A DNA stretch of 24,220 nucleotides, taken from IMG/VR virus record IMGVR_UViG_3300007539_000218, positions 1 to 24,220 of that record; one strand, written 5' to 3'. The notes below the pieces were generated by a model. It was given only the letters and a program-made list of their open reading frames with translations, ran no database searches and was not told where the DNA came from. Made by a program: the position numbers and the translations under genes. Positions 1-24,220 of the stretch are shown piece by piece. Source of the DNA: a virus. Positions within the stretch are counted from its first letter, which is position 1, and each line of letters begins with the position of its first letter.

Positions 1-2096
1 GCAGAAGATGCCAGACTTGTAATACTTGCACCAATAATATTATATTCTGCTTTTGATGAGAAGTTAGTAGTAACACTGGATGACCAACCGATTGCAGGAG
101 CACTACCAGCAATACTAGCACCCTGTAGATTGATTCTACCTTTTTGTGCCTTCAGGTCAATACCTTCTGCAGCATGAATAGATGCTTTGTTTGCACCAAT
201 GTGCCAACTACCTTTATATTCACGTGAGAAGTCTGATGCATCAGTATGAGTAGCTTCTCTTGCTCTACCGTTACCTTTTACATTACCATTCTTATCAACT
301 TCAGGACCCGAGGAGGTAAACTGTTGTGTTACACCATCAGTAGAGATTTTTTGGTCTCCATGAACCTTAAGGATTAGGTCACCATCAACTTCAATAACAT
401 AGTTGCCTTTAACATGTTCACACTTGTCACCCTCAATGATTCTAGTTTCAGTCTTTGTCTTATGCTCGTGTGTATTACCCTTTTCATCGGTAACGTGTGA
501 GTTGCCAGCATGATCAACTTTTCTTTTGAATCTCTTTCCAGGTTCAGCAGAAGACTGTTCATAAGAACCATCAATAAAGTTCTCAACCAACGTTGTTGCA
601 GCATTTAGTAGGTCTAGGTTCCATGGAGAGTTTGGTCTTGTATATGGATTATTGTCAGCCCTCTCATAACCTCTCAACACCTCGGTACTACATTCAGAGG
701 TGCCATACAACGGCATCCAGTTCTTTACCCTATCGTCTGCTTTATCTCTTCGACACGGATCTGGGAACAGCAGTTCTAATAGAATATCTAGAACAAAGTT
801 CAGGATATTTGTAATTAGATCTTTACCTTGCTGAGTTGACCAGAAGTCGGCAGTTTTACCAACTGCCTTTGCTGCTTCTGAGGCATTCTTTGCTGTCTGT
901 ATAGCATTTGCAATGCTACCAGCAATCTGAATTGCCGAACCCATACTATTCTGAATACTGCTAGTAATATTCTCAACCGTCAACAAAGCACCAGATATAT
1001 AGTCCGTTATAGTTGAAGACACTAAGTCTATAATTCCATCAGCAAAACCCTGTACTAAGTTTGCCGCATTGTTGATTGCCTGTTCAAAATTATTGCCAAT
1101 CTCAAAGTCACACATGAATCTATTGACAACACGAATAGCAGTGTCAATCAGAAGTTGATAAACAAAAGGCAATGCTGCAAATTCAGCCATAATCTGAGTT
1201 ACAGCATCACCAATCAAGTTAGCAATACCTGCTTTCAACTCAGCAAACAATCCATTGAAAGCATATGAGATGAATCTCTTAATTTTGGTGATGATTAAAT
1301 CAATATTAACGAGTGAACCAGTGATTGCCGAAAAGAACTCACCGTTATATCCCTTAGAAACCTCTCCAATCGTGACACCAAGGTCACAAAGCATATATCT
1401 CAGTGTATCGACATATTCCTGAAAATCACCCTTTTTACCGTTACTAACAGGTCTAGGACATGGATTAGGAACACCAGAAGGGTTTGCTGCGGATGCAGGT
1501 AGTTTTGTAGCACCAGCACCAGCAGGTCCTGTGTTTTGAGGTCCAGTTCCGTCATCACTACGACCAGGATTGGTGTTTAGTGATCCATTAGAAGCACTAT
1601 CGTTACTATTGACCCTAGAACCTGTTTTAGTCTGACTTCTAGTTAATTCTTGACCTAGAGCACGGTTATGATTGATTTCAGCAGTTTTGACATTTGTAAA
1701 ACCACCACCATTGCCCTTAATATCAGCAATCCATTCACCTGCTTTTAATTTCTCAGCATCATCAGTTCCTGTATTGATGAAAGAACGCAAAATACCCATA
1801 ATACAGGGTTGTTGTGCTTCTTCACCATCCAGGAAGAAACCCATTACAATGGCACCGACACCAAGTCTATTATTTGACTTACCAATGTTTTTGATGCCCA
1901 CCTCAGTAGTGGGTTGCATCACATGTGCCCATGGAAGCATATTTGTAGGGATATTCTCTTTATAGTTCTCCCCTGTGTACCAACCAGCAATACGAACTTT
2001 GACCCTACCTAGTCCTGCAGGATCCCCATCATTTTTCTCAACTTGTCCTACCCACCAAGTAAAACCGTCCTTACCAATAAATGACTGGGTTGTCAT
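1..2096 (-). CDS. 5: Baseplate central spike/hub protein, gp5-like (3' end outside window)
   Basis: Encodes the first 698 residues of a T4 gp5/VgrG-type spike protein; no stop is met before the window edge. The start is the ATG at 2096 (MTTQSFIGKDG). Residues about 5-100 look like the gp5 OB-fold: a GLGRVKVRIAGW strand, then LPWAHVMQP, then GAIVMGFFLDG and QPCIMGIL. A Ser/Asn/Gly/Pro-rich linker (about 130-190) leads to a long mostly helical region (about 200-450). From about residue 540 short polar repeats resembling the gp5C/VgrG beta-helix appear (KTETRIIEGDKCEHVKGNY, then IEVDGDLILKVHGD). I see no T4-lysozyme-like domain between the OB-fold and the helix, unlike T4 gp5; muralytic domains occur instead in the two giant proteins upstream. 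It has its own sigma70-like and late promoters, separated by a terminator from the gene before it. In T4, gp5 sits on gp27 and forms the membrane-piercing spike. Confidence 0.8.
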   Translation of the reverse strand, partial: MTTQSFIGKDGFTWWVGQVEKNDGDPAGLGRVKVRIAGWYTGENYKENIPTNMLPWAHVMQPTTEVGIKNIGKSNNRLGVGAIVMGFFLDGEEAQQPCIMGILRSFINTGTDDAEKLKAGEWIADIKGNGGGFTNVKTAEINHNRALGQELTRSQTKTGSRVNSNDSASNGSLNTNPGRSDDGTGPQNTGPAGAGATKLPASAANPSGVPNPCPRPVSNGKKGDFQEYVDTLRYMLCDLGVTIGEVSKGYNGEFFSAITGSLVNIDLIITKIKRFISYAFNGLFAELKAGIANLIGDAVTQIMAEFAALPFVYQLLIDTAIRVVNRFMCDFEIGNNFEQAINNAANLVQGFADGIIDLVSSTITDYISGALLTVENITSSIQNSMGSAIQIAGSIANAIQTAKNASEAAKAVGKTADFWSTQQGKDLITNILNFVLDILLELLFPDPCRRDKADDRVKNWMPLYGTSECSTEVLRGYERADNNPYTRPNSPWNLDLLNAATTLVENFIDGSYEQSSAEPGKRFKRKVDHAGNSHVTDEKGNTHEHKTKTETRIIEGDKCEHVKGNYVIEVDGDLILKVHGDQKISTDGVTQQFTSSGPEVDKNGNVKGNGRAREATHTDASDFSREYKGSWHIGANKASIHAAEGIDLKAQKGRINLQGASIAGSAPAIGWSSSVTTNFSSKAEYNIIGASITSLASS

Positions 2097-2120
2097 ATTT
2101 CATATTCTTTAGCTACTCTG

Positions 2121-2128
2121 TATTTATA
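2121..2128 (-). promoter_or_regulatory. T4-type late promoter of gp5
   Basis: On the minus strand this reads TATAAATA, the T4 late consensus, 25 bases before the gp5 ATG. Late promoters of this type are read by RNA polymerase with gp55 and gp33; gp33 is encoded in this window. Confidence 0.75.
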
Positions 2129-2157
2129 GCTTTTTTTCTGAACCCTCTACAAGGATT

Positions 2158-2186
2158 ATTGTACTGACTTTCCGAACCTTTGTCAA
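2158..2186 (-). promoter_or_regulatory. Sigma70-like promoter upstream of gp5
   Basis: Minus strand: TTGACA (2186-2181), a 17-base spacer, then TACAAT (2163-2158). It lies between the terminator at 2208-2239 and gp5, so gp5 appears to have both a host-type and a late promoter. No other gene lies between it and gp5. Confidence 0.65.
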
Positions 2187-2207
2187 GTCTTTGAAAACCC
2201 TATAGAC

Positions 2208-2239
2208 AAAAAAATCCCCCGAGTTTTTTTCGGGGGATT
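2208..2239 (-). terminator. Rho-independent terminator after the tail operon
   Basis: A perfect 10-bp stem (2213-2222 with 2230-2239; AATCCCCCGA arm) has a 7-base loop. It is followed on the minus strand by seven T residues (2214-2208). It closes the operon ending with the 133-residue gene and isolates gp5. Confidence 0.9.
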
Positions 2240-2265
2240 CTGTAAATCGAAGGTCGATTTTGGTT

Positions 2266-2667
2266 TTAGTCATCATAGACCAAACATTCAGGAGCACTTG
2301 GGTTGTTATCGCAATATAGTTCCAGAGATGTGGGATCGTGATGATCTTCTGGGTGATTGGCATGATATGTTTCCAACTGATTCAACTCATCCTCTAGATG
2401 ATGTGCCTTAGGAAAATTCCCGTTCTGATATGCCAGTTCAATCTCTACCTTATCATTTTCAATGTGACTTTCAATTGTTTTTTCTTGTGCAGTTTCTTCT
2501 AGACTCATTAGATCCTCTCTTCTTAATATAAGACTGATAATACTTTTTGATGATTCGTAAATTGATTTGGTGTTTAGATCTGAAATTGAACGATTTAACT
2601 TCTCACGCAAGAAGAAGATTTTGTCATCGATGTCGTCAATTAACTCGACTAAATGCTCCCTTATCAT
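2266..2667 (-). CDS. Small coiled-coil protein with CP12-like C-terminal tail
   Basis: This is a 133-residue protein of unknown function. The N-terminal half is helical and charged, with heptad-like segments (residues about 1-35 and 48-95). The C-terminus is the notable part: after a His/Asp-rich stretch (HPEDHHDPT) it ends in LELYCDNNPSAPECLVYDD. This C-x8-C followed by a terminal YDD closely resembles the C-terminal GAPDH-binding redox loop of the Calvin-cycle regulator CP12, but the central CP12 motif (AWD-VEE) is absent. The ATG at 2667 follows an AGGT 11 bases after the gp27-like stop, so it is the last gene of the tail operon and is followed by a strong terminator. A late virion-associated or late regulatory role is inference only. 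Confidence 0.75.
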   Translation of the reverse strand: MIREHLVELIDDIDDKIFFLREKLNRSISDLNTKSIYESSKSIISLILRREDLMSLEETAQEKTIESHIENDKVEIELAYQNGNFPKAHHLEDELNQLETYHANHPEDHHDPTSLELYCDNNPSAPECLVYDD

Positions 2668-2678
2668 AGCCCATACCT

Positions 2679-4013
2679 CTACTGATAAGAATCCCTTGCA
2701 ATATATATGTCGGTCTCCATTTTGCCACCTGCAGCGTATCGATGTGTAACACCACTGACCAAATAATTGCCAGAGTTTTTCTTATCAAGAACTGTGTTTT
2801 CCCCGTCCCATCTAGGCACATTGATAGTAATAACATTACCAGCAACGACACCAAAATTTCCAGGAACAGTAATTCTACCACTAATATGATCTAGTGATAA
2901 GAATCTGGACAAAGTATATGGTTTGGCATCAGCAGAAGTTTCATAGTTTCCCCCACTAATATTTTGTGCGGTTCTAATCGTCTTACCTGTTTGCCCACCA
3001 ATGGGTCCAGTATTATTAGTTGTGCTTTCTTCTCTTGTGATAGTATCCCCAAAAAGATGAGGTGATACACATGAATAGAAAACTCTCGATACTCCACCGA
3101 TCTGTTTTTCGACCTTCTGGAACTCTGAGAAGGGATTCGTACTTCCCAGATGACTCATTCTACCGTATGCTTCATTGATTGACCATCGTTTCGCTATGTT
3201 ATTTTCAGATTTCAAATTCACGAAATCAACACCGTAGAAGATACCACCGTAGGCACCCTTATTAAGATTCTCTTGTACATTTAGACCACTATCAATCACA
3301 TAGTTTCTAATTGCTAGTTGATCCTCTGGACCTGTGTTCTGAGCAACGTTCTTTGGTCTTAATGTAAACTCATACTTAGACTTTCCTTCACAGAGTTTAT
3401 CCATAGACACAAAATGAAATCCATCTAGTGCCTCATAGAATAGATATCCTGCTTGCCCTGGTTTGCTGCCACGAACTGCTTTTGCTGCTAGTTGAGCAAT
3501 AAAATCAAAGGGTCTGTAATTGGGACATATGAAAGATCCTGAGTGTTCTGTTGCTTCAATCTCAACTTTCTTTTGTGTGCCCAATCGTTTCTTCAGAACA
3601 TCACTGACAATTCCAGAGATCTTGGTATTCTTGTACGCAAATAAGAGTCTCTGATTGTCATTCAAATAACTCTCTCTAGAATTGAAGACTATATTATACT
3701 TCTTGACTTTCTCACCATCAACCAGATCACGAACCTCATTAAGATAAGTCTGCCATGTCATGCGACCACCAAATGATTCCATGTCAATATCTAGAACCTC
3801 CTGACCTACCAATTGTGTATAGAGACCTACGTTATCTTGAATGGTTAAAATAACTCTTACACTGGGACAGTCAATGCTTTGTAGAATTGTGACTCCCTGA
3901 ACATATGAAGTAATATCAGGAAATCTAGTTCCGTCTGCCTTTCTTAAAACAATACTATTAACTACAGCATCACCGACATTATTGATTCCTGCTGAGGATC
4001 TTTCCCTTGCCAT
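2679..4013 (-). CDS. Baseplate hub protein, gp27-like
   Basis: This 444-residue protein sits immediately before the spike gene gp5 and directly after the giant tail proteins. In many contractile systems that position holds the gp27/gpD hub, which carries the spike (T4 gp27 is 391 residues). It opens with a beta-rich section (SIVLRKADGTRFPDI, then VTILQSIDCPSVRVILTIQD) typical of the tube-like domains of hub proteins. A segment near residue 170 (FICPNYRPFDFIAQLAAKA) resembles the GPD-family 'few residues then FL/FI-QLA' pattern. The C-terminus again looks beta-rich (YLVSGVTHRYAAGGKMETDIYIARD), as in GPD/VgrG-like hubs. Its start overlaps the stop of the preceding gene (TAATG), which suggests coupled translation. 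The assignment rests on size, context and fold-like patterns, not on clear sequence identity to T4 gp27. Confidence 0.55.
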   Translation of the reverse strand: MARERSSAGINNVGDAVVNSIVLRKADGTRFPDITSYVQGVTILQSIDCPSVRVILTIQDNVGLYTQLVGQEVLDIDMESFGGRMTWQTYLNEVRDLVDGEKVKKYNIVFNSRESYLNDNQRLLFAYKNTKISGIVSDVLKKRLGTQKKVEIEATEHSGSFICPNYRPFDFIAQLAAKAVRGSKPGQAGYLFYEALDGFHFVSMDKLCEGKSKYEFTLRPKNVAQNTGPEDQLAIRNYVIDSGLNVQENLNKGAYGGIFYGVDFVNLKSENNIAKRWSINEAYGRMSHLGSTNPFSEFQKVEKQIGGVSRVFYSCVSPHLFGDTITREESTTNNTGPIGGQTGKTIRTAQNISGGNYETSADAKPYTLSRFLSLDHISGRITVPGNFGVVAGNVITINVPRWDGENTVLDKKNSGNYLVSGVTHRYAAGGKMETDIYIARDSYQ

Positions 4014-7000
4014 TACTTAACACCTCCACCAAGAATTTTACCTGCAATAGAACCAAGACTACCAGCAACGGTAGATGTGAGACTGGATCCAGAAGTAGAC
4101 TTCTGGAATCCAGGACTAGGTGTTCCACCACCCTGTTGTGCAGACTGAGATGCGTTGATAATTGCTTGCTGAATCATAGGTAGTATCTGTGCCATAGCCT
4201 GATCATTTAGAGCAGGTGGCAACTCTGCCATCTTGCCCTTTTCTACAAGGACACCAGCAATCACATCACTGGTAACCTTTACTAATTTATCTGTCAACAT
4301 GGTGGTTGCACCTTCCAAGTTCTGAATCTTGGCAGAATTCTGTTGAACCTGTTGTGTCTTGAGCAGTGCAGAGACCATCTTCACTGCGTTGACGTTCAGA
4401 ACTGTAGAACCACCAGGAACCAGAGCATTCTTTGCGTCAGGACCACCCATGGTGCCAGCAATCTTACCGACTGCAAAGTCTAAAGCACCCATACCAGCCT
4501 TCTTCAGGAAGTTTGATGCTCCAAGACCCTTACCTGCGACGTTCAGTGAGTCTAGTGTGCCACCAAACATCGATGTGAATCCAGGACCGAAGATCATCTC
4601 ACCACCTTGAGCAAGGATGTTGCCCATGTTGAAGTTGCCACTCATCAGTCCACTAAATGCATTATCAAATAACCCACCTGCGGACTGCATGAATCCACCG
4701 ACAGATCCACCGATCATATTACCGATACCACCAAATCCACCGATACCACCAAGTGCACCAGAGATAGCACCACCGATTCCACCACCCCCCATCATGCCAC
4801 TGATACCACCGATAGCAGCAGATGCTAGAGGTCCAATACCAGGAATAAATGATGCTGCAACTGGAGCAATAGCGCTTATTGCCTTACCGATACCACCACT
4901 AAATGCATCACCAATACCCTTTACAATACCACCAAGGAACATACGTTGTCCCTTGATTTGTGCTAATGCTTTGATTGTAGAATCCCAGGTTTTATGTGAT
5001 TTGTTACCACTAGCATATTGGTCATTATATGTACTGTCTTTTGTTCCACCCAGTCTACCTGCTGCAGTTGGACCTTGAGGCAAACCTCTCCAGGTTGGTG
5101 CTAGTTTAGCAGCAAACTCTTCGTTGGATATCTCTCCCTTGATCCAACGTTGCATACTATGACCACTATTGAGCATATCAATGGTCATTTTATCCTGAAC
5201 AGCAGGAGTAAACTTAGTGTTCTCGTCAAATCCTGATGTCTTTGCTCTACTCAAGATGTATCTTGGCATGTGCTGGTATCTACCAATAGCACCCTGAGCA
5301 TTCTTAGCTAACCAACCAATTGTTTTTTCAGTTGCCTTTGCGTTTGTTTTTCCTCTACTGGTATTGAATACATCATAGTTTCCATTTGATTCTACAGATG
5401 CAATCAAATCAAGAACACTCTTAGGGTCACCTCCAGGAGGACTCGTCCCTGTTGGTGTGGTCCCAGCTGGGTCTGTCCCTGTTGGTGTGGTCCCAGCTGG
5501 GTCTGTCGTTGTTGGTATTGTTGCAGCAGCTGCTGGACTTCCTCCAGGTAGAATACTCTTGAACCAATTCTTGATAGCATCGGTCATTGCTTCACCAAAG
5601 TCCTTTGCTGCCTGTTGATCTGATCCAGACAGACCCATAGCCTTATCCAGAATACCAGGATCAACACCAAAGATCTGTAGGATAGGACCCATCAATGTTT
5701 TTGCAATAGGTCCAAGCATATTGCCGATACCAAAAGGTATCTTACCTAACAAAGAACCTAGACCGATTAAGATTCCAGCACCTGCCATCTTGAGTGGCAT
5801 AGGAACGAGAGTTGCCATTCCCTGTGCCATCTTCTTACTGTTACCTAAGATAGCAGCAAGAGGATCATTACCAGAGTCAGTATATCTGTTCTTGATAGGA
5901 ACAACTGCTTCAGTTCCATGTGCTTCGATGGCACCACCACCAACATTGGCACGGTATCCAGAAGTCCTACCTCTAATAATACGAGCACCACCCTGAGCAG
6001 ATGGTCTTCCTGTTTGTCTTCTAAAAGGTACAATACCACCAGTTTCAAATGACCCCAGGACACTCATGGGATCACCAGCAGCACCACCCATCTCAAGGGT
6101 GTCGTTAAGTTGTGTCTTACCTTGTGCTGCCCCTGCAGGATCTGCTGATGGTGTGGATGCTTGCATTAGACCACCAACAGCAGCAGTGGTGACAATGGCA
6201 CCTAAAGCACCTTTGACGAGACCTCCTCCCTTCATTCTGCCAACACCAGCCTTAGTTGCCATGACAACTGCTTTACCAGCCTTAGCAGCAAGACCTAATG
6301 CCTTTGGTATCAGTCTGAATGCAGAGAAGATTCTCTTGACATCTTTAATAAGTTTGAAAGGATTCTTCAGATATCTGTTCACCATGAACAGAGAGAATAT
6401 CCCTACAGCAAACTGTAAGAATCCTTTAAGTCTATCTAATAGAGATGAATCACTAGCAAATATGTTAGTGAAACCTTCTAATGCATTGACAACTCCAAAC
6501 TCTACAAACTTGAAGATAATCTTACCAAGTTTTATTAAAACTTTTACTAGATCTACTGCAAGTTTTGCATTCTCTGGATTAGATAACCACTTCAATGCAC
6601 CATAAAGAACTAGAGTCTTCAGGAACTTGCCAATAGCAGCAAAAAATCCACCCCCACTTTCGGGTGTTGTATCTTCTGTACCTGATGCTGCAGCACTAGC
6701 AGGTTTTGCTTCTAATGCATTTTCTCTAGCACCTAGTCTAGCACGAGATGCTCTGATTCTTGCTTCTCTTGCTGATATTCTCTGATCTTTCGCAGCATTG
6801 ATCTTTCTCTTTCTATCCTCTGCTGCTAAACCTGCAATAGATTTATTGACCAGTCTAGCATTAGTGATCGATGCTTTGGTACTCTTATCAAGAGATAGTT
6901 TAATACTCTTCAGGATCCTGGTCTGTTCATTCAACTGACCACCAATTCTATTGAGAGCAAGGACTTGCATTCTTGGAGTCCCGTCACCTTTCGTCTTATA

Positions 7001-7084
7001 ATTTTTTCCAGCAATCTTTGCTGTCCCTCCAGTGGGTCTGACCCCACGAGGATTTACAAATTTATAGAAAGACGTTGCTGCCAT
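4013..7084 (-). CDS. Giant tape-measure-like tail protein with muramidase-like domain
   Basis: A 1023-residue, Gly/Ala-rich, hydrophobic protein. Residues 41-180 match the N-terminal part of the next giant gene (ALNRIG 43-48; LKWLSNPENA 164-173), so the two are paralogues. Several apolar helices follow (about 150-265). A low-complexity DPAGTTPTGT linker precedes a lysozyme/transglycosylase-like domain at about 555-710. There SVESNGNYDVFN places the likely catalytic Glu at 565, with GRYQHMP downstream, as in goose-type and soluble lytic transglycosylases. Residues about 720-850 are an extreme Gly/Ile/Met-rich, membrane-like region. Tail proteins that combine apolar helices with peptidoglycan-cutting domains are usually tape measures ejected during infection, and its place after gp26/gp51 fits that. 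It could instead be an inner-tail or hub-associated protein. ATG at 7084, five bases after the previous stop. Confidence 0.65.
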   Translation of the reverse strand: MAATSFYKFVNPRGVRPTGGTAKIAGKNYKTKGDGTPRMQVLALNRIGGQLNEQTRILKSIKLSLDKSTKASITNARLVNKSIAGLAAEDRKRKINAAKDQRISAREARIRASRARLGARENALEAKPASAAASGTEDTTPESGGGFFAAIGKFLKTLVLYGALKWLSNPENAKLAVDLVKVLIKLGKIIFKFVEFGVVNALEGFTNIFASDSSLLDRLKGFLQFAVGIFSLFMVNRYLKNPFKLIKDVKRIFSAFRLIPKALGLAAKAGKAVVMATKAGVGRMKGGGLVKGALGAIVTTAAVGGLMQASTPSADPAGAAQGKTQLNDTLEMGGAAGDPMSVLGSFETGGIVPFRRQTGRPSAQGGARIIRGRTSGYRANVGGGAIEAHGTEAVVPIKNRYTDSGNDPLAAILGNSKKMAQGMATLVPMPLKMAGAGILIGLGSLLGKIPFGIGNMLGPIAKTLMGPILQIFGVDPGILDKAMGLSGSDQQAAKDFGEAMTDAIKNWFKSILPGGSPAAAATIPTTTDPAGTTPTGTDPAGTTPTGTSPPGGDPKSVLDLIASVESNGNYDVFNTSRGKTNAKATEKTIGWLAKNAQGAIGRYQHMPRYILSRAKTSGFDENTKFTPAVQDKMTIDMLNSGHSMQRWIKGEISNEEFAAKLAPTWRGLPQGPTAAGRLGGTKDSTYNDQYASGNKSHKTWDSTIKALAQIKGQRMFLGGIVKGIGDAFSGGIGKAISAIAPVAASFIPGIGPLASAAIGGISGMMGGGGIGGAISGALGGIGGFGGIGNMIGGSVGGFMQSAGGLFDNAFSGLMSGNFNMGNILAQGGEMIFGPGFTSMFGGTLDSLNVAGKGLGASNFLKKAGMGALDFAVGKIAGTMGGPDAKNALVPGGSTVLNVNAVKMVSALLKTQQVQQNSAKIQNLEGATTMLTDKLVKVTSDVIAGVLVEKGKMAELPPALNDQAMAQILPMIQQAIINASQSAQQGGGTPSPGFQKSTSGSSLTSTVAGSLGSIAGKILGGGVK
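5445..5516 (-). repeat. 30-bp tandem repeat inside the giant tail gene
   Basis: Two perfect 30-bp units (5445-5474 and 5475-5504) are followed by a partial, diverging third (5505-5516). In frame they encode repeats of the decapeptide DPAGTTPTGT, a flexible linker just before the muramidase-like domain. The unit is a multiple of three, so copy number can vary without breaking the frame. Confidence 0.9.
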
Positions 7085-7089
7085 TTATA

Positions 7090-10000
7090 TTATCGACCGA
7101 AAGTTGATAGTGGTGATGGGGGTGCAGATCCACCACCTGCACCAGATTCTGCGGACATTGGTGTTGGGATTGGCATAATAATTCTCTGGACAGCACCGAT
7201 CTCAACAGGAGCTCTAGTGATACCAGGATGCAAGATACTCTCTCTATTTATCCCCGATGACTGACCCATCACTCTTGCACCACGAGTCTCAGCAACTTTT
7301 ACAAGACCACCAAGATTCTTACGTTCATAATCTTCAGGTTTATATTTCTTGCCCTGTGCCTCTGATGCTTTAATTCTTGTAGCAATAATATTCTCAGATG
7401 GAACCTCACCTGCGACACCACCAGTAGTAAATCGACCAAAGTTTACAATACCACCATGGTTCATTCTCTGCCTAATCATTTCACGAATCTTCTCTGGACC
7501 CGACCACATCTTGTCACCTTGCTTTAGTTTTGCGAGGTCCCACTTTCCACCCTGATTAGGCAGTTCTCCGTGAGTAGGTACAGTTTCTTTGGTGATGTCT
7601 GCTGCAGTCCACCCCCAATTCTTTGCAAGATTTGCAACTGCCTGAGCAAGACTTTTTACCTGAATGTCTTTGACTGGATATCTACCGAAATTGTTTTCCG
7701 ATGCCCCTGCCATTGCTGAGATTGAGAAAGAAGCATTGCCACTGTTGTTATTGTACGTGTGATATGGTGGACTCTGACCAAATGATGAGTGTCCTGGGTG
7801 CCTATTGGGAACAACAGAACCATCACCTTTCACATAACGGTGATAACCTGCCCATCCAAAATTTGCCATGATAGATCTATCATCATTATATGAACCTGCA
7901 GTCCAGTGCAAGATGATTTTTTTATTCTTCTTATTCTTACTAGTCTTATCGTCACCTATACCTGCAATTGATGGTGAGGCAGTTTCTCCTTTTGCTTTCA
8001 AGAATGCCTGAACCATGCCTGTGTTCGCAGCATTTCCATCTGCATCTGTGGTGTGTCTTAGACGACCACCAATTCCATTTATACCACCTTCATAAAACTG
8101 AAGTCCCGAACCAGTGTTGACTGCATGGAATTTTTGACCTTTGTCATCCTCAAAGAAAAACTTTTCATTCTCTTTAATTCCATAGTTTTTGTTTGGATCA
8201 AGTATGGGTGCACCTGTTGATCTTTTCACAGACTCTTCATCACCTAAACCTAGCAGGTTTGTGAGTCCAGGTGTAATACTTCTAGCAAGATCTGTAGCAG
8301 CACTTGGCAAATTGCTCAACCAACCTTTTAGTATCTCACCTAGAGCATCTTTGATTGGTTGTACAGTTGCTTGGAAGAATTTATTAAGGTGTTCCTTGAC
8401 CTGATTCTTTGCCGAGATGACAGGTGCCAGCATAGGAGTCTCACTTAGAGAGACAACACCTGCACCAAATGCTCTCTTTGCTGCAAACAACTGAGGACCA
8501 AACTCATTCCTTAGAATCTCACCACCAGGCATAATGTTGAGAAGTTCAGTAAGTGCTCCAACCAAGAAGTTTCCAGACTTCGTTCTAGGATCGTAAGCAT
8601 CAAATCCAGGACCTCTACCAGTTTCAGCACCTGGCAGTTTAGAACCAAACTCTTTGACTGTATTCATGATTGGTTCTAGTCCAAGAGACTTGACTAGCTT
8701 GTCCTCAGCATCTGTGATACCAGGAACCATACCACGAATAAAATTGTAAATATCTAGACCCATGGAAACCATAGGTCCCCATTGACCACCAGGAACCAAT
8801 CCAATCAGATCGAATGCACCAGAGGTAAACTCCAATAGTGCTCCGATCGGGTCACCATTTTTCAGTGCCTCATATCCAAAGTATAGGTTTGCAATACCAC
8901 CAACAATAGGAATTGCTTTCGATCCGATCTTCTTCATCAGACCTTCACTACCTTTGCCACCTAGTTCTTTCAGAATCTTGGCACCTTTAGGTCCAAGAAC
9001 ATTCATTAGTTTCTTTTCAATAGAACCTTTCAGTCCCCTCAGTTTACTTAGTAAAGGTTTTACATATTCAATAGCAGGTTGCACAAGTTTTCTCAAGGCA
9101 GCATCTTTAATGCCATTCAAACCTTGACCAACCTTGACTAGTCCAGACTGAAAACCATTACCAAGTTTCTTAAGACCAGCACCAGCATCACCAATACTTT
9201 TTCGTGCACCTTCTGCAACACGACCACCAAAGTTCTTTGCTCTTTGAAATTGTCTCTCAAAAAAGTTTGGACCTGAGGGTTTTGGTTTGGGTTTGGGTTT
9301 ACCACCAGGAACATCTCCACCACTAGTCTCTTTAGGTGGTTTGATTCCAGCAATACCACTAATGATATCCCAAATAAACTTCAATGATCCAATAGGATTC
9401 AATAGGAATGCAACTGATCCGATGGCAGGTAGACCTTTCAACAGGTCACCAAAACCTGTCATCAGTTCACCGACTTCACCACTCTTGACACCATTGATGA
9501 TCTTACCAATACCACCTGCAGCAGATCCAATACCATCTAATGCCCAGGTGGTCCATCCAACAACAAACTTTGCAAGAGGTTTTAACACCCACTTGTAGAA
9601 ATTTCCAAATGCATCAGCAAATCTTCTTGCATTGTTTGGATCGGACAACCACTTGAAAGCTGCCCCCATAACAAATGTTTTGAATAGTGCCCCACCGATT
9701 GCACGGAAGAATCCAAAGACACCATTCAGAATACCTAGTCCACCACCATCATCAACAGGTTTCTTATCTAAATTCTTTGCTGCTGCCTGAGAAGGTGTTG
9801 TTGGTCTTCGTCTCTGTAGATTGGGTGCTGCTAATTGTGGTCTTCTCTTCTGTCCGTTTAATCTTTTTAGTGCAGTTCTTCTTCTCTCAATATCATTAAA
9901 GAGAGACTTCTGAATCTTGTGATCTACATTGCGTCTTCTCGTCAAAGAATTTGCAATGCTACTTAGAATTGTATTGTTGGTGGAGATCTGTTTGCCCACA

Positions 10001-10101
10001 CCATTTAATGCCTTGACTGTAGGCGATGATGCTCCACCAACCTCTCTATATTGTTGAGGTTTTTGTGCTAATTTGTTCTGTGGTTTAGCAAGTGTCGCCA
10101 T
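7090..10101 (-). CDS. Giant tape-measure-like tail protein with amidase-like domain
   Basis: A 1003-residue protein, directly after gp51 (TAAATG junction). The N-terminus is basic and helical (residues 30-110). Residues 118-200 are apolar and match the neighbouring giant protein (FKWLSDPNNA 149-158), and further Gly-rich apolar helices follow to about 470. Residues about 725-870 form an amidase_2/PGRP-like domain: IILHWTAG gives a candidate zinc His at 732, YHRYVKGDGSVV follows, NSGNASFSISAMAG is the central strand, and VPTHGE gives a second His at 844, with KWDL near 855 in the place of the usual K/D-P-G end. This suggests N-acetylmuramoyl-L-alanine amidase activity that locally opens the host wall. 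Position after the gp26/gp51 chaperone pair supports a tape-measure role. The precise role of each giant protein cannot be settled from sequence alone. Confidence 0.65.
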   Translation of the reverse strand: MATLAKPQNKLAQKPQQYREVGGASSPTVKALNGVGKQISTNNTILSSIANSLTRRRNVDHKIQKSLFNDIERRRTALKRLNGQKRRPQLAAPNLQRRRPTTPSQAAAKNLDKKPVDDGGGLGILNGVFGFFRAIGGALFKTFVMGAAFKWLSDPNNARRFADAFGNFYKWVLKPLAKFVVGWTTWALDGIGSAAGGIGKIINGVKSGEVGELMTGFGDLLKGLPAIGSVAFLLNPIGSLKFIWDIISGIAGIKPPKETSGGDVPGGKPKPKPKPSGPNFFERQFQRAKNFGGRVAEGARKSIGDAGAGLKKLGNGFQSGLVKVGQGLNGIKDAALRKLVQPAIEYVKPLLSKLRGLKGSIEKKLMNVLGPKGAKILKELGGKGSEGLMKKIGSKAIPIVGGIANLYFGYEALKNGDPIGALLEFTSGAFDLIGLVPGGQWGPMVSMGLDIYNFIRGMVPGITDAEDKLVKSLGLEPIMNTVKEFGSKLPGAETGRGPGFDAYDPRTKSGNFLVGALTELLNIMPGGEILRNEFGPQLFAAKRAFGAGVVSLSETPMLAPVISAKNQVKEHLNKFFQATVQPIKDALGEILKGWLSNLPSAATDLARSITPGLTNLLGLGDEESVKRSTGAPILDPNKNYGIKENEKFFFEDDKGQKFHAVNTGSGLQFYEGGINGIGGRLRHTTDADGNAANTGMVQAFLKAKGETASPSIAGIGDDKTSKNKKNKKIILHWTAGSYNDDRSIMANFGWAGYHRYVKGDGSVVPNRHPGHSSFGQSPPYHTYNNNSGNASFSISAMAGASENNFGRYPVKDIQVKSLAQAVANLAKNWGWTAADITKETVPTHGELPNQGGKWDLAKLKQGDKMWSGPEKIREMIRQRMNHGGIVNFGRFTTGGVAGEVPSENIIATRIKASEAQGKKYKPEDYERKNLGGLVKVAETRGARVMGQSSGINRESILHPGITRAPVEIGAVQRIIMPIPTPMSAESGAGGGSAPPSPLSTFGR
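7245..7252 (-). promoter_or_regulatory. Possible internal late promoter
   Basis: Minus strand GATAAATA, one base from the T4 late consensus, lies inside the end of the amidase-carrying gene, about 160 bases before the next ATG at 7084. It could boost the downstream giant gene, but an 8-base match inside coding sequence is weak evidence. Confidence 0.25.
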
Positions 10102-10302
10102 TTAACCTTCGTATGGTGCTGATGGTTGGTTTTGTTTCTGCATCTCACGTTCCTGCTCAAGATGTTGAGTCAGCATGATCACATACAAATCCCTTTCCCA
10201 GGGCATCAAACTATCTATCTCAGTTAGACTCCACTTGTGATGTTGCACTAGGGCAAAATTAGTTCGGTAATAATTTTCCAAACTAGAGTACAACATACTC
10301 AC
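10102..10302 (-). CDS. 51: Baseplate hub assembly protein gp51-like (possible frameshift extension of gp26)
   Basis: A 66-residue protein with the pattern W-x3-EID-LMPWERDLYVIML (residues about 24-44), which resembles the second part of tail-assembly chaperones and cyanophage gp51. In T4, gp51 helps assemble the central hub and is not retained in the virion. It lies in the -1 frame of gp26 and overlaps its stop. The open frame can start at GTG 10302 or ATG 10296, but neither has a well-spaced Shine-Dalgarno; the only purine-rich sequence (GAGGGA 10325-10320) is 17 bases before the GTG. That makes expression as a gp26-gp51 fusion by -1 frameshifting attractive. The following tape-measure-like gene starts immediately after its stop. 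Confidence 0.6.
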   Translation of the reverse strand: MSMLYSSLENYYRTNFALVQHHKWSLTEIDSLMPWERDLYVIMLTQHLEQEREMQKQNQPSAPYEG

Positions 10303-10325
10303 CCGAAAAAAGACGCAAGTCCCTC
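10286..10325 (-). promoter_or_regulatory. Candidate programmed -1 ribosomal frameshift signal
   Basis: Reading the minus strand in the gp26 frame, GAGGGA (10325-10320) lies 8 bases before the heptamer T TTT TTC (10311-10305), which is correctly phased as X XXY YYZ. Four bases later comes a 5-bp hairpin, GAGTA-TGTTG-TACTC (10300-10286). The gp26 TGA stop is at 10301-10299, one codon after the heptamer. A -1 slip continues as CGG GTG AGT ATG straight into gp51. Upstream SD-like element, slippery heptamer and downstream hairpin are the same three parts found in bacterial dnaX frameshifting. Confidence 0.6.
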
Positions 10326-11024
10326 AAGAACAACTTCACTCTTCACTTTAGTCTCTGGATTAGTGACTTCAGTTTTCCATTGCAACTTAGGCATGGTTTC
10401 AAAGAATGATTGCAGTTTCATAAACTGATCGTTAGTCAGACTCTCCAAGAATTCAGTGACTTCTTTCTTGGTACAGTCTTTAGTTTCCCACACTTCTTCA
10501 CCTTGGAAGATTTGTGAGATACAACCTGCAGCAATAGAGAAGACAGCGTCAACAGAATCTGATTGAGTAGTTCCTTCACCAGAGATGTTCTCTTTCACAA
10601 AGGTATCAAGACTAGGATAAGTCATGACAACACCAGTGTCATCATCAAGCATGATCTTGGGATCATGACCCTCAGGTTTTTCACATACAACTTCCTCTAG
10701 AGGAACTTTGATCTTAATTTCTGTCACACCGTCGTCAGGTGCAGTGATAATAACATCTGCTTCTTCACCTGCTGACTTAGCACGAATGCGAAGGAACAGA
10801 TATTCGATGTCAAACGTGGGAAGATTATCAATCTTACGTTTGATCGATGTGCAGTTACGGATGATAGACTTGACAGCATTCATCATGTCTTTTTCACTGT
10901 TCGATTCCATAGCCATCAGAAGAATCTTCTCTTCCTTAACCAGGAACGGACGGTATTTTACTTTTTCACCTGTAGAAGGCAACTCACATTCGTACTCAGG
11001 TACGACAAGCTTTGGCAAAGGCAT
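10299..11024 (-). CDS. 26: Baseplate hub assembly protein gp26
   Basis: A 241-residue protein that resembles T4 gp26 (208 residues; the T4 baseplate family of hub-assembly proteins). Recognisable parts are the start (MPLPKLVVPEYECELPSTG), the conserved VKYRPFLVKEEKILLMAMES segment (residues about 22-41), and the helical C-terminal part with CTKKEVTEFLESL and MKLQSFFETMPKLQW. These resemble tail chaperone proteins that bind the tape measure during assembly. It is followed by gp51 in the -1 frame with a candidate frameshift signal in its last four codons, then by the tape-measure-like genes. This is the same order as chaperone, frameshifted chaperone and tape measure in lambda-like phages. Confidence 0.75.
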   Translation of the reverse strand: MPLPKLVVPEYECELPSTGEKVKYRPFLVKEEKILLMAMESNSEKDMMNAVKSIIRNCTSIKRKIDNLPTFDIEYLFLRIRAKSAGEEADVIITAPDDGVTEIKIKVPLEEVVCEKPEGHDPKIMLDDDTGVVMTYPSLDTFVKENISGEGTTQSDSVDAVFSIAAGCISQIFQGEEVWETKDCTKKEVTEFLESLTNDQFMKLQSFFETMPKLQWKTEVTNPETKVKSEVVLEGLASFFG

Positions 11025-11053
11025 GGTTTAAAACTCAGTTTCAGTTTAGTTAT

Positions 11054-11680
11054 TTAGTCGTCAAAGAAGGATGTCTTTCCAAGAACTTCAGCAGCAAGAT
11101 TGAATGCACCACCTTGCCTGAATCTGTATCGTTCTACCTTGAAAGAAATTCTAGTTTGAAGTAGTTGTGTTCTAGCAGAACTTAATTGGTATGGACTGAT
11201 ATTATATGGCAAAGCATTTTCAATGTCCCATCTACCAGTAATAGAAGTTGCGGTTGGTTTCTCTTTTCTACCGTTCTTCTCTAACTTATAGATGATCATT
11301 CTAGGTGATACAATGTCGTTGTAATAGTTGACAACGTTACCAGTATCATCATGAATAGCAGCATACCATGCCTCAAAAAATCTGTTGAAGTCTAGATCTT
11401 TTGGAGACATCAGATTAAGAGTCACCTCACCATAAACAGTTCCTGTGGCATAGTTAATTCCAACACCATGGTCTCTGTGCTGTGCTGTGGTGACCTGTTT
11501 GGTGGGAGTAGATACAGAATCGCAATAGAAGTTTAGAATCTCACCTAGATTCTGACCATCAATAGTAAAAGTTTCTCCTGCTAAGACATTGGGAACTTGT
11601 AACTGTACAGCATACCTATTACTGGTTGCAAAACCAGCATTAGATAATTTTGTAAGCATTGAACTGACATCGAGTGTCAT
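11054..11680 (-). CDS. Tail-tube-fold protein, probably gp54-like tube initiator
   Basis: This 208-residue protein has the signature arrangement of the T4 gp19/gp54 tail-tube family: ATSNRYAVQLQVP near residues 18-31, a FYCDSVSTPTKQV segment near 51-63, a YGEVTLNLMSPKDLDFNRFFEAWYAAI strand-helix region near 83-110, and a final beta strand (TRISFKVERYRF). T4 gp54 (320 residues) caps the baseplate centre and starts tube polymerisation. This protein is shorter, so gp54-like is a best guess; a second tube protein is the alternative. It lies between a possible gp2 gene and gp26, in the same leftward operon. Confidence 0.5.
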   Translation of the reverse strand: MTLDVSSMLTKLSNAGFATSNRYAVQLQVPNVLAGETFTIDGQNLGEILNFYCDSVSTPTKQVTTAQHRDHGVGINYATGTVYGEVTLNLMSPKDLDFNRFFEAWYAAIHDDTGNVVNYYNDIVSPRMIIYKLEKNGRKEKPTATSITGRWDIENALPYNISPYQLSSARTQLLQTRISFKVERYRFRQGGAFNLAAEVLGKTSFFDD

Positions 11681-11683
11681 TGA

Positions 11684-12169
11684 TTACCCCCAGACTTTTT
11701 TAGCAGGAATTCTTCTACTCCCGTTAGGTGCTAGTGGTGATTCGTCTACAAAATACTCTAATGGTAGTTGCACTGAATCCCACTCTTCCTCAGGGATCTT
11801 ATATACAGGAGATTTGATCTCAGTATTTCTATATCTATGTATAGTAGAACGTGGAAAGAATAATTCTGCCCGAGTATCAGATGCTTTGATCTGGTTTACC
11901 GTACCAAGTCTAGAACCAGGAGCAAGGTAATGTAGATTTGCACCCAACCATCCAGTTCCATCTACAGCAATACAATATACCATAGGGTATCTATCGTACC
12001 ACTCCATTCTTTCAGGTTGCTTAGCAGTGTAATGAAAGTAATAGATACCACCCACCTGTGGTCTGGACTGTTGGAATCCTTGGATACGTTTAGTCCACTG
12101 CTTCCTATACCAAGTCTCACTCTTACCAGACCCCTTGGTTAATGATTGTATGTCTGTAAAGATGCTCAT
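11684..12169 (-). CDS. Head-completion-region protein, possibly gp2-like DNA end protector
   Basis: 161 residues when started at the ATG at 12169, which overlaps the gp4 stop as ATGA; a longer start at 12208 would run deep into gp4 and is less likely. The segment VGGIYYFHYTAKQPERMEWYDRYPMV (about residues 39-64), followed by GWLGANLHYL, resembles a conserved domain of proteins annotated as DNA end protector (gp2) in T4-like phages. In T4, genes 2 and 4 are neighbours near gene 53, which fits. T4 gp2 is much longer (about 274 residues), and I cannot verify the relationship. If correct, it would protect packaged DNA ends from host exonuclease after ejection. Confidence 0.45.
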   Translation of the reverse strand: MSIFTDIQSLTKGSGKSETWYRKQWTKRIQGFQQSRPQVGGIYYFHYTAKQPERMEWYDRYPMVYCIAVDGTGWLGANLHYLAPGSRLGTVNQIKASDTRAELFFPRSTIHRYRNTEIKSPVYKIPEEEWDSVQLPLEYFVDESPLAPNGSRRIPAKKVWG

Positions 12170-12600
12170 ACTTTTAACTCTTTCTCTGTGATGACTTTGA
12201 ATTCCCAAAGTCTGTTCTCACAAAAGTCAACTGCTGCTTTCCATTTTGCTTGGTTGACTGCATATGTTTTCACTTCAGATATATATTTCTTCGTCTGTCT
12301 CTTTGGTTTCTTTGGTGCCTGACACTGTGCTAAAGGTTTAACCTCAACAACATATCTTTTCACCTGACCAGTAGTAGTTCTCAACTTTACATAGAAATCT
12401 GGAAAATATCTATGAGGTCTACCGTCAACAGGTGATATATAGGGTATGAAGAACTCCTCACTACCCCACTCAAGGATGTTGGGATTGGTATCGCACCAGA
12501 CCATAAACTTTCTTTCCCACAAACTCCTATAAATAATTTTTGTAGGGTCACCTTTATATTTTTGGAAGTTCGACGGTGTGAATCTACCTTTGTACGCCAT
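12166..12600 (-). CDS. 4: Head completion protein gp4
   Basis: A 144-residue protein that matches the T4 gp4 (gp50/65) head-completion family in length and in its start: YKGRFTPSNFQKYKGDPTKIIYRSLWE. A PD-(D/E)XK-type nuclease core is visible: Glu29, Glu48, YFPDFYV with Asp68, and VVEVK with Glu86 and Lys88. In T4 this protein joins packaged heads to tails, with a predicted nuclease fold. It starts the leftward tail operon, has a late promoter just upstream, and its 5' end contains the late promoter of the divergent gp48. Confidence 0.85.
   Translation of the reverse strand: MAYKGRFTPSNFQKYKGDPTKIIYRSLWERKFMVWCDTNPNILEWGSEEFFIPYISPVDGRPHRYFPDFYVKLRTTTGQVKRYVVEVKPLAQCQAPKKPKRQTKKYISEVKTYAVNQAKWKAAVDFCENRLWEFKVITEKELKV
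12528..12535 (+). promoter_or_regulatory. Late promoter for gp48-gp53
   Basis: Plus-strand TATAAATA, an exact late consensus, lies inside the first part of gp4 and 90 bases before the gp48 ATG. It is the only consensus late promoter found oriented toward the rightward pair. Confidence 0.6.
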
Positions 12601-12616
12601 AACTAACGTTTAGAAG

Positions 12617-12624
12617 TATTTATC
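12617..12624 (-). promoter_or_regulatory. Late promoter for the gp4 operon
   Basis: Minus-strand GATAAATA (N-ATAAATA form) lies 17 bases before the gp4 ATG at 12600. With the plus-strand late promoter at 12528-12535 it makes a face-to-face pair whose transcripts overlap by roughly 80 bases. Confidence 0.55.
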
Positions 12625-12625
12625 C

Positions 12626-13567
12626 ATGGCAAAAGGACAACCTCTGGTATATCCAAGACAAGTTAAAGGTGATGGTCCTAAAGACTACCTGAAAATCACT
12701 GTTGCTACTGAAGGTGGGCAGGGTATCTATCAGTTCTTTTCTGGTGGTAAAGGAAGATCTACAGGTGGTTCAGCAAAAGCACCTGTAACCAAAGCACAAG
12801 CATCTATCTTTCTGGCAATGCCTAGGCAGTTGTCAGTTCAGTATGGCATGTCCTATCAAGGTGTTGACTTAGGTTCTCTTGGGTCTGGATTAGTTTCAAT
12901 GGCAGCAGGATTGTCATCAGGTGACACAGCCGAAAACATCGCTCAGACAATTTCAGCAAAAGCAAATGATGCTATGCCTGAGTTGGCATTGAATGCCGCA
13001 GCAACAGGTGTCAACAGTCTCATTCAAATGGCAGGTTTTTCTGGTGGTGTTGATGCAAACTCTTTAAGTGCTTTGATGCAAGGTAAAATCCTCAACCCAT
13101 TCAGAGAGATTACATTCAGAGGTGCTCAATATAGAAACCATAACTTCACTGTGAAGATGGTAGCACGTAGCAAAACTGAAGCACAAGAAATTAAGAATAT
13201 TGTAAATACTTTAAGATACTACATGCACCCCGATCTAAATGGTGGTGGTCAATCAGGTGGTAGTATCTTTGATGGTGGTGGTAACAATAGATGGTTAGGT
13301 ATTCCTTCTTACTTTGACCTTGCTTTTGTAAGAATGAACGAACCCAATGGTAATAGAAGTCGTGTCAAACTAAACTCTGCATCAGAAATTAAAGACATCT
13401 ACCGTCCTGGTGCTTGTGTTCTCAAAAGTTTTAATGTGAACTTCTCACCTGATGGTCAATATGTATCAACTCCTGACGGTTATGTGATGGCAGTTCAAAT
13501 TCAAATGGGATTCCAAGAAACCGTCATGCTTCATCGTGCAGCACTGAAAGAACTAAACGAATTCTGA
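12626..13567 (+). CDS. 48: Baseplate tail tube cap gp48
   Basis: A 313-residue protein of the T4 gp48/gp54 type. The diagnostic region is PFREITFRGAQYRNHNFTV followed by RSKTEAQEIKNIVNTLRYYMHP (about residues 155-195), the tube-protein strand and helix of baseplate cap proteins. An Ala/Gly-rich region (about 90-150) lies before it, and the beta-rich C-terminus (SFNVNFSPDGQYV, then MAVQIQMGFQETVML) matches. gp48 closes the baseplate centre, and gp54 and the tube build on it. It is preferred to gp54 because it sits next to gp53, as in other cyanophages. Its stop overlaps the gp53 start (TGATG). It is one of only two rightward genes here. Confidence 0.75.
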   Translation: MAKGQPLVYPRQVKGDGPKDYLKITVATEGGQGIYQFFSGGKGRSTGGSAKAPVTKAQASIFLAMPRQLSVQYGMSYQGVDLGSLGSGLVSMAAGLSSGDTAENIAQTISAKANDAMPELALNAAATGVNSLIQMAGFSGGVDANSLSALMQGKILNPFREITFRGAQYRNHNFTVKMVARSKTEAQEIKNIVNTLRYYMHPDLNGGGQSGGSIFDGGGNNRWLGIPSYFDLAFVRMNEPNGNRSRVKLNSASEIKDIYRPGACVLKSFNVNFSPDGQYVSTPDGYVMAVQIQMGFQETVMLHRAALKELNEF

Positions 13568-14199
13568 TGGCAAACTATTTCTCCTATCTACCAAACATTG
13601 AAATCTCAGAGAGGACTGCTAGAAGTTCTTTCTTGGATCAGAATGTGATCAAGAATCTCTATAGAAGAGTTTCGGTTAGAGATGACCTAGCAAAATATAT
13701 CTTTGCTTACGATGACTACGTGGTCAACGATGGTGAGAGACCTGACTCAGTGTCAACTAAATTCTACGGCACACCTGAGTACGATTGGATCATCATTCTA
13801 TGTAACAGATATACCAATCTCTATGAAGAGTGGCCTATGGATACTCCTAGTCTTGAAGATTATCTTGACAGGAAGTATGGAAGCAAACTATATGATGTGG
13901 TTCAGTATGAAACTGATGAGATTACTGACACCAAAGGTAACGTTCTAATCAAAAAAGGAACCGTTGTCAATTCAAATTTCTTGTTCACTACCTATGAAGG
14001 TATTGTACATGGAGTCAATAAGATCCAACCACTGACAAACTATGATCTTGAACAAAGAAAGAATGAATTGAAGAGAGGTATTAAAGTTCTCAAGAATCAG
14101 TTCATTCAGAAGTTCATTGATGAGTTTGAAGAGTTGATTAAGTATCCAGATTCAGTTGATGCTGATGGACCTTACCTCAAGAGAACTCAGGTAAAATAA
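13567..14199 (+). CDS. 53: Baseplate wedge protein gp53
   Basis: A 210-residue protein, close to T4 gp53 (196 residues). Recognisable motifs are YFSYLPNIEI at the start, KNLYRRVSVRDDLAKY (about 29-44), and the conserved region FYGTPEYDWIIILCNRYTNLYEEWPM (about 66-91), typical of gp53/LysM-less wedge proteins, followed by LEDYLDRKYG. gp53 joins neighbouring wedges during baseplate assembly. It is translationally coupled to gp48, and the pair ends at a bidirectional terminator. Confidence 0.85.
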   Translation: MANYFSYLPNIEISERTARSSFLDQNVIKNLYRRVSVRDDLAKYIFAYDDYVVNDGERPDSVSTKFYGTPEYDWIIILCNRYTNLYEEWPMDTPSLEDYLDRKYGSKLYDVVQYETDEITDTKGNVLIKKGTVVNSNFLFTTYEGIVHGVNKIQPLTNYDLEQRKNELKRGIKVLKNQFIQKFIDEFEELIKYPDSVDADGPYLKRTQVK

Positions 14200-14213
14200 A
14201 AAACCTAAAGAGC

Positions 14214-14247
14214 AAAAAAATACCCCGAAATTTTTTCGGGGTATTTT
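14214..14247. terminator. Bidirectional terminator between gp53 and the His-rich gene
   Basis: A 12-bp stem (14219-14230 with 14234-14245, AATACCCCGAAA arm) has a 3-base T loop. Seven A residues on the left give a T-run for leftward transcripts, and four T residues on the right serve rightward transcripts. The genes on either side converge here. Confidence 0.9.
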
Positions 14248-14270
14248 GGTATTCGTAGGTCGTTTTTGGT

Positions 14271-14660
14271 TTACCACCTGTAGTTGTCGTTGTAACTACC
14301 ACATGCTCTCCAAACAATTTCTGTTTCCCATGTGGTGTATCCCTCATGATAGTAATCACCTGGGATGTACCGTTCCCGTCTCACCTTATACCTACACCGT
14401 CTTGGTCTAGGGGGAGCATGGTGATAATGATGCACCTCACGTTCGTAATGATGGTGGTGCTTATCATTGAATGGTTCCCAGAACTCTCCCCAGGTGATTG
14501 CTTGAGCTGGTGCTGCTGACACCCCAACCAGCACTGCACAGGCAGCAAGCAGTTTCTTTTTGAGAGACTGCCTGCGTTTCTTTGCTTGACGCATTGCCTG
14601 TGGTTTCAGATGACGTTTCTGTTCCTTTTTGGAATGATGTTGCCAGTTGGGGGTAGTCAT
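14271..14660 (-). CDS. His-rich secreted protein of unknown function
   Basis: This 129-residue protein has a very basic N-terminus, then a clear signal peptide (hydrophobic LLAACAVLVGVSAAPAQA, likely cleavage after residue 54). The mature part begins ITWGEFWEPF, has a dense His stretch (KHHHHYEREVHHYHHAPP, about 68-85), Arg/Tyr-rich strands and two Cys (89 and 120) that could form a disulfide. The ATG at 14660 follows GAGGA with good spacing, two bases after the gp32 stop. An internal ATG at 14594 would give a more ordinary signal peptide length. A metal-binding envelope protein is possible, but no family is recognised. Confidence 0.7.
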   Translation of the reverse strand: MTTPNWQHHSKKEQKRHLKPQAMRQAKKRRQSLKKKLLAACAVLVGVSAAPAQAITWGEFWEPFNDKHHHHYEREVHHYHHAPPRPRRCRYKVRRERYIPGDYYHEGYTTWETEIVWRACGSYNDNYRW

Positions 14661-14661
14661 T

Positions 14662-15564
14662 TTAGAAGTCCTCTTCTGCCAGTTTCTTAAAGTAGTCTAG
14701 ACTATCGTCGTCTGCTTCGGCAGACTTGTGGTCAGTTACTTGACTGGTCCAGGAGGGTGCTTCAGACACCACCTCTTCCTCTTCATCAGCAACCTCGTCA
14801 TCAAGACGAGCAGTGACACGAGGTTGGACCTTACCAAGGACAAGATTCAGACGTGCTTCCAGTTCTTCATAGGTCTTGAACTTAGAAGGATCGGTGAAGT
14901 CAGTCAGAGAATACTGCTGCTTATAGATCTTCTCCAGTTCACCATCAGAGAAGTCACCGAGAACAGAGGGAGACTCGAACTCAGACTTATCATAGTTCCA
15001 GAAACCATCCTTCTTCACGATCTTGAGTTTGAAGTTGGCACCCTGCCAGAAGTTGAACACATCAACAGGACGTTCGTCTTCAAACTGAGGCTTTGCTGCC
15101 TCAACGATCTTGTCAAAGATCTTCTTGCCGTACTTGAACAGGAACACCTTGCCCTCATTCTCAGGGTGTAGAGGGTCTTTGACCACATAGATGTTGCTGT
15201 AGTAAGACAGTTTACGTTTCTGTACACGTGCCGTTTGCTTATCAGATTCCAGACCACTGTTCCAGAGGTCACGATTGATAGCACCAACAGGATCATCCTT
15301 GCCGATGGTGGTCAGGGAGTTCTCAATGTACCACTGTCCCGTAGGACCTTTGAAAGCATGACTCCAGACCTTAGCAAAAGGCAGATCCTCCCCTTCAGAG
15401 GGGGGCAAGAAACGAATCACAGCATAACCATTACCAGACTTATCAAGATCTGCCTTCCAAAGACGATCATCAGTGTAACTTTGTCCCTGAGGATTAGAGA
15501 TCTTCTCGATCTCAGTCTTCAGGTTGTCGAAGTAGGAAGACTTCTTGAGTGCTGCGAAAGACAT
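14662..15564 (-). CDS. 32: Single-stranded DNA-binding protein gp32
   Basis: A 300-residue protein, same size as T4 gp32 (301). The start (MSFAALKKSSYFDNLKTEIEK) is the self-assembly region. The OB-fold core includes GNGYAVIRFLPPSEGEDLPFAKVWSH and GQWYIENSLTTIGKDDPVG. The T4 zinc-binding Cys/His set is absent: only His remains near residue 69. The C-terminal tail is strongly acidic (DEEEEVV; ADDDSLDYFKKLAEEDF), as needed for contacts with other replication proteins. It lies downstream of gp33 in T4 order and has its own consensus promoter and an unusual repeated leader. It coats ssDNA in replication, recombination and repair. Confidence 0.93.
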   Translation of the reverse strand: MSFAALKKSSYFDNLKTEIEKISNPQGQSYTDDRLWKADLDKSGNGYAVIRFLPPSEGEDLPFAKVWSHAFKGPTGQWYIENSLTTIGKDDPVGAINRDLWNSGLESDKQTARVQKRKLSYYSNIYVVKDPLHPENEGKVFLFKYGKKIFDKIVEAAKPQFEDERPVDVFNFWQGANFKLKIVKKDGFWNYDKSEFESPSVLGDFSDGELEKIYKQQYSLTDFTDPSKFKTYEELEARLNLVLGKVQPRVTARLDDEVADEEEEVVSEAPSWTSQVTDHKSAEADDDSLDYFKKLAEEDF

Positions 15565-15620
15565 AATTGGATTCCTCGTATTTATTGGATTAACGTATTG
15601 AGTGGATTAACTCGTCCACA
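15565..15620 (-). promoter_or_regulatory. gp32 mRNA leader with repeats and possible late promoter
   Basis: The leader carries two copies of GTTAATCC, a small hairpin (GTGGA with TCCAC, loop of 8) and an AATAAATA (15586-15579), one base off the late consensus, just before the GAGGAA ribosome binding site. T4 gp32 represses its own translation through a pseudoknot and unstructured repeats in its leader. The arrangement here could serve the same purpose, but that is inference. Confidence 0.4.
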
Positions 15621-15626
15621 TGATTC

Positions 15627-15655
15627 ATAATAACACTCTATTTAGGTGGTGTCAA
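15627..15655 (-). promoter_or_regulatory. Consensus sigma70-type promoter of gp32
   Basis: Minus strand TTGACA (15655-15650), 17-base spacer, TATTAT (15632-15627). It overlaps the end of the preceding DUF1825-like gene and would start transcription about 55 bases before the gp32 ATG. Confidence 0.75.
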
Positions 15656-15976
15656 CCTCTTTTTGAGACGTTGAATCATGGTGTCGGCATGTTGACTGAA
15701 GGTGCCTTCAAACCCGAACCTCTGACCGATGCTATCGATCTTGTGTCGGACCTCCTGCAACTCTACATCTTCATAACTTTCTAGAGTCAATCTAGTGTAG
15801 AAGATCTTCTGACGTTCAATCAATTCAATAACTTTTTCGATTCTCTCATTCTGTTTCTCTGGCGTGAGTATATTCATCACGGCAGGATTAAGAAGACGCA
15901 CCATGTCTTCATGAAGAGTGAATATGTTTGCTAGTTCTGCTCGAACTGCTGGTGCATTAAAAAATTCTGCGGACAT
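15638..15976 (-). CDS. DUF1825-like conserved protein in the gp59 position
   Basis: A 112-residue helical protein. The start (SAEFFNAPAVRAELANIFTLHEDM), the middle (QNERIEKVIELIERQKIFYTRLTLES) and the helical end resemble the cyanobacterial DUF1825 family, which has FF near the start, a Met/Arg-rich helix before a Y-x-R-x-x-L-S motif, and similar length. Its function is unknown. In T4 the order is rnh, 33, 59, 32; here this gene occupies the place of helicase loader gene 59, but it is half the size of gp59 and does not resemble it to my eye. It is transcribed just after gp33. Confidence 0.6.
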   Translation of the reverse strand: MSAEFFNAPAVRAELANIFTLHEDMVRLLNPAVMNILTPEKQNERIEKVIELIERQKIFYTRLTLESYEDVELQEVRHKIDSIGQRFGFEGTFSQHADTMIQRLKKRLTPPK

Positions 15977-16003
15977 TTCTCTACTGTATTTGGACAGACC
16001 CAG

Positions 16004-16258
16004 TTACACAGGGAGAATACCTCTACTAGTTCTTTTGACATAGTTCAGATACTGTGCATCCCTCTTGATCTTTTCTTTCAGTGGTTTTGATAGGAGTTTG
16101 GGCACACTTTCTATCTCAACCTCATTTTGTTCACAGTAAACTACCACAGCATCAATATAATTGATGAGACCATTAGATTCCTTGACCATCTTTTCAATTT
16201 CCATAGCAAATTTACTGGGAGTCAGGAACTTTTTCTGAAGTTCTTCATTTAATTCCAT
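16004..16258 (-). CDS. 33: Late promoter transcription accessory protein gp33
   Basis: 84 residues from the ATG at 16258 (MELNEELQKKFLTPSKF), chosen over an upstream ATG at 16270 because GAGGAG lies six bases before it. It overlaps the preceding nuclease gene by 14 bases. The conserved cyanophage gp33 features are LTPSKFAMEIEKMVKES, YIDAVVVYCEQNEVEIESV and LLSKPLKEKIKRDAQYLNY. gp33 binds the RNA polymerase flap and, with gp55 and the sliding clamp, activates late promoters. TATAAATA-type sites in this window are its expected targets. It is shorter than T4 gp33 (112 residues), and its position between rnh and 32 follows T4 order. Confidence 0.75.
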   Translation of the reverse strand: MELNEELQKKFLTPSKFAMEIEKMVKESNGLINYIDAVVVYCEQNEVEIESVPKLLSKPLKEKIKRDAQYLNYVKRTSRGILPV

Positions 16259-16925
16259 GTTGCTCCTCAATAAATTCTTGCATATATTCTTTTAGCAGTG
16301 CTAGTTGTTGATCAATATCTTTTTTGATGAACACTTGAGTGCCACCAGATTCGTTTGCAATGATCACAACCAGTTGCTTGACCTCACGTTCAGTGAGTTC
16401 ATAGTACATTGTAGCATATGCACAGCATTGCACAAAGTAGTTTTCAATCCAATCAATTTTCTTAGGTTTGTTAGATGTCTTGAAGTCAATCACAGAAAGA
16501 TTGCCATCGTATTCAGCAATGCAATCAACACGCCCAGCAAGACCAAGGAAGTCAGAATAAAGAGCGGTTTCCATGCAATGAATATTATCAATGCGATCAA
16601 GATTACTTTTAGAGCATCTGAACAGCATATTCGGAATGATTTTCTCTTCCCATTCCTTAGGATTGTAAGTATTACGCAGGTACGATTCAACAATTTCATG
16701 GTAAACAGATCCTCTAGCAGTAGCACGACCAGACTCACGGGTGGCAGCAGCCTCCCCTACACGTTGTCTCCACTCTAAGATTGCTTGCTTAGATCTGATA
16801 CCAGTAACTGTAGTGACTGAGGGATAGTATTTACCATCCCTCACATAAAAACGCATACCATTGCGTTCAGTTGACTTCAAAGGTGGGATATTGAAATCCT
16901 CTTCATGATATAACCAATTAAACAT
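16245..16925 (-). CDS. PD-(D/E)XK exonuclease (RecB/MGME1-like)
   Basis: A 226-residue nuclease. The core motifs are ordered as in RecB/Cas4/MGME1 exonucleases: GSVYHEIVE with His76, GLAGRVDCIAEYDG with Asp134, LSVIDFKTS with Asp147 and Lys149, then the motif IV-like QCCAYATMY (about 166-174). The N-terminal KYYPSVTTVTG is typical of the MGME1-like group in cyanophages. It probably trims single-stranded DNA ends in replication, recombination or host DNA degradation. It overlaps PhoH by one base upstream and gp33 downstream, in a tight operon. Confidence 0.8.
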   Translation of the reverse strand: MFNWLYHEEDFNIPPLKSTERNGMRFYVRDGKYYPSVTTVTGIRSKQAILEWRQRVGEAAATRESGRATARGSVYHEIVESYLRNTYNPKEWEEKIIPNMLFRCSKSNLDRIDNIHCMETALYSDFLGLAGRVDCIAEYDGNLSVIDFKTSNKPKKIDWIENYFVQCCAYATMYYELTEREVKQLVVIIANESGGTQVFIKKDIDQQLALLKEYMQEFIEEQHGIK

Positions 16926-17692
16926 TACAATCCTAGATTCAGTTTACTGATAAGATAACTGCGGACCAGACCAGAACGAACAATGTCGTTAATGTCAAAC
17001 TCTACAGTTTCAAACTCTTCCATAGTAGCACAGATTCTCATGAAGTCAAGGACACCAGTCCTTTCATTTGACTTCACCAAATCTGACTGTGTGTAGTCAC
17101 CACAGAACATGATACGAGTATCATTACCAACACGAGTAATCATTGAATCGAGTTCATGGAAATTAAGATTACTAAACTCGTCAATGATAAGGATGGCATT
17201 GTCAAATGTGGTGCCACGAATGAATGATGTAGACCAGAACGAGATAGACTCTTGAGATCTCAGGTTATCGTAGAGAAACTCAAAAGCATTATCGTCTGGC
17301 ATTTCAAACATATACTTCACCATATTCTTATATGGAATCTGGTAAAGATATGATTTGTCCTCATGATCTCCAGGTAGGAAACCAATCTCACGGGTGGGAA
17401 CCAGTGAACGGACAATGTAAATCTTTTCGTATGGTGTCTCGGGGTTCAGAACTTCTCTGAGTGCGAGATACAGAGCAACAAAAGTCTTACCTGTACCAGC
17501 ACAACCATGCAGGATAACATTCTTACCTTCTTCCCAGGCACTGAAAACTTTCTTTTGGTTTTCAGTGATGGGTTCAATAGCAGCAAGTTGTTCTGTGCTG
17601 ATTGGTTTGCGTCGAGACTTTTTCACCGAGGGTTGATCATCTAGAACACCTTCTAGTTTGAATGTGTTCTGCAAATTCTTACGACGTGGCAT
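16925..17692 (-). CDS. phoH: PhoH-like P-loop ATPase
   Basis: 255 residues. Walker A is GCAGTGKT at 63-70 and Walker B is AILIIDE at 166-172, with FCGDYTQSDL after it. The PhoH hallmarks RSLVPTREIGFLPGD (about 95-109) and NLNFHELDSMITRVGND are present. PhoH is widespread in marine phages; its biochemical role in infection is uncertain, though relatives are RNA or DNA helicase-like ATPases. It starts one base after the FmdB-like gene and ends on the nuclease start. Confidence 0.93.
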   Translation of the reverse strand: MPRRKNLQNTFKLEGVLDDQPSVKKSRRKPISTEQLAAIEPITENQKKVFSAWEEGKNVILHGCAGTGKTFVALYLALREVLNPETPYEKIYIVRSLVPTREIGFLPGDHEDKSYLYQIPYKNMVKYMFEMPDDNAFEFLYDNLRSQESISFWSTSFIRGTTFDNAILIIDEFSNLNFHELDSMITRVGNDTRIMFCGDYTQSDLVKSNERTGVLDFMRICATMEEFETVEFDINDIVRSGLVRSYLISKLNLGL

Positions 17693-17693
17693 A

Positions 17694-17927
17694 TCAGGTA
17701 AATCTACTAAGGTTTGCGCCAGGGTGTGCTCTCTGGACTTTGGACATCACTTCCTTGAATCCTTCCGAGGCAACAGGTTGACCGTAGGTGGCAACGACAC
17801 TTTGATTACCAAAGTATCTTTCAAGTTCAGGATGTTCTTCTTTATATTTATCGAGATCGTGGATAGACATCACTACATTTTCTATGATCTCTCCAGTCTC
17901 TTTGTTTCTAAAGTCGTAGGTAGGCAT
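17694..17927 (-). CDS. Small FmdB-like protein lacking zinc ligands
   Basis: 77 residues. The start MPTYDFRNKETGEIIE resembles the FmdB zinc-ribbon opening (MPTYEYRC-x-x-C), but the Cys residues are absent. The end GFKEVMSKVQRAHPGANL resembles the C-terminal part of phage FmdB-like proteins. It is probably a conserved cyanophage protein derived from that fold but not binding zinc in the usual way. It sits between thyX and phoH in one operon. Function unknown. Confidence 0.6.
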   Translation of the reverse strand: MPTYDFRNKETGEIIENVVMSIHDLDKYKEEHPELERYFGNQSVVATYGQPVASEGFKEVMSKVQRAHPGANLSRFT

Positions 17928-17931
17928 TTGT

Positions 17932-18636
17932 TTAGGGGTGAATTAGAATACAAGGTTGTGTATCAGAACAATAGTCTTCGGCACACTTACAGTCTTCAGT
18001 GCACCACTCAAGAGCACGAGAGATAGTAGGAAACTCACAGATGAAAATCTTTTTAATTGCCTTGGCAATGTCCATGTGTTCCTTCTGAGTGCCATTCTTC
18101 TCACGCAATTGGATATAGTGGACCCAATTGCGAAGATTGCCCGTCATGTACATACGAGTTGGTACACATAGGGGAAGCACATTGCGAGCACACTCCTTTG
18201 CAATGCCAGCATCAAGCATATCCTGATACAGTTTCATTGCTTCACCAAAATGATGTTGCATTAGAATCTGATACTTCTGAACAGTATAAGGATCTACATC
18301 ATCAATAGAGTTCTGTCGATTCTTATCATCTTGACGACGAAGGTCAGGCAGAGGAATAGAATCAAACCCAAGGAGGGTAGAGTCAGCATACCGTTGTGAA
18401 AATTCTTGAAATGTGAAGGACCTATGACGCAAAATTTGAGCTGCGATTGCCCTAGTAGTATTGATCTCAACAGTCATGGTTGCTTGCTCGAACACAGACC
18501 AGTGTCCATGCTTGATACAATATGCCAGCAGACCCTCCACCTTAGGGTTCTCCTGATTATTAGGATTGCTCACACGTGCAATGTAACCGATTGTCTTCTC
18601 TGCATCAGGAGTGACAGAGATCTTACATACTTTCAT
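17932..18636 (-). CDS. thyX: Flavin-dependent thymidylate synthase ThyX
   Basis: A 234-residue enzyme that makes dTMP from dUMP using FAD, NADPH and methylenetetrahydrofolate. The diagnostic motif RHRSFTFQEFSQRY is at 70-83 and matches RHR-x7-S-x-R. Other conserved parts are GHWSVFEQ (44-51) and ECARNVLPLCVPTRMYMTGNLRNW. The last 25 residues are unusual: five Cys in 18 residues (212, 216, 218, 223, 229), which I do not associate with ordinary ThyX. It supplies thymidine for phage DNA synthesis and sits in the replication operon. Its start overlaps the upstream membrane protein gene by 4 bases. Confidence 0.95.
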   Translation of the reverse strand: MKVCKISVTPDAEKTIGYIARVSNPNNQENPKVEGLLAYCIKHGHWSVFEQATMTVEINTTRAIAAQILRHRSFTFQEFSQRYADSTLLGFDSIPLPDLRRQDDKNRQNSIDDVDPYTVQKYQILMQHHFGEAMKLYQDMLDAGIAKECARNVLPLCVPTRMYMTGNLRNWVHYIQLREKNGTQKEHMDIAKAIKKIFICEFPTISRALEWCTEDCKCAEDYCSDTQPCILIHP

Positions 18637-18857
18637 TTCTTAAAAATCATATAGGACATAGCAAGAAGTCCAAAGGACTTGAGATAACCAATGGTTGTCA
18701 ACCCAAAGATACTAGGCATCAACCAATTCCATAATAGCATAAATGCCAGAGGAATAGTAGCAAGTGCTAAAGCAACACCAATAAGTTCTGCTACTGTTTT
18801 TGGTTTGGCATCTTCCTCATCTTTCTTCTTACGAGGATCAAAAATAACGGTACTCAT
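18633..18857 (-). CDS. Small membrane protein of unknown function
   Basis: 74 residues. A charged N-terminus (FDPRKKKDEEDAKPK) is followed by two hydrophobic segments, about 25-47 (LIGVALALATIPLAFMLLWNWLM) and about 54-71. It overlaps the upstream gene by 4 bases at its start and thyX by 4 bases at its end. No family is recognised; small two-span membrane proteins are common in cyanophage replication operons. Confidence 0.65.
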   Translation of the reverse strand: MSTVIFDPRKKKDEEDAKPKTVAELIGVALALATIPLAFMLLWNWLMPSIFGLTTIGYLKSFGLLAMSYMIFKK

Positions 18858-19111
18858 TTCTTCTTACCTTTCGATTGTTCTTTAGGATTATTCCACAGCT
18901 TTGGATTAACTCTACCCTCAGTCTGTTTGAATGTAATAAAATCATGTCGATAGTGGTCCCAGTACCAATCAAAGATTTCAGTCTTCTTTCCTGAGATCAC
19001 AATGTCATACTTAGTCTGACCATCCAGAACATACTCAACTAGATATGCTGTATAAGGTAACGACCTGTCGTTAGCAAGTTCTGGATCGCAGTCTTGTTCA
19101 TAAATCTTCAT
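18854..19111 (-). CDS. Conserved cyanophage hypothetical protein
   Basis: 85 residues with 4-base overlaps on both sides. It has DPELANDRSLPYTAYLVEYV near the start, KYDIVISGKKTEIFDWYWDHY in the middle, and a Lys-rich tail (KEQSKGKKK). I recognise the opening pattern as one common in cyanophages, but no function is known to me. No membrane segment or metal motif is visible. Confidence 0.65.
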   Translation of the reverse strand: MKIYEQDCDPELANDRSLPYTAYLVEYVLDGQTKYDIVISGKKTEIFDWYWDHYRHDFITFKQTEGRVNPKLWNNPKEQSKGKKK

Positions 19112-19569
19112 TCAGTCGGTCCTCTATTACCCCACTCAATCTGTGGGAATGCTTCTTTTACTGTAGCAAGTGTGATACGGAATTTCTCTTGAAGTTTACC
19201 ATCTTTCACAAGGCATAGAACCTCTGCTTCAGATTTGTGTAGACCTTCAAGCAAGGCAATAAACATAGACTCACGTCTCAGTTGAGGCACTTGGTCTGCA
19301 CCACCTTTAATGTAGTAATACAGTTTAGTGTACTCCTTGGCAAGCAGAGAGTGCTCAGTGCCCTTGGGTGAGTCATTGGGAGTGTAGGGAACTTCACCTT
19401 CAGGAAGAAGGGTGATGATTGACTCATCAAAGTTCCAGATCAAAATACTACGAAGTGCAGGGCTGTTGTGCTGAACTAGAAGGGAAATCTTTTCCTTCTT
19501 AGTTTTTGCATTACTGACCTTCTGAAGCACTTCAGAAATCAGAAGGTTGTTGTTTGTCCATCCAGACAT
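19108..19569 (-). CDS. Conserved T4-like phage protein beside RNase H
   Basis: A 153-residue protein. The pattern VLQKVSNAKTKKEKISLLVQHNSPALRSIL near the start and RRESMFIALLEGLHKSEAEVLCLVKDG in the C-terminal third are strongly conserved in T4-like phages as I recall (I believe the family is DUF6433, unverified). It is mostly helical and soluble. Its constant place next to RNase H suggests a role in replication. Start ATG 19569 follows the RNase H stop by two bases. Confidence 0.65.
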   Translation of the reverse strand: MSGWTNNNLLISEVLQKVSNAKTKKEKISLLVQHNSPALRSILIWNFDESIITLLPEGEVPYTPNDSPKGTEHSLLAKEYTKLYYYIKGGADQVPQLRRESMFIALLEGLHKSEAEVLCLVKDGKLQEKFRITLATVKEAFPQIEWGNRGPTE

Positions 19570-19571
19570 AA

Positions 19572-20450
19572 TTAAAAGTCTCCTACGTGGTTAATCAATT
19601 CAAGAAGTTGGTTCGATACGAAGTAAGGATAAATTCCCGACCTAGGTTTGCAAATGTAATTGTCGTATTCTTCGACAATTAAAGACTCGATCTCCTTAGG
19701 TATATATCTAAAATCGATAAGGGTCTTATTTCGATCATAGTATTGCATCTGTTCTGATGTACAGAAGTCTTCAGGTGCTTTGTCTAACCACAGAGAGAAG
19801 TTCTTCTTACTGATAGGTTTCTGCCTTGTGCCTCTCACAAAAGTATCATCAGGAGAAAGGCAGTTAGGAATGCCATCAGACTTATCACCCTTGATGATGT
19901 GCTCCAGGATGTACAGATGAGGATCTGGACACTCTACAAAGGACTTCTTCACAGGATTGTACTGCTTTACAAAGGGGTACTTCTGCAACTGAACAAAGTC
20001 TTTGTCACCAGACAGAATCAAGATAGGTACAGGTGGTTGCATGTCCTTCTGAAGTCTGATGTTTCTCATGCCCTGATCAATAGTCAGAACTGCAATGATA
20101 TCATCTGCTTCAGATCCATCGACACACATAACCTTGTAAGGGAGGTTCTCACGAAACTCATCTCTCAGTTTGTTGAGCACCTCAAAGATCTGATTCCAAT
20201 TATGGTTAGATTTGGCACGGTCTTTCTTGCGACCTGCCTTGTATTGTGGAAAGAACTTCCTCCTCCAGTAATTTTTACTGTCATAGCAAAGGACTAGTTC
20301 TCCGAACTTGTCTCCAAACTTCCTACGATACATTCGTAGAGAGGTCAGAACCATGTGCCGAACTAGTCCTTCTTCAAGTTCTCCATTGCGTACATTGATT
20401 TGCATCATCAGGTTGGAGATCATCACCTGATTCATATCAACGAGAATCAT
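19572..20450 (-). CDS. rnh: RNase H / 5'-3' FEN-type exonuclease
   Basis: A 292-residue protein of the T4 RNase H family (305 residues), which removes RNA primers from lagging-strand fragments. Metal-binding acidic residues fall in the expected places: Asp5 (ILVDMNQ), Asp57 (CYDSKNYWRRKFFPQYKAGR, with the conserved Arg/Lys arch), DGSEADDI with Glu114, Asp116 and Asp117, SGDKD with Asp149 and Asp151, and GDKSDGIPN with Asp189 and Asp192 (helix-hairpin-helix start). In T4, rnh, 33, 59 and 32 are neighbours, and the same order is kept here with thyX, phoH and the nuclease inserted. Confidence 0.93.
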   Translation of the reverse strand: MILVDMNQVMISNLMMQINVRNGELEEGLVRHMVLTSLRMYRRKFGDKFGELVLCYDSKNYWRRKFFPQYKAGRKKDRAKSNHNWNQIFEVLNKLRDEFRENLPYKVMCVDGSEADDIIAVLTIDQGMRNIRLQKDMQPPVPILILSGDKDFVQLQKYPFVKQYNPVKKSFVECPDPHLYILEHIIKGDKSDGIPNCLSPDDTFVRGTRQKPISKKNFSLWLDKAPEDFCTSEQMQYYDRNKTLIDFRYIPKEIESLIVEEYDNYICKPRSGIYPYFVSNQLLELINHVGDF

Positions 20451-20456
20451 AGTTTC

Positions 20457-20699
20457 TCAGTCATCGTCGTCCTCTAGTATATCATCATCTCTGTCGATTC
20501 GCAAGTAAAGTAGGTCACCGACATTAGCAGGTTCTCCATCCTCATCATACATTTCAGGGTGAATTACTTCCTTAGCATAATCTGCCTTTTCATACCAGGC
20601 ATCAAACACTTTAGAAGCAAACCACCCTGCAAGAAATCCAACGATGAAGGATCCTACTATAAGAAACGACGAGAACAATAGAACAGCAGTATAGTCCAT
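20457..20699 (-). CDS. Small membrane protein with acidic tail
   Basis: 80 residues. One long hydrophobic segment at about 5-29 (VLLFSSFLIVGSFIVGFLAGWFA) is followed by a polar domain ending in a very acidic tail (DRDDDILEDDDD). A good AGGAG ribosome site lies 6 bases before the ATG. It is probably anchored in the host inner membrane with the acidic tail in the cytoplasm. Unknown function; it lies between glutaredoxin and RNase H. Confidence 0.65.
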   Translation of the reverse strand: MDYTAVLLFSSFLIVGSFIVGFLAGWFASKVFDAWYEKADYAKEVIHPEMYDEDGEPANVGDLLYLRIDRDDDILEDDDD

Positions 20700-20734
20700 A
20701 TGGTTCTCCTCAATAATTATTAGTATTTAGTTAC

Positions 20735-20974
20735 TCAAAGTAGATTGTTTTCTCTGAGATACTGTACAGTTTCCGTACATCCACCAAGGTTATTACCATT
20801 GTATTGAACCTGTGGGAACGTTGAACCTACACCAAACTTTTGATAGAACTGTTCACGACTGAAGTCCCGATCAAGTTTGTAGACTACATGCTTCAGTTTC
20901 TTTAGTTGAAGCACCTGCTCAATCTTAGAGCAGTAGGGACAACCATCCCTAGAATAAACAATAAAACTAATCAT
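20735..20974 (-). CDS. nrdC: Glutaredoxin
   Basis: 79 residues, the length of a minimal glutaredoxin. The active site is CPYC at 12-15. TFPQV at 52-56 carries the conserved cis-proline, and GG-C-T at 64-67 is the glutathione-binding end. It would reduce phage or host ribonucleotide reductase and so feed DNA precursor synthesis alongside ThyX. The start overlaps the previous small gene (ATGA). The symbol follows T4 usage; grx is equally suitable. Confidence 0.9.
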   Translation of the reverse strand: MISFIVYSRDGCPYCSKIEQVLQLKKLKHVVYKLDRDFSREQFYQKFGVGSTFPQVQYNGNNLGGCTETVQYLRENNLL

Positions 20975-21108
20975 TTCTTTTCAACCTCTTGACGAATACG
21001 ACCGAAGGAACGAATCCTCCTGCGTTCACCAGGAGGACGAGTGGGAACTGCTGGGGGTTCCATGTCCCTGTGACCACGTTTGCGATTACGTTTGGACTGT
21101 TCAGGCAT
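20971..21108 (-). CDS. Small basic protein
   Basis: 45 residues, start ATG 21108 after a strong AAGGAGG, stop TGA overlapping the glutaredoxin ATG. The composition is Arg/Lys/Pro-rich: SKRNRKRGHR, RPPGERRRIR. It is a plausible nucleic-acid or host RNA polymerase-binding peptide by charge only. It is the first gene after the promoter at 21132-21160, which supports it being real despite its size. Confidence 0.7.
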   Translation of the reverse strand: MPEQSKRNRKRGHRDMEPPAVPTRPPGERRRIRSFGRIRQEVEKK

Positions 21109-21131
21109 AGATCCTCCTTGGTTACCTTAGT

Positions 21132-21160
21132 ATTTTAGCATAAAAAAGGAGGGGTCGCAA
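21132..21160 (-). promoter_or_regulatory. Promoter embedded in a terminator
   Basis: Minus strand TTGCGA (21160-21155), 17-base spacer, TAAAAT (21137-21132) preceded by TGC, an extended -10. The -35 lies in the loop of the upstream terminator. It would drive the basic peptide, glutaredoxin and the replication operon. Confidence 0.55.
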
Positions 21161-21169
21161 CCCCTCCTT
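21142..21169 (-). terminator. Terminator after the porin-like gene
   Basis: A 10-bp stem (21146-21155 with 21160-21169, AAGGAGGGGT arm) has a 4-base loop and is followed on the minus strand by six T residues (21147-21142). Confidence 0.9.
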
Positions 21170-21192
21170 AACTCTAGTTAGGATTCAGAAGA

Positions 21193-21564
21193 TCAGAAGG
21201 TGAACTTCAGACCTGCCTTGGTCCCGTAAGAACGGTCAACACCAGCAACGCCCGAACCAACGAACGAAACTTCACCGTAAGCAGACAGTTGCTCGGTCAG
21301 ACCAGCAGAGATACCTGCCTTACCCGAAGGAACGGTGTCAGAAGCACCACCGTCAGGAGCCACGATGGTAGCACCACCCTGAACGTACCAAGCAGCAGAC
21401 TCACCCAGAGCACCTTCGTAGCCCACGTGGGTGTCGATGTTGGTGCCAGAGTAGTTGCTACCAGAGAAACCAGAGTTGGCTTCAACGTTCACGTAGGGAC
21501 CTGCAAGGGCAGCACCTGCGAAAAGGGGAGCAGCAGCCAGTGCTGCGAATGCGGATTTGATCAT
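21193..21564 (-). CDS. Small secreted, porin-like beta-barrel protein
   Basis: 123 residues. A signal peptide (MIKSAFAALAAAPLFAGAALA) is probably cut after residue 21. The mature part has alternating polar and aromatic strands (YVNVEANSGF, THVGYEGAL, AAWYVQGGATIV, AYGEVSFVGSG) and ends in Phe (KAGLKFTF), the classic outer-membrane barrel C-terminus. The size would give a very small barrel or part of one. Base use is more GC-rich than in neighbouring genes, with GCA/GCC/GGT/ACC codons prominent, suggesting high expression or host origin. It is transcribed from a late promoter and from the tRNA promoter upstream. Function unknown. Confidence 0.7.
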   Translation of the reverse strand: MIKSAFAALAAAPLFAGAALAGPYVNVEANSGFSGSNYSGTNIDTHVGYEGALGESAAWYVQGGATIVAPDGGASDTVPSGKAGISAGLTEQLSAYGEVSFVGSGVAGVDRSYGTKAGLKFTF

Positions 21565-21734
21565 TTTAATACCTCGTAATTTTTACTTGTGGAATGGTTA
21601 CCCACAGATGAAAGGGACTTCGACTCGTCCCGTTAGTGTAAGTTTACTACAATTCTGATCCGAGTAGTTGAGGGATCTCTGACTGTTGTAAAACTTTACA
21701 TGTTATTTATACACTTTATTGTTTAAAAGTGTAA
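21565..21734 (-). promoter_or_regulatory. Structured leader and late promoter of the porin-like gene
   Basis: This 170-base gap contains an exact late promoter, TATAAATA on the minus strand at 21711-21704, about 140 bases before the ATG. Two small hairpins lie in the leader: GGGAC/GTCCC (21614-21618 with 21627-21631) and TGTGG/CCACA just downstream. A GAGGT ribosome site precedes the ATG. No other open frame is convincing here. Confidence 0.65.
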
Positions 21735-21819
21735 CGGAGAGGGTGGGATTTGAACCCACGGAGGTGTTACCCTCGTCGGTTTTCAAGACCGATGCCATAA
21801 ACCACTCGACCACCTCTCC
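21735..21819 (-). tRNA. tRNA-Ser (anticodon UGA)
   Basis: 85 bases. The acceptor stem GGAGAGG pairs with CCTCTCC. The D-arm contains GTCGAGTGGTTTATGGC, and the anticodon stem TCGGT/ACCGA carries the loop CTTGAAA with anticodon TGA. The long variable arm typical of class II serine tRNA is present, and the T-arm is GTGGG-TTCAAAT-CCCAC. CCA is not encoded. A perfect consensus promoter lies immediately upstream. Confidence 0.97.
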
Positions 21820-21829
21820 AATAGAATCA

Positions 21830-21858
21830 ATTATATCAGGAAGGATCTTCGGTGTCAA
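21830..21858 (-). promoter_or_regulatory. Perfect consensus sigma70-type promoter of tRNA-Ser
   Basis: Minus strand TTGACA (21858-21853), 17-base spacer, TATAAT (21835-21830); both hexamers match exactly. Predicted start is a few bases before the tRNA. It overlaps the 3' end of the 47-residue gene. Confidence 0.88.
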
Positions 21859-21979
21859 CCCCCCAGGTAGGGGGGTGGTACTTTAGGAACTCAAAGAACG
21901 TCATCCTCATTTCCTTCTCGGTCATCCCGCAGTTCTTCGCTGCTGTTGGAAGGTTCCATTTCGCCGTAAAGAGATTCAT
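21836..21979 (-). CDS. Small conserved cyanophage protein
   Basis: 47 residues from ATG 21979: MNLFTAKWNLPTAAKNCG, then MTEKEMRMTFFEFLKYHPPTW. The pattern of AAKNCGMTEKEM followed by a helical FFEF segment looks like a short helix-turn-helix type domain and recurs in cyanophages as I recall. It overlaps the upstream gene by 88 bases in another frame. A longer frame starting at 22117 exists, but its extra residues would lie wholly inside the neighbour and look unnatural. Function unknown. Confidence 0.6.
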   Translation of the reverse strand: MNLFTAKWNLPTAAKNCGMTEKEMRMTFFEFLKYHPPTWGVDTEDPS

Positions 21980-22238
21980 ATTGGATTCTGAGACCTTCTG
22001 GGGTGTAGTCTTTACTACGGTCGATTCTTCCAATTTCACCGAATACGGATTTCTTACGTTTCTGATACTGTCTGATTTTTTTGTATGCGACATTCTTATC
22101 TTCGTTGCTATGGACAATGTTCTTAAGATCTTGAAGTTCTCTCTTCATCTCGTTCATACGAAAGTCTGCACGAGCATGACGACGGATTGCTTCTGCCTCA
22201 TCGGCTTCTACACTGTCCCAATCAGTTGGTTTTACCAT
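21891..22238 (-). CDS. Charged helical protein of unknown function
   Basis: 115 residues. It starts MVKPTDWDSVEADEAEAIRRHARADFRMNEMKRELQDL, a strongly helical, charged, coiled-coil-like sequence (to about residue 70), followed by a low-complexity acidic tail (SNSSEELRDDREGNEDDVL). The start overlaps the 42-residue gene by 17 bases. The last 88 bases also encode the start of the next gene. No known domain. Confidence 0.65.
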   Translation of the reverse strand: MVKPTDWDSVEADEAEAIRRHARADFRMNEMKRELQDLKNIVHSNEDKNVAYKKIRQYQKRKKSVFGEIGRIDRSKDYTPEGLRIQYESLYGEMEPSNSSEELRDDREGNEDDVL

Positions 22239-22350
22239 ACTTTTTAATATACTCTCGTAGTTCAGGTGTCTCTTCCCACTCCCACAATTGATTGTGTTGG
22301 GGATCTTTCTTTTGAATAAGGTGCTGCTTCTTCATAGTACGGACAATCAT
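22222..22350 (-). CDS. Tiny conserved protein after talC
   Basis: 42 residues: MIVRTMKKQHLIQKKDPQHN, then QLWEWEETPELREYIKKYGKTN. Its ATG overlaps the talC TGA (ATGA), so it is probably translated by coupling to talC. An internal ATG at codon 6 is an alternative start. The KDPQHNQLWEWEETPE segment seems familiar from other cyanophages. Function unknown. Confidence 0.6.
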   Translation of the reverse strand: MIVRTMKKQHLIQKKDPQHNQLWEWEETPELREYIKKYGKTN

Positions 22351-23003
22351 TTGATTTTCTCCTGTAGTTCAGCCCAGTCTTTGTCAAAGAGTTCTAAACC
22401 TTTGTCAGTGAGAATGTGCTGATACATCTTATTATACACTGAGAATGGCATTGTGACAACATCTGCACCGTATTTAAATGAATCAATAACATGCTTCACA
22501 CTACGGATAGATGCAGACAGGACTTGAGTGTCAGTCTGTCCATCAAAAATACCAGCAATCTCTCTGATCAATGTGATACCGTCAAAGGATTGGTCATCGA
22601 CTCTACCTACGAAAGGGGAAACATAGGTAGCACCTGCTTTTGCAGCAAGAATTGCTTGTGCAGGTGAGAAGACAAGAGTAACATTAACAGTTCTTTTTAG
22701 ATCTGTCAAGTACCTACATGCTTTCAGTCCTTCAAAAGACATAGGTACTTTAATGGTGATGTTCTCAGCATAATCAATGTAAGGTTGTGCCTGAGCAAGC
22801 ATCTCTTCGTGATGACCACCGACAACCTCTGCAGAGATCGATGCAGACTCAGGGAACAGGTCAGAGATCTTCTTAATAACTTCTAGTGGATCTTTGCCTT
22901 GCTTAAGCATGAGAGATGGGTTAGTAGTGACCCCATCAATAAATCCCAAATGTGCCACCTCTTCGATTTCGTAGAAGTCTGAAGAGTCTAAAAAGATTTT
23001 CAT
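22347..23003 (-). CDS. talC: Transaldolase TalC
   Basis: A 218-residue member of the small TalC/FSA-type transaldolase family (not the larger host TalB). The Schiff-base lysine is Lys85 in NITIKVP, the same number as in E. coli FSA. Asp6, TTNPS (26-30) and SAEV (57-60) are further active-site elements. In cyanophages TalC is thought to push host carbon flux into the pentose phosphate pathway, giving NADPH and ribose phosphate for nucleotide synthesis during infection. The promoter's TATAAT lies 20 bases upstream; no clear Shine-Dalgarno is seen. A coupled 42-residue gene follows. Confidence 0.96.
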   Translation of the reverse strand: MKIFLDSSDFYEIEEVAHLGFIDGVTTNPSLMLKQGKDPLEVIKKISDLFPESASISAEVVGGHHEEMLAQAQPYIDYAENITIKVPMSFEGLKACRYLTDLKRTVNVTLVFSPAQAILAAKAGATYVSPFVGRVDDQSFDGITLIREIAGIFDGQTDTQVLSASIRSVKHVIDSFKYGADVVTMPFSVYNKMYQHILTDKGLELFDKDWAELQEKIK

Positions 23004-23022
23004 GTTGAATGTTTTCAGTCTG

Positions 23023-23055
23023 ATTATATAGTAGCAAAAAAGGAGAGGTGTTCAA
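23023..23055 (-). promoter_or_regulatory. Likely talC promoter
   Basis: Minus-strand TATAAT (23028-23023) lies just before talC. A TTGAAC (23055-23050) sits in the loop of the terminator immediately upstream, but the spacer is 21 bases, too long for ordinary sigma70 use. Either the -35 is weak or unused, or another factor helps. Confidence 0.45.
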
Positions 23056-23063
23056 CCTCTCCT
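23036..23063 (-). terminator. Terminator upstream of talC
   Basis: A 9-bp stem (23041-23049 with 23055-23063, AGGAGAGGT arm) has a 5-base loop, then six T residues on the minus strand. It overlaps the last codons of the 55-residue gene. Confidence 0.9.
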
Positions 23064-23219
23064 GTTTAAAATTGGTTCTACTGTGAGCAATTGCTCAAAA
23101 TAGTCCTTCAAGTGAATACGATAACAAGACCAGTACCTGCACCCTCTATAAGTTAGAAGGTAGCAGGCAGGTGGTCTGTTATCTTTATCCATGTCATCAT
23201 TATGATAGACATAGTTCAT
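23052..23219 (-). CDS. Small protein with one YRG motif
   Basis: 55 residues from ATG 23219, four bases after the DUF4278 gene stop; the frame is open further upstream but that part lies inside the neighbour. It contains LLTYRGCRYWSCYRI (21-35), a single YRG-x-x-Y copy like the repeats of DUF4278, then a helical end. Its last codons lie inside the terminator. Possibly a degenerate DUF4278 paralogue. Confidence 0.5.
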   Translation of the reverse strand: MNYVYHNDDMDKDNRPPACYLLTYRGCRYWSCYRIHLKDYFEQLLTVEPILNRRG

Positions 23220-23223
23220 GATA

Positions 23224-23388
23224 TCACTTGTTATAAGTGTGACCTCTATAGCAGAATGTTCCATGAGTTTCGTCAACACCTTGCTTGCACTCATACTGGA
23301 CACCACGATAAGCGGTGTGGGAGATTTGTGCGTCGTGCAGTGCTGCTTGCTTCTGGATCTGCTTCTTGATTAGAGTAAGTGTGTTCAT
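23224..23388 (-). CDS. DUF4278-family small protein
   Basis: 54 residues, ATG 23388 with AGGAG well spaced before it. The helical start (MNTLTLIKKQIQKQAALHDA) is followed by two copies of the DUF4278 motif: YRGVQY (27-32) and CYRGHTY (46-52). DUF4278 proteins are common in cyanobacteria and their phages and have no known function. It precedes the 55-residue relative. Confidence 0.8.
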   Translation of the reverse strand: MNTLTLIKKQIQKQAALHDAQISHTAYRGVQYECKQGVDETHGTFCYRGHTYNK

Positions 23389-23420
23389 CAGTTTGCTCCT
23401 GAATTTGGGGTTATTAGACC

Positions 23421-23446
23421 CGTTCCTTCAGTCGGCTTTTGCGTCC
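23421..23446 (-). repeat. Imperfect direct repeat, copy 1
   Basis: This 26-bp element spans the last codons and stop of the 65-residue gene. It matches the element at 23639-23664 except for a two-base deletion and a two-base insertion. Confidence 0.7.
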
Positions 23447-23625
23447 TTGTTATCAAAGCAATGAGGATCTGTATGATTCATCCAGTGTACGAGAATATCA
23501 AACTTCTCTGCTGGTGTGAATAATTTAGTTTCCTCAAGACCCTGCTTCAACCAGTGATAGTCTTCACACCTAAGGAGATCCTCAGGAGGAACATGACTAA
23601 AGAAAATCAAAGCTAATGATAACAT
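23428..23625 (-). CDS. Small conserved protein of unknown function
   Basis: 65 residues: a hydrophobic start (MLSLALIFFSHVPPEDLLRC) followed by a helical WLKQGLEETKLFTPAEKFDILVHWMNHTDP segment. The start ATG 23625 has a GGAG 15 bases upstream, a poor spacing. It is flanked by imperfect 26-bp direct repeats, and follows a consensus promoter and a structured leader. I recall similar small proteins in cyanophages, but no function. Confidence 0.6.
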   Translation of the reverse strand: MLSLALIFFSHVPPEDLLRCEDYHWLKQGLEETKLFTPAEKFDILVHWMNHTDPHCFDNKDAKAD

Positions 23626-23638
23626 AGGATGAACGCTC

Positions 23639-23664
23639 CGTTCCGAGTCGGCTTACTTGCGTCC
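23639..23664 (-). repeat. Imperfect direct repeat, copy 2
   Basis: Second copy of the 26-bp element in the leader upstream of the 65-residue gene. In one frame it reads TQVSRLGTERSS, a peptide string I recall from other cyanophage sequences, but the frame has no ATG. Confidence 0.65.
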
Positions 23665-23692
23665 CATTCGTTATTCGCAAATAGCAAATGGG
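23663..23692 (-). promoter_or_regulatory. Leader RNA hairpin
   Basis: The arms CCCATTCG and CAAATGGG (23663-23670 with 23685-23692, one G-T or wobble pair) lead to a mismatch, then TATT/AATA and a 4-base loop (23676-23679). It lies about 10 bases after the predicted transcription start. No T-run follows, so it is unlikely to be a terminator. Confidence 0.6.
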
Positions 23693-23707
23693 ATGAACGT
23701 AATGGTA

Positions 23708-23737
23708 ATTATACCATGATTATTTATGATTTGTCAA
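23708..23737 (-). promoter_or_regulatory. Perfect-hexamer sigma70-type promoter
   Basis: Minus strand TTGACA (23737-23732), 18-base spacer, TATAAT (23713-23708). The spacer itself contains CATAAATA (23728-23721), a near-late motif. It drives the leader and the small genes down to the terminator at 23036-23063. Confidence 0.82.
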
Positions 23738-23746
23738 CTGTATAAA

Positions 23747-24034
23747 TCAATACCGTTCAGGAATATTTTTCAAATCTTCAAGTTCAAAAGCACGATGACC
23801 CATCATAAGAGATTTGAGTCCGACTGCTTTATCCATTTCTTTTTTGTGGTAATTGATTACATCATCGACGCAAGATAGCATCTCTTCGTATGCTTGACGT
23901 GCATCAACTTTATCATCTTGAAGGTATTCATCGATGGAATCTTGAAGACGATTCCTACGTTGGATTTGATATTGGTTTTCCCAATCAACATTAAGTTCGG
24001 GTCGTCCTTCAATTACGTGTTCATGTCCTGTCAT
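23747..24034 (-). CDS. Helical protein of unknown function
   Basis: 95 residues from ATG 24034 (MTGHEHVIEGRPELNVDWE); an upstream ATG at 24067 would extend further into the previous gene. It is mostly charged helix (QYQIQRRNRLQDSIDEYLQ, then VDDVINYHKKEMDKA) and ends in NIPERY. It overlaps the AbrB-like gene by 14 bases. Seen in cyanophages to my memory; function unknown. Confidence 0.65.
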   Translation of the reverse strand: MTGHEHVIEGRPELNVDWENQYQIQRRNRLQDSIDEYLQDDKVDARQAYEEMLSCVDDVINYHKKEMDKAVGLKSLMMGHRAFELEDLKNIPERY

Positions 24035-24182
24035 GAGTCTTCTTAAGAATAAGGTGGTCTGAGGCATAGGTCCATTCTAACACATCTCCTTCGTGCCAGC
24101 CTAGACATTCCATAACATCGTCAGGGAATTCTAAAAACAATTCACCGTCATCACTCTCTTGAACTTGTAGTGTGTATTTCAT
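24021..24182 (-). CDS. AbrB/MazE-like small protein
   Basis: 53 residues, ATG 24182: MKYTLQVQESDDGELFLEFP, then DDVMECLGWHEGDVLEW and a LILKK strand. The F-x-FP-x-x-V-x-x-x-LGW-x-x-GD-x-L-x-W pattern is that of the swapped-hairpin AbrB/MazE DNA-binding fold, although only one copy is present and the usual basic N-terminal strand is weak. A transcriptional regulator is possible; it may act alone as a dimer. It follows the terminator at 24188-24211. Confidence 0.7.
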   Translation of the reverse strand: MKYTLQVQESDDGELFLEFPDDVMECLGWHEGDVLEWTYASDHLILKKTHDRT

Positions 24183-24187
24183 GGCAT

Positions 24188-24211
24188 AAAAAAGAGGGTC
24201 CGAAGACCCTC
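24188..24211 (-). terminator. Terminator with UUCG loop
   Basis: The 7-bp stem GAGGGTC/GACCCTC (24194-24200 with 24205-24211) carries a TTCG loop on the minus strand, the very stable C(UUCG)G form, then six T residues. It ends a transcript from the right of the window. Confidence 0.9.
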
Positions 24212-24220
24212 AGTATATCA

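Follow-up and report, generated by a model that had tools for sequence, protein, structure and literature searches.

Cyanophage CP12 and the window examined

CP12 is a small protein of photosynthetic microbes that switches off carbon fixation. Its C-terminal part binds GAPDH (PMC11257934), and in Synechocystis the loss of the C-terminal cysteine pair (GapDH2 binding) resembles a deletion of cp12, an effect not seen when the N-terminal pair is lost (Lucius et al. 2022, reviewed in PMC11257934). The host CP12-N/C forms carry this N-terminal pair together with the classical AWD_VEE motif, which several recognised classes lack, and C-only forms have been recognised in both cyanobacteria and cyanophages (PMC3906501).

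In cyanomyoviruses, CP12 corresponds to T4-GCs 337 and 63 and is present in 15 of 16 genomes, positioned by psbA or near gp5 (Sullivan et al. 2010, PMC3037559). The T4-GC337 / phrog_627 type (P-SSM7 gp14, P-HM2 gp227, S-RIM50, S-WAM2) has the full domain and a C-x8-C tail with no N-terminal cysteine pair; it is a stand-alone protein of about 70-81 aa that starts soon after a T4-GC15 tail gene and, except in P-HM2, lies between that gene and gp5. The T4-GC63 / phrog_2603 type (Syn1 gp235, S-CAM1) has the same C-x8-C-x2-[YF]-D tail, but its N-terminal body is different and in isolates it is found away from gp5. In P-HM2, both cp12 and talC belong to the middle genes and are strongly expressed (PMC5082946), with cp12 sited beside talC. 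The function, frequency and position of cp12 in cyanophages are thus already known.

Here we analyse a gene in a window of 24,220 nucleotides, the whole stretch of viral DNA under study (IMG/VR record IMGVR_UViG_3300007539_000218). Judged by its sequence, the gene is a virus copy of CP12 of the kind already known in cyanophages, and its one unusual property is an in-frame coding stretch ahead of the CP12 domain. The window represents a deep uncultured T4-like cyanophage lineage: a megablast of its positions 1-12000 against isolate phages gave no match, its tail tube is about 30% identical to those of isolates, and its talC, which the first-pass annotation had placed in the window and which lies at 22347-23003, reaches up to about 67%. 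Elsewhere the window encodes a protein of 123 aa (21193-21564) that seems to have a signal peptide and an outer-membrane-like sequence and is matched over its whole length by phrog_417, a family without assigned function; a His-rich protein of 129 aa (14271-14660) with what looks like a signal or membrane segment, the two halves of the protein matching different families (phrog_3309 and phrog_767); and a tRNA-Ser gene with anticodon TGA (21734-21820).

A complete CP12 domain at the usual site

The open frame of 133 aa ends ...LELYCDNNPSAPECLVYDD and contains two cysteines in all, C119 and C128, in a C-x8-C spacing. This loop had been noted for its likeness to the GAPDH-binding tail of CP12, and the likeness is real. 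The Pfam CP12 profile PF02672 aligns from end to end (profile 1-70 of 70) with residues 65-132 at 53.4 bits, against a gathering score of 22.7 bits (E 4.6e-14), and phrog_627, the standard cyanophage CP12 family, matches residues 63-133 on profile positions 2-75 (E 2.2e-21); both values are far above chance. The top PDB matches are solved CP12 chains (6gfo, E 2.2e-5; the GAPDH-bound tail peptide 3zdf, E 4.6e-4), with the cyanobacterial CBS-CP12 (5nmu) also among the matches, and the tail shares 13/21 residues with that of T. elongatus (6gfo/3zdf) and 11/16 with that of S. elongatus (3b1j). Loss of both cysteines in close homologues had been proposed as a refutation; both are kept in 27 of 27 aligned sequences. 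The tail of the window's protein also has the [YF]-[DE] end. The remainder of the protein had been described as an unrelated coiled coil. In fact phage CP12 takes up all of residues 63-133, which leaves residues 1-53 (to about 62) as the sole part outside it.

Two classical features are absent. With two cysteines in all, the protein has no N-terminal (PRK-side) pair, which rules out the classical N/C class and not CP12 itself. It is also free of tryptophan and has no AWD_VEE core motif, the corresponding region reading HLEDELNQLE; the motif is likewise absent from the other aligned cyanophage CP12 rows. Because both features are missing, PRK binding by this CP12 is doubtful.

The gene was said to be the last of a tail operon, and it is the last before an intrinsic terminator (Table 1); on the evidence of gene order in isolates, this is a normal cp12 position. 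In the window it lies between a phrog_350 tail gene and phrog_694, the same site as in P-SSM7, a location that is common and not universal. In S-RIM50, S-WAM2, S-RIM2 and P-SSM7, cp12 comes after a tail protein gene (T4-GC15 in P-SSM7) and ahead of a baseplate hub gene, be it gp5 or another; in some cases cpeT, tRNAs or further small genes lie between. Between the cp12 terminator and gp5, a near-consensus sigma-70 promoter and a late-type CTATAAATA stand in tandem (2121-2186); close upstream of cp12, the cyanophage late motif was not found.

This setting bears on the idea that the gene encodes a tail or virion structural protein whose cysteine loop is a phage tag or has only a chance likeness to CP12. 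Its neighbours are indeed virion proteins (T4-GC15 was detected in S-SM1 particles; PMC3037559) and cp12 ends their operon, but the whole CP12 domain is matched, stand-alone cp12 genes occupy the same site in several isolates, and the tail is found only in records under cyanophage-type names, so that we regard a structural role as very improbable. The earlier proposal of a CP12-like function on a structural-operon protein therefore stands in its CP12 part, and a tail grafted onto a structural coiled coil is rejected: the domain (PF02672) is complete, stand-alone homologues of 70-75 aa share the site, and cp12 beside gp5 has been published, which together identify a CP12 inhibitor gene, as opposed to one for a structural protein that has borrowed a tag. 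The alternative of a common phage C-terminal tag was also rejected, as all 432 records from the tail search were under Synechococcus, Prochlorococcus, Cyanophage or 'Marine' names.

Table 1. Features of the cp12 locus (window coordinates)
Feature	Position	Strand	Detail
gp5-like baseplate hub and tail lysozyme, phrog_694, cut by window end	1..2096	-	E 1.7e-109
T4-type late promoter-like motif CTATAAATA before gp5	2121..2129	-	
Promoter-like TTGACA-17-TACAAT for next gene (gp5)	2158..2186	-	11/12; same in L074
Intrinsic terminator after cp12	2211..2241	-	same element in L074
Whole open frame, leader and CP12, 133 aa	2266..2667	-	
Probable CP12 gene proper from internal ATG (M54), 80 aa	2266..2508	-	boundary of cassette swap in L074
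C-terminal GAPDH-binding-type tail with C119, C128	2269..2334	-	13/21 residues identical to T. elongatus tail (3zdf/6gfo)
CP12 domain PF02672, residues 65-132	2272..2475	-	E 4.6e-14
53-codon in-frame leader, residues 1-53, predicted helical hairpin	2509..2667	-	62% to L074
Shine-Dalgarno-like site before internal ATG	2512..2520	-	anti-SD duplex energy -9.1
Upstream tail protein, phrog_350 (T4-GC15 in relatives)	2679..4013	-	E 1.1e-84

An in-frame leader ahead of CP12

The C-x8-C tail is carried by an open frame of 70 or 75 aa in 68 of 69 IMG/VR loci; the odd one out (L069) stops where the sequence retrieved for it stops, and all 68 complete relatives have one of these two lengths. Against the stand-alone T4-GC337 / phrog_627 proteins, the window adds 53 in-frame codons, and this leader is what is new. 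A start at M54 would give 80 aa, that is, the usual stand-alone form (about 70-81 aa, a range that is not a family requirement).

A search of viral contigs with the leader found a single relative, on contig L074, with 62% identity over residues 1-55; the tail protein on the same contig is 86% identical to the window's. The window leader has no homologue among phage isolates and no relative in prokaryote genomes, and a profile search gave weak, non-significant matches only. With the L074 leader, the isolates yielded only a 43% match to an Acinetobacter phage (E 0.2), and the genes upstream of phrog_2603 in S-CAM1, Syn1 and Sf-FP1, compared by eye, bear no likeness to it. Identification of the leader as a known small gene was accordingly rejected, since isolates, profiles and prokaryote genomes gave no significant match.

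Comparison of the two leaders gives dN 0.19 and dS 1.23 over codons 12-50 (dN/dS about 0.15), and the differences at codon positions 1, 2 and 3 number 11, 3 and 21 over codons 11-55 (p 0.0009). Both phages keep the leader open in frame, and stops interrupt the other two frames. On the low dN/dS, the third-position bias and the stops in the other frames, the leader, or at least its part from about codon 12 onwards, has the look of a translated sequence, as judged from this one pair of contigs. Because codons 2-12 all differ in amino acid between the window and L074, the start of the longer product is uncertain.

A probable internal start at the boundary of a CP12 swap

In L074, residues 54-129 match phrog_2603 (profile 1-76, E 3e-40), beginning exactly at the internal ATG, and this part is 90% identical to the stand-alone S-CAM1 protein and 87% to Syn1 gp235, which is labelled T4-GC63, one of the two published CP12 clusters. 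By these matches, two different CP12 types stand behind the same leader, and the boundary between them is precisely the internal ATG. The T4-GC63-type CP12 of L074 (L074:3160-3390) lies in the gp5-side cp12 slot, equivalent to that of the window; isolates carry phrog_2603 elsewhere, beside td in Syn1 and S-RIM44 and among small genes in S-CAM1.

Shine-Dalgarno-like sites precede the internal ATG in both phages, AGAGAGGAT in the window and AGGGAGGAT in L074, with anti-SD duplex energies of -9.1 and -12.3 respectively, compared with -7.1 and -4.5 at the first ATG. From the position of the swap boundary and the strong site in both phages we infer that M54 is a real start, and it is most likely the start of CP12 proper. 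A point against is that synonymous sites just ahead of M54 show weak local constraint (2/9 against 11/22 identical-residue codons changed). If the leader is translated, the absence of a stop codon in it would be expected to yield a longer protein as well.

These features have to be weighed against two rival arrangements. The 80-aa product of M54 may be the only one, the 53 upstream codons being a decayed or remnant small gene that is barely translated; the ribosome site and swap boundary, which both fall at M54, agree with this, as do the lack of leader homologues in phage isolates and prokaryote genomes and the unconserved first 12 leader residues. However, a dN/dS of about 0.15 over codons 12-50, a clear codon-position bias and a leader open in frame in both phages are at odds with decay, and we hold this explanation to be possible, though unlikely. 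The opposite arrangement, a single 133-aa protein made from the first ATG, with CP12 held permanently on a hairpin that makes it oligomerise or binds a further partner, draws on the frame being continuous in both phages and on a confident hairpin prediction (helices 2-29 and 33-60, mean pLDDT 91.5). It also has precedents: cyanobacterial CBS-CP12 (5nmu) and plant GapB (PMC3906501) both carry CP12 as a C-terminal domain. Nostoc CBS-CP12 is like the window in that CP12 is the C-terminal part of a longer protein, but there the preceding part is a CBS domain and here it is a short predicted helical hairpin. A cassette swap placed exactly on the ATG with the better Shine-Dalgarno site of the two, with two different CP12 types set at M54, speaks against a fusion alone, which we consider improbable.

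Predicted structure

An AlphaFold2 model (mean pLDDT 91.5, pTM 0.56) was built from an alignment of 20 sequences that comprised the window and IMG/VR loci only, with the leader part drawn from two sequences. Beyond the putative leader hairpin, it has predicted helices at 65-81 and 85-104 in the CP12 body and at 114-121 and 126-131 in the tail. A search of viral structures gave one match with E below 0.001, the CP12 of phage S-T4 (E 2e-4). A PDB structure search with the leader returned generic helical hairpins only, which imply no function.

Proposed function

We propose, with a probability of about 0.75, that this is a phage cp12 of the T4-GC337 / phrog_627 type at its usual site, encoding a GAPDH-blocking loop, with M54 as the most likely start and possibly an additional 133-aa form. 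In the oxidised state a C119-C128 disulfide would close the C-terminal loop, which most likely blocks host GAPDH by inserting into it. This would slow the Calvin cycle and direct sugar and NADPH through the pentose phosphate pathway, a diversion of carbon that the phage talC would assist, by analogy with the family. CP12 proper would most likely be initiated at M54 from its own Shine-Dalgarno site, and initiation at the first ATG would also yield the 133-aa form with the helical hairpin in front, as the coding signal suggests.

More tentatively, the locus may be a two-product one that makes free CP12 from M54 and a longer hairpin-CP12, with phages swapping CP12 types behind a conserved leader and ribosome site; we put this at somewhat worse than even odds. 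If it is true, the long form would gain a second role through its hairpin, for example by oligomerising GAPDH-bound CP12 or by linking CP12 to a further partner from host or phage.

What the striking tail represents is a commonplace means, described before, by which cyanophages shut down host carbon fixation; the gene is therefore not to be filed as a new moonlighting tail protein. It is a cyanophage metabolic gene of the ordinary kind, lying where cp12 usually lies, and the variation is in the in-frame leader and the CP12 cassette swap. Together with the leader, the exact exchange of one CP12 type for another at a single ATG suggests that selection favours having some CP12 at this position, whatever its body, and the locus offers a simple test of whether one phage makes both a long and a short CP12 that do different jobs.

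Follow-up and report, generated by a model that had tools for sequence, protein, structure and literature searches.

In the T4-like cyanophages, which belong to the most abundant marine viruses, two large adjacent genes of the baseplate hub cluster, here termed X1 and X2, encode proteins whose lengths co-evolve, a relationship that is new in this work. Over 63 pairs, with lengths ranging from 393 to 1565 aa, the length of X1 correlates with that of X2 (r = 0.89), and independent contrasts on a gp26+gp27 tree retain this relationship (r = 0.82, with a sign agreement of 84%), with control contrasts of X1 or X2 against flanking genes falling between -0.07 and -0.26. Furthermore, the length of X1 is predicted better by the X2 of the same phage than by the X2 of the most closely related phage (0.89 vs. 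0.59; Wilcoxon test on length ratios, p = 5e-4). Using a seed-based, incomplete detection of domains, the relationship is also observed after subtraction of the detected enzyme domains (r = 0.73) and in the 21 pairs without any detected enzyme (r = 0.82). Matched spans are to be expected if both proteins fill one tube, and we consider it reasonably probable that the two paralogues are of the tape-measure type, lie together in the lumen of the tail, and bring hydrolases to the wall as the DNA enters.

The window analyzed here is an entire viral record of 24,220 bases, probably a genome fragment, from a T4-like cyanophage in which homologues of gp26, gp2, gp4, gp48, gp53, and gp32 were found and whose closest phage records are Synechococcus and Prochlorococcus phages. 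Transcription of the locus proceeds on the minus strand, which also carries the protein domains described below, from a gp26-like baseplate hub gene that serves as upstream anchor (10299–11024; Pfam T4_baseplate), through a small gp51-like gene of 66 aa (10102–10302), annotated as gp51 at the equivalent position in P-SSM2, S-PM2, and Syn9, to X1 (7090–10101; 1003 aa), X2 (4013–7084; 1023 aa), and the downstream anchor, a tail/hub gene in the gp27 position assigned through its PHROG 350 match and gene order (2679–4013). The original prediction, made from the sequence alone, had placed two proteins of about 1000 residues at 4013–10101, and both are found there, its protein A being X2 and its protein B being X1. 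A terminator-like inverted repeat followed by a T run (CCCCCGAGTTTTTTTCGGGGG) was spotted by eye at positions 2210–2240, in the interval that separates the hub gene from the gene that follows.

X1 and X2 share an N-terminal module (approximately residues 1–250 of X1, 9352–10101, and residues 1–260 of X2, 6305–7084), as had been proposed from short motifs that do occur at the residues reported (ALNGVG at 31 and FKWLSDPNNA at 149 in X1; ALNRIG at 43 and LKWLSNPENA at 164 in X2). Both BLASTP (E about 7e-11 to 1e-10, 32% over 148 aa) and HMM profile comparison detect this homology. In the clade of the window, the X1 and X2 profiles align over 213 columns with a hhalign probability of 99.9% (E = 6e-37, the E-value of a single comparison), and the modules of the other three clades yield 98.5%, 94.3%, and 93.9%, the last two from profiles of 3 and 2 members. 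Homology between the N-terminal regions is also apparent within single phages, such as Syn9 (2e-22), Syn30 (5e-20), S-CAM8 (2e-15), P-SSM7 (6e-13), S-CREM1 (6e-13), and S-H34 (2e-5). The module HMM matches 206 of the 3560 ORFs in the surveyed loci, all of them of at least 350 aa and, with rare exceptions, one or two per locus, with 3 reversed decoys matched in the control. In the window clade, a FastTree tree splits 32 X1 and 32 X2 modules without error (support 0.88), indicating that a single duplication predates that clade. The predicted duplication is hence borne out by BLASTP, profile comparison, and phylogeny, and the sequence evidence places it as an old event, which took place before the clade of the window diversified. 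Within the S-PM2 and S-CREM2 clades, paralogues match each other and barely match those of other clades, and separate duplications or homogenization are possible explanations. A PDB search with the N-terminal module profile returned nothing but designed helical proteins (E about 0.6). A further conserved module, GGWISGPQSGYxVSLDGGRSTxFIGHGxEYV, was observed in 33 X2 and 2 X1 proteins (e.g., at approximately residues 280–375 of the X2 protein of locus L003).

The tandem pair had been regarded as an oddity for a T4-like tail, and it turns out instead to be near-universal in T4-like cyanophages. In a survey of 67 non-redundant T4-like loci with gp26 and a hub gene, compiled from annotated phages and IMG/VR contigs, 63 present exactly two large genes between gp51 and the hub gene, in the order gp26-gp51-X1-X2-hub. 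Three loci (L094, L096, and L172) encode one large gene in this interval, and the remaining one, from Pelagibacter phage Mosig, has a different hub gene order and a single candidate of 655 aa for which profile comparison detected no homology to X1 or X2 modules. Mosig is classified under Kyanoviridae. The GenBank gene-cluster numbers of 2010 assign the X1 and X2 proteins of each phage to clusters of their own (T4-GC 13/14, 335/336, 669/670, and 726/727), and for this reason they did not emerge as core genes. The cyanophage papers cited here identify no tape measure for T4-like cyanophages, and a search of open-access full texts, as distinct from the subscription literature, yielded no report of two tape measures or of tandem tape-measure paralogues in cyanophages.

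As predicted, the two proteins of the window carry different wall-cutting domains. Residues 725–855 of X1 (7537–7929) match Pfam Amidase_2 (PF01510) with 27.3 bits, above the gathering cut-off of 26, and His732, His844, and Asp855 occupy what we take to be the places of the Amidase_2 zinc ligands, in agreement with the amidase-like domain proposed for this protein. The X2 domain (approximately residues 552–700, 4985–5431), which had been described as muramidase-like, is of a glycan-cutting type, as proposed, and belongs by profile match with the lambda-type (GH104-type) lysozymes rather than with muramidases. This domain has no Pfam match, and PDB searches with single sequences of it and of the amidase returned nothing useful, but a 14-sequence profile of the X2 domain retrieves both lambda lysozyme (1AM7/3D3D; E about 1e-8) and the lysozyme domain of the cyanophage A-1(L) hub (8KEA; E = 2e-10). 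In the alignment, its conserved Glu565 coincides with the catalytic Glu of the lambda enzyme, and the domain is probably a lytic transglycosylase.

Enzyme modules move between the two slots. Across the set, X1 proteins carry the Pfam families VanY, Amidase_2, GH19, Phage_lysozyme, Phage_lysozyme2, SLT, and C39, and X2 proteins carry M23, Phage_lysozyme, Hydrolase_2, M15_3, Phage_lysozyme2, SLT, SLT_3, Amidase_2, and Glucosaminidase, while the lambda-type domain, overlooked by Pfam, resides in X1 in some phages and in X2 in others (17 proteins in total). The window displays this exchange directly. Its X1 core (residues 320–520, 8542–9144) is matched only by X1 proteins, apart from two single-X proteins and the X2 of locus L040, the wider stretch of residues 281–560 likewise matches X1 proteins, and the N-terminal part of its X2 (residues 81–280) has its best matches in the X2 proteins of other phages. 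The amidase of X1, on the other hand, matches chiefly X2 proteins, the slot that Amidase_2 occupies in most other phages, and a hydrophobic, Gly-rich element of X2 (residues 714–825, 4610–4945) matches 24 X1 and 3 X2 proteins in the whole set. The window slots have hence exchanged parts between X1 and X2, and the domain swapping put forward in the original prediction is seen both here and across relatives. Glycan- and peptide-cutting domains, as identified with seeds, are both present in 23 of the 63 pairs, often within one protein, and complementary cutting was dropped as a general rule on this count. Also observed in X1 proteins were a C39-like/papain-like cysteine protease domain in locus L031 (10896–14165; residues 748–872) and, in one member of a 60-protein X1 alignment (A4), ADP-ribosyltransferase Pfam matches (PF01129, E = 1e-5; PF03496, E = 2e-4), which may mark an effector domain that is carried on a tape-measure-type protein and injected.

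The lengths of both proteins follow that of the tail. Published micrographs from different laboratories provided tail lengths for 12 isolates (PMC2771037, PMC8557907, PMC9146016, PMC10436341, PMC7472177, PMC9964418, PMC9602691, PMC2984593, PMC10665884), here listed with X1/X2 lengths in residues: P-SSM2 (100 nm, 529/516), S-SRM01 (about 100 nm, 536/636), S-SZBM1 (113.6 nm, treated as an uncontracted value, 893/780), MS29 (124 nm, 932/990), S-H34 (129 nm, 936/735), S-N03 (138 nm, 933/722), Syn9 (150 nm, 1111/1051), S-CREM1 (165 nm, 1016/991), S-SCSM1 (173 nm, 950/1131), S-PM2 (180 nm, or 200 nm in another source, 1167/749), P-SSM4 (200 nm, 1064/1079), and S-CREM2 (418 nm, 1565/1456). In these purely correlational statistics, which ignore relatedness, the Spearman coefficient against tail length is 0.93 for X1 (0.91 without S-CREM2) and 0.78 for X2 (0.72 without S-CREM2), and with S-CREM2 left out the slope for mean X length is 0.146 nm per residue, close to the rise of an alpha-helix. 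In S-CREM2, which has the longest cyanomyovirus tail, X1 is lengthened by a Ser/Thr/Asn-rich tract (approximately residues 476–775) and X2 by 27 short repeats of the FQQ(S/T)xG type (residues 773–1296), so that the two extensions are mutually unrelated low-complexity sequences. Its 418 nm tail exceeds the span of 1565 alpha-helical residues (about 235 nm). An end-to-end arrangement of X1 and X2 as a single tape was rejected, since their summed length at 0.15 nm per residue overshoots the tails of P-SSM2 and Syn9.

In the model that we favor, X1 and X2 would occupy the tail tube, their spans matched to each other, jointly filling the place that gp29 has in T4. Both would run along one tube with their C-termini near the hub, where docking is suggested by analogy with A-1(L); in many proteins of both slots, the C-terminus consists of a Pro/hydrophobic stretch followed by a Gly-rich spacer and a short tail. 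Each can bear one or more peptidoglycan hydrolases and, upon tail contraction, the two proteins would precede the DNA out of the tube and breach the wall. For the phage of the window, X1 would cut the MurNAc-L-Ala amide bond through its Amidase_2 domain, and X2 would cut the glycan strand through its lambda-type lytic transglycosylase domain. The account first given of this pair is thus supported as regards duplication, domain swapping, and a tape-measure-like nature, the last supported by the relation to tail length and by the matches of relatives to PHROG tape-measure families, and is revised as regards the rarity of the arrangement and the muramidase type.

A possible, if tentative, elaboration is a heteromeric tape measure in which both proteins are combined in a single mixed bundle, for instance with three copies of each, six-stranded like that of A-1(L). 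Such a bundle would present two different C-termini to a three-fold hub and deliver two different wall-cutting enzymes together; tail length would change through coordinated extension of the two paralogues, and the enzymes through transfer of modules from one to the other. A rather unlikely alternative holds that X1 alone is the tape measure and that X2, a derived paralogue, acts as an ejected wall-cutting (pilot) protein in the same tube, its length following that of X1 because it must fit the same space. Tail length is tracked more tightly by X1 than by X2 (0.93 vs. 0.78), more enzyme families are found in X2, and single-X proteins are X1-like, that of S-CRM01 by its two ends and those of L094 and L172 by their X1 core. 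The tighter relation to the tail and the X1-like nature of single-X proteins favor X1 as the principal one of the two. However, X2 retains the N-terminal module and tracks X1 length even in pairs without a detected enzyme, and X2 relatives match PHROG tape-measure families as well.

Copy number bears on the same question. The cluster C cyanophage S-CRM01 (L193, 64000–74000) has a single X protein of 864 aa, both ends of which match the X1 of S-N03 and S-H34, and which carries a region assigned by eye as an M15-like peptidase as well as a phage lysozyme, the latter residing on X2 in sister phages; it thereby unites enzyme domains that its sisters spread over two proteins. S-CRM01 has a tail of 140–170 nm (PMC10665884), and one X is therefore enough for a tail. 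Conversely, IMGVR_UViG_3300020190_000429 (L098, 5706–14164) encodes three tandem X genes between gp51 and the hub gene (827, 950, and 1039 aa), of which the second and the third, next to the hub gene, are both X2-like with different enzyme domains; that the third gene is a second X2 again agrees with X1 alone being the tape measure. These two loci rule out a strict need for a pair, and the extra X copies are added enzyme carriers.

It is improbable that neither protein is a tape measure, with X1 and X2 being wall-cutting proteins associated with the baseplate and the true tape measure lying elsewhere in the genome, for which the fragmentary window would leave room. No homology between X1 or X2 and T4 gp29 (PHROG 1283) was detected by hhalign in any clade (probability 0.1–16%), and the Gly-rich, low-complexity stretches of these proteins are unlike the helical gp29. 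Their genes, however, lie in the hub-gene cluster at the point where T4 has gp29, their lengths vary with the tail, and they often lack a detected enzyme. Outside the enzyme domains, matches to PHROG tape-measure families, with modest E-values, are seen for several relatives of X1 and for some of X2; the PHROG matches of the window X1 and X2 are restricted to uncharacterized or "endolysin" families.

PHROG 1200 and 790 and GenBank cyanophage records name such proteins "endolysin", "lysozyme murein", or hypothetical. Both proteins are reported in the virion proteome of S-SCSM1 (PMC9602691) and in S-CREM2 virions, with 73 unique peptides for X1 and 71 for X2 (PMC10665884); a text search of the published S-SZBM1 list did not return the pair. 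The reading that these names would support, soluble endolysins acting in lysis at the end of infection, is scarcely credible for proteins of about 1000 aa, much of whose length is non-enzymatic, encoded inside a baseplate gene cluster, present through their relatives in purified virions (PMC10665884, PMC9602691), and in many pairs devoid of a detected enzyme. The enzyme names given to these virion-type proteins are hence probably misleading. One to three paralogous tape-measure-type proteins would instead offer an explanation, open to testing, both of tail length, with the 418-nm tail of S-CREM2 as one case, and of enzyme swapping, and prompt the question of whether two different subunits can together make up a tape measure.

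X1 and X2 can be compared with several known systems. They share with T4 gp29 the position in the hub cluster and, in members with short tails like P-SSM2 (529/516 aa, 100 nm), a similar length per nm of tail, but T4 has one tape measure without a hydrolase, whereas the cyanophages mostly have two, with hydrolases. The X2 domain aligns with lambda lysozyme R (GH104-type, PDB 1AM7) at the catalytic Glu and the GRYQ region; the lambda enzyme is a free endolysin, whereas the X2 domain is embedded in a virion-type protein of 1023 aa. Wall-cutting motifs in tape measures are already known from mycobacteriophage TM4 and from phiCbK, whose gp95 has a CHAP domain (PMC3556154). As in X1 and X2, a tail-lumen-type protein bears a peptidoglycan hydrolase in these phages, but there it is a single protein, whereas the cyanophages have between one and three paralogues, with correlated lengths and an exchange of enzyme modules among them. 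The Anabaena myophage A-1(L) is likewise a cyanophage with a contractile tail, its hub lysozyme domain matches the X2 domain (8KEA), and its tape measure has been resolved by cryo-EM as a six-stranded bundle with three C-terminal helices docking on a three-fold spike (PMC10966104). In A-1(L), however, it is the hub (gp15) that bears the enzymes, and there is one tape measure (gp13), whereas in the T4-like cyanophages described here the enzymes are on X1 and X2.

Follow-up and report, generated by a model that had tools for sequence, protein, structure and literature searches.

Comparative evidence for a probable programmed -1 ribosomal frameshift at the gp26/gp51 junction of T4-like phages

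Organization of the gp26/gp51 locus

The viral DNA analyzed in this work, hereafter the window, is a stretch of 24,220 nucleotides from a marine T4-like phage in which a tail tube gene, gp26, gp51 and a 1003-aa ORF follow each other in this order on the minus strand. The features considered are the following:

11054..11680, minus strand: tail tube protein, directly upstream of gp26; PF23849 Phage_TTP_2 (E 6.5e-07) and phrog_45, tail tube (E 5.8e-38)
10299..11024, minus strand: gp26 ORF, 241 aa, TAC-N, predicted short form of the tail assembly chaperone; PF12322 T4_baseplate (E 5.7e-69) and phrog_150 (E 3.3e-74)
10320..10325, minus strand: SD-like GAGGGA, 8 nt 5' of the heptamer, of uncertain role
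10305..10311, minus strand: putative slippery heptamer T TTT TTC, read from the sequence; homologous T TTT TTN in relatives
10102..10305, minus strand: gp51 coding region in the -1 frame, 67 codons after the predicted slip plus the stop; TAC-C domain, phrog_634 (E 2.5e-26)
10102..10302, minus strand: alternative reading from the ORF listing, gp51 as an independent ORF of 66 aa starting at GTG, without an SD at the usual spacing
10286..10300, minus strand: small hairpin GAGTAT-GTT-GTACTC, 4 nt past the heptamer; -4.7 kcal/mol over 36 nt, z -1.6
10260..10285, minus strand: second predicted hairpin, CTAGTTTG/CGAACTAA, a possible further stimulator; folds of 48-60 nt reach -12.3 to -13.8 kcal/mol, z -2.4 (60 nt)
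7090..10101, minus strand: 1003-aa ORF in tape-measure position, directly downstream of gp51; amidase domain PF01510 (E 5.1e-06)

The position of the 1003-aa ORF is what suggests that it encodes a tape measure protein. Two ORFs of around 1000 aa follow gp51 (4013-10101), the first with an Amidase_2 domain and both matching PHROGs named endolysin; these could be tape measure proteins that also carry domains for cleaving murein. Elsewhere in the window, the regions 22347-23003 and 17932-18636 resemble by eye a TalC-type transaldolase and a ThyX-type thymidylate synthase, both usual metabolic genes of cyanophages. An AlphaFold model of gp26 (pLDDT 85) was compared with the PDB, where the HK97 tail assembly chaperone (2ob9) had the top probability among the matches listed, as a weak match (probability 0.35, E 1.2), and with predicted viral structures, where it retrieved chiefly other baseplate hub or gp26-type proteins. 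A search of the gp26 sequence against solved structures and a search of NCBIfam gave no match.

On the minus strand, the 3' end of gp26 reads GTT CTT GAG GGA CTT GCG TCT TTT TTC GGG TGA, followed by GTATGTTGTACTC. A previous sequence-only reading had pointed to a correctly phased T TTT TTC heptamer, an SD-like GAGGGA 8 nt upstream, a small hairpin 4 nt downstream, and a gp51 frame open through the site and devoid of a good ribosome binding site, all of which were recovered here. Direct reading placed the heptamer at 10311-10305, in a phase that fits tandem -1 slippage (zero-frame TTT TTC to TTT TTT), GAGGGA at 10325-10320 and the hairpin at 10300-10286. The gp51 frame spans the heptamer, from an opening 18 nt 5' of the re-read base to the stop at 10102, and it is in this frame that phrog_634 is matched. 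The window does have start codons for gp51, a GTG (10302) and an ATG, but neither is preceded by a good SD. The same reading had located the heptamer four codons before the gp26 stop, which holds if counting starts at TCT; from TTC, a single codon (GGG) intervenes before the TGA at 10301-10299.

Conservation of the putative slippery site and its phase

Alignment of the junction across relatives, which the sequence-only reading had proposed as a check, revealed that all close relatives examined share the heptamer, its phase and the open -1 frame. A first set consisted of 80 viral contigs retrieved with the gp26 of the window, and in all 79 readable junctions gp51 was in the -1 frame, with T TTT TTC or T TTT TTT at the homologous place. 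The main set, to which further contigs and isolates were added, comprised 172 readable gp26 3' ends (window included), and 171 of them had T TTT TT(C/T/A) at that place and gp51 in the -1 frame, the sole readable exception without the heptamer being Vibrio D531. The heptamer ends in C in 155 of these 171 junctions; when the 85 distinct junctions bearing the site are considered, T TTT TTC is present in 72, T TTT TTT in 11 and T TTT TTA in two. Isolates with the site include S-ShM2, S-CRM01, P-SSM4, S-H38, RN05-S, S-PM2, ValKK3, Aeh1, Sf-CH11, PhiW-14, pf16, Sinorhizobium phiN3 and Stenotrophomonas DLP6. The position of the heptamer is fixed, while that of the gp26 stop varies from 7 to 34 nt past the heptamer start, and the C-terminal part contributed by gp51 is 56-68 aa long in 83 of the 85 junctions. 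The first set contains 28 loci (L037, L041, L045, L047, L053 and similar) whose gp26 stop is 31 nt past the heptamer start instead of 10, the longer overlap being protein-coding in both frames and the heptamer unmoved.

Conservation was then set against chance with 52 representatives at 85% protein identity, using as background 12,061 codon pairs elsewhere in the same genes. All 52 have T TTT TT(C/T/A) at the site, while T TTT TTC was found 0 times, and T TTT TTT and T TTT TTA once each, in the background. The second Phe codon of the site is TTC in 72 of 83 junctions, versus 27% elsewhere (binomial p ~5e-30, a value that ignores relatedness and is hence indicative). By this comparison, conservation of the putative slippery site is far beyond chance.

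Start codons of gp51 and the possibility of a separate protein

The main alternative would be that gp51 is a separate small protein, made by translational coupling or by re-initiation, with the GTG (10302) or the ATG overlapping the gp26 stop as its start codon and the heptamer being incidental. Both codons lie just past the site in the window and its closest relatives, so that independent or coupled starts could occur in the window, and gp51 is annotated as a separate gene in some isolates (S-ShM2, P-SSM4, S-PM2). However, in 39 of the 85 junctions the first 16 codons of the -1 frame, ahead of the conserved core, include no ATG, GTG or TTG, and gp51 would thus be left without ordinary means of starting in those 39. 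Synonymous replacements of the heptamer would carry no cost under this alternative, yet it hardly varies, and the same domain appears fused in T4, as described below. We consider a separately initiated gp51 highly improbable. Two isolate records list gp51 as a mere stub, of 30 aa in one and 37 aa in the other.

RNA structure and the SD-like element

Folding of 36-nt segments was compared with that of shuffled sequences keeping the -1 frame protein. Segments that begin 3-6 nt into the -1 frame are more stably folded than the shuffles (mean z ~-1.5), with 44% of the junctions at p <= 0.05, while segments at least 42 nt upstream or at least 30 nt downstream gave mean z values of -0.6 to +0.1. Across the family, the excess of structure peaks directly 3' of the heptamer, where RNA structure probably stimulates slippage. 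A single fixed hairpin with covariation was also considered and found little support within clades: the register of the hairpin differs between clades and there is little covariation, so that what emerges is an energetic signal and not one proven structure.

With respect to the SD-like element, GAGGGA is present, as the sequence-only reading had indicated, and the family mean for pairing with the anti-SD is -4.7 kcal/mol, versus -1.6 at random gp26 sites. Synonymous shuffles reach -4.2 kcal/mol, and a stimulatory role is unproven because the element is hardly stronger than they are; it finds no support beyond the conserved EGL-type peptide. Taken singly, the SD-like element and the small hairpin of the window each constitute weak evidence.

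Slippage of the RNA polymerase on the T6 run, which would place the frame change in the mRNA and not on the ribosome, could draw on the homopolymer at the site and on the fact that UUUUUUU is underrepresented in E. coli genes whatever the frame, for which polymerase slippage is a possible cause (PMC4066793), but it is likewise highly improbable, given a run of just 6-7 bases that is C-terminated in 155 of 171 junctions, a phase that always suits tandem tRNA re-pairing, and a structure excess right downstream that fits ribosomal slippage.

Relatives without the standard heptamer

A group of more distant loci, in Ackermannviridae, Pseudomonas Cygsa01 and Vibrio K452 and D531 (L183, L184, L181, L186, L089), lacks any XXXYYYZ heptamer but keeps the -1 phase of gp51; the last codons of gp26 are there xTT TTY, one further codon and TAA. 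In Klebsiella Magnus, ATT is found where others have the ATG overlapping the stop, and gp51 is unannotated. It is conceivable, if rather unlikely, that the stimulatory hairpin is fixed in place but re-registered in each lineage and that the heptamer-free Ackermannviridae, Vibrio and Pseudomonas relatives use a third, undescribed route to the long form (a non-standard slip or an AUU start).

Proposed mechanism and products

We regard it as very probable that a programmed -1 ribosomal frameshift yields two forms of the tail assembly chaperone, gp26 and gp26-gp51. The majority of ribosomes would stop at the gp26 TGA and give the 241-aa short form, and a minority would move one base backwards at U UUU UUC, with both tRNA-Phe re-pairing with UUU UUU before translation goes on in the -1 frame. 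The slipped product would be a gp26-gp51 fusion of 307 aa (...LEGLASFF-RVSMLYSSLENYY...). By analogy with lambda G/GT, coating of the tape measure protein would fall to the short form, and recruitment of tail tube or hub proteins to the rare long form. The case for frameshifting is comparative, resting on sequence, phase, conservation, missing gp51 starts in many relatives, local RNA structure excess and homology to T4 gp51; from it we infer the occurrence of slippage, its frequency and the binding partners of the two forms. The earlier proposal of a gp26-gp51 fusion made by frameshifting and acting as a tail chaperone finds support in the conservation of the site, the gene order and the fusion present in T4 gp51.

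Comparison with T4

In T4 gp51, a protein of 249 aa, residues 1-201 match PF12322 (E 3.9e-52) and residues 147-246 match phrog_634 (E 1.2e-23). A profile built from the -1 products matches residues 210-245 of T4 gp51 and not T4 gp26, the E-values being from a two-sequence search; BLASTP of the gp51 of the window against T4 gp51 gave no match, though the profile search finds it. According to these matches, T4 gp51 is a gene-encoded fusion of predicted gp26-like and gp51 domains. T4 thus has a gene for each form, gene 26 for the short and gene 51 for the long, on opposite strands, in contrast with the single locus with a predicted frameshift of the window. Near the end of T4 gene 26 (L091:3303-3929), the two Phe residues are kept as GAG TTC TTT, without a slippery run, where relatives have TTT TTC, and this is consistent with the long form being encoded in gene 51. 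The statement in the sequence-only reading that T4 encodes gp26 and gp51 apart is thus right as far as separate genes are concerned, but T4 gp51 already includes a gp26-like domain.

Comparison with known systems

Frameshifting is reportedly described, in the abstract by Vladimirov and colleagues, as conserved in several T4-like groups. A 2016 review describes G-T frameshifting as conserved in long-tailed phages except T4 (PMC5009743). Vladimirov, Gautam and Davidson (2022, Virology 566:9-15) subsequently identified the TAC genes of T4-like phages and the reliance of T4 itself on two genes, and, according to two later papers citing that work, some T4-like phages have a short gene plus a separate fused long gene (PMC10885494) and poly-T slippery signals are known in their TAC-N genes (PMC12846349). 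By these sources, frameshifting in T4-like TAC genes has been known since 2022 and the window is a well-supported further case; the idea behind the earlier proposal of a gp26-gp51 chaperone is not new, as Vladimirov et al. (2022) precedes it.

Our data lend support to the more recent view that the frameshift is retained in many relatives of T4, marine cyanophages included, while T4 uses two genes. In marine T4-like genomes, gp51 would be best annotated as an extension of gp26, instead of being sometimes missed or cut to stubs of 30-40 aa, as is now the case. The positional RNA-structure result, the census of start codons and the heptamer-free relatives may add some detail.

In lambda, the gene order is V-G-T-H and the heptamer of G/GT is G GGA AAG. 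The order found in the window (tail tube, gp26, gp51, 1003-aa ORF) matches the former, and both systems have two overlapping ORFs between the tail tube gene and the tape measure gene (putative in the window), with a -1 slip, predicted in our case, near the end of the first ORF and a short and a long product. They differ in the heptamer, T TTT TTC in the window, and no sequence relation between them is claimed. E. coli dnaX shares the combination of heptamer, upstream SD-like sequence and downstream structure, although it is an unrelated gene, the SD element of the window is unsupported beyond coding constraint and the hairpins are clade-specific. In the TAC genes of Vandenendeviridae and Andersonviridae (phage Adele, PMC12846349), which are other phage families, a T-rich motif at the TAC-N end, GTTTTT, is likewise the site of a conserved -1 frameshift. 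The closest counterparts are the T4-like TAC genes gp26 (TAC-N) and gp51 (TAC-NC), which belong to the same protein families as those of the window and whose long form likewise combines gp26 and gp51 domains.

Follow-up and report, generated by a model that had tools for sequence, protein, structure and literature searches.

Two classes of glutamine riboswitch are known: glutamine-I (glnA, type 1; RF01739) and glutamine-II (downstream-peptide, type 2; RF01704). For the glutamine-II crystal, the available text of PMC6698751 places the ligand pocket at C1, G2, U3, G18, C19, C39, G40, G41 and their neighbours, and records that an aptamer made in vitro from two strands still binds glutamine; that two-piece aptamer was artificial and was cut in the linker between A20 and U21, not in P1. 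Picocyanobacterial type 2 riboswitches precede DUF4278 genes and activate them on glutamine binding; DUF4278 in turn is similar to the N-terminal part of IF17, a factor that inactivates glutamine synthetase in cyanobacteria (both from the available part of PMC6316151). Tandem glnA RNAs have been published (available part of PMC2864571), and glutamine riboswitches of the same Rfam families have already been reported in cyanophages and in pelagiphages or marine phages (PMC9964418, PMC9602691, PMC9004378), the available text of these three papers making no mention of a gene inside an aptamer or of DUF4278.

Here we describe a locus on the minus strand of a 24,220-nucleotide stretch of viral DNA (IMG/VR record IMGVR_UViG_3300007539_000218, positions 1 to 24,220; hereafter the window). 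We judge, at a probability of roughly three in four, that it carries a host-related tandem glutamine riboswitch – aptamer A followed by aptamer B – with a complete protein gene filling the P1 loop of aptamer B. On this explanation the promoter, the two aptamers and a DUF4278-like gene would form one unit (Table 1).

With glutamine-II the element shares the motifs CGUUCA..CGCA..GGAACGG, the order P1-PK-P2, a start near the promoter, a ribosome-binding site beside P2, a DUF4278/YRG gene downstream and an arrangement in tandem or multiple copies, which is known from marine picocyanobacteria and is found here in their phages. It differs in that the P1 loop can be gene-sized, in the head-to-tail placement of aptamers with 2–5 nt between them, in Rfam scores below the gathering threshold, and in that A has no P2. 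With glutamine-I it shares the CGUUCA..GGAACG helix and the AAGUA of the glnA loop-E strand, and RF01739 is the model to which the short elements in these phages give their highest scores; however, the GAA strand opposite AAGUA and the third glnA helix are not intact in A, and B has instead a P2 by the ribosome-binding site. In the PeSL cassettes of T4-type phages an early promoter and a stem-loop are repeated between small genes, whereas the stem-loop here appears to belong to a metabolite aptamer and has a gene inside it. Our literature searches, which covered mostly papers available without subscription, found no description of a gene within a riboswitch aptamer and no paper linking DUF4278 with phage; as far as these searches reached, an aptamer with a protein gene as its hairpin loop is undescribed.

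Table 1. Features of the locus, in window coordinates
Feature	Position	Strand	Basis or remark
Promoter TTGACA-18-TATAAT	23708..23737	(-)	12/12 consensus match
Aptamer A (putative)	23636..23699	(-)	Rfam RF01739/RF01704, both below gathering; compared with glutamine-II crystal RNA (PMC6698751, available part)
Aptamer A, 5' pseudoknot strand CGTTCA	23699-23694	(-)	
Aptamer A, P1 hairpin	23693-23662	(-)	
Aptamer A, linking strand	23661-23645	(-)	
Aptamer A, 3' pseudoknot strand GGAACGG	23644-23638	(-)	
Aptamer B, 5' half (CGTTCATCC), directly before inner gene ATG	23626..23635	(-)	
Aptamer B, pseudoknot strand CGTTCA	23635-23630	(-)	
Aptamer B, P1 5' strand TCCT	23629-23626	(-)	
Inner gene, 65 aa, in aptamer B P1 loop	23428..23625	(-)	phrog_13397, E 1.2e-42
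Aptamer B, 3' half	23420..23447	(-)	
Aptamer B, P1 3' strand AGGA	23447-23444	(-)	4 contiguous pairs with 23629-23626
Aptamer B, CGCA, then linking strand, then GGAACGG	23443-23440 (CGCA); 23426-23420 (GGAACGG)	(-)	
Aptamer B, P2: CTGAA 23431-23427 with TTCAG 23403-23399	23396..23431	(-)	sequence
Outer gene ribosome-binding site AGGAG, overlapped by P2	23400-23396	(-)	
Outer gene, 54 aa, DUF4278-like (YRG)	23224..23388	(-)	phrog_545, E 3.3e-33
Terminator-like hairpin with T run, possible transcription unit end	23041..23063	(-)	weak alone

The leader and its likeness to glutamine riboswitches

The first-pass annotation had described a near-perfect promoter, a leader of about 75 bases without an ATG-started gene, an interrupted hairpin with a 4-nt loop at 23663-23692, and a partial repeat where the next gene ends. 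All four are present, with the correction that they lie on the minus strand: the promoter (23737-23708) matches the consensus at 12 of 12 positions, the leader runs for about 80 nt to the ATG at 23625 and holds no such gene, the pairing is slightly wider (23693-23662), and the repeat (GGACGCAAAAGCCGACTGAAGGAACGG, 23446-23420) is the 3' half of aptamer B. The transcript would be expected to start within a few nucleotides of the first base of aptamer A (23699); our literature search for work on start sites in cyanophages found none. Taken as a single sequence, the leader has an ordinary folding energy (z -0.84, matched by 40 of 200 shuffles), so hairpin energy alone would not have revealed a function and the case rests on comparison.

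At the gathering score, Rfam models matched only a tRNA in the window. A permissive search of 23350-23760 returned just two families, both on the same stretch (23635-23702, minus): RF01739 at 27.6 bits (E 5.6e-4; gathering 35 bits) and RF01704 at 21.1 bits (E 0.0046; gathering 33 bits). For the window's aptamer B, raising the limit to E 10 still gave no Rfam hit. In a set of 18 related loci, four short elements – the B elements of L003, L004, L008 and L020 – reached the RF01739 gathering score (35.0–38.8 bits) and seven more scored 32–34.2 bits, while the best score to RF01704 was 28.5 bits, under gathering. The pseudoknot letters of glutamine-II (C1 G2 U3 U4 C5 A6; C17 G18 C19 A20; G35 G36 A37 A38 C39 G40 G41) are kept in both window aptamers. 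Judged by its letters, aptamer A appears to depart from known aptamers where the A33-G42 pair would form: the stretch reads AAGGAACGGG or GGA in B and CGGAACGGA in A, which would replace the pair. The three-way junction with loop E of RF01739 is not present in A, which has AAGUA; the alignment deletes four loop-E hairpin columns.

These data point to the window leader as an aptamer of glutamine-riboswitch type, with ligand binding putative. The first-pass annotation had recognized an RNA element and the repeats flanking the 65-residue gene; it had missed the glutamine-riboswitch type, the tandem pair and the enclosure of the gene by aptamer B. A reading of one leader frame as a conserved peptide (TQVSRLGTERSS) did not survive: the frame is not kept in isolates, where the core reads GACGCAAGTAAGTCGCGGAACGG. 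A small RNA or a protein-binding leader became unnecessary once Rfam and covariation indicated an aptamer.

The freshwater isolate phage DSL-LC03 (locus L227) departs from the pseudoknot letters, with CGGA in A and GAACGC at the end of B; its A core, CGGAAGUAAG, is closer to glnA, and this phage may bridge the glutamine-I and glutamine-II classes.

Two probable aptamers in tandem

For comparison we assembled 347 copies from 199 viral loci together with the window. Exact searches in viral contigs separated two core types, A (GACGCAAGTAAGCCGACTCGGAACGG) and B (GACGCAAAAGCCGACTGAAGGAACGG), represented by 152 and 195 copies; 146 B copies come after an A, and in 175 adjacent pairs the 5' strand of B starts 2–5 nt past the A core. 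When these 199 loci were searched with their sequences reversed, the 3'-half pattern matched nowhere. Its fixed letters were GACGCA and GGAACGG; CGTTCA was not part of the search patterns and is thus independent, and it occurs within 400 nt upstream of the 3' half in 336 of the 347 copies.

The distance to the nearest CGTTCA shows that P1 loops are either short (up to 30 nt) or gene-sized (135–223 nt), with nothing between across all 347 copies. Among A copies, 94 have a distance of up to 30 nt and 56 one of 187–223 nt, and two have no CGTTCA. Among B copies, 50 have a distance of up to 18 nt, 136 one of 135–206 nt and four one of more than 400 nt, and five have no CGTTCA; these counts include five chance contigs (L128, L129, L132, L133 and L134), which are part of the nine B copies without CGTTCA within 400 nt. 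Among the 175 adjacent pairs, 88 combine a short A with a gene-holding B, 48 hold genes in both loops, 23 are short in both, and 16 have a gene in A and a short B. On the evidence of sequence, occupied and empty P1 loops exist at the same place.

The gene in the P1 loop

In the window, the loop of the P1 hairpin in aptamer B is taken up by a gene of 65 codons: CGUUCAUCC stands just before the inner AUG, GGACGCA..GGAACGG comes just after or overlaps the inner stop, and the UGA itself (23430-23428) lies inside the aptamer core. The same holds widely. In each of the 192 long inserts an open reading frame begins 3–14 nt past CGTTCA and ends within -15 to +28 of GACGCA; after shuffling, a given frame stays open in 2% of cases. 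The loop genes have about 49–69 codons. At 125 of 136 B inserts the stop is the UGA of GACTGA within the aptamer core (123 of 147 when distinct B genes are counted). Families differ in where and in which frame the gene stops, so that what is conserved is the RNA.

Substitutions in the inner genes look as expected of translated genes, codon position 2 varying least and position 3 most in all five clusters tested. At 50% identity the inner proteins form 17 clusters. Each of the 200 distinct sequences has at least two cysteines, and hydrophobic amino acids are abundant among the first 15 residues (median 0.60); the window protein likewise has a hydrophobic N-terminus and two conserved cysteines. 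AlphaFold predicts for it a two-helix hairpin flanked by these cysteines (mean pLDDT 81.4, residues 20-50 well above 90 on average, the N-terminus poor). The predicted fold has no significant match in the PDB (best E 3.6), and Pfam gave nothing for the inner proteins tried. The protein may be secreted, with one disulphide.

Pairing across the gene

The P1 stem is laid out as TCxxx before and into the AUG, with xxxGA before CGCA, and occurs as TCCTTAT/TAAGGA, TCTAT/ATAGA, TCTTAT/ATAAGA, TCATCA/TGATGA and TCACTAT/ATAGTGA. That the leader holds a conserved RNA control element, for which the first-pass annotation had proposed a check of compensatory changes, is borne out by comparison across phages: the P1 hairpin varies by substitutions that keep pairing.

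In distinct B ends, 250 of 292 cells are paired, against a mean of 172.8 and a maximum of 199 in 2000 random re-pairings; in distinct A ends the figures are 112 of 140, with a re-paired mean of 97.7 and a maximum of 107. The excess is thus clear for B and smaller for A. The influence of relatedness was limited by drawing one member from each of 18 inner-protein clusters. At positions 9-12 the paired fraction is then 0.881 against 0.586 after re-pairing (largest of 200 draws 0.778), and sliding one strand by +1, +2 or -1 lowers it to 0.36, 0.36 and 0.52. Two-sided changes that keep pairing were seen at 21 cluster-positions, several of which also include unpaired members. A P1 stem with covariation appears in the short and the gene-holding forms alike.

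At least one AUG letter lies in the contiguous P1 helix in 127 of 147 distinct B genes, and all three do in 49; for A genes the corresponding figures are 23 and 11 of 58, the AUG lying outside the helix in the remaining 35. Gene-holding A loops pair less well (only 3 pairs in 15 of 56), and in the window's own aptamer B the contiguous P1 helix is only 4 pairs long.

The outer gene and host counterparts

Most B copies are followed by a P2 strand complementary to CTRAAG, next to an AGGAG-type site. Of 181 distinct B copies, 151 have a downstream P2 match at 6 of 6 positions, compared with 180 of 3620 trials with shuffled downstream sequence. No P2 was found for A in the window or in the A variants inspected.

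The outer protein of the window matches PF14105 at 21.2 bits (E 3.7e-4), below the Pfam cut-off of 25.3; that of a relative reaches 25.0 bits (E 2.5e-5), also just under, and YRG repeats are visible. An open reading frame after the outer gene (23052-23306, minus) contains a further YRG-like stretch (LLTYRGCRYWSCYR), so that another DUF4278-like gene may lie ahead of the terminator-like hairpin (23063-23041). Four such hairpins were found, compared with a shuffle mean of 2.8.

In the host family a glutamine-II match exceeds the cut-off in 77 of 121 genomes. We viewed 46 loci from the host search (three had no central match). P1 is short in 40 of 41 host rows (one, L297, has CGTTCG for CGTTCA); the model behind this search requires a short P1, so absence of the nested form from hosts does not follow. 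Another four rows belong to a phage contig in a single-cell assembly. Downstream of the 41 host loci lies a YRG gene in 32 and a small gene, MNNL..IREKI, in nine, the latter resembling the start of the window's outer protein. Phage and host thus share both the sensor and the gene family that it serves. The two switches in the window appear to be host-derived.

Distribution among phages and other replicons

The nucleotide search suggested by the first-pass annotation showed the element to be widespread. BLAST of 23600-23750 found relatives in 428 of 50,697 phage records, nearly all of them cyanophages (by name, 309 Synechococcus phages, 66 cyanophages and 24 Prochlorococcus phages), and the exact 26-mer occurs in at least 120 viral stretches. 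There was no match among 72,556 plasmid records.

An isolate set of 17 phage records comprised 13 BLAST hits, chosen by similarity, and four taken by accession (P-SSM2, P-SSM4, S-PM2 and Syn9). The 3'-half pattern is present in 16 of the 17, in two copies in 14, with none in the reversed control. Loop B is filled by a gene in 16 (DSL-LC03, whose core differs, was read by eye) and is short in S-PM2, likewise read by eye; in P-SSM4, Syn9 and Sf-CH1b loop A holds a gene as well. Nearly all cyanomyovirus isolates examined thus have the element, and none of the 11 regions viewed around it carries a riboswitch annotation, the genes there being labelled 'hypothetical': annotation pipelines miss the element because a gene splits the motif.

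A search for a host origin by DNA pattern was set aside. Among 14 genome contigs, those labelled cyanobacterial proved to be phage contigs within assemblies of single cells or metagenomes, and several of the rest were chance matches. Three contigs labelled Dehalococcoidia, Acidimicrobiia and Euryarchaeota (L204, L210 and L212) show the phage arrangement and are probably binned cyanophage DNA.

Alternative explanations and proposed working

Could the conserved flanks act as DNA? One account holds that CGTTCATCC and GGACGCAAG..GGAACGG are homology blocks for the swapping of small genes, the aptamer halves being relics of a host-derived tandem riboswitch with no present RNA function across the gene. 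Many different families do lie between the same flanks, occupied and empty forms coexist, and two of the 17 inner-gene clusters occur in both loops (2 A and 2 B in one, 3 A and 1 B in the other), which gives modest support to the first-pass idea of a recombination unit. Recombination joints, however, would keep sequence and not complementarity, whereas the P1 ends change on both sides and yet pair, and P2 is kept beside the ribosome-binding site; the flanks are explained by RNA structure rather than by recombination alone. We consider this account unlikely, and, cassette swapping being compatible with RNA function, more a complement than a rival. That the short complementary ends bounding the gene (4–9 pairs) are terminal inverted repeats of a small mobile element, acting as DNA, is highly improbable: the ends differ between copies and offer no fixed recognition sequence, empty sites have the same stem with a short loop instead of a target duplication, and the strictly kept letters are those of the riboswitch pseudoknot.

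A further possibility concerns aptamer A, which may have changed function, having lost glutamine binding or taken up another ligand, and may serve as a leader that positions B; its GAACG might, for example, pair with the next CGUUC and so hide or show the region before the inner AUG. Such a hairpin can form at every one of the 175 A–B junctions of 2–5 nt (-3.9 to -5.2 kcal/mol), A has no P2, and its core departs from that of B and of host aptamers (GCAAGUAAGCCGACUC; A, not G, after GGAACGG). Yet the pseudoknot letters are kept, P1 covaries when the A loop is short, and the A element of DSL-LC03 scores 34.2 bits to RF01739. We give this change of function a real but clearly minor chance.

We return to the tandem glutamine riboswitch with a nested gene. 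The two halves, the pairing across the gene, the occupied and empty forms, the P2 by the ribosome-binding site and the association with DUF4278-like genes all come from sequence comparison; the following working is proposed. Glutamine is predicted to bind aptamer B. The folded aptamer would raise translation of the outer gene, as reported for host type 2 switches, while holding the inner start region in P1 and so lowering inner translation. A ribosome on the inner gene, stopping at the UGA within the core, would open the aptamer. With such opposite effects of the fold, the two genes would be read in opposite glutamine states. In addition, the GAACG of A may pair with its own CGUUC or with that of B, 2–5 nt on, which could couple both aptamers.

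More tentatively, and at somewhat less than even odds, the locus may be a reciprocal two-gene switch whose P1 loop is a docking place for exchanged small genes. Glutamine would close the aptamer, taking the inner start codon into the P1 helix and freeing the outer ribosome-binding site; inner translation, ending inside the aptamer, would keep it open. A point against the nested riboswitch as such is that a translated loop of 150–220 nt could stop the aptamer from forming at all in the cell. If the reciprocal reading is true, the gene in the P1 loop is part of its neighbour's sensor. The enclosed gene would tie inner and outer expression together, and the arrangement would offer a natural test of the distance tolerated between aptamer halves and of translation against ligand sensing on one RNA. 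Through the outer gene the arrangement is linked with nitrogen metabolism: the likeness of DUF4278 to the N-terminus of IF17 suggests that phages may tune host glutamine synthetase via a host-derived sensor.

Other features of the window

The -10 box lies inside a palindrome, ATGGTATAATTACCAT in the window (23702-23717) and TGTGTTAGTATTAACACA or GGTATGCTAACATACC upstream of A elsewhere. Palindrome arms of at least 5 occur in 128 of 153 distinct upstream sequences, against 42 of 153 in one shuffle of each, and the palindrome is possibly an operator. An open reading frame at 24021-24182 (minus) has a weak MazE antitoxin-like match (PF04014, E 0.0092, under the cut-off). A second promoter with a 12/12 match lies at 21858-21830 (minus), just before the tRNA at 21819-21735.
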